Assembly (NCBI GenBank): GCA_947627465.1
Contig: CANQWD010000024.1
Span: 1-43,932, forward strand
Direction: 5' to 3'
DNA length: 43,932 bases
Source: an uncultured Clostridia bacterium
GTDB taxonomy: Bacteria; Bacillota; Clostridia; Oscillospirales; Ruminococcaceae
Of the stretch, positions 1 to 43,932 are shown in pieces. The notes beneath the pieces were generated by a model. The model saw only the letters and a list, made by a program, of their open reading frames with translations. It was not told the origin of the DNA and searched no databases. How positions within the stretch are numbered: the first letter of the stretch is position 1; the number at the start of each line of letters is the position of its first letter. A program made the position numbers and the translations under genes.

Positions 1-2
1 TT

Positions 3-104
3 TCGGACGAGCAATTACAAGCGGTTGTCGATATCATTAACAATCGTCCAAGAAAACGTTTAAACTTCCTTACCCCAACTGAAGTCTTGATGAAATTTTG
101 GTGA
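3..104 (+). mobile_element. IS30-family transposase, 3' end only (cut by window edge)
   Basis: The reading frame is open from the window edge to a TGA at 102-104 and gives 33 residues containing NNRPRKRLNFLTPTE, the typical last part of IS30-family DDE transposases. In that family this lies after the catalytic glutamate, so no catalytic residue is inside the window. The gene continues to the left, so whether the element is intact cannot be judged. A terminal-repeat-like sequence follows directly. It marks the left part of the window as mobile or recently acquired DNA. Confidence 0.8.
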
Positions 105-106
105 AA

Positions 107-131
107 TTTGTTGCACTTGGGTTGACAATCT
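107..131 (+). repeat. Probable right terminal inverted repeat of the IS30-family element
   Basis: Directly after the transposase stop lies a segment containing TTGCACTTGGGTTGACAAT. IS30-family ends commonly carry a GTTGCACTT core just outside the transposase gene. The matching left end is outside the window, so the repeat is assigned from position and motif only. Confidence 0.5.
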
Positions 132-153
132 ATCATTATAAAGCGGGGTTGTT

Positions 154-816
154 ATGATGGAAGAAAAATCAATTGTACGGGTTAAATTTGAAATTGGTGA
201 CATCAAATTTGAAGCAGAGGGTTCAGGCGATTTGGTCGAAAGAGAAAGAAGTATTTTCAATAATACTCTCTTGCCAGCTGCAATAGATGCAATAGTACGC
301 ACTCGAGGCATTACACAGAATGATCAATACATAGAAACTCAGAATTTACCGAATTCATCTGCTCTGGAAATGGCTAATATAAGCACTATGCCAGAACAGA
401 ATTTAGTGAACTCTGTGGAAGATTGGTCACGAACAAGTCTTGCGTCCTTTGTTAAATCAAAAGGCATGGAGTCAAACTATGATTTCATATTGTGTGCGGT
501 TTATTATAATTTGAAGCGAAATGGGGTTCAATCGTTTTCTTCCGTTACTCTTAAAGATTTATTTGCGGAGGCAAAAAGACCAGCGCCCCAAAATTTAAGT
601 AGGTCTTTAAGTGAGTTGGTAAAAAAAGGGTTGATTATGGAGGATGGCTCAGCAAAGAATTCAACCCCTAAAGTGTATGTGTTGACTTTTGATGGGGAGG
701 AAGCTGTTGAAAAATGCACCCGACAGATGCGAAAGAAAAGAAAACAGTATCTAAGCCTAGAAAGCAACGTCCTAAAAAAGAATCTCCATATTTTTCCATC
801 AATCTTGACGATTTGA
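154..816 (+). CDS. Hypothetical accessory protein, N-terminal part of a probably split gene
   Basis: The ORF encodes 220 residues from an ATG preceded by a GGGG-containing ribosome site. The first 50 residues look like a small beta-rich domain (VRVKFEIGDIKFEAEG) followed by a helix. Residues about 95-190 look like a winged-helix region: an LKDLFAEAKR helix, then LSRSLSELVKKGLI, then a KVYVLTFDG strand. No function is recognised. The region is AT-rich compared with everything after 1.7 kb and sits next to an IS30 end, which suggests horizontal origin. The last 32 residues overlap the next ORF in another frame and read poorly, while the next ORF reads well from that point. The natural product is therefore probably a fusion of both ORFs, broken by one lost base near 710-714. 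Confidence 0.5.
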   Translation: MMEEKSIVRVKFEIGDIKFEAEGSGDLVERERSIFNNTLLPAAIDAIVRTRGITQNDQYIETQNLPNSSALEMANISTMPEQNLVNSVEDWSRTSLASFVKSKGMESNYDFILCAVYYNLKRNGVQSFSSVTLKDLFAEAKRPAPQNLSRSLSELVKKGLIMEDGSAKNSTPKVYVLTFDGEEAVEKCTRQMRKKRKQYLSLESNVLKKNLHIFPSILTI

Positions 817-1115
817 ATTTAAGCAATTATCCAGATGTAAAAACACTAAAAGATTTCAAAGAAAAAATGATGCTTATTCTTTATATCGTCACAAATGAAA
901 ATCAAGGCGAATGGTTTACAACCGCAGATGTTCTTTGCCTTATGACAGATATTTTTGGCGAATCAGCTACAGAACGTCAAGTTAAAGGTGTTTTTGAGCG
1001 AGAAACACAATGGTTTAAAAGTGAGCATCCTGAAGGAAATAAGAAAATTGTGCAAAGAAAGCTGCTTAACGGAGCCAAGCAATTTGCGCAATCATTGCAA
1101 AATACTGCAAAGTAA
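714..1115 (+). CDS. Hypothetical accessory protein, C-terminal part of the same probably split gene
   Basis: The ORF gives 133 residues and starts inside the previous ORF in the -1 frame. A basic linker (KPRKQRPKKES) is followed by a compact helical domain with KDFKEKMMLILYIVTN and GEWFTTADVLCLMTDIFG, ending in LLNGAKQFAQSLQNT. The pattern resembles a helix-turn-helix-like module, but no named family is claimed. There is no convincing ribosome site before the ATG at 714, and the overlap with the upstream ORF is 103 bp, which is far too long for ordinary coupling. Reading both frames as one gives a protein of about 320 residues with an N-terminal beta domain, a central winged helix, a basic linker and this domain. 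Confidence 0.45.
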   Translation: MHPTDAKEKKTVSKPRKQRPKKESPYFSINLDDLNLSNYPDVKTLKDFKEKMMLILYIVTNENQGEWFTTADVLCLMTDIFGESATERQVKGVFERETQWFKSEHPEGNKKIVQRKLLNGAKQFAQSLQNTAK

Positions 1116-1403
1116 TGTTTGGCAACAAAATGGCAACAAAATTTCGGATAGCCCATATTTTATGTATAATTCAAACAACAGGTAGACCACAAGCTAAACC
1201 GTCCAAACAAATCTGTTTAAGACGAGTTTGCCGGGAGCGAGTGGGAGTAACTTTTAAAGCCGCGTAAACCCGCACGAACAGCGGTTTTGCGAGGCTTGCT
1301 GTTGCTTTGTGAGCGCATTTTTAGTACAAAATGATGTAGTCAATGGCCACACGACCTCATTTAATTAGTACCCGTTATTGAAACGGCGAACCAAAACAAA
1401 TAA

Positions 1404-1432
1404 AGCCGCGCGTTCAATTTGAACGCACGGTT
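1404..1432 (+). other. Hairpin resembling, but not matching, group II intron domain V
   Basis: AGCCG (1404-1408) pairs with CGGTT (1428-1432), and GCGTTCA (1410-1416) pairs with TGAACGC (1420-1426), with one C/A mismatch between the two stems. The flanks (AAGCCG at the 5' side, ACGGTTCTGTG at the 3' side) look like bacterial group II intron domain V. The usual GNRA loop and the two-base bulge are missing, and there is no reverse transcriptase. It may be a decayed intron end or only a chance resemblance. Confidence 0.3.
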
Positions 1433-1540
1433 CTGTGCAGTTATTGTAATATTTGACATTACTTAATGTAATATACATCACTTGGAGCATCTAGTTTGTT
1501 ATTAAAGGATTGTTCTTCTAAAATGTTCACTAATGTTCGC

Positions 1541-1581
1541 TTTCAAGATAAGGAGGGGGACACCCGCTCTCAATCTTGAAA
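1541..1581. other. 9-bp stem-loop enclosing an AAGGAGG-like sequence
   Basis: TTTCAAGAT at 1541-1549 is perfectly complementary to ATCTTGAAA at 1573-1581. The loop contains AAGGAGGGGG, a strong Shine-Dalgarno-like sequence, but no start codon and open frame follow at normal spacing. It may be the relic of a translated element or a structured RNA segment. Confidence 0.35.
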
Positions 1582-1630
1582 ATAAATCATATTTTGAAAA
1601 GAAATCAAGAGGTTATGAAAAATATTTTAA

Positions 1631-1663
1631 GGCGACACCGTACAATTTTTGTGCGGTGTTGTC
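1631..1663 (-). terminator. Terminator of trhA (possibly bidirectional)
   Basis: A 13-bp stem including G-T pairs is formed by GGCGACACCGTAC (1631-1643) and GTGCGGTGTTGTC (1651-1663) with a 7-base loop. On the minus strand it begins 13 bases after the trhA stop and is followed by a TTAAAATATTTTT tract. On the plus strand a short TTTAAAT follows, so it may also stop transcription from the left. Confidence 0.75.
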
Positions 1664-1675
1664 TTTAAATATCGG

Positions 1676-2344
1676 TTAAGAGTTCAGAACCATAAGCATT
1701 ACGGAGAAGTAGTGAAACGCGCTGCCCGCAATGGTAAACAAATGCCAAACCGAATGGAAGTAGCGTTTGGATTTCATCGAGTAAAAAATTACTCCGACAG
1801 TATAACACAGTCCGCCTATCAGCAAAAACCACAATGACAGCGGCACACAGTGTTTAAGCATCGGCTTTATCGCGAAAATCACAGCCCAACCCATCAGCAC
1901 ATAGCAGATAACGGAGGGCTTTCTGAATTTCTCCAGATCTATTGAATTCATCACAATGCCCAATACAGCCGCGCCCCAAATTACACCGAACAACACCCAG
2001 CCTATTGCGCCGCGTAATGGGATAAGCGTTATGGGCGTGTAGGTCCCGGCAATCAGAAAGAATATCGTGTCATGATCCATTATGCGGAAGAACGACTTCG
2101 CGCGTCCGTTTGTTATAGCGTGATAAAGCGTTGACATTGTGTACAGCAGAATGAGCGAGAATCCGTAGATCGCAGAGCTTACTACCGCCCAAACGTTGCC
2201 GCGAAGAGCCGCAAGCACTACCAGAACCGCCGTTCCCGCGACGCTCAGCAAACTTCCGACGCCGTGCGACACGGAGTTGAATATCTCCTCGCCAAGCGTG
2301 TAGCGTTTGGTTATATCAATTGCCGCAGCATTTTCGTTTTTCAT
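1676..2344 (-). CDS. trhA: Hemolysin III / TrhA family membrane protein
   Basis: This is a 222-residue protein with seven hydrophobic segments, the normal size and shape of the bacterial PAQR-like hemolysin III family. Family motifs are visible: an N-terminal EEIFNSVSHGVG with Glu, Asn and His, then MSTLYHA, a DHDTIFFLIAGTYTP segment, and SVWHLFTIAGSAFHYF near the C-terminus. The conserved His and Asp residues are thought to bind a metal. In bacteria the family is linked to membrane energetics and lipid homeostasis rather than proven haemolysis. GGAAAGGAAG lies before the ATG. It has its own promoter and terminator and is divergent from rpoB. Confidence 0.9.
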   Translation of the reverse strand: MKNENAAAIDITKRYTLGEEIFNSVSHGVGSLLSVAGTAVLVVLAALRGNVWAVVSSAIYGFSLILLYTMSTLYHAITNGRAKSFFRIMDHDTIFFLIAGTYTPITLIPLRGAIGWVLFGVIWGAAVLGIVMNSIDLEKFRKPSVICYVLMGWAVIFAIKPMLKHCVPLSLWFLLIGGLCYTVGVIFYSMKSKRYFHSVWHLFTIAGSAFHYFSVMLMVLNS

Positions 2345-2388
2345 TTAATTACTTCCTTTCCAAAAACATCCTATGCGGTTATTTATAT

Positions 2389-2417
2389 ATAGTATCACCA
2401 AACAGAGGGTTTGTCAA
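2389..2417 (-). promoter_or_regulatory. Sigma-A promoter of trhA
   Basis: On the minus strand TTGACA (complement of 2412-2417) and TACTAT (complement of 2389-2394) are separated by exactly 17 bp, upstream of the trhA ribosome site. Confidence 0.75.
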
Positions 2418-2517
2418 CCCGCATTTGATAGATTTCATAGAATTTTCACTCGCACGGATAATTTTGGAAAAAGGAGGCGCGAATTTCCTCGGCTGCGGGG
2501 AAGGCTTCTCCTCGCGC

Positions 2518-2562
2518 ACCTCCGCGTCTCGCGCCGCCTGCGGCGGCGTTCCCCGCGGAGGT
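2518..2562. other. GC-rich nested hairpin next to the four-way-junction element
   Basis: ACCTCCGCG (2518-2526) pairs with CGCGGAGGT (2554-2562). Inside lies a second stem, CGCCGC with GCGGCG, separated by CT. It sits 15 bases before the element at 2578-2666 and, like that element, contains no gene. Composition is much more GC-rich than the AT-rich promoter sequences on both sides. Confidence 0.6.
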
Positions 2563-2577
2563 ACACTCGTCGAAGCC

Positions 2578-2666
2578 GCGGTACGTCCGCGTTTTCGGCT
2601 TTGCCGAAAACTGCCGCTGCGCTGCGCGCCGCGGCAAATTTGCTTCGCAAATTGCGGACGAACCGC
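2578..2666. repeat. Four-way-junction palindromic element, copy 1 (upstream of rpoB)
   Basis: An outer stem of 13 positions with one mismatch (2578-2590 with 2654-2666) closes three arms that follow one another without any spare base. Arm 1 (2591-2611) is a 9-bp stem with TTT loop. Arm 2 (2612-2636) has 6 bp, a T/C mismatch, 4 bp and a TGC loop. Arm 3 (2637-2653) is a 7-bp stem with TTC loop. The same plan recurs at 20026-20110 with different stem sequences. The element lies between the divergent trhA and rpoB promoters, 84 bp before the rpoB -35 box. Function is unknown: it could be a small mobile palindrome, a cruciform site or a transcribed RNA structure. Confidence 0.7.
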
Positions 2667-2750
2667 TTGGTGGATCGCACTTGAGGGATCGAAAGAAGCC
2701 GAAAAAAAGGCGGGTTGAGATCAAAAAAACAAAAAAATTTATAAACCCCC

Positions 2751-2779
2751 TTGACAAAGTCTTCCACTTGTGATATAAT
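2751..2779 (+). promoter_or_regulatory. Sigma-A promoter of rpoB-rpoC
   Basis: TTGACA at 2751-2756 and TATAAT at 2774-2779 both match consensus perfectly with a 17-bp spacer; a TG lies two bases before the -10 box region. An A/T-rich stretch (2722-2743) upstream may act as an UP element. The -35 box is preceded by a CCCCC tract, as at rpmF. Confidence 0.92.
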
Positions 2780-2785
2780 ATTAAA

Positions 2786-3000
2786 ATGTATCATAATGGA
2801 TATATAGGCGAACTATGCCCGTTTAGAGGTGGGAGAAACGCGGAAAGAGACAGGGTGCAGAGCCGTTCTTTCCGCCGAAATTCGACTTCTTTGCGGGCGG
2901 GGCAACGCGGCGCCGCGGCGAACAGGGGCGCAAGCTGTGTAAAGCGAAACGCCGCGTGGAAACAGAGCGGAGCGAATTTAGATAGGAGTGATCAAAGCCG
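2786..3000 (+). other. Long structured 5' leader of rpoB
   Basis: With transcription starting about 7 bases after the -10 box, the untranslated leader is about 215 nt. It contains two clear hairpins: CGGAAAGA (2841-2848) with TCTTTCCG (2867-2874), and ACGCGGCG (2905-2912) with CGCCGCGT (2950-2957). A GGAG ribosome site lies at 2985-2988. The length and structure suggest post-transcriptional or attenuation control of RNA polymerase synthesis, but no known riboswitch or ribosomal-protein leader is recognised. Confidence 0.5.
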
Positions 3001-6000
3001 ATGGTAAACACAAAGCCTGTAAAGTCGGGAAAAACAACCAGACAGAGCTTCTCGAAGATCAATGAGGTCATCGAAATGCCAAACCTCATCAGCATTCAGA
3101 AGGACTCGTATCAGTGGTTCCTTGACGAGGGTATCAAAGAGGTTTTTAAGGACGTATCTCCGATAGTTGACTCAAACGGGAAGTTTGAGCTGTCGTTCAT
3201 AGATTACAGAATGAACGAGCCGCCCAAATACTCGATCGAGGAATGCAAAGAGCGTGACGCGACGTATGCCGCGCCGCTCAAAGTTACGGCGCGATTGTTT
3301 AACAAGGAAACAGACGAGCCTATCGATAACGAGATATATATGGGCGATATGCCGCTGATGACGGACAGCGGAACTTTCGTCATCAACGGTTCGGAGCGCG
3401 TCGTGGTATCGCAGCTGGTGCGTTCTCCGGGCGTTTACTACGGCTTTGATTACGATAAAACGGGAAAGAAGCTGTTTAAGGCTACCGTTATCCCGAACCG
3501 CGGCGCATGGCTGGAGCTTGAAATGGATGGCTCCGACGTGTTCTATGTACGTATAGACAAGAACAGAAAATTCGCCTGCACAACGTTTTTGAGAGCTATC
3601 GGTCTTTCGAGCGATCAGGATCTTAAAGATAAGTTCGGCGAGGACCCGCGCATTACCGTCACGATAGACAGCGGTAAGGACAACACCAAGAACGAGGAAG
3701 AAGCGCTGCTGGAGGTTTACAGAAAGCTGCGCCCCGGCGAGCCTGCGACTGTCGACAGCGCGCGCACGACCCTCGACAACCTGTTCTTCGACGCGAAAAG
3801 ATACGACTTGTCGCGTTTCGGACGCTATAAATATAACAAAAAACTCGCGATCTCCGCGCGCCTTGTCGGAAGAAAAGCCGCAGAGAACATCGTGGCTCCC
3901 CTGACGGGCGAGGTGCTGCTCTCGGAGGGAGAGATAATTGTTAAAGAAAAGGCTCTCGAGATACAGAACGCCGGCGTTACGGAAGTGACCGTGTATAAAG
4001 ACGAGGGCGAGGGAACCTTGAAGATCGTCGGCAACGGCATGGTCGACATTCATGAGTACGTTCCCGAGGACATGGACGTTGAAAAGCTCGGAATAAACGA
4101 GCAGGTAAAGTTCGGCGTGCTTGCCGAGATACTCGAGGAAGCGGACGGCGATGATGAAAAACTCGCCGAGCTTATTGAAAAACGTTCCGACGAGCTTATC
4201 CCCAAGCACATCACGCTTGAAGATATCTTTGCGGCAGTCGGCTACTTCATCAATTTGAACGAGGGAATAGGCGATATCGACGATATAGACCATTTGGGCA
4301 ACAGACGTATCCGCTGCGTGGGCGAGCTGCTTCAAAACCAGTTCAGAATAGGCTTCACGCGTATGGAGCGTACTATCCGCGAGAGAATGGGACTTTGGGG
4401 CAACGAGCAGGAAAACGTTACTCCCGACAAGCTCATTAACGCGCGTCAGGTTATCGCGGCAATGAAAGAGTTCTTCGGTTCTTCTCCGCTGTCGCAGTTT
4501 ATGGATCAGAATAACCCCTTGGCGGAGTTGACGCACAAGCGCCGTCTGTCGTCGCTGGGTCCGGGCGGTCTGTCAAGAGACCGCGCGGGATTTGAGGTTC
4601 GCGACGTTCACTATTCGCACTACGGACGTATGTGTCCTATCGAGACCCCCGAAGGCCCTAACATCGGACTTATCTCTTATCTTGCGACGTTCGCGAGAAT
4701 CAACTGCTACGGCTTTATCGAAGCGCCTTACCGCCGCGTGGATAAGGAAACGGGCGTGGTGCTCAACGAAGTTGTCTATATGACCGCCGACGTTGAGGAC
4801 AACTACGTTGTCGCGCAGGCAAACGAGCCGCTTGACGAGCAGGGACGTTTCGCGAGACCGAGAGTAAACGCGCGCTGCCGCGATGCCATTCTTGAAATAG
4901 AGCGCGAAAAAGTCGATTTTATGGACGTTTCGCCGAAAATGGTGGTGTCCGTGGCGACCGCGATGATCCCGTTCCTCGAGAACGATGACGCGAACCGTGC
5001 GCTTATGGGCGCGAACATGCAAAGACAGGCAGTGCCGCTTATGGTTACGGATAATCCGATAGTCGGCACGGGTATGGAATACAAGGCGGCTGTGGATTCG
5101 GGCGTAGTGGTTTGCGCGAAAGAGGACGGCGTTGCGACCGAGGTTTCCGCCGACCGCATAGTGATAACCTCCGACGACGGCAGCGAGCATTTGTACAAGC
5201 TCATCAAGTTCAAGCGCTCCAATCAGGGCAACTGCGTAAATCAGCGCCCGATAGTCGTAAAAGGCGAAAGAGTCAGCGCGGGCGACGTTATAGCTGACGG
5301 TCCCGCGACCAAAATGGGCGAGATCGCCCTCGGAAAGAACGCTCTCATAGGCTTTATGACTTGGGAGGGCTACAACTACGAGGACGCGGTTCTCATCAAC
5401 GAAAAATTGGTTTACAACGACGTTTATACGTCGATTCATATTGAAGCTCACGATATCGAGTGCCGTGAAACAAAGCTCGGTCCCGAAGAGATCACCCGCG
5501 ATATCCCGAACCTTTCGGACGACGTTCTGAAAGATCTGGACGACCGCGGCATTATCAGAATAGGCGCGGAGGTGCATTCGGGCGATATTTTGGTGGGCAA
5601 GGTGTCTCCCAAGGGCGAAACCGAGCTTACCGCCGAGGAAAAGCTGCTTCGCGCGATATTCGGCGAAAAAGCGCGCGAGGTTCGTGACAATTCGCTTAGA
5701 ATGGCGCACGGCGAAAGCGGTATCGTAGTCGACGTTAAGGTGTTCGACCGCGAAAACTGCGACGATCTTGCTCCCGGAGTTAATCAAAAGGTTTGCGTTT
5801 ACGTGGCGCAGAAACGTAAGATATCCGTCGGAGATAAAATGGCGGGTCGTCACGGAAACAAGGGCGTTGTGTCGCGTATCCTGAAGCAGGAGGATATGCC
5901 GTTCCTGCCCGACGGCACGCCGCTTGATATCGTGCTGAACCCCTTGGGCGTCCCGTCCCGTATGAATATCGGACAGGTACTTGAGGTGCATTTGGGCTAC

Positions 6001-6882
6001 GTCGCGAAGGCTCTCGGCTGGAAGATAGCCACGCCCGTATTCGACGGCGCTCACGAGCAGGACATCAGAGCGCTTTACGACGAAGCGAGAGAAAAGAAAA
6101 ACGAGCTTTTGGGCGAAAACTCGGCGGGACTGGACTTCACAAAGCTTTCGTGGACGAGCGACTGCAAAACTCAGCTTATAGACGGCAGAACGGGCGAGAA
6201 ATTCGACAGCCCCGTAACCGTTGGATATATGTACTACTTGAAGCTGCATCACCTTGTCGATGATAAGATACACGCGCGTTCGACCGGTCCGTATTCTCTC
6301 GTTACGCAGCAGCCCTTGGGCGGTAAAGCCCAGTTCGGCGGTCAGCGTTTCGGCGAGATGGAGGTTTGGGCGCTGGAGGCTTACGGCGCGGCTTACACTT
6401 TGCAGGAGATACTCACCGTCAAGTCCGACGACCTTATGGGACGTCAAAAGACTTACGAGGCGATAGTTAAGGGCGAGGACGTTCCGAAGCCCGGCGTGCC
6501 CGAGTCGTTCAAGGTAATGGTAAGCGAGCTTCAGGGCTTGGGTCTTGACATCCGAATTCTCGATGAGAACAATGAGGAGATCGACCTTAACGAGGATCTT
6601 GAGGACGAGGACAACACAAGCTACGGCAAGGCATACAACGAGAAGTACGAGTCGGACGACCGCGCTTTCGAGAACGCGGGCTATGAGATCACAGACGCGG
6701 CGGAAGCGGGCGGCGTAACAGGCGCTGACGATCTGTTCAGCGGCGACGAGGACGACGAGTACGACGACGAGGACGCGGATTTCGACGACGGACTGGACGA
6801 TGAGGACGAGGACGAATTCGGCGAACCGAAAGACCCCGAGGATTTTGATGAGGACGAGTTCGGCGACGAGGAGGATAATTGA
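3001..6882 (+). CDS. rpoB: DNA-directed RNA polymerase subunit beta
   Basis: This 1293-residue protein is the beta subunit of RNA polymerase. The rifampicin-binding region is typical ([20 protein letters not shown], then [20 protein letters not shown]) and keeps the residues equivalent to E. coli Gln513, Asp516, His526 and Ser531, so it has no classic resistance change. Later motifs such as [13 protein letters not shown] and the C-terminal clamp segment [19 protein letters not shown] are present. The ATG at 3001 follows GGAG with a 12-base gap. Unusually, the last ~100 residues form an extremely acidic tail (runs of Asp and Glu with few other residues). The gene is first in a two-gene operon and lacks the usual rplJ-rplL upstream partners. 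Confidence 0.98.
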
Positions 6883-6969
6883 CGGCGAACGGTTTTTGAC
6901 GTGAATTCGGATCTAAGCAATGAGCGTCATCTTTAAACTATTAACTGTCAACCGATATTTGGGGGTATT

Positions 6970-9900
6970 ATGGGATTTAGTGTTTTTGAATCTATGAAAA
7001 TAGGACTTGCTTCTCCCGAGCAGATAAGAGCTTGGTCGCACGGAGAGGTTCAGCGTCCCGAAACTATCAACTACCGCAGCCAAAAGCCCGAGAAGTACGG
7101 ACTGTTTTGCGAGCGCATTTTCGGTCCGCAAAAGGACTGGGAGTGCAACTGCGGAAAGTACAAGCGCATTCGTTTTAAGGGCAAGATATGCGAAAAGTGC
7201 GGCGTTGAGGTAACGCGCAGCAAGGTAAGGCGCGAGCGTATGGGTCACATAGAGCTTGCCGCGCCCGTGTCGCATATCTGGTATTATAAGGGCACGCCGT
7301 CAAGAATAGGACAGGTGCTCGACCTTACGCCCAAAAAGCTTGAGGAAGTATTGTACTTCACAAGATATATCGTTATCGACCCGGGCGAAAAGACCGGCTT
7401 GGTAAAAAAGCAGCTTCTCACCGAGGAAGAATACAGCCAGTATAAGTCGAAGTTCGCGGGTATCGATACGTTCCGCGCGGGAATGGGCGCGGAAGCCATC
7501 AAAGAGCTTCTTTCCGAAATAGACCTCGACGCGCTTGCCGAGGAGCTTAAAGCGGAGCTTGAGACCACGTCGGCGGGTCAGAAGCAGATAAAGCTGCTTC
7601 GCCGTTTGGATATAATCGAAGCGTTCCGTTCGAGCGGAAACCGTCCCGAATGGATGATACTTGATTGTATCCCCGTTATTCCGCCCGACATCAGACCTAT
7701 GGTTCAGCTTGACGGCGGACGCTACGCAACGTCCGATCTTAACGAGCTTTACCGCAAGGTGGTTATGAGAAACAACCGCCTTAAAGATCTGCTTTCCAAA
7801 AAAGCGCCCGACCTTATTGTGCGCAACGAAAAACGTATGCTTCAGGAAGCCGTTGACGCGCTTATAGACAACGGCAAGCACGGCAGAGCCTATACGGGTT
7901 CCAACAACCGTCCGCTGAAATCGCTTTCCGATATGCTGAAAGGTAAACAGGGACGTTTCCGTCAGAACCTGCTCGGTAAGCGCGTGGACTATTCGGGACG
8001 TTCGGTTATCGTCGTAGGACCCGAGCTGAAAATGGATCAGTGCGGACTTCCGAAAGAAATGGCGCTCGAGCTGTTCAAGCCGTTCGTTCTGAACGATTTG
8101 GTGAAGAACGGCGTATCGAACATCAAACAGGCAAAGAAGAAAGTGGAACGTGCCGACGACGAGGTGTGGGATTCTTTGGAGAATGTTATCAAAGATCACC
8201 CCGTTCTGCTCAACCGTGCGCCTACGCTCCACAGACTTGGTATTCAGGCGTTTTCGCCCGTGCTCGTTGAGGGACGCGCGATAAAGCTCCACCCGCTTTG
8301 CTGTACGGCGTTCAACGCGGACTTCGACGGCGACCAGATGGCGGTGCATTTGCCGCTCTCCAAAGAAGCGCAGAATGAAGCGAAAACACTTATGCTCGCC
8401 GCAAAGAATTTGCTGAAGCCGTCCGACGGTAAGCCCGTAACGGTGCCTACGCAGGATATGGTTTTGGGTTCCTACTACCTTACCATTGATAAGGCGGGCG
8501 AAAAAGGCGAGGGCAAGGTTTTCCGCGACGCAAACGAAGCGATAATGGCGTATCAGGACGGCGTTATCACTATCCATGCGGCTATAAAAGTACGCGTTAC
8601 AAAGGACTTGGGCGATCATATCGTTACAAGGATCGTTCCCACGACAGCGGGACGTATCATCTTCAATGAGCACATTCCGCAGGACTTGGGTTACGTTGAC
8701 AGAACCGACCCCGATCACCAGCTTGATTACGAGATCGGCTTTAAAGTCGGCAAGAAACAGCTCGGTCAGATAATCGACCGCTGCCTTAAAACGCACGGCA
8801 CGGCGACAACCGCGCAAGTGCTCGATAAAATAAAGGCGATGGGATATAAATATTCCACGAAATCGGGAATTACGGTCGCGGTCTGCGACGCGGAAATTCC
8901 TCCGCAGAAAGCGGAAATTCTCGCGGAAGCGGACGCTTCGATATCGAAGATAAACAAGCAGTTCAGCCGCGGCTTCATTTCAAACGGCGAGCGCAAGGAG
9001 AAGTTCGTGCAGATCTGGAACAAGGCGACGGACGAGGTTTCCAACGCGCTTACCGCCAACCTCGACCAGTACAACAACATCTTTATGATGGCGGACTCCG
9101 GCGCGCGTGGTTCGACGGCGCAGATAAGACAGCTTGCGGGAATGCGCGGACTTATCGCGAACACTTCCGGTGAGACTATCGAAATGCCTATCAAGGCGAA
9201 CTACCGCGAGGGATTGAACGTTCTGGAATACTTCATCTCCTCCCGCGGCGCACGTAAGGGCTTGGCTGATACCGCGCTTCGTACCGCCGACTCGGGCTAC
9301 CTTACCAGACGTTTGGTAGACGTTGCTCAGGAAGTAATCATTCGCGGCGACGACTGCGGTACGACAAACGGTATAGAGGTCTATGAGATACGCGAGGGCA
9401 GCGAGCTTGTTGAAAAGCTTGCCGAGCGTCTTGTCGGACGTTTCCTCACGGAGGACTTCACCGCGCCCGACGGTTCATTCGCGATAAGCAAGGATAAACT
9501 TTTGACCGACGCGGACGCTGACAAAATCGTTGCGTCGGGCGTTGACAAGGTTAAAGTACGCAGCGTTTTGACGTGCGAACTCAGAAACGGCGTTTGCGCT
9601 AAGTGCTACGGAATGAGCTTGGCTAACGGTCAGCTTATCAACCGCGGCGAAGCGGTCGGCACTATCGCGGCGCAGTCCATCGGCGAACCGGGCACGCAGC
9701 TTACAATGCGTAACTTCCATACGGGCGGTATCGCGAACGCCGAGGATATTACGCAGGGTCTTCCGCGCGTCGAGGAGCTTTTCGAGAGCCGTCACCCGAA
9801 GAACGCGGCGATCATCACGAAGCTCTCCGGTACGGTGAAATTTGAGGAGATCAAGAAAACGCGCCACGCTGTCATCACCGCCGATAACGGCGAGGAAGAA

Positions 9901-10554
9901 GCGTACGCGGTGCCGTTCGGTTATCGTCCCAAGGTTCAGGACGGCGACCATGTTGAAGCGGGCGATCCGCTCACCGAGGGTTCGATAAACCCGCCCGACG
10001 TTTTGGCGGTAAAGGGCGAAAAGGCTGTTGAGAACTACATCATCAGCGAAGTTCAAAAGGTTTACCGCTTGCAGGGTGTTGATATCAACGATAAGCATAT
10101 CGAAGTTATCGTGCGCCAGATGATGAGAAAGGTGCGCGTGCTCGACGCGGGCAGCACAAAGCTTCTCGCGGGCGCGGTAGTCGGCAAAAACGAGTTCGCC
10201 GAGGCTGTTGACGAGCTTAAAGAGCGCGAGGCTAACGGCGAGGAAGTAACGTATCCCACCAGTGAACCGGTGCTTCTCGGTATCACAAAGGCTTCGTTGG
10301 CGACCGACAGCTTTATGTCGGCGGCGTCGTTCCAGGAGACCACGAGAGTGCTCACCGAAGCGGCAATGCGCGGCAAGGTAGACCCGCTCACAGGCTTGAA
10401 AGAGAATATCATCATAGGCAAACTTATTCCTGCGGGTACGGGATTGCTCGCTCAAGAGCAGGCTGCCGCCGAAAAGGCGCAGGCTGCCGCGGCAGCGGAG
10501 AGCGCGGCTGAAGCGGAGATTTCGGAGACGGAGGACGCTCAGACCGCCGAATAA
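6970..10554 (+). CDS. rpoC: DNA-directed RNA polymerase subunit beta'
   Basis: This 1194-residue beta' subunit carries the catalytic Mg2+ motif [12 protein letters not shown] with aspartates at about 451, 453 and 455. The N-terminal zinc ribbon uses Cys59, Cys61, Cys74 and Cys77. A second cysteine cluster ([13 protein letters not shown]) lies in the C-terminal half, followed by the trigger-loop/bridge region ending in [16 protein letters not shown]. The length matches Firmicutes proteins without a large insertion. The C-terminus is Ala/Glu-rich. It starts 87 bp after rpoB with a GGGGG ribosome site and is followed by a terminator; the common downstream genes rpsL, rpsG and fusA are not here. 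Confidence 0.98.
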
Positions 10555-10572
10555 CAGGTGAAATAATACGCG

Positions 10573-10610
10573 AAACGGCGGATCCCTAAACGGGTTCGTC
10601 GTTTTGGTTT
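10573..10610 (+). terminator. Terminator of rpoB-rpoC
   Basis: AAACGGCGGATCC (10573-10585) pairs over 13 positions, including G-T pairs, with GGGTTCGTCGTTT (10592-10604), with loop CTAAAC. The T tract overlaps the 3' arm and continues as TGGTTTG, so it is moderately strong. Confidence 0.7.
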
Positions 10611-10960
10611 GTCGAAAAAGAAAAGTTCACGGACGGATATTGCCGCAAAACGTGATAAGAGCAATTCTTACCTCTTGCGTTTTGTCTTATGCGCGGCGCG
10701 TTTTTGTTATCTCGAATTCCTTAACGCTCGTCATCGCGCTTGTCGTTATGATAGTTTGCGCTGTTAAAGCGGGGAGCGGCGGGGCCTTTAACGCGCTGTG
10801 GTTTTGCTGGCAAAAGCCGCTGTTTATGTGGCTTATTTACATAAAAAACTGAAAAAAGCGGCAACAGGCGGATAAGCAGCGCTGTGTTCATATACTTCTC
10901 GCACAAATATCACTCATTAATCACTAAATAAGTGTAAAATATGTGTGAAAAATGCGAAAA
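10605..10960. other. Non-coding stretch between rpoC and the secreted protein gene
   Basis: No recognisable gene. A composite stem, CAAAACG (10646-10652) with CGTTTTG (10678-10684) and AAGAG (10657-10661) with CTCTT (10672-10676), is followed by a GCGCGGCGCG-TTTTTG tract, which could act as a second terminator. A hydrophobic open frame at 10604-10852 lacks an ATG start and a ribosome site and is not accepted as a gene; it may be a decayed membrane gene. Confidence 0.35.
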
Positions 10961-10961
10961 A

Positions 10962-10990
10962 TTGCTGAACTTTTTTGTGTTCTGCATAAT
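10962..10990 (+). promoter_or_regulatory. Possible promoter of the secreted protein gene
   Basis: TTGCTG (10962-10967) and CATAAT (10985-10990) are 17 bp apart and lie just before the AGGAGG ribosome site of the gene at 11016. The implied leader is short, and both boxes deviate from consensus. Confidence 0.4.
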
Positions 10991-11015
10991 TTTTTAAAAA
11001 ACAGGAGGATAATTT

Positions 11016-12023
11016 ATGAAGAAATTTGTCAGAAAGCTTTGCGCCACGCTAATGGCAGCTATTACGGCTGTGACGGCGGTAAGCGTTTCGGCGTTCGCAA
11101 CGCCCGCACCCGACGACCACCCCAAGACGATTACCCTCGGCAAAGAGGTTAGGGATAACGTTCCGCACACCGATGCCACTACATGGAGAAACTACAAAGT
11201 CACCGTTCCCGCAACGGGTGAATACACTCTGCATTTCTCATTCAGATCTGAAAGTTTTTATGTCAATATGATTGACAACGATGCAAATAAAAAGGATCCG
11301 GAGCATTTTAGTCTTACAACTGGATTATGCTATTTGAATAATAAAAGATTTATTTGGGATGAAAAAAGTGAAAGCTGTGTCGGAGATATATATTACTATC
11401 TGAAAAAGGGTACATATTATTTTCAATTTGACAGATGGGAAGGCGGCTCGGGCGACTTAAAATTTACATTCAATTGTTCAAAGCTTGACTCTCCGGCTCA
11501 TTTGTCGCTCTCCAGAAAGGGCAACGGCATTTACGCCGAGTGGGATACCGTAACGGATCGTTTCAAAAACGTGGCACGTGCCTATAAGGTTCGCTACAAG
11601 GCAAGCGGCGATAAGAAATGGACGCTCACAGACGCCCGCAAGAATTATTTGACGCTTAGAAACCTCAAGCCCGGCACTAAGTATGCTGTGCAAACGGCGG
11701 CGGTAAACGGCAAGAGGATTGGCAATTGGTCAAAGGCCGCGGTAATCACAACGGCAGGCAAGAACGTTCCCGCTTCGCAGTTCAAAGCACCAAACATCAG
11801 TTGCACAGTGAGAGTTACTTTCAGCTGGAAGAAGATCGACGGCGCAGCAAGCTATAGATTTATGTACAAGGCGAACAACGGCAAGTGGGTCACCAAGAAA
11901 GTCACCAAAAACTCGATAACGCTCAACGTCAAGAAAGGCGTGAAATATACATACAAGGCAGCCGGCGTCGACGGCAAAGGCAAGGTTGGCAAGTTCAGCG
12001 CCGCAAAGGTCTTTAAGTTTTAA
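11016..12023 (+). CDS. Secreted protein with fibronectin-type-III-like domains
   Basis: The 335-residue product starts with a clear Sec signal peptide (MKKFVRKLCATLMAAITAVT, likely cut after the AFA at residues 26-28). Residues about 35-150 look like a beta-sandwich module similar to pre-peptidase C-terminal/PPC domains (a Gly-Lys-Val opening, WRNYKVTVPATGEYTLHFSF, then YYYLKKGTYYFQFD). Residues about 155-245 form a fibronectin-III-like domain (YKVRYKASGDKKWT, LRNLKPGTKYAVQTAAV) and 250-335 a second one. No catalytic domain or sortase motif is seen, so it is probably a free or loosely bound extracellular binding protein. The middle part (11230-11470) is more AT-rich than its ends. AGGAGG precedes the ATG; a terminator follows, so it is monocistronic. 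Confidence 0.8.
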   Translation: MKKFVRKLCATLMAAITAVTAVSVSAFATPAPDDHPKTITLGKEVRDNVPHTDATTWRNYKVTVPATGEYTLHFSFRSESFYVNMIDNDANKKDPEHFSLTTGLCYLNNKRFIWDEKSESCVGDIYYYLKKGTYYFQFDRWEGGSGDLKFTFNCSKLDSPAHLSLSRKGNGIYAEWDTVTDRFKNVARAYKVRYKASGDKKWTLTDARKNYLTLRNLKPGTKYAVQTAAVNGKRIGNWSKAAVITTAGKNVPASQFKAPNISCTVRVTFSWKKIDGAASYRFMYKANNGKWVTKKVTKNSITLNVKKGVKYTYKAAGVDGKGKVGKFSAAKVFKF

Positions 12024-12043
12024 GCCGAAATAAAAATATCATC

Positions 12044-12077
12044 AAAACCGCGTGTTTTTAACATGCGGTTTTTTTCT
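12044..12077 (+). terminator. Terminator of the secreted protein gene
   Basis: AAAACCGCGTG (12044-12054) pairs with CATGCGGTTTT (12062-12072) across loop TTTTTAA and is followed by further T bases, a standard intrinsic terminator 20 bp after the stop codon. Confidence 0.9.
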
Positions 12078-12119
12078 TGTAAAAAGTGTAAGCCGAAAAG
12101 CGATACGTTCATCTCCCAC

Positions 12120-12148
12120 TTGCATTTTTTTTTGGAGTGTGCTATAAT
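12120..12148 (+). promoter_or_regulatory. Promoter of purD and the downstream genes
   Basis: TTGCAT (12120-12125) and TATAAT (12143-12148) are separated by 17 bp. A second TATAAT-like sequence follows at about 12155-12162. No purine riboswitch or PurR-type box is recognised in the short leader. Confidence 0.75.
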
Positions 12149-12209
12149 AAAATAGTATAATATTTTTGCCCGCTTTGAGCGGAAAATAAAGACAGAAAGG
12201 TTGATTTAT

Positions 12210-13499
12210 ATGAACATTCTAATAATCGGCGGCGGCGGCAGAGAACACGCTATAGCCCGCGCACTTTCTAAATCCCCTAAAACCGACAAACTTTACTGTG
12301 CGCCCGGGAACGGCGGCATTTCGGCGCTTGCCGAGTGTTTCCCCGAGGTAAAGGCGACCGACCTCGACGGCGTTTTGGCGCTTGCCGAGCGGCTTCAGCC
12401 CGATTACGTATTCGTAGCCCCCGATGACCCGCTTGTAATGGGCTTGGTGGATAAACTAAACGAAAAAGGCTTCAAGACGTTCGGACCCAAAGCGAACGCG
12501 GCTATCATTGAGGGCAGCAAGTCGTTCTCGAAAGGGCTTATGAAAAAATACAATATTCCCACCGCCGCTTACGAAACGTTTACGGACGAGGACAAGGCAG
12601 TGGAGTACATAAAATCAAAAAACAGATATCCCGCCGTTATCAAGGCGGACGGCTTGGCGCTCGGAAAGGGCGTTATTATCGCTAAAGATTTTGACGAAGC
12701 AAAAGCCGCCGTTCACTCAATGCTTGTGGACGGAAAATTCGGCAAAAGCGGCTCGGAGATCGTAATAGAGGAGTTTATGGACGGCACGGAAGTCACCGTT
12801 TTGGCGTTCACCGACGGCAAGACCGTAAAGCCTATGGTATCTTCTATGGATCACAAGCGCGCGTTCGACGGCGACGAGGGCTTAAACACGGGCGGTATGG
12901 GAACTATCGCGCCCAATCCGCTTTACACGGAAAAAATCGCCGCCGAGTGCATGGAAAAGATATTCAAGCCGACTATCGCCGCAATGAGCGCGGAGGGCAG
13001 ACCGTTCAAGGGCTGTCTGTATTTTGGTTTAATGCTGACGGCAAACGGCGCAAAGGTCGTTGAATACAACTCGCGTTTCGGAGACCCCGAAGCTCAGGTA
13101 GTGTTGCCGCTTCTCGATACCGATTTGGCTGACATTATGGAAGCGATCTGGGAGGAACGTCTTGACGCGCTCGACATCAAGTGGAGCAAAAACTCCTGCG
13201 CGTGCGTTGTAATGGCAAGCGGCGGTTATCCCGAAAAGTACGAAACGGGCAAGGAGATAAACGGTTTGAACTCCGACGGACAGGCAGTCGAAGCCGCTTC
13301 AAGCGCCTATGTTTACCATGCTGGCACAAAACTTGACGGCGGAAAATATTTCACGGCGGGCGGCAGAGTGCTTGGCGTGACGGCTTTGGGAGATAATCTC
13401 CAAAACGCGCTTGACAAAGCTTACGAAGCGGTGAACACTATCTCGTTTGAGAAAGCGCATTACCGCAAGGATATCGGAAAAAAGGCTCTCGGTAAATGA
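12210..13499 (+). CDS. purD: Phosphoribosylamine--glycine ligase
   Basis: This 429-residue enzyme ligates phosphoribosylamine and glycine with ATP to give glycinamide ribonucleotide in purine biosynthesis. The N-terminus NILIIGGGGREHAIA is the family signature, followed by an ATP-grasp fold with IKADGLALGKGV and the metal-binding EYNSRFGDPEAQ. The ATG at 12210 is chosen because AGAAAGG ends 9 bases before it; an in-frame TTG at 12201 would lie directly on the ribosome site. The length is standard. It is not next to other pur genes; the stop overlaps the following methyltransferase start in an ATGA, so the two are coupled. Confidence 0.96.
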   Translation: MNILIIGGGGREHAIARALSKSPKTDKLYCAPGNGGISALAECFPEVKATDLDGVLALAERLQPDYVFVAPDDPLVMGLVDKLNEKGFKTFGPKANAAIIEGSKSFSKGLMKKYNIPTAAYETFTDEDKAVEYIKSKNRYPAVIKADGLALGKGVIIAKDFDEAKAAVHSMLVDGKFGKSGSEIVIEEFMDGTEVTVLAFTDGKTVKPMVSSMDHKRAFDGDEGLNTGGMGTIAPNPLYTEKIAAECMEKIFKPTIAAMSAEGRPFKGCLYFGLMLTANGAKVVEYNSRFGDPEAQVVLPLLDTDLADIMEAIWEERLDALDIKWSKNSCACVVMASGGYPEKYETGKEINGLNSDGQAVEAASSAYVYHAGTKLDGGKYFTAGGRVLGVTALGDNLQNALDKAYEAVNTISFEKAHYRKDIGKKALGK

Positions 13500-14614
13500 A
13501 TATGATGAATTTTGTCGCTCCGTGCCGCCTCGGTTTGGAGAAAACGCTTTCCTTTGAGCTGAAAAGACTGGGCGCGGAGGACGTTCGCGCCGAGGACGGA
13601 CGAGTTTTCTTTTCGGGAAACGCCGAGACCTGCGCCCGCGCGAACATTTTCTGTTCGACAGCTGAGAGAATTTGCGTGGTTTTGGGAAGATTTTCGGCGC
13701 GAACGTTCGACGAACTGTTCGAGGGGATAAAAAAGCTGCCGCTCGGCGATTATATCGGCAAAAACGACGAGTTCCCGAACAAGGGAAGTTCGCTTAAAAG
13801 CAAGCTTACAAGTATTCCCGCCATTCAGAAGATCGTTAAGAAAGCGATGGCTGTGAATTTGGGAAAGGCTTACGGCACCAATGTTCTTCCCGAAAACGGC
13901 GAGTTGTGCCAAATACGCTTTCAGCTGATGAAAGACGATTTCACTTTAATGCTCGACACAAGCGGCGCGGGACTTCATAAGCGCGGCTATCGTGCCTTGA
14001 GCAACGCCGCCCCCATTCGCGAAACGTTGTCGGCGTGCATAGCCGATATCGCGAGGGTGCGCGAAAACGATCTTGTGATAGACCCGTTCTGCGGTTCAGG
14101 AACTCTGCTTATCGAAGCCGCGTATAAGGCGCTGGGTGTCGCGCCGGGAATGAACCGCCGCTTCGCGGGAGAGCACATGAAATTCCTCCCCGAAAGCGCT
14201 TGGAAAGCCGCACGCGAGGAAGCGCGTTCAAATATCAAAACGGACGCGGGCTTTAAGGCTCTCGGATATGACAACGACCCCGAGTGCGTTCGTTTGACAA
14301 ACGAAAACGCGAAAAAGGCGGGCGTTGCGGAATACGTTCACGCCGAAATGCGCGATATCGCGGATTTTAAAGCTCCGAAGCGCCCCGCGAAAATCCTCAC
14401 AAATCCTCCATACGGCGAACGTATGCTGGAAGTGAACGAAGCGCGGGAGCTTTACGCGGTCATGGGAAAAAAGCTGCTGCCGCTCGGCGAAAATCAGCTT
14501 TATGTAATAACGCCCGACGAGGATTTTGAGAAGATATTCGGCGCAAAAGCCGATAAAAACCGCAAATTATATAACGGAATGCTGATGTGCAGACTTTATA
14601 CTTATTTCAGGTGA
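13496..14614 (+). CDS. THUMP-domain class I methyltransferase (RlmL/YpsC-like, 23S rRNA guanine-N2 type)
   Basis: The 372-residue protein has an N-terminal ferredoxin-like and THUMP RNA-binding region (residues about 1-165) and a Rossmann methyltransferase domain. The SAM motif DPFCGSGT starts at residue 196 and the target-base motif NPPYGER at 303-309. This matches the RlmL N-terminal domain / YpsC group that is believed to make m2G in 23S rRNA; the exact position is not provable here. The start overlaps the purD stop by 4 bases (ATGA); nearby ATGs at 13502 and 13505 are alternatives. A transglutaminase gene follows after 4 bases, so the three genes probably form one transcript. Confidence 0.9.
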   Translation: MNMMNFVAPCRLGLEKTLSFELKRLGAEDVRAEDGRVFFSGNAETCARANIFCSTAERICVVLGRFSARTFDELFEGIKKLPLGDYIGKNDEFPNKGSSLKSKLTSIPAIQKIVKKAMAVNLGKAYGTNVLPENGELCQIRFQLMKDDFTLMLDTSGAGLHKRGYRALSNAAPIRETLSACIADIARVRENDLVIDPFCGSGTLLIEAAYKALGVAPGMNRRFAGEHMKFLPESAWKAAREEARSNIKTDAGFKALGYDNDPECVRLTNENAKKAGVAEYVHAEMRDIADFKAPKRPAKILTNPPYGERMLEVNEARELYAVMGKKLLPLGENQLYVITPDEDFEKIFGAKADKNRKLYNGMLMCRLYTYFR

Positions 14615-14618
14615 TGTT

Positions 14619-16784
14619 ATGAAAAAGAGATCAAAGCCCGTGTTCAACGGCGCGGAAGTCCTTGCCGCGCTCTTATATCTTTGCGCGATAAGCACGGTGA
14701 TGATGTATCTGCTGTGCCGCGACTACGTTGTTATATGTTCGATAATAATGACCGCGCTCTGCGGCGGAATATATATGCTGTTTTATAAGCTGCGCGACAA
14801 GCGGCTGCTTTCCTTTTTGGCGTTTATAGTGCTTATGGCGGGGTGTATTCTGCTGAACTCCACCGTAAGCGCGATGAAAGGTCAGATAGCTCTCCTCGAG
14901 TTTATCTACCGCACCTCGGACTATTTTGACGTTCTGCTTGCGGCAGGTTCGATAGCGCTTTTTTCGCTTCTTTTGACTTATCCCGTGTTTTACTTTTCGG
15001 TGCGGCTGCCGCGGCGCGGATTTTTGCTGCTGCCCGCGCTTGCTCCGCTTATTTTAAGCTCCAGAACGATCGGAACGCTTCCGTCCGGGCTTATCGCTTT
15101 TCTGGCGGCGGGTTATTTTGTGGCGGCAATGGGTGTGTCGCACGCGGAGTATCCCTCCGAGAGCCGTTATGTGGAGGATAAAGACGCGCGCCGTCAGCGG
15201 CTGGCGGTTTTCGGAATTTTGGGCGCGTCGACGGCGGCTCTGCTGCTCTTGATACCGCGAAGCGACAGAACGCCCTACTCGGAATATCTCGACGCGGCGC
15301 GTTTTTCGGCGAAATTATACGGGCAGCAGTCTTTGAGCGGCTTCACGCAAAGCTCTTCGGCGAATACGGGAAACAACCAGCCCGCCGAAAACACTCTGTT
15401 TTATGTGATGTCGGATACTCCTCGAAATGTTATCAGTCAGTCGTTTGACAGATACCGCGGAAAAGACGGCTGGACATATAGCCGAAAGTTTGAAATGGGA
15501 GCATCCGATTGGCGCGATGAACAGCGGCAGCTTAATTACAACAGGCTCGGCTTATATCTGAAAAGAGCAGCGGAAAACGGCAAACTCGCCGATTTCGCCG
15601 ACGAACTTCTGAAACTCCCCGACATTCCCGCCTCGAGCGCTGAAAGCTCTTATATGACCATACAGGTGGTGGACGGTTCCAACACCGCCGTTGTGCTGCA
15701 CCCGAGCGGTACGTTTGACGCGAGTATCAGCGGCAATACCGATACGATTTATCGAAACGACGTAGACGAGATTTACACAAGATCCCCGTTCGGAAGAAAT
15801 CCCACATACTATACTCAATTTTTCGGAAACGCGACAGAACCCGACTTCGCGCGTTACCTGTCGGGGCTTTCGGGCGAGGAATATTTCGCGCTGCTCGACG
15901 CCGCCGTAAACGAGGACGTTATAAGAGAAGAAGCGGCGGAAGCGTTTAAAAACGCTTATGAGAACGCCGAATATTATTACGAGCAAACGCTTGATACCGC
16001 TGTAACGCCGCGGATACAGGCGCTTGCCGACGAGATAACGGAGGGGCTTGACAACGATTACGACAAGGCGATCGCCATTGAACAGTGGTTCCAACAGGAC
16101 AACTTTTATTACGACTTGAACTTTGTGCCGCAAGAGCCTACCGCGGAATATTTCTTGTTTAAAAGCAAGCGCGGAATATGTACGGATTTCGCGACGGCTT
16201 CGGCGCTTCTTTTGAGAGCGGCAGGCATTCCCGCGCGCTACACCGAGGGCTTTTTGGTAAAGACCGACGCGTCGTCTATCGATCTTTACGGGCGCTATAC
16301 GGTAAAATCCGATCAAGCGCACGCATTCGCCACGGCATATATCCCGGGCGGCGGCTGGCTCGAAATAGACGGCACGAAATACGCGACGGTTGTAAGCGCG
16401 GGCAAGCGTTTGCAGCGGCTTATATTTATTGCAGTCGCGGCTGCGGCGGTGATCGTTGTGCTGATGATCATCTTCAGAAAACGGCTGTCCGAGCTTCTGT
16501 TTGCGCTGAGATACAGGCTTATGAACGGAAATCACAAGCTGCGTGCGTTGTATCTCAGGACACGCAAGATAGCCTGCGGTATTTCCGGCGCAGATCCCAA
16601 GACCACAACAACGGGCGAGGTCTGCGAGGTGCTGACCCGAACGCTCTCTTTGGGCAAAGAAGCCGAGGGGATAACAAGCGCTGCGGACGCGATGATCTAC
16701 GGAGGCTCGTCTGAAAGCTTTGATGAAAAACGTTTGTATCAAAACTACAAGCTGATAAGAAAATACGCGCGGCAGCGCAAATGA
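14619..16784 (+). CDS. Membrane-anchored transglutaminase-like protein (TgpA type)
   Basis: In this 721-residue protein the first ~215 residues contain about six membrane segments. They are followed by a long extracytoplasmic part, a transglutaminase-like domain, one more membrane helix at about 600-622 and a cytoplasmic tail. The papain-like triad is visible: Cys521 in RGICTDFATA, His568 in SDQAHAFATAY, and Asp584 in GGGWLEIDGTKY. This is the arrangement of TgpA-like proteins, which are encoded beside DUF58 proteins and MoxR ATPases and are thought to work on cell-envelope proteins. Here the DUF58 gene follows, but no MoxR gene is in the window. The substrate is unknown. Confidence 0.85.
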   Translation: MKKRSKPVFNGAEVLAALLYLCAISTVMMYLLCRDYVVICSIIMTALCGGIYMLFYKLRDKRLLSFLAFIVLMAGCILLNSTVSAMKGQIALLEFIYRTSDYFDVLLAAGSIALFSLLLTYPVFYFSVRLPRRGFLLLPALAPLILSSRTIGTLPSGLIAFLAAGYFVAAMGVSHAEYPSESRYVEDKDARRQRLAVFGILGASTAALLLLIPRSDRTPYSEYLDAARFSAKLYGQQSLSGFTQSSSANTGNNQPAENTLFYVMSDTPRNVISQSFDRYRGKDGWTYSRKFEMGASDWRDEQRQLNYNRLGLYLKRAAENGKLADFADELLKLPDIPASSAESSYMTIQVVDGSNTAVVLHPSGTFDASISGNTDTIYRNDVDEIYTRSPFGRNPTYYTQFFGNATEPDFARYLSGLSGEEYFALLDAAVNEDVIREEAAEAFKNAYENAEYYYEQTLDTAVTPRIQALADEITEGLDNDYDKAIAIEQWFQQDNFYYDLNFVPQEPTAEYFLFKSKRGICTDFATASALLLRAAGIPARYTEGFLVKTDASSIDLYGRYTVKSDQAHAFATAYIPGGGWLEIDGTKYATVVSAGKRLQRLIFIAVAAAAVIVVLMIIFRKRLSELLFALRYRLMNGNHKLRALYLRTRKIACGISGADPKTTTTGEVCEVLTRTLSLGKEAEGITSAADAMIYGGSSESFDEKRLYQNYKLIRKYARQRK

Positions 16785-16825
16785 GGAACTGCTGACAGTC
16801 TGTGACCCGAAAGGAGCGGAGAACT

Positions 16826-17788
16826 ATGCATATTGCGGGTACTTTTATGATGCTGGTCATCTCGGTCATATTTATGCTTTTCCTGAACGGAGATATCGGC
16901 TGGGCGCTGATCTACCTTATCGGCGGAACATTTATAGCGTCGCTTGTGATATTCTTTATTTCAAAACGTCATTTCACCGCCGAGATATCCGAGCTTTCGG
17001 GCGTTACGGAATGCGGCAGAAATGTCGACGCGGAGATCGTTCTGAAAAAAACGGGCTTTTGCGTTCTGCCTTATATAGAGCTGTGCGTGGATATAGGCTC
17101 TAACGGGCTTCCGTTAAAAATACGCACGGCGCTTATCTTCGGCAAGGAAAGACGCGTTTCGGCAAGCTTTAAAGCTATGCACAGCGGATTGAACCGCGTT
17201 GATCTCACCGAAGTGGTGGTGTATGACCTTTTGGGTATTACCCATAAGCGCATAAAGCTCGATCAGAGCACGCAAAAGGCGGTCTTGCCGCAGATAGTCG
17301 AATACGACGGTCCCGAGATACTGCCGAATACGCTGCCGTCCGAGGACGAGGAGATAGAGGAGGGCTTGACCGTCCTGAACGGCGGTATGCCGGGTTACGA
17401 GCACCGCGAGTATGTTCCCGGAGATTCGCCCCGCCGCGTGAACTACAAGCTCTCCGCGAAAAAGGGCAAGCTTATGGTGCGTTTGGACGAGAGCATGGGG
17501 TCGAAATCCACCAACCTTTATATTACGGAAAACGCTATGCCCGTTTGCTGCGATAAAGCGTTCGCGCTTGCGAGCAGACTTGTGATACGCGGCGGCACGG
17601 TCAAGATCGCGCACAAGGGCGATGAGCGCAGCGCGTCCACTCCGGAGACACTCGACCGTATGCGCGAGTGGCTTGCGTTCCGCGAATTTGCCGACAGCCC
17701 CGACAACGGCGGGAGCGACGCGCCGCCGCCCGAGACCGCGGTTGTCTTTTCCGGAAGCGGAGTTATTACTCAAATTTCAACAATGTGA
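16826..17788 (+). CDS. DUF58 domain-containing membrane protein
   Basis: This 320-residue protein has two N-terminal membrane helices, a beta-rich region, and the DUF58 signature GYEHREYVPGDSPRRVNYKL followed by GKLMVRLDE, then a VWA-like C-terminal part. The ATG at 16826 is chosen because AAAGGAG (16810-16816) lies 9 bases upstream; an in-frame GTG at 16802 precedes that site. DUF58 proteins usually partner a MoxR-type AAA+ ATPase and a TgpA transglutaminase in envelope or stress functions. Only the transglutaminase partner is adjacent (41 bp upstream). Confidence 0.85.
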   Translation: MHIAGTFMMLVISVIFMLFLNGDIGWALIYLIGGTFIASLVIFFISKRHFTAEISELSGVTECGRNVDAEIVLKKTGFCVLPYIELCVDIGSNGLPLKIRTALIFGKERRVSASFKAMHSGLNRVDLTEVVVYDLLGITHKRIKLDQSTQKAVLPQIVEYDGPEILPNTLPSEDEEIEEGLTVLNGGMPGYEHREYVPGDSPRRVNYKLSAKKGKLMVRLDESMGSKSTNLYITENAMPVCCDKAFALASRLVIRGGTVKIAHKGDERSASTPETLDRMREWLAFREFADSPDNGGSDAPPPETAVVFSGSGVITQISTM

Positions 17789-17828
17789 GTGCTTTGGTAA
17801 ACCGAAATGCAAGAATTTCAGTAAATTA

Positions 17829-17920
17829 TAGCAATCCACGAAAATAACGCAACAGTTAAATTAAACGTCATAATGCGAGACATGGGCTTAAAGGCGCTAA
17901 TGTTTAACTGTGGATTGCTA
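17829..17920. repeat. Imperfect long inverted repeat between the DUF58 gene and pgi
   Basis: The right arm TTTAACTGTGGATTGCTA (17903-17920) is complementary to two blocks on the left: TAGCAATCCAC (17829-17839) and ACAGTTAAA (17852-17860), which are separated by an extra 12-14 bases. The 317-bp gap around it holds no gene. The structure lacks a clear T tract, so it is unlike a plain terminator. It might be a small mobile palindrome with an insertion in one arm, or a regulatory RNA. Confidence 0.5.
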
Positions 17921-18006
17921 CAAGCATACTTTTTGTGAAAAATAAACAAAAAATCATTGTTGAATAGTTGGATTTCTACAAAATAGTGTGCGTTGCATAA
18001 AACTCC

Positions 18007-18035
18007 TTGAAAAAATTGCAAAATTATTATATAAT
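18007..18035 (+). promoter_or_regulatory. Promoter of pgi
   Basis: TTGAAA (18007-18012) and TATAAT (18030-18035) are 17 bp apart in an AT-rich region, about 70 bp before the start codon. AAAGGAG serves as ribosome site. Confidence 0.8.
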
Positions 18036-18105
18036 AATAGTAGAGCATTATGACCAATCCGCAATACTCGGTAAAATGTTGGCGTAATGGAAAGGAGCTT
18101 AAATT

Positions 18106-19446
18106 ATGAGCATCAAACTTGACGACAAATACTTAAAGGACTTTGTCCGTCCCCATGAATTGGCAGAATACGCGCCCGCCGTTAAAACGGCGTATGATAC
18201 GCTGATGTCAAAGTCGGGAGCGGGCAATGATTTTTTGGGCTGGATCGATCTGCCCGTGAACTACGACAAGGACGAGTTCGAGCGGATCAAAAAGGCGGCG
18301 GCGAAGATCAAAAGCGACAGCAAGGTGCTGATAGTTATCGGTATCGGCGGCTCGTATCTCGGCGCGAGAGCCGTGATTGAGGCTTTGAAGTCCACGCTGT
18401 ACAATTCGCTTGCGAAAGACACGCCCGAGATATACTTCTGCGGCAACAGCATTTCGCCCACATACTTTAACGAGGTTATCTCTCTCGTTAAAGACCGCGA
18501 TTTCTCGGTAAACATCATATCCAAATCCGGTACGACCACCGAGCCGGCGCTGGCTTTCAGAGTTTTCAGAGATCTGTTGGTTGAGCGTTACGGAGAGGAC
18601 GGCGCGAAAAAGCGCATTTACGCGACCACCGATAAGGCTAAGGGAACTCTTAAAGAGCTTTCCGACAAGATGGGCTATGAAACGTTCGTTGTACCCGACG
18701 ACGTTGGCGGACGCTTTTCCGTGCTGACTGCGGTAGGACTTCTGCCGATAGCGTGCGCGGGCTGCGATATCGACGCTTTGATGAAAGGCGCCGCGGACGC
18801 CCGCGCGGAGTACGCGACTTTTGACATCGAGAAGAACACGGCTTGCAAATACGCGGCATTGCGCAACATTCTCCGTCAAAAGGGAAAATCGGTAGAAATG
18901 CTCGTAAGCTATGAGAACAGCTTTATGATGATGGTGGAGTGGTTCAAGCAGCTCTACGGCGAAAGCGAGGGCAAGGACAACAAGGGCTTGTTCCCGTCGG
19001 GCGCGGTGTTCTCGACAGATCTGCACTCTATGGGTCAGTTCGTTCAGGACGGCTCGCGCGTAATGTTCGAGACCGTAGTGCAGTTTGCGAAGCCGCAAAA
19101 GGATCTGTTCGTCAAGGACGATCCCGACAACGTTGACGGTTTGAACTTCCTTTCAAATCAAAATATGAGCATAGTCAACCGCAAGGCTTTTGAGGGCACG
19201 GTTATCGCGCACACCGAGGGCGGCGTGCCGAATATCGTTCTTGAAGTACCCGAACTCAACGAGCACGAGCTTGGCGGAATGATATACTTCTTCGAGATGG
19301 CGTGCGGCGTCAGCGGATATCTGCTCGGCGTGAACCCGTTCAATCAGCCCGGAGTTGAGAGCTACAAGAAGAACATGTTCGCACTGCTCGGCAAGCCCGG
19401 CTACGAGGATCAAAAGGCGGCTCTCGAAGCGAAAATCAATGGATAA
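18106..19446 (+). CDS. pgi: Glucose-6-phosphate isomerase
   Basis: This 446-residue cytoplasmic enzyme interconverts glucose 6-phosphate and fructose 6-phosphate. The sugar-phosphate isomerase signatures are clear: [30 protein letters not shown] and [17 protein letters not shown], plus the C-terminal [14 protein letters not shown] with the catalytic lysine region. The length matches Firmicutes Pgi. It has its own promoter and is followed 39 bp later by a small P-loop gene that probably shares its transcript. Products of the malQ-pulA glucan enzymes would feed into this step after phosphorylation. Confidence 0.97.
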
Positions 19447-19485
19447 AAACGCGCTTTTGCGCTATAAATAACGGAGGACAAAATT

Positions 19486-19890
19486 ATGGTTAAGATCATT
19501 ACAGGAAACAAAGGTTCCGGAAAGACAAAAATTCTCATCGACGCTATTCACGAAGCGGAAAAGAAGTCCAACGGCAATGTTGTGGCTATTCAGAAAGGCT
19601 CGTCGCTCAACACCGACATCACTCACAAGGTTCGCCTTGTAAACATTGAGGATTACTCGGTCGAGGGCGTTGACGCGTTCTACGGCTTTGTAGCGGGAAT
19701 TCTTTCCAGCGACCACGACTGCACGGACATTTTCGTAGACGCTACTTTGAAGATCACCGGTAAAGATTACGCTAAGCTCGGCGAGATGTTCGACAAGCTT
19801 GCGAAGATCACACCCAACACCACGGTAACATTAACGGTTTCCGCTGACAACAGCGAACTTCCCGAGAGCGTAAAGAAATTTATCGCATAA
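19486..19890 (+). CDS. Small P-loop protein of unknown function
   Basis: A 134-residue protein starts with a strand and a Walker A loop, GNKGSGKTK (residues 7-15). A candidate Walker B strand is DIFVDATLK (about residues 81-89). It is much shorter than typical ATPases and has no other recognised domain. It lies between pgi and rpmF, with a good GGAGG ribosome site and its own terminator. Similar short ATP-binding proteins are common as hypotheticals in Clostridia; a role cannot be assigned. Confidence 0.75.
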   Translation: MVKIITGNKGSGKTKILIDAIHEAEKKSNGNVVAIQKGSSLNTDITHKVRLVNIEDYSVEGVDAFYGFVAGILSSDHDCTDIFVDATLKITGKDYAKLGEMFDKLAKITPNTTVTLTVSADNSELPESVKKFIA

Positions 19891-19911
19891 ACGCGGTTTT
19901 TACAGAATGCT

Positions 19912-19942
19912 GCGTCCCGTCTGTTTGGCGGGACGTTTTCTC
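19912..19942 (+). terminator. Terminator of pgi and the P-loop gene
   Basis: CGTCCCG (19913-19919) pairs with CGGGACG (19929-19935), followed by TTTTCTC. It is 22 bp after the stop codon. Confidence 0.8.
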
Positions 19943-19995
19943 GCAGCGATTTTGGAAACGTCGTTTGCGTGGGGATTTAGGCGCATGGTATTACA

Positions 19996-20026
19996 GCGCG
20001 GCTGTCTTGCAGGAACGTTGCCGCGC
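19996..20026. other. Hairpin next to four-way-junction element copy 2
   Basis: GCGCGGC (19996-20002) pairs with GCCGCGC (20020-20026), one base of which overlaps the outer stem of the following element. A similar extra hairpin precedes copy 1. No gene is seen in 19943-20334 apart from this hairpin, the element and the promoter. Confidence 0.5.
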
Positions 20027-20110
20027 GGGACGGGCAGACGTTTTGCGCTTTGCGCAAAACCGCGGCGCAAAGCGCCGCGCGCCGCCTTTGGCGGCGGTCT
20101 GCCCGTCCCG
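20026..20110. repeat. Four-way-junction palindromic element, copy 2 (upstream of rpmF)
   Basis: A perfect 14-bp outer stem, CGGGACGGGCAGAC (20026-20039) with GTCTGCCCGTCCCG (20097-20110), encloses three perfect hairpins with no unpaired base between them. Arm 1 (20040-20060) has 9 bp and a TTT loop. Arm 2 (20061-20079) has 8 bp and an AAA loop. Arm 3 (20080-20096) has 7 bp and a TTT loop. All 85 bases are paired except nine loop bases. Arm 1 begins GTTTT and ends AAAAC as in copy 1, while its inner four base pairs differ but still pair. It lies 125 bp before the rpmF -35 box. Confidence 0.8.
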
Positions 20111-20235
20111 CCCCCAAGACCGCGGGCGCGTTTGAAAGAGGAACGCAGTCGGTCGATAGAGGATCAAAGCGGGAGTTCGGAGAGGGCTTCGGCGCCGAAC
20201 GATACAGAAAAGTGATAAAAAATCGAAAAACCCCC

Positions 20236-20264
20236 TTGACAAATTTATCGGAACGTGGTATAAT
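20236..20264 (+). promoter_or_regulatory. Sigma-A promoter of rpmF
   Basis: TTGACA (20236-20241) and TATAAT (20259-20264) are 17 bp apart; a second TATAAT overlaps at 20264-20269. A CCCCC tract touches the -35 box as at the rpoB promoter. Confidence 0.92.
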
Positions 20265-20334
20265 ATAATCTGTTCGATAATAACGGCGGCATTATGCCCT
20301 GTTTTGACTTAAATCGTGTTGAGGAGGGATAAGA

Positions 20335-20520
20335 ATGGCAGTTCCTAAGAGAAAAGTATCGCGCGCAAGACGTGACAAAAGACGCTCTGCGGTATGGAAA
20401 ATCGAAGCTCCGAATTTTACGCGCTGCAAATCTTGCGGCGAGTTGAAGCTTGCACACAGAGTGTGCCCCAATTGCGGTCACTACAACGGTAAGGTTGTAA
20501 TCGCAAAGGAAGCGGATTGA
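20335..20520 (+). CDS. rpmF: 50S ribosomal protein L32
   Basis: The 61-residue product begins MAVPKRKVSRARRDKRRS, the classic L32 start, and has a zinc-binding four-cysteine motif CKSCGELKLAHRVCPNCG. This is therefore the zinc-dependent C+ form. A GAGGAGGG ribosome site precedes it. In many Firmicutes rpmF follows yceD (DUF177); that gene is absent here and rpmF has its own promoter and terminator. Confidence 0.98.
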   Translation: MAVPKRKVSRARRDKRRSAVWKIEAPNFTRCKSCGELKLAHRVCPNCGHYNGKVVIAKEAD

Positions 20521-20542
20521 GTTTAAATTGCAAATAAAGACG

Positions 20543-20573
20543 GGCTTGGCGTATTGCCGAGCCTATTTTTTTA
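20543..20573 (+). terminator. Terminator of rpmF
   Basis: GGCTTGGC (20543-20550) pairs with GCCGAGCC (20556-20563) across loop GTATT and is followed by TATTTTTTT, a strong intrinsic terminator. dnaE starts only 16 bases later, so dnaE needs read-through or a promoter that is not obvious. Confidence 0.9.
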
Positions 20574-20588
20574 AGATAAGGGGTAAAA

Positions 20589-23500
20589 ATGGGAGAGTTT
20601 GTTCACCTGAACGTTCACACCGCGTATAGCTTGCTTGAGGGCGCGTGTCGGATAAAAGAGCTGGCGGTCAAGGCTCGGTCATTGGGGCAGACCGCGCTCG
20701 CGATAACGGACAGCGGCGCGCTTTACGGCGCGGTGGAGTTTTTCGACGCGTGTAAGGAAAACGGGATAAAACCGATAATCGGCTGCGAGGTGAATGTCGC
20801 GGAGGGCAACCGCGCCGCCGTGCGCAAAGGCGAAGCGAAGCCACATAAGCTGCTGCTTCTTTGCAAAAATGAAACGGGATATAAAAACCTCTGCCGAATA
20901 ATCGCGGAGCAAAACAACGCGGGCGCAAAGCCGCTTACCGATAAGGAAAGCCTTGCGGCACATTCCGAGGGACTTGTCGCCGCAGTCTGCGCCGAGGGCG
21001 GAGAAATAGCGAAAATGCTGACCGGCGGCAGAGAAACGGAAGCATTGTCTGCGGTTAGGGAGTATGAAAAAATTTTCGGCGGGGATCTTTATTTGGAACT
21101 CTCAAATCACAACACCCGCGCTGAAGCCGAGCTTTGCACGAAGCTGCGGAAATTCTCCGAAAAAACGGGCGTTCCGACTTTGCCCTCAAACAATGTTCAC
21201 TATGTCGAAAAAAGCGAAAGCGGCATCCAAAAGGTGCTCTCGTGTATCGGCGGAGGAATAAAAGCGTCCGATTTTGACCCCGAAGCCCTACCGACTGATG
21301 AGTATTATCTTAAAAGTTATGACGAAATGCGCGCGATGTTCACCGAGGAGGAGCTTGCGAGAACCGTTGAGGTCGCGGAAAAATGCAATTTTGAGTTTGA
21401 GTTCGGGGTAACTCGGCTGCCGCTGTTCACTAAGGACGGCGTTTCGGATAACGCGGCGTATCTCGCAAGGCTCTGCGAAAAGGGCGCGGAAAAACGCTAC
21501 GGCGGCGTTTCCGACAAGCTAAAGGCGCGTCTCTCTCATGAGCTTTCGATTATCGATAAAATGGGCTTTACTGATTACTTCCTTATCGTGTGGGATTTCG
21601 TGAAATACGCGAAGCAAAACGGCATCTCGGTAGGACCGGGCAGAGGGAGCGCGGCGGGCAGCCTTTGCGCGTATTGCCTCGGCATAACCGACATCGACCC
21701 CATTCGCTTCAATCTGCTGTTTGAGCGCTTTTTGAATCCCGAACGAGTTTCAATGCCCGATATAGATATAGACTTCTGCGCCGAACGCCGCGACGAGGTC
21801 GTCGAGTACGTAAAACGGCGCTACGGAACGGAAAAAGTAGCTCAGATAGTCGCGTTCGATACGATGAAAGCGCGTGGAGCGGTTCGTGACGCGGGACGCG
21901 TTCTGGGCATGCCCGATGATAAAATAGACCTTGCGGCGAATTGTCTGCCGCGTTTCGGCGACAGTTCTCTGAAAAAAGAGCTTGAAAACGGCGAGCTTAG
22001 CTCGTTATACAATTCCGACCCGGAAATAAAGCGGCTTATAGATACAGCGCTCCAGATCGAGGGCTTGCCGCGAAACGTTTCGGTTCACGCGCCGGGCGTT
22101 CTTATCACAAGAGAACCGGTGAGCGAGTACATTCCGCTGAACAGAACCGAAACAGGCGCTGTGGCGCAGTATCCCGCGCCGCAGTTGGAGCGCTTGGGAC
22201 TTCTCAAAATGGATTTCTTGTCCTTGCGAAACCTTACCGTTATTAAGAAAACCTGTGATATTATCCGAAAAACGCGACCCGATTTCGATATCCGCAAAAT
22301 TCCCGAAAACGACCAAGAAGTTTTCAAAATGTTGAGCCGCGGGGAAACGGGCGGCGTTTTTCAGTTTGAGTCGGAGGGTATAACCTCGCTTTTGAAGCGG
22401 CTTAGTCCGCAGTCGATAGAGGACATCGCGGCGGCGAACGCGCTCTACCGCCCCGGACCTATGGATTCTATCCCCAAATATCTCGAAAACCGTCACAAGC
22501 CGCCTGAACAGATAATTTACAAGCACCCGCTTCTGAAACCGATACTTGAAGTCACCTACGGCTGCATAGTATATCAGGAGCAGGTAATGGAGATATGCCG
22601 CGTGGTCGCGGGGTATTCTTACGGGCGGGCGGATATCGTCCGCCGCGCGATGTCCAAGAAAAAGCACGACGTTATGGATAGGGAACGTCAAGCGTTCGTA
22701 TACGGCAGCGACACCACCGTTGGCGCGATCGCGAACGGCGTTCCCGAAGCCGCCGCCAACGCGATTTACGACGACTTGGCAAAATTTGCTTCTTACGCGT
22801 TCAACAAATCGCACTCGGCGGCTTACGCTCAAGTCGCTTACCAAACCGCGTATCTGCGCTGTCATTTCTACCTCGACTATATGTGCGAAACGATAACCAA
22901 CGCGATCTCGGACAACGCGGCTTCGGGCAGAGTTCCCGATTATATCGCCGATCTGCGGAACAATAAGGTGAAGATACTTTTGCCCGACGTAAATAAAAGC
23001 GCCTATGGATTTCAAGCGGAAAACGGCGCGGTACGCTGCGGTTTGTGCGGGATAAAGGGAGTGGGAGAGCTTTTCGCGCGTTCTATCGTTAAAGAACGCG
23101 AAAACGGTGAATTTATATCAGCTTCGGATTTCGCGGTAAGGATGTCGAAATTCCGCGTTACTCGCCGCATTATCGAAGCCCTTGTAATGAGCGGAGCGTT
23201 CGGCTGTTTTCCGCAGAACAGGCGCACGCTGTTTGAAAACGCTGAGGCTCTGGCGGATTTCGGCGTTTCGGAAAGCGAGCGCATCGAAAGCGGTCAGCTC
23301 GATCTGTTTGGCGCGGGAGACGAGCCGCGTGACTTCGCGTATAAGAATTATGAGGATTTCAACGCGGTTCAGCGGCTGGAGGGCGAGCGCGAGTATTTGG
23401 GAATGTACGTTTCGGCGCACCCCGCCGACGTTTATCTTGACCGCGCCTACGACAATTGTATGTATATCGAGGACGCGCTTGCGCTGAATAACGGAGCGGC

Positions 23501-23975
23501 GGTTTCTATAACGGCGCTGTGCGCGTCGGTGAGGGCGTTTACGGACAAACGCGGCAGCCTTATGGCGTTCGCGGATTTTGAGGACGCTTCGGGGAGCGCC
23601 GGCGCGGTGATCTTCGCGGATAAGCTGCAAAACTCGGGCAGACCGCGTTCGGGTATGGTTTATTGCGTAAAAGCGCGGCTTTCCGTGCGAGACGGCAAGC
23701 GCAGCCTGCAGATCGACAGCTTCGAGAGCGCCGACGTTCTTCCGAAGAAGCCGCGCCCCAAAATATACGTGAAGCTTAAAAGCCAAAACGACCCGCGCAC
23801 CGAGGAAGTCAAAAAAGCGCTGACGTCGTACAAAGGCATAAGTGAAGCGTTTGTGAGCTTTGAGGACACGCGCAAAAGCAAGACTGTACAGGGCTTGCGC
23901 GGAGTTCGCGTTTGTCCGCAGCTTATCAACGCGCTGAAACGGATATGCGGCGCGGACGGTATAGTAGTGCGATAA
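20589..23975 (+). CDS. dnaE: DNA polymerase III alpha subunit (DnaE)
   Basis: This 1128-residue replicative or repair polymerase has an N-terminal PHP domain, a polymerase core, a C-terminal helix-hairpin-helix region and an OB fold (about 930-1020). Catalytic aspartates are Asp393 and Asp395 in MPDIDIDF and Asp542 in LLKMDFLSL. GPGRGSAAGSLCAYCLGITD is typical DnaE. The PHP metal site looks partly lost: the usual HLHVH is HLNVH (Asn8) and the usual TDHG is TDSG (Ser42). Proofreading by this domain is therefore doubtful, as in E. coli DnaE. The start has AAGGGG 6 bases upstream. A PolC gene, expected in Clostridia, is not in the window. Confidence 0.96.
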   Translation: MGEFVHLNVHTAYSLLEGACRIKELAVKARSLGQTALAITDSGALYGAVEFFDACKENGIKPIIGCEVNVAEGNRAAVRKGEAKPHKLLLLCKNETGYKNLCRIIAEQNNAGAKPLTDKESLAAHSEGLVAAVCAEGGEIAKMLTGGRETEALSAVREYEKIFGGDLYLELSNHNTRAEAELCTKLRKFSEKTGVPTLPSNNVHYVEKSESGIQKVLSCIGGGIKASDFDPEALPTDEYYLKSYDEMRAMFTEEELARTVEVAEKCNFEFEFGVTRLPLFTKDGVSDNAAYLARLCEKGAEKRYGGVSDKLKARLSHELSIIDKMGFTDYFLIVWDFVKYAKQNGISVGPGRGSAAGSLCAYCLGITDIDPIRFNLLFERFLNPERVSMPDIDIDFCAERRDEVVEYVKRRYGTEKVAQIVAFDTMKARGAVRDAGRVLGMPDDKIDLAANCLPRFGDSSLKKELENGELSSLYNSDPEIKRLIDTALQIEGLPRNVSVHAPGVLITREPVSEYIPLNRTETGAVAQYPAPQLERLGLLKMDFLSLRNLTVIKKTCDIIRKTRPDFDIRKIPENDQEVFKMLSRGETGGVFQFESEGITSLLKRLSPQSIEDIAAANALYRPGPMDSIPKYLENRHKPPEQIIYKHPLLKPILEVTYGCIVYQEQVMEICRVVAGYSYGRADIVRRAMSKKKHDVMDRERQAFVYGSDTTVGAIANGVPEAAANAIYDDLAKFASYAFNKSHSAAYAQVAYQTAYLRCHFYLDYMCETITNAISDNAASGRVPDYIADLRNNKVKILLPDVNKSAYGFQAENGAVRCGLCGIKGVGELFARSIVKERENGEFISASDFAVRMSKFRVTRRIIEALVMSGAFGCFPQNRRTLFENAEALADFGVSESERIESGQLDLFGAGDEPRDFAYKNYEDFNAVQRLEGEREYLGMYVSAHPADVYLDRAYDNCMYIEDALALNNGAAVSITALCASVRAFTDKRGSLMAFADFEDASGSAGAVIFADKLQNSGRPRSGMVYCVKARLSVRDGKRSLQIDSFESADVLPKKPRPKIYVKLKSQNDPRTEEVKKALTSYKGISEAFVSFEDTRKSKTVQGLRGVRVCPQLINALKRICGADGIVVR

Positions 23976-23986
23976 ATTCAAAAAGT

Positions 23987-24006
23987 GCCGCGGTTTTTCC
24001 CGCGGC
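23987..24006 (-). terminator. Terminator between the convergent dnaE and gtrA-like genes
   Basis: GCCGCGG (23987-23993) pairs with CCGCGGC (24000-24006) across TTTTTC. On the minus strand the stem is followed by ACTTTTTGAATT, a good T tract for the gtrA-like gene. On the plus strand the following sequence is only weakly T-rich. Confidence 0.75.
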
Positions 24007-24015
24007 GCTGTGTTG

Positions 24016-24594
24016 TTATTGGTTTTCGGCGCTTTCGGATTTCGGCTTTTTCCTGCGGAAAACAAACACCTTGCTCAAAATGAAGTTGAGTATCAGAACG
24101 ATTACGTTCGAGAAGATCTTCGCGCAGAATTCATACAATCCGCCGTGAACGCCCGTAAGATCGACAAGCAAAAACATTATGATAGTGTCGATAATAAGCG
24201 TGGCTATGCGGGAAGCGAAAAATTTTCCCATCTCGAAAATAAACCGCCCGAAATTGTGCGCTTGACTGTTGAACACGTAAACGCGGTTGGTGAAGAACGA
24301 AAATAGGTTCGCGAGCAGCCATGAAAGAAGTACGGGGAAAAAAGTGTTGCTCTCAATATTGAAGATCGCGGTTATATTAAATATCCACGAAAGCCACGAC
24401 GGAACGCTCTCCGCGTTTGGAAAGACCTTGCGGAAAATGTAATAGCTGCCGAGCGAGATTATCGTAGTGCCTATCCCGAACGCGAAATACAATACGATAG
24501 GCTTATGCTTTTCGTAAAACTCTTTCCTGCCCTCTTTGGTCTTAAGCGAGCGCAAAACCTCGCCGACGTCCGTTCCCTTTATCTTGATCGTCAT
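24016..24594 (-). CDS. GtrA-like family membrane protein
   Basis: The 192-residue protein has four membrane helices, the GtrA-like family pattern: an early YFAFGIGTTIISLGSYYIF helix, then LLSWLLANLFSFFTNRVYVF and a final LILNFILSKVFVF followed by a basic tail. Members help to move or make polyprenyl-linked sugars for cell-surface polysaccharides. The ATG at 24594 is chosen because GGGGAAG lies just upstream; the longer frame would begin with a TTG at 24609 before that site. No glycosyltransferase gene is adjacent, so the sugar pathway is unknown. An N-terminal cytoplasmic extension of about 30 residues is charged. Confidence 0.85.
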   Translation of the reverse strand: MTIKIKGTDVGEVLRSLKTKEGRKEFYEKHKPIVLYFAFGIGTTIISLGSYYIFRKVFPNAESVPSWLSWIFNITAIFNIESNTFFPVLLSWLLANLFSFFTNRVYVFNSQAHNFGRFIFEMGKFFASRIATLIIDTIIMFLLVDLTGVHGGLYEFCAKIFSNVIVLILNFILSKVFVFRRKKPKSESAENQ

Positions 24595-24619
24595 CACTTC
24601 CCCGTACAAGTTTATCTAT

Positions 24620-24648
24620 ATTGTACCACAATTCCCTGCAAAAATCAA
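24620..24648 (-). promoter_or_regulatory. Promoter of the gtrA-like gene
   Basis: On the minus strand TTGATT (complement of 24643-24648) and TACAAT (complement of 24620-24625) are 17 bp apart. A GGGGGG run precedes the -35 box. Confidence 0.75.
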
Positions 24649-24698
24649 CCCCCCTTTTTTGAATTGACAATATACGACCGGCAAATGCATCAAAACCC

Positions 24699-24727
24699 TT
24701 GACATTTGGGAATAAATGAGTTATAAT
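24699..24727 (+). promoter_or_regulatory. Promoter of the Ter stress cluster
   Basis: TTGACA (24699-24704) and TATAAT (24722-24727), both perfect, are separated by 17 bp. No other equally good promoter is seen up to the end of telA, so the whole cluster may be one long transcript. The predicted start, about 24734, excludes an upstream in-frame TTG/ATG at 24733 for the first gene. Confidence 0.88.
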
Positions 24728-24786
24728 ATATATTGTATAGCTGTATATCATACTTCATTAACAAACATAACAAACGGAGGTTCAAA

Positions 24787-25428
24787 ATGTCCGATTACAT
24801 CAGAAGATTGCCCGTGTATCTGCTGCTGGATTGCAGCGGTTCAATGTCGGGTGAGCCGATCGAGGCGGTAAAGCAAGGCATAAAGACGCTGATCTCGGAG
24901 CTTAAGGGCGACCCGCAGGCTCTCGAAACGGCGTTCTTGTCAATAATCACGTTCGACAGCAGCGCGCGGCAGATAAGCCCGCTCACAGAGCTTATGCTGT
25001 TCAAGGAGCCGCAGATACAGGCGGGAGGAGCGACCGCTTTGGGCGGGGCGCTCAAGGTTCTTGCCGAGTGCATTAAGAACGAGGTGCACACCTCTACCGC
25101 CACCCAAAAGGGCGACTGGAAACCCTTGGTGTTCCTGATGACGGACGGTGCGCCTACCGACAATATAGACGAGGGTATAGACGCGCTGAAGCAGGTGTCC
25201 ACGGGCAATATCATAGCGTGCGGAGCGGGCGCGAACGCCAACGCCAACACGCTTAAAAAAATAACCAACAACGTGCTGATGATGAACAATCTCACCGCGG
25301 GCGATATGGCGCAGTTCTTCGCGTGGGTGTCAAGCTCTATCAAGGCTTCCTCGAAGAGCATAGACGCAAAACCCGGAGAGGCTGTCGAACTGCCGCCGCC
25401 GCCTCAAGGATTTGTGATTGTTCCTTGA
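24787..25428 (+). CDS. VWA-domain protein, TerY-like
   Basis: This 213-residue protein is nearly all one von Willebrand factor A domain. The metal-ion-dependent adhesion site is complete: Asp15, Ser17, Ser19 in DCSGSMSG, a Thr near residue 83 in GGATALGGA, and Asp120 in MTDGAPTD. TerY-like VWA proteins occur with a PP2C phosphatase and a kinase in Ter systems; the triad was described by comparative genomics. Here all three genes follow in that order, so this is probably the divalent-metal-sensing or scaffold member. The protein ends with a proline stretch (ELPPPPQGF). The ATG at 24787 follows ACGGAGG. It lacks a signal peptide, so it is cytoplasmic. Confidence 0.9.
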   Translation: MSDYIRRLPVYLLLDCSGSMSGEPIEAVKQGIKTLISELKGDPQALETAFLSIITFDSSARQISPLTELMLFKEPQIQAGGATALGGALKVLAECIKNEVHTSTATQKGDWKPLVFLMTDGAPTDNIDEGIDALKQVSTGNIIACGAGANANANTLKKITNNVLMMNNLTAGDMAQFFAWVSSSIKASSKSIDAKPGEAVELPPPPQGFVIVP

Positions 25429-25451
25429 TTTAAAATTTTTAGGTGTATTTA

Positions 25452-26978
25452 ATGAACGATAATAAAATCACCCCCGACGAGATACAAGAAGAACAGCTTT
25501 CCGTGACTTTCGACGACCTTTCGCTGAAAAACGGCGTTATGCCGACCGCCGAGTATTTGGAAACAAAGGCAAAGCTTCAAGAAAAAAGCGGCACGGAGCG
25601 TCCGAAAACCAAGGGCAAGCCCGCCGACGAGATAATTATGGACGAACCCGAAAACGCCCCTAAGAAACCTCAAACCAAAGCGGCAAGCCCCGCGAAAAAG
25701 TCCGCGCCGCCCGAAAAGCCGTCCACGCACTCCGCCAAAACAACGGCTCCTGCCGAAAAGCCGCAGGCTCTTCCCGAGAAACCTCCGAAACCGCTTTCGG
25801 ATATGGAGGTAATGGAGCACACCGCATCCGTGTGGCAATATAAGGAAATTGAGAACGACGGCACGGAACTGCACACGGAATTCCACGAAAAGCACTCGGA
25901 AACGGATTTCGCCGAGATAATCGGCGCGAGGGTGCGCGGCAAAAAGCACAAGCACGAGGGCACAAACTGCGACGACTTCTTTGAGACCGCGTATACCGAC
26001 GACTGCGCCGTTGTCATAGTCTGCGACGGAGCAGGCTCTAAACCGCTGTCGAGGATAGGTTCGCGGGTAAGCAGCGAAACGGCGGCGGCTTATCTCAAGG
26101 AGAACCTAGCGGGGCTGTTTAAGGCGCGCCCCGACGTGAAAAAAGGGCTGTGCGCCGATTTGAGTTCCGCCGAATTTATGTCGGCTTGCGGAATGATAGC
26201 GCCGCTTGTTCAGCAATCGGCGCGGGAAGCGTTTTCGGCTCAGCGGAAAAAGCTGGAGGAACTGTGCGCCGACAGCGTTTATGAAAATGCGCTCGGCAGA
26301 AAACCCGTGATCTCCGATCTGTACACAACTTTTCTAGCGGCTGTCGCCGTACCCGTCGAAGTGAACGGCGCACGCGAAACTTTTTTGGCGTGCGTTCAGA
26401 TAGGCGACGGCTGCATTTGTGCGCTCGACAGCACCGATAATTCCGAGCATTGCCTGAAACTTATGGGCGAAGCGGACAGCGGCGCGTTTTCGGGGGAGAC
26501 TGACTTTCTTTCGGAAAAGAACGTCAAACCCGAGACGATAAGCGCGAAAACCCGAATTTCGCGAGGCAAATCGGATACGATAATGCTGATGAGCGACGGC
26601 GTGGCGGACGATTATTTTCCCGCGGTGCCGATGATGAAGCGGCTGTATCTCGACTTGTGTCTCAACGGCATTCTCCCAATGAAGGGAGAACTTCCGACAG
26701 CGGGAGAAGACCCCGCGCCGATACGCTTCAAGTCGGTGTCGATGAGCCAAACGAGCGTTGCGCTGCAATACGCGAAGCAGCTTCTCGCCGATAAATCCGA
26801 AGCCGCGATGAACGCGCTGTGGGAAAAGCGTGAGATGCTGCGCTGCCATTCTTTGGAAGCGTTCAGAATGAACCTCGGAGATACGCCCGAGCAGCGGCTG
26901 CGCGTGTGGCTCGACAACTACAACGAGCGCGGCTCGTTTGACGACAGGACGCTTGTTATCATACGGCTTGACAGCTGA
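25452..26978 (+). CDS. PP2C-family protein phosphatase of the Ter triad
   Basis: The 508-residue protein has an N-terminal variable part with a Pro/Lys/Ala-rich linker (residues about 50-115) and a PP2C-like catalytic domain (about 155-505). Metal-binding motifs are Asp192 in VCDGAGS, Asp382 in MSDGVADD, and the Asp497-Asp498 pair in DDRTLVII; QIGDGCI is also present. Such domains remove phosphate from Ser/Thr and here most likely counteract the kinase encoded next. The start at 25452 follows AGGTG; a GTG lies within that site. It is 23 bp after the VWA gene. Confidence 0.88.
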   Translation: MNDNKITPDEIQEEQLSVTFDDLSLKNGVMPTAEYLETKAKLQEKSGTERPKTKGKPADEIIMDEPENAPKKPQTKAASPAKKSAPPEKPSTHSAKTTAPAEKPQALPEKPPKPLSDMEVMEHTASVWQYKEIENDGTELHTEFHEKHSETDFAEIIGARVRGKKHKHEGTNCDDFFETAYTDDCAVVIVCDGAGSKPLSRIGSRVSSETAAAYLKENLAGLFKARPDVKKGLCADLSSAEFMSACGMIAPLVQQSAREAFSAQRKKLEELCADSVYENALGRKPVISDLYTTFLAAVAVPVEVNGARETFLACVQIGDGCICALDSTDNSEHCLKLMGEADSGAFSGETDFLSEKNVKPETISAKTRISRGKSDTIMLMSDGVADDYFPAVPMMKRLYLDLCLNGILPMKGELPTAGEDPAPIRFKSVSMSQTSVALQYAKQLLADKSEAAMNALWEKREMLRCHSLEAFRMNLGDTPEQRLRVWLDNYNERGSFDDRTLVIIRLDS

Positions 26979-26994
26979 CGATCGTGAAAATAAC

Positions 26995-27023
26995 TGTCAA
27001 TTGTCAATTATACATTGTCAATT
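26995..27023. repeat. Three TGTCAATT direct repeats with 7- and 14-bp spacing
   Basis: TGTCAATT occurs at 26995-27002, 27002-27009 and 27016-27023, that is with steps of 7 and 14 bp, in the 62-bp gap between the phosphatase and kinase genes. CAATTG palindromes are included. It may be a short repeat seed or a binding site; nothing shows which. Confidence 0.5.
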
Positions 27024-27040
27024 GAATTGGGGGTGGAAAT

Positions 27041-28516
27041 GTGTTAAGCGGAACAGTGCTTCAAGCCGTGCTTGAAAACGGCAATACAATTGAATACGTT
27101 TACGACGCGAACGCGCCGCGCGGCGGTATGAAGCATACGTTTTTCACGCCCGACAAGCAGTTTGCGATACAGTTCTTCAACGACCCGAGGAACGCCGCCG
27201 ACCCGCGTATGCAGGACCGTATACGTACTATCGTGGGAATTTACAACCCCACTCTCTCCGAGGCGGACGGCGGGGCGGTGGGAAATACCGATAAGACGGC
27301 GGGATATTTTCGGCAGAGGTTCTGCTGGCCGCTGGCGATCGTGCAGCAGCCGCAGTTCGGGATAGTCTGCCCGACTTATCCGCGCAACTTTTTCTTTGGC
27401 GCGGACGCTTCGACAGTGCTGAACCTTAAAGGCAAGGACAAAAAGTCGAATTGGTTCACTGGGCGAAACAGAAAATACCTCTCGCCCACCGAGCGCGGAA
27501 ATTTCCGCACTATGCTCGGCACGGCGATAGGGCTTTCGAGAACCGTCCGCAGAATGCATCAGGCGGGCTTGGCGCATTCCGACCTGTCCTGCAACAACGT
27601 GCTGATCGACCCGAGAACGGGCGCTTCGGTGGTTATCGACATAGACAGCCTCGTCGTGCCGAACAAATACGCTCCCGAAGTTGTCGGAACGCGCGGATAT
27701 ATCGCGCCCGAGGTCTTGGCGACGCTGGGCTTGGATTTCGACGACCCGCGCCGCGCCTTGCCTTGCGTTCAAACGGACTTGCACGCGTTGCCCGTGCTTA
27801 TCTACGAATATCTGTTTTTTCGTCACCCGCTGATAGGCCCGAAAATATACGACCCGAACGACGCCGAAAACGATGATTTTCTGGGCTTGGGCGAAAAAGC
27901 GACGTTTATCGAAAACCCGAACGATACGTCCAACCGTCCGCCCGACCTTGACGTAACCATAAGGTCGCTTTCAAAGGGTCTGGAGGAACTGTTTATACGC
28001 GCGTTTGTGAATGGGCTTCACGACCCCGCCGAGCGTCCTACCGCAATGGAGTGGGAGCGCGAGCTTCTCAGAGCGTGGGATAATCTCATACCGTGCGACA
28101 ATCCGCGATGCGAGAAAAAGTGGTTTATTCTCCGCGACCCGCAAAATCCCGTCTGCCCGTTCTGCAGAACGCGCAAGAGCGGCAAGATAACGCAGCTGCT
28201 ATTTAAGAGCGAAATGCGCGGCAGAAAGGGAGTTTTCCGCGACAAAAGCGATCTTGTGATATACGACCGCCTGCCGCTTTACGATTGGCACGTTTACTCG
28301 AGCGTTCACAACGACGAAAAGGCGAACACCGATATGGCGGCTTACATCGCGTTCTACAATGGAATGCAGCTTTTGGTGAACCAAAACGTCGACGGCATGC
28401 TTTCGCCCTCGGGAAGATTGGTTCCAAAGGGGAGCGCAGTGGAGCTTAAGGACGGCGCGGCATTCAAAATGACGGGCGGAGAAAACGGTCTGCTCTGCGA
28501 GGTCGTTGTTAGCTGA
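27041..28516 (+). CDS. Ser/Thr protein kinase-like protein with zinc ribbon (Ter triad kinase)
   Basis: This 491-residue protein has a kinase-like catalytic core. The HRD-type loop is HSDLSCNN (residues 179-186, Asp181 and Asn186), the DFG-type site is DIDSL (Asp200), and VVGTRGYIAPEV (215-225) is the activation-segment end. A zinc ribbon with Cys352, Cys357, Cys372 and Cys375 follows, then about 100 C-terminal residues of beta-rich character that match no family known to me. The glycine-rich loop is poor, as in other Ter-associated kinases. The GTG at 27041 is chosen since GGGGGTGG lies 5 bases upstream. It probably phosphorylates TerD or partner proteins, opposed by the PP2C enzyme. Confidence 0.85.
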   Translation: MLSGTVLQAVLENGNTIEYVYDANAPRGGMKHTFFTPDKQFAIQFFNDPRNAADPRMQDRIRTIVGIYNPTLSEADGGAVGNTDKTAGYFRQRFCWPLAIVQQPQFGIVCPTYPRNFFFGADASTVLNLKGKDKKSNWFTGRNRKYLSPTERGNFRTMLGTAIGLSRTVRRMHQAGLAHSDLSCNNVLIDPRTGASVVIDIDSLVVPNKYAPEVVGTRGYIAPEVLATLGLDFDDPRRALPCVQTDLHALPVLIYEYLFFRHPLIGPKIYDPNDAENDDFLGLGEKATFIENPNDTSNRPPDLDVTIRSLSKGLEELFIRAFVNGLHDPAERPTAMEWERELLRAWDNLIPCDNPRCEKKWFILRDPQNPVCPFCRTRKSGKITQLLFKSEMRGRKGVFRDKSDLVIYDRLPLYDWHVYSSVHNDEKANTDMAAYIAFYNGMQLLVNQNVDGMLSPSGRLVPKGSAVELKDGAAFKMTGGENGLLCEVVVS

Positions 28517-28621
28517 CAGGCTGGAAAATACGGTAAGTTACGCATTTTTGCGTAAACATATACGAGCGGTAAGCACTTTGACCGCCGCCCGATATACAAA
28601 TTCAGAAAGGGAATTAAGTAA
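28517..28621 (+). other. Intercistronic hairpins before the Ca2+ ATPase gene
   Basis: TTACGCA (28538-28544) pairs with TGCGTAA (28549-28555) around TTTT, and GCGGT pairs with ACCGC near 28565-28585. There is no T tract, so they are more likely mRNA processing or stability structures, or a partial attenuator, than a full terminator. AAAGGG serves as ribosome site. Confidence 0.4.
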
Positions 28622-31360
28622 ATGAAGAAATTCGGTTTGACGGACCAAGAGGTCGCTCAAAGCAAAGAAAAATACGGCGACAACTCTATGACCGAGCAGG
28701 CGCACGAGAGCTTTTGGGACAAACTTAAAGGAAATCTCGGCGATCCGATGATAAAGATATTGATAGTGGCTTTGCTTATCAATATTTTGTTGTCGGTACT
28801 GGGCTACACGGGCGTTATAAAAGAGGGCTATCCCGAATGGTACGAGCCGCTCGGCATTTTTATAGCGATCTGCCTTGCAACGTTGGTTTCCACGTTCTCG
28901 GAATACAGAAACGAGAACGCGTTCCAAAAGCTTCAGGAAGAAGCGTCAAGAATTATGGTGAAAACCTACCGTAACGGCGTTATCGCGGAGGTGCCGATAA
29001 ACGACATAGTTGTCGGCGACGCTATTCTGCTGCAATCGGGCGACAAGATACCCGCGGACGGCATTATAATCGACGGCGACATCAAAGTCGATCAGTCCGT
29101 GCTGAACGGCGAGAGCCGCGAGGCTAAGAAAATCGCTATTCCCGACGGTTGGACGGATACCGATGAAAATACGAATTTCGACAACGAGCATAAGGTGTTC
29201 CGCGGCGCGGTCGTATGTTCGGGCAACGCGACTATGCAGGTCACGGTCGTAGGCGACAAGTCGGTTTACGGCAAGATAGCTTCCGAGCTTCAGACCGACG
29301 ACGACCGCGATACTCCTTTGAAAGTTAAACTCGGCAAATTGGCGAACGGCATTTCAAAATTCGGCTATATCGGCGGTATTGCGATAGCCGTTGCAATGCT
29401 TGCGAAAACCATTCTGTTCGATACGAATTTCAATCCCTCGGCGTTCCTGTTCGTTGACGGCGCTTTCGCGTGGGTAAAACTTATCGAAGCGGTTATACAG
29501 GCTGTAATGCTTGCCGTTATCATCATAGTAATGGCTGTCCCCGAGGGTCTGCCGCTGATGATAGCGATAGTTTCCGCGCAGAATATGGGCAAAATGCTTA
29601 AAGACAACGTTCTTGTCCGCAAGGTTGCGGGAATTGAAACGGCGGGTTCTTTGAATATCCTGTTCTCCGATAAAACGGGCACGATAACAAAGGGCAAGCT
29701 TGAAGCTATTAACTTTATCGACGGCGCGGTGAACGAATACAAGACATTTAACGACATTGGCGGAAAGCTTGCCGACTTGCTGTCGCTTTCCATTCACAAG
29801 AACACTCTTTCGATGATCTCCGGTGAGGGCAAAGACAGACGCGTGCTCGGCGGAAATGCCACGGAACGCGCTATCCTCGGCTACGCTATGGATACCGAGT
29901 GCAAAGCCGAGGTCGCGGCGGTCGCCAATATTCCGTTCAACTCGACAAATAAGTATTCGGCAACACAGGTAATGGGGCAGTACGATCTGACGCTCATTAA
30001 GGGCGCGCCCGAGAAGATCTTGCAGAGATGTTCGCATTACTACGACAAGGACGGAAAAAAGCAGTCTTTCGATATGAAGAAGCTCAACGCGAAAATCGAC
30101 GAGCTTGCAAACCGCGCTATCCGAGTGCTCGCCGTTGCGACAAGCGAGGACGCTCTCGGCGAGGACGCGCTTCCCGACGGCAACAACTGGACGCTTGTCG
30201 GCTGTCTCGGCATACGCGACGAGGTTCGTCCCGAAAGCGTTACGGCTATCAAGGAAGTTAAGGGCGCGGGCGTGCAGGTCGTAATGATAACGGGCGACAG
30301 ACGCGAGACCGCGGTAGCTATCGCGAAAGAAGCGGGACTTATCGACGACGAGAACACCAATCTTATGCTCACGTCCGACGAGCTTGCGAAAATGTCCGAT
30401 GAGGAGATCAAGGAAAAAATGGGGGATATCCGCGTTATAGCGCGCGCTCTGCCATCCGACAAGAGCCGCTTGGTGCGCTTGGCACAGGAGCTTGACCTCG
30501 TTGCGGGTATGACGGGCGACGGCGTAAACGACTCTCCCGCCCTCAAGAAAGCCGACGTTGGCTTCGCAATGGGCGGCGGCACGGAGGTCGCGAAAGAGGC
30601 TTCCGATATCGTCATATTGGACGACAACTTCAATTCTATCGACCGCGCGATACTCTACGGGCGCACGATTTTCAATTCGATACGCAAATTTATCGTGTTC
30701 CAGCTTACCATTAACGTGGCAGCGGTGCTTATTTCGTTCATCTGCCCGCTTATCGGCATCGCGAACCCGCTGTCCGTTATTCAGATACTCTGGGTAAATC
30801 TTGTAATGGATACTCTCGCGGCATTGGCATTCGGCGGCGAACCGCCTTTGGAGCGCTTTATGAAAGAAAAGCCCAAGCGCCGCAACGAACCGATAATCTC
30901 GCGCTATATGATGTCTCAGATAATCACGGGTTCCGTGTGGACGTTCGCGCTGTCTCTTGAAATGCTGCTGCTCGGCACGCTCCCCAAAGGCAGCAATATC
31001 AGCTTCCTTGAACAGTGGGGTTGGCTGCGCGACGACGCTGCGGTAGGCTTTAACGAACAGCATGCCATACTTCACACGGTGTACTTCGCGTTCTTTATCT
31101 TTATCGCGGTGTTTAACGCGTTCAATGCGCGCACGGATCGTTTGAATTTGTTCGACAATCTGAAGAAAAACAAAGGCTTTTTGATAGTATTCGGCATTAT
31201 CACGGTAGTGCAGATACTGATGACTTACCTTGGCAGAGGAATTCTTTCCGGCTGGGGACTTAACGCCACAGAGTGGCTTGTAGTGCTTGTTCCGGCGATC
31301 TCCATTATCCCGATAGACCTTATGCGAAAAGCTATTATAGGCTCGGGCAAGGATAAGTAA
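28622..31360 (+). CDS. P-type Ca2+-translocating ATPase (PMCA/SERCA-like, type IIB)
   Basis: This 912-residue pump has the complete P-type core: NGES actuator loop (162-165), phosphorylation site Asp350 in SDKTGT, KGAPE nucleotide-binding motif (460-464), TGD at 557-559 and TGDGVND (631-637). Ten membrane helices are expected. Helix 4 has AVPEGLPL and helix 6 has WVNLVMDTLAAL followed by FGGEPP, the plasma-membrane Ca2+ ATPase pattern with one high-affinity site. It would export calcium at the cost of ATP. It sits inside the Ter cluster between the kinase and terD, and in this position probably controls the calcium level that TerD-type proteins sense. Ion choice is inferred from motifs. Confidence 0.93.
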   Translation: MKKFGLTDQEVAQSKEKYGDNSMTEQAHESFWDKLKGNLGDPMIKILIVALLINILLSVLGYTGVIKEGYPEWYEPLGIFIAICLATLVSTFSEYRNENAFQKLQEEASRIMVKTYRNGVIAEVPINDIVVGDAILLQSGDKIPADGIIIDGDIKVDQSVLNGESREAKKIAIPDGWTDTDENTNFDNEHKVFRGAVVCSGNATMQVTVVGDKSVYGKIASELQTDDDRDTPLKVKLGKLANGISKFGYIGGIAIAVAMLAKTILFDTNFNPSAFLFVDGAFAWVKLIEAVIQAVMLAVIIIVMAVPEGLPLMIAIVSAQNMGKMLKDNVLVRKVAGIETAGSLNILFSDKTGTITKGKLEAINFIDGAVNEYKTFNDIGGKLADLLSLSIHKNTLSMISGEGKDRRVLGGNATERAILGYAMDTECKAEVAAVANIPFNSTNKYSATQVMGQYDLTLIKGAPEKILQRCSHYYDKDGKKQSFDMKKLNAKIDELANRAIRVLAVATSEDALGEDALPDGNNWTLVGCLGIRDEVRPESVTAIKEVKGAGVQVVMITGDRRETAVAIAKEAGLIDDENTNLMLTSDELAKMSDEEIKEKMGDIRVIARALPSDKSRLVRLAQELDLVAGMTGDGVNDSPALKKADVGFAMGGGTEVAKEASDIVILDDNFNSIDRAILYGRTIFNSIRKFIVFQLTINVAAVLISFICPLIGIANPLSVIQILWVNLVMDTLAALAFGGEPPLERFMKEKPKRRNEPIISRYMMSQIITGSVWTFALSLEMLLLGTLPKGSNISFLEQWGWLRDDAAVGFNEQHAILHTVYFAFFIFIAVFNAFNARTDRLNLFDNLKKNKGFLIVFGIITVVQILMTYLGRGILSGWGLNATEWLVVLVPAISIIPIDLMRKAIIGSGKDK

Positions 31361-31423
31361 TATTTGTGTCAGATTTCTCTCTTTGCAGAGGGAATAAATA
31401 ACTATAAAACGGAGGATATCATT

Positions 31424-32008
31424 ATGGCAGTAAATCTTTCTAAGGGTCAGAGAGTATCTCTCGACAAATCGGTAACAATGGCTCGAATCGGTCTCGGCTG
31501 GGACGTAAACCGTTATGACGGCGGTCAGGATTTCGACCTTGACGCGTGCGTATTCCTTTTGGGCGCTAACGGCAAGGTTATTCGCGATGAGGACTTTGTA
31601 TTCTACAATAACCTCAACGCGCGTGACGGCGCGGTCGTTCACTCGGGCGACAACAGAACAGGCGACGGCGAGGGCGACGACGAGACTATCTTCATCGACT
31701 TTTCCAAGGTCCCCGCGGAGGTTGAGAAGATCGCCGTTACCGTAACGATCTTCGACGCGGATCAAAAGCACCAGAACTTCGGTCAGGTATCGAATTCCTA
31801 TGTTCGCGTATCTAAAGTAGACTCCCCCGACGATCAGGGCGGCGAGGAAGTCCTCCGCTTCGATCTGGTTGAGGAATTTTCCATCGAGACCGCGCTCGTG
31901 GTATGCGAGATCTACCGCTACAACGGCGATTGGAAGTTCAACGCGGTGGCGGCGGGCTATCAGGGCGGACTTGAAGCGCTCTGCCGCGCTTACGGCGTAA
32001 ACGTATAA
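31424..32008 (+). CDS. terD: TerD-family calcium-binding stress protein
   Basis: This is a single-domain TerD protein of 194 residues. Calcium-site features are intact: DFDLDACVFLLG (residues about 36-47) and the acidic loop DNRTGDGEGDDE (about 80-91) before TIFIDFSKVP. TerD proteins are beta-sandwich, Ca2+-binding proteins of tellurite- and phage/DNA-stress-linked Ter systems (Bacillus YceC-YceE). The ATG at 31424 is chosen because GGAGG lies 8 bases upstream; an earlier in-frame GTG at 31364 has no site. It follows the calcium pump by 63 bp. Confidence 0.95.
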   Translation: MAVNLSKGQRVSLDKSVTMARIGLGWDVNRYDGGQDFDLDACVFLLGANGKVIRDEDFVFYNNLNARDGAVVHSGDNRTGDGEGDDETIFIDFSKVPAEVEKIAVTVTIFDADQKHQNFGQVSNSYVRVSKVDSPDDQGGEEVLRFDLVEEFSIETALVVCEIYRYNGDWKFNAVAAGYQGGLEALCRAYGVNV

Positions 32009-32053
32009 TTTTAACGAAGAAGCAAAACAAATCCTTTGGAGGTCGCGCGGCTT

Positions 32054-33403
32054 ATGAACGTCAACGATTTTATCTCACGAGCTTCCGCTGGCGGCGAGGT
32101 TACTCTGCCGTCGGGAGAATTCGAGGGACCGCTTGTAATAAATAAACCGCTGCGGCTGAAAGGCAAGAGCACTACGATCTGGGCGAAGCACTCGCCCGTG
32201 ATACGTATAACGTCGAGCGGCGTTTCGATCGAGGATATCCGCGCCGAGATAACCGAGGGCAGCGCCGAGGAGCTTGCGATAACCGCAGATCTGCTGTGCG
32301 CCGCGAAAAACGTCGAGGTGTTGGGGCGGGTTTCGGGCTTTGGGTTGGAGGACGGCTGGTTTGACGTTCCTAGGACGATAGAGCTTGGGAAATTCCCCGC
32401 CGACAAAGAAAACTCTTACACGTTGGAAGTAAACGTGCCCGCGAGAACGGAGATCTTTTGCGAAATTCGCGAGGTGACGTTCGAGCCGAGAGTTCTGGAG
32501 GCGGGGCGGAACACGCTTAAAATCACGCTGAACGGCATCTCCGCGCAGATGTTTCTGTACGCCGAAGCGCTGTTCAAATCGCGGTTCACGCGGCGGGTCT
32601 ACATTACGGGAAAGCCCGACATAAACGCTGAACAGGCGGTTTTGAAGCCGATATATTCCGCGCCGCAAAGAGAATTTTCGGATACCGAACCGATCTTACA
32701 GCCCGCCGCGGCAAGCGCTCCCGAAAACGCCGCGCCGCGGAAGCTGAGCGAAACGTCGGCTGAAACGGCGGCTCGGGCTATAAGCGAAATGCTGCACGCA
32801 AGTGCGCAAACTCCGAAAACGGACGTTATCTCCATGACGGGAAAGCAAGCCGCGCCGCCGCCGAATGAAGCGCTGCCGCCGCTTGATATGAAGCGCGGTC
32901 AGCGCGTGGGTCTGCCGCAATACCTCGGAGAGAAGTTCAGCGCATGGTTCACGGCTAACGCGCCGCGCGGCGTAGAAATAGACCCTTATGTGTTCTTGCT
33001 GACGGACGGAGACAAGGCGATAGGCGATGAGGGGTTGATATTCTTCGGAAACGAGCGTTCCCCGAACGGCGAGGTTGTGTATTCGCCCAATGACGGACAT
33101 ATTACAGTCGATCTGTCAAAAGTGCCGCCGCAGATCAAGAAGATTGCATTGGCGTATTCGATCTACGACGGCGGCGCGGCAAAAAACTTCCGCGCGGTCG
33201 GCTCTCCGAGGGTATCCTTGCGAAACGCTGAAAACGGCGAACGCGTGACGTTCACGATGAACGAGCTTGGCGAGGAAACAACGGTGGTCGCGGCAGAGTT
33301 CTATCTGTATAAGGGCGAGTGGAAAATATCGGCGGTCGGCGCGGGCTTTAAGGACGGTCTGGCGCGGCTCTGCAACAGGTACGGCATCGAAGTTGAAGGA
33401 TAA
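32054..33403 (+). CDS. TerD-domain fusion protein with beta-helix-like N-terminus
   Basis: The 449-residue protein has three parts. Residues 1-65 (GGEVTLPSGEFEGPLVINKP, then ITSSGVSIEDI) look like the cap and first turns of a parallel beta-helix. Residues about 100-190 are another beta-rich module, then comes a Pro/Ala-rich linker (200-275). Residues 279-449 form a TerD domain beginning MKRGQRVGL. The calcium site seems changed: DFDLDACVFLL of the neighbour is GVEIDPYVFLL here, and the GDGEGDDE loop is missing. It may be a partner or regulator of TerD that binds no calcium. The ATG at 32054 follows GGAGGT (32038-32043). Confidence 0.85.
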   Translation: MNVNDFISRASAGGEVTLPSGEFEGPLVINKPLRLKGKSTTIWAKHSPVIRITSSGVSIEDIRAEITEGSAEELAITADLLCAAKNVEVLGRVSGFGLEDGWFDVPRTIELGKFPADKENSYTLEVNVPARTEIFCEIREVTFEPRVLEAGRNTLKITLNGISAQMFLYAEALFKSRFTRRVYITGKPDINAEQAVLKPIYSAPQREFSDTEPILQPAAASAPENAAPRKLSETSAETAARAISEMLHASAQTPKTDVISMTGKQAAPPPNEALPPLDMKRGQRVGLPQYLGEKFSAWFTANAPRGVEIDPYVFLLTDGDKAIGDEGLIFFGNERSPNGEVVYSPNDGHITVDLSKVPPQIKKIALAYSIYDGGAAKNFRAVGSPRVSLRNAENGERVTFTMNELGEETTVVAAEFYLYKGEWKISAVGAGFKDGLARLCNRYGIEVEG

Positions 33404-33423
33404 AAGAAGGACGGAACGGACTT

Positions 33424-35598
33424 ATGGCACAACAGGAGTTCATAAGATATATCGGTTACGACGACGCGGACAGTTTTCGCGGATTGTTGATAAATCAATT
33501 TGTGGCGGTTCAAAAAAACGGGCTGTTCTTTAAGGAAAAGCTGCCCGCGTCGACTACCGACGAAATATCGAAAGCCGCGCAGTACACCGCTTCGGTTTTT
33601 GACAGCGCCGCCGATATCGCAAAGGCTCTCGAAATGTGGCTGCATTCCGAAAATATCCCCGTTTCCGCCGCCCCGATAGCCGAGGTCATGGCGAAAGCCG
33701 TCGCGGAATGCGGAGTGAACAAGAAAAACACATATTTCGTTATGCTGTGCTGGCTGATGAAGTATCTCGGAAAAAGACCGTCGGCTGTGCTGTTCGTAGG
33801 CTCCGCGACTTTGCGGGAGCTGTATTTGCTGTATATGCTCTGCGTGGCGGGCGTTAAGGTCACATTGGTAAGCTACGGCTTGGATAAAGATTTCGACAAA
33901 CTGCCGTACAAGGACAAAATAACTGTCAAAAACGGTCGTCAAAAATCGCCGCTTCAGATAGACTTTGAGAAGATAGACCTTTCCAAAGAGGCGAAGCTCG
34001 CGGAAATGAGAACAGCGGCGAATAATGTCGCGGGGCTTGTGAAGCGCTTGGACACCTCGGCGGCGGGCATTTTCGAGGACGTTATCAAGGACAGGAAAAC
34101 GCGCGTTATCAAAGACGGCGGCGTTTACAGTGAAAACGGCGAGATACCCGTTTACTCGGCGGCTCTTGTCGGCTTTGAGGACGAAACGGTCTACACGAAT
34201 ATGCTCGTTAAGTTCAAGGAGAGCTTCGCGGGATTGAAGAAACAGCTTATCTTCATTGAGAAAACGCTCGAAAATCCCAACGCGGACGAGGTTCGCGCTC
34301 TGGGGAGCGTTACGCGGAACAGCACGGCGGAGATGATCGACGCTTTGGCTATGCAGATCAACTTAAAGGGCGACAGCACCCGAACGGCGCTTGCGCAAAA
34401 AGCTCTGCGGGAGATGTTGAACGAGCTTAACACGGGAAACCAAACCGTTGTGCTGAATTACGGAAACAAGTTTATAACGTGGCTTTACCGCTGCACGCAG
34501 GCGCGAAAATACGCGGTTCAGTACGAGGATATCCCCGTGATACTGTATTACGGAGACATTTCCCAAAGCGAGATGTATTTTCTGAATTTTATGACGCAAT
34601 GCGGATTTGATACGATTTACATTTCGCCGAACAAGACAAATTTAAAGACGGCTGTCGATAAGAATTTAAACGGTTCGATGCAGATCTTTGAATTGCCGCA
34701 GAGCAAGGAAAGCGGCGTTTATCCCACAAAGGCGATAAAAACAAAAGTCGCGACCGTGGCATACAACGCCGAGCGCGACCTCGACACGATGCTGTACGGC
34801 GGCGACACGGGAATTTACAGAAGCTTTCAATTCCCGAACAGCCAAAGCGTGACCTTGAAAACCACGTTTGAGGAAATAAGCATTTTGTGGAATCAGGAAG
34901 CGCGTTTCAGAACGGGTTTTACAACGGCGGGAAATCTCGTTTCCGTGCCGAATATTTTCGCTAAGATAAGCGGCGTGGAGAACGGCAATATGAACGCGTA
35001 TTGGGAGGATGTGAAGTCTAAGCTCACTCCCGAAACGATACTGACGGTCAAAAAGCCCAATCAAAACGAAACCGCAAGCACGGACTTGTCCGTGTATAGG
35101 CAGTTCTACCGCAACGGCGAGATAGATACGGAAAAGCTGAAAGCATCAACTCTTAATAAATACAGCTATCTGCCCGACAGAATTCAGGATATGCTGTTCT
35201 ATAAGCTTCAGGAAACGGTGTCGAGCAATTTCATAAAGCTGCAAGGCGACGATTTGATGTGCGCGGTGCTGCATTTTGGAATGAATCTCTCAAAGGAGCT
35301 TTTGCAGCTTATACAGAAATTCGATTTCACGCGGGCTATCCCGAAGCTGGTTTACATCGACGCTATCGAGGACACGTTCACGCTGTCGGAGTGCATTCAA
35401 ACGGTTTTGTGCAGCATAATCGGTTTTGACGTGCTGATCTACACGCCCACGGGCTATAAAAACATCGAAACGTTCGTGTCGAACGACGCGTTTGAAGAAC
35501 ATATAATGAACCAATTCGTATATCAAACAGAGGTGCCGAAATTTAAAATACCCTCGGGCAAAAAAAGCGGGGGCTTTTTCGGGAAACTGTTCGGATAA
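33424..35598 (+). CDS. yceG: YceG-family protein of the Ter/Yce stress cluster
   Basis: The 724-residue cytoplasmic protein resembles Bacillus YceG, a protein always found near terD and telA genes and predicted in comparative studies to be part of a biosynthetic module. Two halves each show an alpha/beta pattern, with hydrophobic strands such as SAVLFVGSATLRELYLLYML and VILYYGDISQSEMYFLNFM and a C-terminal TLSECIQTVLCSIIGFDVLI. No catalytic motif is recognised by eye. It is longer than the Bacillus protein. The last residues (KKSGGFFGKLFG) could contact the membrane. Its position directly before telA is the conserved order. Confidence 0.75.
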   Translation: MAQQEFIRYIGYDDADSFRGLLINQFVAVQKNGLFFKEKLPASTTDEISKAAQYTASVFDSAADIAKALEMWLHSENIPVSAAPIAEVMAKAVAECGVNKKNTYFVMLCWLMKYLGKRPSAVLFVGSATLRELYLLYMLCVAGVKVTLVSYGLDKDFDKLPYKDKITVKNGRQKSPLQIDFEKIDLSKEAKLAEMRTAANNVAGLVKRLDTSAAGIFEDVIKDRKTRVIKDGGVYSENGEIPVYSAALVGFEDETVYTNMLVKFKESFAGLKKQLIFIEKTLENPNADEVRALGSVTRNSTAEMIDALAMQINLKGDSTRTALAQKALREMLNELNTGNQTVVLNYGNKFITWLYRCTQARKYAVQYEDIPVILYYGDISQSEMYFLNFMTQCGFDTIYISPNKTNLKTAVDKNLNGSMQIFELPQSKESGVYPTKAIKTKVATVAYNAERDLDTMLYGGDTGIYRSFQFPNSQSVTLKTTFEEISILWNQEARFRTGFTTAGNLVSVPNIFAKISGVENGNMNAYWEDVKSKLTPETILTVKKPNQNETASTDLSVYRQFYRNGEIDTEKLKASTLNKYSYLPDRIQDMLFYKLQETVSSNFIKLQGDDLMCAVLHFGMNLSKELLQLIQKFDFTRAIPKLVYIDAIEDTFTLSECIQTVLCSIIGFDVLIYTPTGYKNIETFVSNDAFEEHIMNQFVYQTEVPKFKIPSGKKSGGFFGKLFG

Positions 35599-35618
35599 AT
35601 TTTTAGGAGGAAATTACT

Positions 35619-36797
35619 ATGGGATTACAATTTACACCCGGAGCGGCGGCAGCTCAGGCGCAGCCCGAAATTCAAGCACAGGGCACGACTGTTGAAACTG
35701 CCGCGGCAAATCCCGCGGCGGTGGTATTGGATAAAAAAATCGAGGAAGCGAAGAACTTCAATATCGTGGTAAAACAGGACGAGATCAAGCAGCAGCTTGC
35801 CGCAAAACCCGAGGAAATAGACAAGCTTGTTTCCATGATAAATGTAAACGACCCGAATACTATCGTAAAATTCGGCGCGGAGGCGGCGGAGCAGATCTCG
35901 GCGGCTTCGGATCAGGTGCTGAATTCCATGAGCATTCAGCAGATAAACGATACGGGCGTTATGCTGAAAAATCTCGCGGCTATTATGGATCAGTTTGACG
36001 CTAAAGAGCTGGAGGACAAGCCGGGATTTTTCGGAAAACTCAAAAAGAATATCGAGAAAATACTCAATAAGTACGACACTATGGGCAAGGAGATCGACAA
36101 GATATACGTTCAGCTTAAAGGTTACGAGACCGAGATCGAGCAGGCGAACACCAAGCTTGACAATATGTACGACGCTAACATCGGCTATTATCAACTTCTC
36201 GTGAAGTATATCATGGCGGGCGAACAAGGCGTTAAGGAGCTTGACCAATATATTGCCGATTATCAGAAAAAGGTCGAGGCAAATCCCGACGACGGCACTA
36301 TTCGCATGGACTTGTCGAATTTGCAGCAAATGCGCGAAATGCTCGATCAGCGTGTAATGGATCTGAAGATCGCGGAAAATGTCGCGCTCCAAACCGTACC
36401 CATGCTGAAAACCATGGAGTATTCAAATCTCAATCTTGTAAGAAAGATCAACTCTGCGTTTATCATCACAATGCCTGTATTCAAGCAGTCGCTCGCGCAG
36501 GCTATTATGCTCAAACGTCAGAGAATACAGGCGGAAAGCATGAAGGCTCTCGATGAAAAGACCAACGAGCTTCTCATCAAGAACGCGCAGAACACCGTCG
36601 AGCAGTCCAAGATGATAGCGCAGATGAGCGCTTCGTCCTCAATCAAGGTGGAAACCCTCCAGCAGACATGGCAGACTATCGTCAACGGTATCGACGAGGT
36701 TCAGAATATTCAGAACGAAGCCAAGGCTAAGCGCGTAGAAGACGCTAAGGCGCTTGAGGATATCAAGGCGGATTACAAGAGACGTATGAAAGCGTAA
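35619..36797 (+). CDS. telA: Toxic anion resistance protein, TelA/KlaA family
   Basis: The 392-residue protein is almost entirely helical with an Ala/Gln-rich start. Typical TelA segments include YDTMGKEIDKIYVQLKGYE followed by LDNMYDANIGYYQ, and the C-terminal SKMIAQMSASSSIKVETLQQTW. The family was found through tellurite resistance plasmids; its molecular role is not settled, and long coiled-coil helices suggest a scaffold near the membrane. It is the last gene of the Ter cluster, 20 bp after yceG with AGGAGG, and is followed by a strong terminator. Confidence 0.93.
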   Translation: MGLQFTPGAAAAQAQPEIQAQGTTVETAAANPAAVVLDKKIEEAKNFNIVVKQDEIKQQLAAKPEEIDKLVSMINVNDPNTIVKFGAEAAEQISAASDQVLNSMSIQQINDTGVMLKNLAAIMDQFDAKELEDKPGFFGKLKKNIEKILNKYDTMGKEIDKIYVQLKGYETEIEQANTKLDNMYDANIGYYQLLVKYIMAGEQGVKELDQYIADYQKKVEANPDDGTIRMDLSNLQQMREMLDQRVMDLKIAENVALQTVPMLKTMEYSNLNLVRKINSAFIITMPVFKQSLAQAIMLKRQRIQAESMKALDEKTNELLIKNAQNTVEQSKMIAQMSASSSIKVETLQQTWQTIVNGIDEVQNIQNEAKAKRVEDAKALEDIKADYKRRMKA

Positions 36798-36829
36798 TGC
36801 GCGTTTCGCAGTCCGACGCATAATACAAA

Positions 36830-36862
36830 AACGCTCCTCTCGTTGAGGAGCGTTATTATTTT
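36830..36862 (+). terminator. Terminator of the Ter cluster
   Basis: AACGCTCCTC (36830-36839) pairs perfectly with GAGGAGCGTT (36845-36854) across TCGTT and is followed by ATTATTTT. The A-rich 5' side makes it potentially bidirectional, also ending the decayed gene on the minus strand. Confidence 0.92.
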
Positions 36863-37483
36863 AAATCAAAGTCTAATTCAAGCAAAGCCTTTGCCGAAGC
36901 GAGTTTATGATCGTTAAAGTACTTTTTAAACGCGGAGTAACCCTCAAGAAACTCCGTATAATTCTGTCCGGAAAGTGTAGGCAGGCGCATAATACTAATT
37001 CCTAAGAAACGTAGAGACATTTATTTGCTATCGCGCACCTGTCGTCATGTCAAATTCCGTCTACACTTTGAACGGGAATTAGTATAAGCACTGCATAAAC
37101 GCGGTCGTGGGTCTCGTCCTCGCCGCCGTCCTCCGAGCGGAAAATTATCTCGTCGTAAAGCCTTGCGTCAAAACCGCCGCACTCGTCAAAGCACCGTAAA
37201 AGCAGGTCGCGGCGTGCACGGTAAAAGAGAAAATACTCGCGCTCACCGGGGGTTTTTTTCGCCGATGTTTACCAAAAAAGGTATGTCGCCGCCCCAGAGG
37301 TTTTGGACGGAGGGGTTCGGACAGACGTAAATTGCGAAGCATTTATTAAACGCACACGCGCCTATCTCACGGACGTTCTTCGGAAGATAAGCGCGACCTA
37401 ATCCCGAATTAAAAAACGTCCGCGCCGTTGTCTTAGGATTTTGTAAGAACAGCGCCGTTTAAAATATAATTTTTATCCGACAT
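36856..37483 (-). pseudogene. Decayed leucine-rich-repeat protein gene
   Basis: Minus-strand fragments in different frames line up as one former protein of roughly 170 residues. It begins MSDKNYILNGAVLTK (from 37483), then a BspA-like leucine-rich-repeat piece (LPKNVREIGACAFNKC), then after a shift near an A7C5 run (37246-37257) REYFLFYRARRDLLLRCFDE, and finally RLPTLSGQNYTEFLEGYSAF to the stop at 36856. There are at least two frame breaks plus an inserted 94-bp inverted-repeat element at 36992-37085. Removing that element restores VYAVL joined in frame to MRLPTLSG. It is non-functional as it stands. Confidence 0.7.
36992..37085. mobile_element. 94-bp MITE-like element with 11-bp perfect terminal inverted repeats
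   Basis: ATACTAATTCC (36992-37002) and GGAATTAGTAT (37075-37085) are perfect inverted repeats enclosing 72 bases with no gene. The element interrupts the leucine-rich-repeat pseudogene, and its exact removal, counting one copy of a possible short A/T target duplication, rejoins the reading frame. The size and ends suggest a miniature inverted-repeat transposable element moved by a transposase elsewhere in the genome. Confidence 0.65.
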
Positions 37484-37494
37484 TGAAGTCACCG

Positions 37495-39255
37495 TTAAAT
37501 CGGCTTTGTTATCTCGCGGAGCCATTCGCGATCTTCATCGTTTAAATACGGCGAGAGCGTTTCGCAGACCCAATGCTGGTACTCATTGAAATAGGATATT
37601 TGCGGTTCGGTGAGATATTTTTTGTCAATGCCGTCTCTGTCGAACGGCACGCAAGTAAGCGGCTCAAAACATAAAAAGCCGTCAAAGTCTGATTTTTTGC
37701 ATAATACAAGGCTCTCGTGACGTATGCCGAATTTACCCTCGAAATACAGCCCCGGCTCGTCCGAAGTTATCATTCCCTCGCAAAGCGGCGCGTCGTTTAC
37801 GGCTCTCCACGATATTCTTTGCGGTCCCTCGTGAACGTTTAAGAGAAAGCCCACGCCGTGACCCGTTCCGTGGTTGAAATCCAAGCCATGCCGCCACAGC
37901 GGTTTCCGCGCGAGAGCGTCCAAAGTCGAGCCGCGCACGCCTTTCGGGAAAACCGCTCCGAGAAGTTCCAAATGCGCGGCTAAAACCAACGTAAACGCGT
38001 GTTTTTCCTCGTCCGTAATTTCTCCCAAAACAAACGTTCTCGTAATATCTGTTGAACCGCCGTCAAGATAATGCCCGCCCGTGTCCGAGAGAAGCAGTCC
38101 GCGCGGTTCGAGAACGGCGTTCGTTTCTTCGGTCGCGGAGTAGTGAACGATAGCGCCGTGTTCCGCGTAAGCCATTATCGGCTCGAAGCTCTGCCCAAGG
38201 TAATTTTCTCCGTCTCTGCGAAATTCCTCCAGCTTCTCAGCCGCGGAAATCTCGGTTATCTTTTCGGTTTTAACGGCGGTTTTAAGCCACTTCATAAACC
38301 GCGTGACCGCCGCGCCGTCTTTGATGTGCGCCGACTTTTCGGCGGCGATTTCGCTGTCGTTTTTACACGCTTTCATAATCACAACGGGACTTGTTTTCGG
38401 AATTGTTTTCGCGTTTTTCAAAGAGCTCCAAAAGCGGAAATTCACGGCTTTCGGGTCTGCCCAAACGGAGCCTTGCAAGTTTTCGAGCGCCGAATAAAAA
38501 TCTTCATACGGGAGAATTTCAACGCCGTCGTTTTTTAGTTTTTCGGCAATATCTTCGGAAAATATCGAGCGTTCGGCGAACAGCCGCGCCTTGTCCTCAA
38601 AAATCAGCAAAAACGACAGAAAAACGGGGTTGTAGTCCACGTCGCCGCCGCGCAAATTCAGCGTCCAAGCTATTTCGTCCAATGCGGAAAGAGCGAGACA
38701 GTCCGCGTTTTCCGCGCTCATTTTTTCGCGTATTTCCGAGAGTTTTTCGGCGCGAGTTTTTCCGCAAACGTTCTCCGAAAGCTCAAACACGGGCTGTTTT
38801 GAAATCGGAGGACGGTTTTCCCAAACCAAACCGCTCAGGTCATCGTCCGTTTTGAGTTCAATGTTTTTGGAACGCAAGGCGGCTTGCAAGCGCCGCGCGA
38901 AAGCCGCGTTTACGGCTCTGCCGTCAAAACCGAGAACGGAATTTTCGGACATTTTCTCGTTCAGAAAATTTTGAATAGACGGCGTTTCTGGTTCGCCCTG
39001 TTTCATCAACTCAATTCCGCTTCCCTCAAGCTCCGCCGCCGCTTGAATGAAGTAGCGTCCGTCCGTCCAAAGCGCGGCTTCGTTCTCGGTCACGACGAGC
39101 GTTCCCGCCGAGCCCGTGAAGCCGCTCAAATACTCGCGCAGCTTAAAATGTGCCCCGACGTATTCCGAACCGTGAAAATCCTCCGTTAGGACGATATATG
39201 CCGAAATGCCGCGTTCTTTCATTTCGCGGCGCAAAGCCGTAATTTGCTCTCTCAT
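37495..39255 (-). CDS. Aminopeptidase P family (M24B) metallopeptidase
   Basis: The 586-residue enzyme removes N-terminal residues before proline. It has two creatinase-like N-terminal domains (about 1-300) and a pita-bread catalytic domain. Metal ligands are visible in order: two Asp in DGGSTDITRTF, His in NHGTGHGVGF, Glu in TSDEPGLY and Glu in GIRHESLVL. The length fits the long, two-N-domain M24B type. The ATG at 39255 is chosen: AAAGGT lies within the end of pulA and the gap to the pulA stop is 4 bp. The longer frame that starts at 39372 runs back through pulA and is rejected. It is the last gene of the operon. Confidence 0.93.
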   Translation of the reverse strand: MREQITALRREMKERGISAYIVLTEDFHGSEYVGAHFKLREYLSGFTGSAGTLVVTENEAALWTDGRYFIQAAAELEGSGIELMKQGEPETPSIQNFLNEKMSENSVLGFDGRAVNAAFARRLQAALRSKNIELKTDDDLSGLVWENRPPISKQPVFELSENVCGKTRAEKLSEIREKMSAENADCLALSALDEIAWTLNLRGGDVDYNPVFLSFLLIFEDKARLFAERSIFSEDIAEKLKNDGVEILPYEDFYSALENLQGSVWADPKAVNFRFWSSLKNAKTIPKTSPVVIMKACKNDSEIAAEKSAHIKDGAAVTRFMKWLKTAVKTEKITEISAAEKLEEFRRDGENYLGQSFEPIMAYAEHGAIVHYSATEETNAVLEPRGLLLSDTGGHYLDGGSTDITRTFVLGEITDEEKHAFTLVLAAHLELLGAVFPKGVRGSTLDALARKPLWRHGLDFNHGTGHGVGFLLNVHEGPQRISWRAVNDAPLCEGMITSDEPGLYFEGKFGIRHESLVLCKKSDFDGFLCFEPLTCVPFDRDGIDKKYLTEPQISYFNEYQHWVCETLSPYLNDEDREWLREITKPI

Positions 39256-39259
39256 TTCA

Positions 39260-41053
39260 TCACTTGACCTTTCTTGCGAACAGTATCGAGTTTCCCGCGC
39301 AGAACAGCCGTTTCGCGGTGTAAAGCGGCTTATCCGAAGCGCGTTCCTTGTCCGCGTAAACCTTGAAAACACCGTCTAGTTCGGGGGTAATATTCTCGTC
39401 GGTAGGGGAGACTATCAGCACAAAATCCCCCGCCGTCATTATAAATCCCCTGCCCGTTTTCTCGAAAACGCGCTCTCCGAATTCGGGAAGATAACGCTTT
39501 CTTATTGCGATAAGTCCGCGGTAATATTCCACAATATCGCGGTTCTCCGTCGCCATATCCCATTTTATCGAATTAACGGTGTCGGGAGAATTGTAAGTGT
39601 TTGGCAAACCGTTTTTCGTGCGTAAAAACTCCTGCCCCAGTTGAAAAAAAGCCGATCCGCGCGAAAGGAATATCAGCGCCGCCGCCATTTTGTCCGCTTG
39701 AATTACGCGCTCGATGTTCGCGCCGTCAAGCGAAATGTTCAGCTTGTCGAACAGCGTAAAATTGTCGTGGCACTCAACGTAATTCAGCGTTTGAAGCGGG
39801 TCGGAGGTCCAAAAATCCTCGGGATATCCTCCCGAAAGCGCCGCATTGATTTGTTCGTAATGCCAATCGTCAGCCGCGCCGTTTACATAGCCGAGGTCTT
39901 TCGCGCCGAACACCGAGCCTTTAACGCTGTCGCGGAACGTATCGTTGAAAAACGCGAAATTCGGAAGCTCGCGGGCGTTTTTCAGAACCGCGCGGCGGCT
40001 TTCGTCAAGCGGTGAGCCGCCTCCCGTCCAGCCCTCGCCGTAAAGCAGAATGTCGGGGTTTATGCCGCGCAGAACGCTTTCCGCTTCGCGCAGAGTTTCG
40101 ATGTCGAGAAGCCCCATAAGGTCGAAGCGAAATCCGTCGAGGTGGTATTCACGCGCCAAAAAGCATAAACTGTCCACGATGAAATTTCGCGCCATTAAGC
40201 GTTCCGAAGCGAATTCGTTTCCGCAGCCCGAGCCGTTTGAGAGCCGCCCGTTTTCGTCGGTTCTGAAATAATAGCCGGGGAAAATTTTCTCAAACGCGGA
40301 GCTTTCCACGTCGTAAACGTGATTGTAAACCACGTCGGCGACAACTCCCAAGCCCTTTTTGTGCGCCGCCATAATCAACTCCCGAAGCTCCGCTATCCCG
40401 TCCTCCTGCGCGTAATACGCGCTCGGCGCGTTGTAAAATCGCGGATTGTAGCCCCAGTTGTACTCGCCGCCGTCCAAATCGAAATCGAACATGGGCATAA
40501 GCTGAATGTGCGTTGCGCCAAGCTTTTGGATATACGGCAGTCCAATAACGGCGCGGTGAGAATTTTGCGGCTTTTGTTCGCAAAACGCCGCGAACTTTCC
40601 CTTGTTTACGAATTTCGCTTGTTCGTCCATAGAAAAATCGCGCACCGAAAGTTCGCATATAACGGCGCTTTCGGGATTTGAAAACGAGATCGGTCGGTCT
40701 CCTGTCCACCCCTTGGGCGCGTGGCGGCGCATATTCGCGGCAATTGAAAATCTGCCGTCCGTTGTCACGCTTTTCGCGTAGGGGTCGGCGGTCTCCACCG
40801 TCTCACCGTTTTGCGTTACCGCAAATCCGTAATAAACGCCGTCAAGGTCGCCCTTTACGCGGCACTCGAAAACGCCGTTCTTGTTTCGCATTGCGGCGCT
40901 TTTTATAAGTACGCCGTCCTCGTCGTAAAGCCGAAGCTCCGCGCGGTCGGCGAGAGGCTGCCAAAATCGGAACTCCGTTCCCTTTTCCGTGCATTTCGCG
41001 CCCAACGCTCCGTCAAAGGCTTGCGTTTCTATGTAGTCTAAATCAATCATCAT
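39260..41053 (-). CDS. pulA: Type I pullulanase (GH13, alpha-1,6 debranching)
   Basis: The 597-residue enzyme lacks a signal peptide, so it is cytoplasmic and probably debranches glycogen or imported limit dextrins. An N-terminal CBM48-like domain (about 15-110) precedes the GH13 barrel. The pullulanase I signature YNWGYNP is present. Catalytic residues lie in DGFRFDLMG (Asp nucleophile), LLYGEGWTGG (Glu acid) and VECHDN (transition-state Asp). The first codons overlap the end of the tRNA thiolation gene by 11 bp (8 bp if the second ATG is used), so translation is probably coupled. It is typical in size for the short form. Confidence 0.95.
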   Translation of the reverse strand: MMIDLDYIETQAFDGALGAKCTEKGTEFRFWQPLADRAELRLYDEDGVLIKSAAMRNKNGVFECRVKGDLDGVYYGFAVTQNGETVETADPYAKSVTTDGRFSIAANMRRHAPKGWTGDRPISFSNPESAVICELSVRDFSMDEQAKFVNKGKFAAFCEQKPQNSHRAVIGLPYIQKLGATHIQLMPMFDFDLDGGEYNWGYNPRFYNAPSAYYAQEDGIAELRELIMAAHKKGLGVVADVVYNHVYDVESSAFEKIFPGYYFRTDENGRLSNGSGCGNEFASERLMARNFIVDSLCFLAREYHLDGFRFDLMGLLDIETLREAESVLRGINPDILLYGEGWTGGGSPLDESRRAVLKNARELPNFAFFNDTFRDSVKGSVFGAKDLGYVNGAADDWHYEQINAALSGGYPEDFWTSDPLQTLNYVECHDNFTLFDKLNISLDGANIERVIQADKMAAALIFLSRGSAFFQLGQEFLRTKNGLPNTYNSPDTVNSIKWDMATENRDIVEYYRGLIAIRKRYLPEFGERVFEKTGRGFIMTAGDFVLIVSPTDENITPELDGVFKVYADKERASDKPLYTAKRLFCAGNSILFARKVK

Positions 41054-41846
41054 AACCGTCCAAAAAAGTGTGAATTTCGCCGTTCAAGTCCTTGTAGGAA
41101 ATGAGCCTGTCGAGCCGAACATTACATACGCTTCTGAAAATGTTCTGCTCGATTTGCGGATTATCCTTTGCAAGTTCCGCGATAAGCCGTTTTATCAGCT
41201 TGCGTTTGGAGCCGTCGTCGCGCTTTGTCACTCGGCATGCGCATTGCAGAAACTCCAAGCCGCAAAAATCGCGCCACGCTGTTATGTCGCTTTCGCGGAT
41301 AAGATACAGCGGTCGGATAAGCTCCATACCCGCGTAATTCTGCGCTTTAAGCTTTGGAAGCATTGTCTGCGCCTGACCGCCGTAGACCGTGCCCATAAGT
41401 ATGCTTTCAATAACGTCGTCGAAGTGGTGCCCGAGCGCGATTTTGTTGCAGCCAAGCTCCCGTGCCTTGTTGTAGAGATGTCCTCGGCGCATTTTCGCGC
41501 AGAGAAAACACGGATTGTTTTTTACCGTTTCCGTGTGCTTGAAAATTTCCGTGGAGAACGTTTCTATGGGAATTTCCAATCGCGCGGCGTTCTGCTTGAT
41601 AAGTGCGAAATTCTCCTCGGAGTAGCCCGGATCCATTACAAGATACTTGACCTCTATCGGCGTTTTGCCGTGTTTTTCGTATTCCCGAAACAAAAGCGCC
41701 ATAAGCATCGAATCCTTGCCGCCCGAAACGCACACGCAAACCTTGTCGCCGCGCTTTAACAGTTCGTAATCCTCAATGGCTTTGGTGAATTTTCGGTGAA
41801 TGGTTTTGGAAAACTCTCCGTGCAGCGCGTTTTCGTATGCCGTCAT
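41043..41846 (-). CDS. TtcA-like tRNA 2-thiocytidine biosynthesis protein
   Basis: The 267-residue PP-loop ATPase carries SGGKDS at residues 41-46, Cys113 and Cys116 in NPCFLCAKMRRG, and a CAC at 201-203, the cysteines that hold the [4Fe-4S] cluster in TtcA. GHHFDDVIE is also typical. TtcA adds sulfur to cytidine 32 in some tRNAs. Assignment to TtcA rather than another PP-loop thiolase is likely but not certain. It overlaps malQ by 4 bases (ATGA) and pulA by 11, so this tRNA enzyme is embedded inside a glucan operon. Confidence 0.85.
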   Translation of the reverse strand: MTAYENALHGEFSKTIHRKFTKAIEDYELLKRGDKVCVCVSGGKDSMLMALLFREYEKHGKTPIEVKYLVMDPGYSEENFALIKQNAARLEIPIETFSTEIFKHTETVKNNPCFLCAKMRRGHLYNKARELGCNKIALGHHFDDVIESILMGTVYGGQAQTMLPKLKAQNYAGMELIRPLYLIRESDITAWRDFCGLEFLQCACRVTKRDDGSKRKLIKRLIAELAKDNPQIEQNIFRSVCNVRLDRLISYKDLNGEIHTFLDGYDD

Positions 41847-43339
41847 TCCTTATCGACCTTCGGTTTGCGCAAATAGCGTTCGGCGAGGGCGCGCAGACGT
41901 TTCGCGTCGGAAGTTTTCAGCGCTTTCTTCTTCATTCGCCAATTCCAGTTGCCGCCGAGCGTTGAGGGCACGTTCATTCGCGCGGCTTTTCCCAAGCCCA
42001 GAATATCCTGCATAGGGATTATGACCAAATTCGACGGCGACGCGTAGCACGCTCTTATAGCGCGGCGGTTGAATTTCTCAAACGGCTTCTTGCCGAGATA
42101 AGTGTTAGCCATTGCTTTGGTTTTCGCGTCCGCTTCGGCATACCATTGAATTATGGTCGCGTTGTCGTGCGTTCCAGTATAGCAGACGGAGTTTTGCGGA
42201 TAACGGTGCGGAAGATGATCGTTGTCGGCGTATTCGGGATTAAAGCCGAACTGCAAGATCCTCATTCCCGGGAAGCCCGAGTTCTTCAGCAGTTCCTTAA
42301 CGCTGTCGAATATCTCTCCCAGATCTTCGGCAATGATATTGACGTTCCCGAGCCGCGCCTTTATCGTGTTAAACAGCTCCATTCCGGGACCGTGTTCCCA
42401 CTTGCCGTTTATCGCTGTCTTCTCACCGTAAGGCACCGCCCAATAAGTGTCGAACGCGCGAAAATGGTCTATTCGCAGCATATCGTACATCAGCGCGGAT
42501 TTTTTCACGCGCTTTATCCACCAATCGTAGCCCGTTTCTTTCATTCGCTGCCAGTTATAGAGCGGGTTGCCCCAAAGCTGTCCCGTTTTTGAAAAATAAT
42601 CGGGCGGCACTCCCGCAACGCGTTTCGGGAAAAGACGGTCGTCAAGTTCAAACAGGTCGGGGTGCGCCCACACGTCGGAGCTGTCCGGGGAAACATATAT
42701 CGGGATATCGCCGATAAGTTTTATGCCTTTAGCCGTGCAAGCCCCGTGAAATCGCGTCCATTGACGGAAGAATATGTATTGACACCACTTCACAAAGCGG
42801 ATATCGTCTTTCAGTTCGTCTTTATAGCGAGCCATAGCGCCCGCGCTTCTGAAACGGATATCGTCGTCCCAATTGTACCACGATTTTCCGCCGAACCGTT
42901 TCTTAAGCGCCGTAAACAGCGCGTAATCGTCCAGCCACTCGGCTTCTTCTCTGCAAAAGGACGTGTAGCCCACGTCGTCGGTAAATTTCGCGAAAGCGCG
43001 GTGAAGCAGATCGTCACGGGTCTTGGCTATCCTGTCGTAATCGGTATATTCGGGGTCGGCACCGAAATCAACGGCTTCACACTCTGCTTTTGTGAGAAGC
43101 TCGTTGCCGCAAAGCTCGTCTAAGTCGATAAGAAACGGGTTTCCCGCAAAAGACGAGAACGGCTGATACGGCGAATCTCCATAACCCGTAGGACCTACCG
43201 GCAAGACCTGCCAGTAGGTCATTCCCGCTTTTTGCAGCCAGTCCGCGAACTTCTCCGCGTCCTCGCCGAGCGTTCCTATGCCGTAAGGCGAGGGGAGCGA
43301 GGTTATATGCATTAGCACTCCGCAGCTTCTTTTTATCAT
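41843..43339 (-). CDS. malQ: 4-alpha-glucanotransferase (amylomaltase, GH77)
   Basis: The 498-residue enzyme transfers alpha-1,4-glucan segments and releases glucose from maltodextrins. The N-terminus RSCGVLMHITSLPSPYGIGT is the GH77 signature. Catalytic parts are DMLRIDHFRAFDTYW (Asp nucleophile), NIIAEDLGEI (Glu) and YTGTHDNATI (Asp). The ATG at 43339 is selected because GGAG lies 9 bases upstream; a TTG at 43354 and an ATG at 43348 would place the site inside the gene. With pulA it forms a linear alpha-glucan breakdown pair. Confidence 0.96.
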   Translation of the reverse strand: MIKRSCGVLMHITSLPSPYGIGTLGEDAEKFADWLQKAGMTYWQVLPVGPTGYGDSPYQPFSSFAGNPFLIDLDELCGNELLTKAECEAVDFGADPEYTDYDRIAKTRDDLLHRAFAKFTDDVGYTSFCREEAEWLDDYALFTALKKRFGGKSWYNWDDDIRFRSAGAMARYKDELKDDIRFVKWCQYIFFRQWTRFHGACTAKGIKLIGDIPIYVSPDSSDVWAHPDLFELDDRLFPKRVAGVPPDYFSKTGQLWGNPLYNWQRMKETGYDWWIKRVKKSALMYDMLRIDHFRAFDTYWAVPYGEKTAINGKWEHGPGMELFNTIKARLGNVNIIAEDLGEIFDSVKELLKNSGFPGMRILQFGFNPEYADNDHLPHRYPQNSVCYTGTHDNATIIQWYAEADAKTKAMANTYLGKKPFEKFNRRAIRACYASPSNLVIIPMQDILGLGKAARMNVPSTLGGNWNWRMKKKALKTSDAKRLRALAERYLRKPKVDKE

Positions 43340-43376
43340 GGTAATCATCTCCAAATTTGTTTTGTTTCTCCGCCGA

Positions 43377-43931
43377 TCAGCGTTTCCATAAGATATTTCC
43401 GACGACTATCATCGCCATACCGATCGGATCAATCCAAAAAAGAGTTCCCGCCGCCTTTCCCGCAAAAAACGGCGCGATAAACATAGCAAAGCCCACGATC
43501 GCCAGAACTGCGCCCGCGATCCTGCGCGGTTTGTTTTTCTCTCTTTTGCGTCGTGTGATCTCGTCTTGATCGCACTCGCGTTCGAGATCGCGAGCGCCTT
43601 TAAAACCGCCTTGCGCGGGCGGCGGATAAACGCCGTTTGCCGTTTGCTCGGCGAGGATGCTGTCGAGAACGCCCAGCAGTTCCCGCACATAGGGGTCGTT
43701 CTGCGCTTCGGCTGTACCCAGATACGCGGGATCGAAAAACGCCTTTTGCACCGACATATATTGCAGCAGCCGCTGAATTTCGGGGTGTTGCTTCGTTCGC
43801 TCGTCCATAAACAAGGGAACGTATTTTCCCGCGGTACCTTTTGCGGAACGCGGCATATTTTTCTTTGCCGAAGCGTTCTGCATAAGCCCCGCGATCATAA
43901 CTCCGAAAAAAGCCACGAAAAAGCCCGCCAA
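43377..43931 (-). CDS. Membrane protein of unknown function (5' end outside window)
   Basis: The frame is open to the window edge and shows about 184 residues. There is one hydrophobic segment at the visible N-terminus (FFVAFFGVMIAGLM) and two at the C-terminus (AGAVLAIVGFAMFIAPF and DPIGMAMIVVGNIL), with a soluble, Gln- and charge-rich middle. No family is recognised. It lies 37 bp before malQ and is probably the first visible gene of that operon. The true start is probably to the right of the window. Confidence 0.7.
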   Translation of the reverse strand: MAGFFVAFFGVMIAGLMQNASAKKNMPRSAKGTAGKYVPLFMDERTKQHPEIQRLLQYMSVQKAFFDPAYLGTAEAQNDPYVRELLGVLDSILAEQTANGVYPPPAQGGFKGARDLERECDQDEITRRKREKNKPRRIAGAVLAIVGFAMFIAPFFAGKAAGTLFWIDPIGMAMIVVGNILWKR

Positions 43932-43932
43932 C

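Follow-up and report, generated by a model that had tools for sequence, protein, structure and literature searches.

REP sequences are simple palindromes of 20–40 bp (PMC3733652). As REP/BIME with RAYT they are dispersed between genes in many copies, with alternating orientation and species-specific abundance (PMC2817692). The cross-shaped repeat described here resembles them in these respects, but differs in being 85–89 bases long with four helices that meet in a four-way junction, in belonging to a larger, modular element, and in that a Y1 transposase was not found in the genomes richest in crosses. Stem-loop repeat families of 40 bacterial genomes are likewise intergenic and share a fold; in the part of that survey compared here they are single or paired adjacent stem-loops, and none is described as a cross (PMC2267715). 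The likeness to the telomere overhangs of Streptomyces, which have GNA loops with sheared pairing, and to the “rabbit ear” ends of parvoviruses lies in palindromes with GNA loops, sheared G.A pairs, folding of one strand at inverted ends and compensatory changes (PMC7205883, PMC4513846). Those ends cap linear DNA, whereas the crosses lie inside the chromosome, between genes and in many copies. The attC sites of integrons have extrahelical bases and R boxes, and differ in this from the cross, which is fully paired without any extrahelical stem base. The likeness here is to repeats that are recognised as a folded single DNA strand and show little sequence conservation (PMC2727003). Literature searches, with a small reach into subscription papers, returned no account of such a cross-shaped repeat. 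The repeat is of a known kind, the small non-autonomous structured repeats, and the cross-shaped fold is the variant.

The locus lies in a window of 43,932 nucleotides, the whole stretch of DNA that was analysed. The preliminary description of this DNA had claimed a fully paired four-way fold at 20026–20110, which proved exact: 76 of the 85 bases are paired, in a 14-bp outer stem and three hairpins (9, 8 and 7 bp) whose loops have three bases each, there is no unpaired base at the junction, and the fold forms on the + or − strand alike. The outer stem is in fact 1 bp longer, i.e. 15 bp, so that this type I cross on the rpmF side spans 20025–20111. The folding energy of 20026–20110 is −72.8 kcal/mol, with z-scores of −8.7 (+ strand) and −10.3 (− strand), and none of 200 shuffles was equally good. 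The + strand loops are TTT, AAA and TTT, and the AAA/TTT loops give this cross no loop polarity. A linker-like box, AACGTTGCCGC (20014–20024, + strand), adjoins the cross as at other type I crosses when read by eye. Between the upstream stop codon and the rpmF promoter lie 345 bases in the source genome (19891–20235), the cross among them; as judged by eye, this interval is much shorter in the relatives read. The sole terminator-like match in 19880–20340 was at 19918–19935, away from the cross, and an intrinsic terminator at 20025–20111 was rejected as no terminator match was seen there.

A second copy had been reported at 2578–2666. The shared plan held up; this copy is imperfect, with one mismatch in the outer stem as well as mismatches in the middle arm (−57.3 kcal/mol, z −7.7 on the + strand). 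It is a type II cross on the − strand (L039), with the loops GAA, GCA and AAA on that strand, and it is followed by a hairpin with tandem G.A steps (G.A hairpin; 2503–2577, − strand), a copy that belongs to the alignment of model R2. A structural scanner that looks for neighbouring hairpins enclosed by an outer stem found exactly two crosses in the window, 20025–20111 and 2578–2666, and zero in dinucleotide shuffles of the window (n = 5). Model R3, which consists of 11 type II crosses (alignment A8) and was built without the 20025–20111 cross, detected that cross on the − strand with an E-value of 1.1e-13 within the window. Elsewhere in the window, at 17826–17923, there is a repeat of ~100 bases with 14-base inverted ends that matches pieces of L085 and G038.

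A DNA search of the source genome (G000) gave more crosses on C30 (three), C31 and C36, and a partial one on C15. Those on C30 occupy intergenic gaps, and the genes around them were assigned with Pfam to DXP synthase, an FtsJ-like methyltransferase and NAD kinase. The flanks of the copies correct the preliminary description in one respect: the cross is a single building block within a longer non-coding element, in which a cross II or a tandem-G.A hairpin, X, is followed by the G.A hairpin, a middle part, a linker and a cross I. The X head has a stem of 9–14 bp, a tandem G.A/G.A step, a further stem of 9–10 bp and a loop of 41–46 bases, in most cases with a small hairpin at its end. At other places the G.A hairpin follows X instead of a cross. 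The arrangement on C31 is X, G.A hairpin, linker and cross, that on C36 is cross, G.A hairpin and cross, and at four places two X heads face each other. A scan for helices with a double mismatch gave 36 distinct G.A/G.A cases, 10 of the complementary TC/TC, and at most three of any other kind.

Some further observations were made on the X module and on other repeats. At L074:3909-4179 (−) and L089:3508-3821 the X loop seems, by eye, complementary to the linker beside cross I, with one matched change between these two orthologous copies, which could indicate a pseudoknot or a paired recognition site. At L182:51-138 (C41 of G000) an X module sits immediately before a promoter whose gene reads as that of ribosomal protein L34; copies therefore precede the promoters of rpmF, rpoB and probably rpmH. 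The source genome also carries a MITE-like repeat of ~250 bases, unrelated to the cross, with the ends AGGGCGTGTTCACATTACC and GGTAATGTGAACACGCCCTA as read in three copies; its sites are L019, L020, L023, C17:52906, C39:828, C46:3418 and C47:5045.

The covariance-model search suggested in the preliminary description was run and returned more copies in the genome and the genus. These further copies keep the outer stem and the three arms with compensated stem changes, which supports the suggestion of a new family of small palindromes that are probably mobile. The proportions of paired cells, which are raised because part of the sequences came from scans for the fold (the rest from similarity searches), were 99.2% for X (20 sequences; slid controls 36–47%), 94.1% for cross II (11 sequences; slid controls 31–43%) and 94.0% for the G.A hairpin (23 sequences; slid controls 38–54%). 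Changes on both sides were seen in 17 of 24 pairs of X, where none of 500 shuffles was as high, in 13 of 34 pairs of cross II and in 17 of 28 pairs of the G.A hairpin. Cross II had no G.U cell, and its further pair types showed no excess over shuffles (114 of 500 as high). A U.G wobble is kept in 22 of 23 copies of the G.A hairpin. In genome G036, 37 distinct 73-mers were collected, of which 8 out of fixed register were left out; in the 29 remaining crosses 882 of 899 cells were Watson-Crick, with 2 G.T, 3 A.C and 12 other mismatches, so that G.T was no commoner than A.C. The paired percentage in scanner-found crosses is not taken as evidence, because the scanner demands good pairing.

Within the genus, the cross model matched 18 of 41 genomes; the match counts were 22 for G000, 13 for G014, 12 for G038 and at least 112 for G036. 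R3 counts are matches rather than copies, and near-palindromes may count on both strands. At the level of the order it matched in 3 of 394 genomes, one of which (G057) belongs to another genus. The X model matched in 8 of 41 genus genomes and, among 297 genomes of the family, in the source genome only (filters were stricter whenever more than 40 genomes were searched together). A strict G.A-hairpin pattern was found in GTDB contigs at three loci, all in the MAG “uncultured Clostridia bacterium Lapin-023__bin29”. No similar sequence was found in the plasmids and phages searched, and three patterns had no match in viral contigs. With Rfam 15, the window gave 0 matches, six loci gave one sub-threshold match at chance level (E 2), and L244 and L245 gave only a tRNA; a known structured RNA family was rejected, as the searched stretches had no curated Rfam 15 match.

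Genome G036 was analysed in 13 stretches (222,041 bases) that were picked because they had matches. The scanner found 65 three-arm crosses in them, 59 of which lie outside open reading frames of ≥150 aa. The copies share a 3′ part made up of the linker, cross I and then, in 20 of 49 parsed copies, TAGG. We found 11 units of cross II with a G.A hairpin, some in tandem, and 10 of these have a cross I 170–388 bases downstream. The stems of cross I are nearly constant in this genome, and the loop bases differ between copies. Flipped crosses were not seen in G036 (none against 53 in the normal orientation); three candidates were dismissed on reading, as two in L245 were normal crosses on the other strand and the third was without a true linker. 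Neighbouring open reading frames, 20 of 67 of which were scanned with Pfam, were host genes or had no family, with no transposase or recombinase among them, and the same was true of ten open reading frames near G000 copies. In L244–L256, further dispersed repeats lie beside the crosses, e.g., runs like CTAGAGAATAGTTGTTAG and hairpins before GATTAGATTGTCT.

In order to assess how the two window crosses are distributed among relatives, we compared the corresponding loci. Of 43 genus genomes, 41 yielded the rpmF gene and 40 the N-terminal part of rpoB, and 30 loci were compared for each; the scanner, which an imperfect cross could escape in any relative, found a cross only at the locus of the source genome in both sets. 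In the rpoB set, the upstream sequence of L165 and L167 is too short to reveal a cross at the position seen in the source genome, and G038 was left out as its rpoB starts at a contig end. Both window crosses are thus private to the source genome, by scanner among the relatives compared. A role as a conserved site regulating rpmF or rpoB was rejected, the relatives compared being without a cross there. Likewise, G000 carries X with its G.A hairpin beside dprA, and the corresponding position in G038 lacks it. Several other copies are common to these two genomes at the same place, amid genes that are roughly 77–88% identical; many copies are therefore old. Of the features expected of a MITE, inverted end modules were seen; exact ends and a target duplication were not found, and the loci compared held no clean filled/empty pair with a duplication. 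What the analysis shows directly is the family, its modules, the covariation and the lineage-specific presence, as well as the loop type and strand polarity described below.

Loops were compared in 77 unique crosses, 47 of them from G036 (counting four crosses of L221 and L237 as G036); these crosses are related, not independent, and the scanner does not select loop types. Tetraloops were GNNA on one strand in 111 of 124 cases, all closed by C-G, against C(GNNA)G in 46 of 176 control hairpins outside crosses at the same loci. Both G036 (87/91) and the others (24/33) were above the control. Triloops were GNA in 64 of 105 cases (29/48 in G036, 35/57 elsewhere), and with these two counts the 77 crosses display the trait of Streptomyces telomeres, GNA loops with sheared pairing on one strand. 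Such GNA and GNNA loops form exceptionally stable DNA mini-hairpins (PMC4686876, PMC8373063). The third base of GNNA in G036 was a pyrimidine in 70 and a purine in 17 loops (control 17 and 29; p 9e-7). Outside G036 the counts were 13 and 11, with no difference from the control (p 0.21). The argument against RNA GNRA loops is therefore confined to G036, because there is no pyrimidine excess elsewhere.

Loop polarity was concordant within the cross in 44 of 45 G036 crosses with at least two polar loops and in 17 of 23 such crosses from other genomes, the remaining 6 of 23 being mixed. Where a cross directly adjoins a G.A hairpin (15 crosses), all polar loops but one (39 of 40) were GN(N)A on the G.A strand. 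For cross I in G036 (32 distinct among 55 matches) the linker strand, which is the G.A strand, carried TN(N)C in 75 loops, GN(N)A in 0 and neither in 21. As the loop types are opposite at the two ends, the ends fold on opposite strands, each toward its own 5′ end. The polar strand was the more stable one in 51 of 61 crosses with RNA parameters and in 55 of 61 with DNA parameters, and thus the folding energies do not separate DNA from RNA. A cruciform or a structured RNA had originally been put forward; judged from the sequences, loop type, polarity and the near-zero G.U make it more likely that one DNA strand folds than that the fold is an RNA or a symmetric two-strand cruciform. This suggests selection for ssDNA folding at inverted ends, comparable to Streptomyces telomeres.

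Taken together, we tentatively propose that the cross serves as an end module in a small, dispersed DNA element which is non-coding and probably mobile, though not autonomously, which has spread within a single genus of Clostridia and whose folds are read by a putative enzyme in an ssDNA stage, a proposal to which we give nearly an even chance. The fold at each end would arise once its own strand is single, and would be either a cross whose loops are C(GNA)G or C(GNNA)G, or an X hairpin containing a tandem sheared G.A step. The ends would be inverted, each fold lying toward the 5′ end of the strand that forms it. The element would pass through an ssDNA stage in which the putative enzyme recognises the end folds, and selection for this recognition may keep the stems paired. 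DNA rather than RNA as the folding molecule, movement as the mode of spread and the fold-reading enzyme are what we infer in this proposal. The stronger claim, that these mobile elements form a class of their own, pass through a single-stranded stage and have inverted cross or G.A-hairpin ends with GNA/GNNA loops, each lying toward the 5′ end of its own strand and read by an enzyme other than Y1/IS200, is possible but doubtful.

The element could instead be transcribed, with the crosses, X and G.A hairpins forming a large non-coding RNA or processing or stability signals of UTRs. Strong covariation, the kept U.G wobble together with tandem G.A steps on one strand, and the intergenic position of the copies (59 of 65 outside open reading frames of ≥150 aa) are in agreement with this, and an RNA would also give loop polarity, with RNA energies favouring the polar strand in 51 of 61 crosses. 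We nevertheless consider a structured RNA rather unlikely, as the cross stems are almost without G.U, the third base of GNNA in G036 (Y 70, R 17) is unlike that of GNRA, each element folds on one strand at one end and on the opposite strand at the other, and Rfam had no match in the stretches searched. The scarcity of G.U or mismatch intermediates, with pairs nevertheless changed on both sides, would fit passive palindromes, i.e. ordinary dispersed repeats with a functionless fold whose stems are kept perfect by template switching in replication. However, template switching should also erase the tandem G.A steps, which persist, and would not be expected to fix either C(GNNA)G loops or loop polarity; we regard this explanation as quite unlikely.

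A role as transcription terminators or insulators ahead of strong promoters is suggested by the position of both window crosses between an upstream gene and a strong promoter. Against this, no T-run follows the cross at 20111, the relatives compared have no cross at rpmF and rpoB, and 52 scored pairs of flanking genes in G036 were co-directional in 33, convergent in 12 and divergent in 7 cases, which makes such a role improbable in our view. REP-like elements moved by a Y1 transposase (RAYT or IS200/IS605-like) would match the multi-copy intergenic palindromes, alternating orientation and species-specific abundance known from REP/BIME (PMC2817692). The Y1 family PF01797, as in IS200/IS605 and RAYT, was found in 9 of 43 genus genomes, which are incomplete drafts, but not in the drafts of G036, G000, G014, G038, G002, G026 and G034. 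Only G011 and G027 of the 18 genomes with cross matches have it, and these have 1 and 4 cross matches, respectively. Movement by Y1/RAYT is therefore disfavoured, a Y1 gene not having been found in the most cross-rich genomes, and we hold it to be highly improbable.

The crosses are dispersed chromosomal sites whose loops indicate, copy by copy, which strand folds. The combination of stems that covary with hardly any G.U, C(GNNA)G loops and concordant polarity is a possible computational test of DNA versus RNA folds for other repeats. If the single-strand reading proposed here is true, it points to a novel ssDNA-processing system in gut Clostridia, and would connect repeats of the chromosome with the folded termini of linear and single-stranded replicons.
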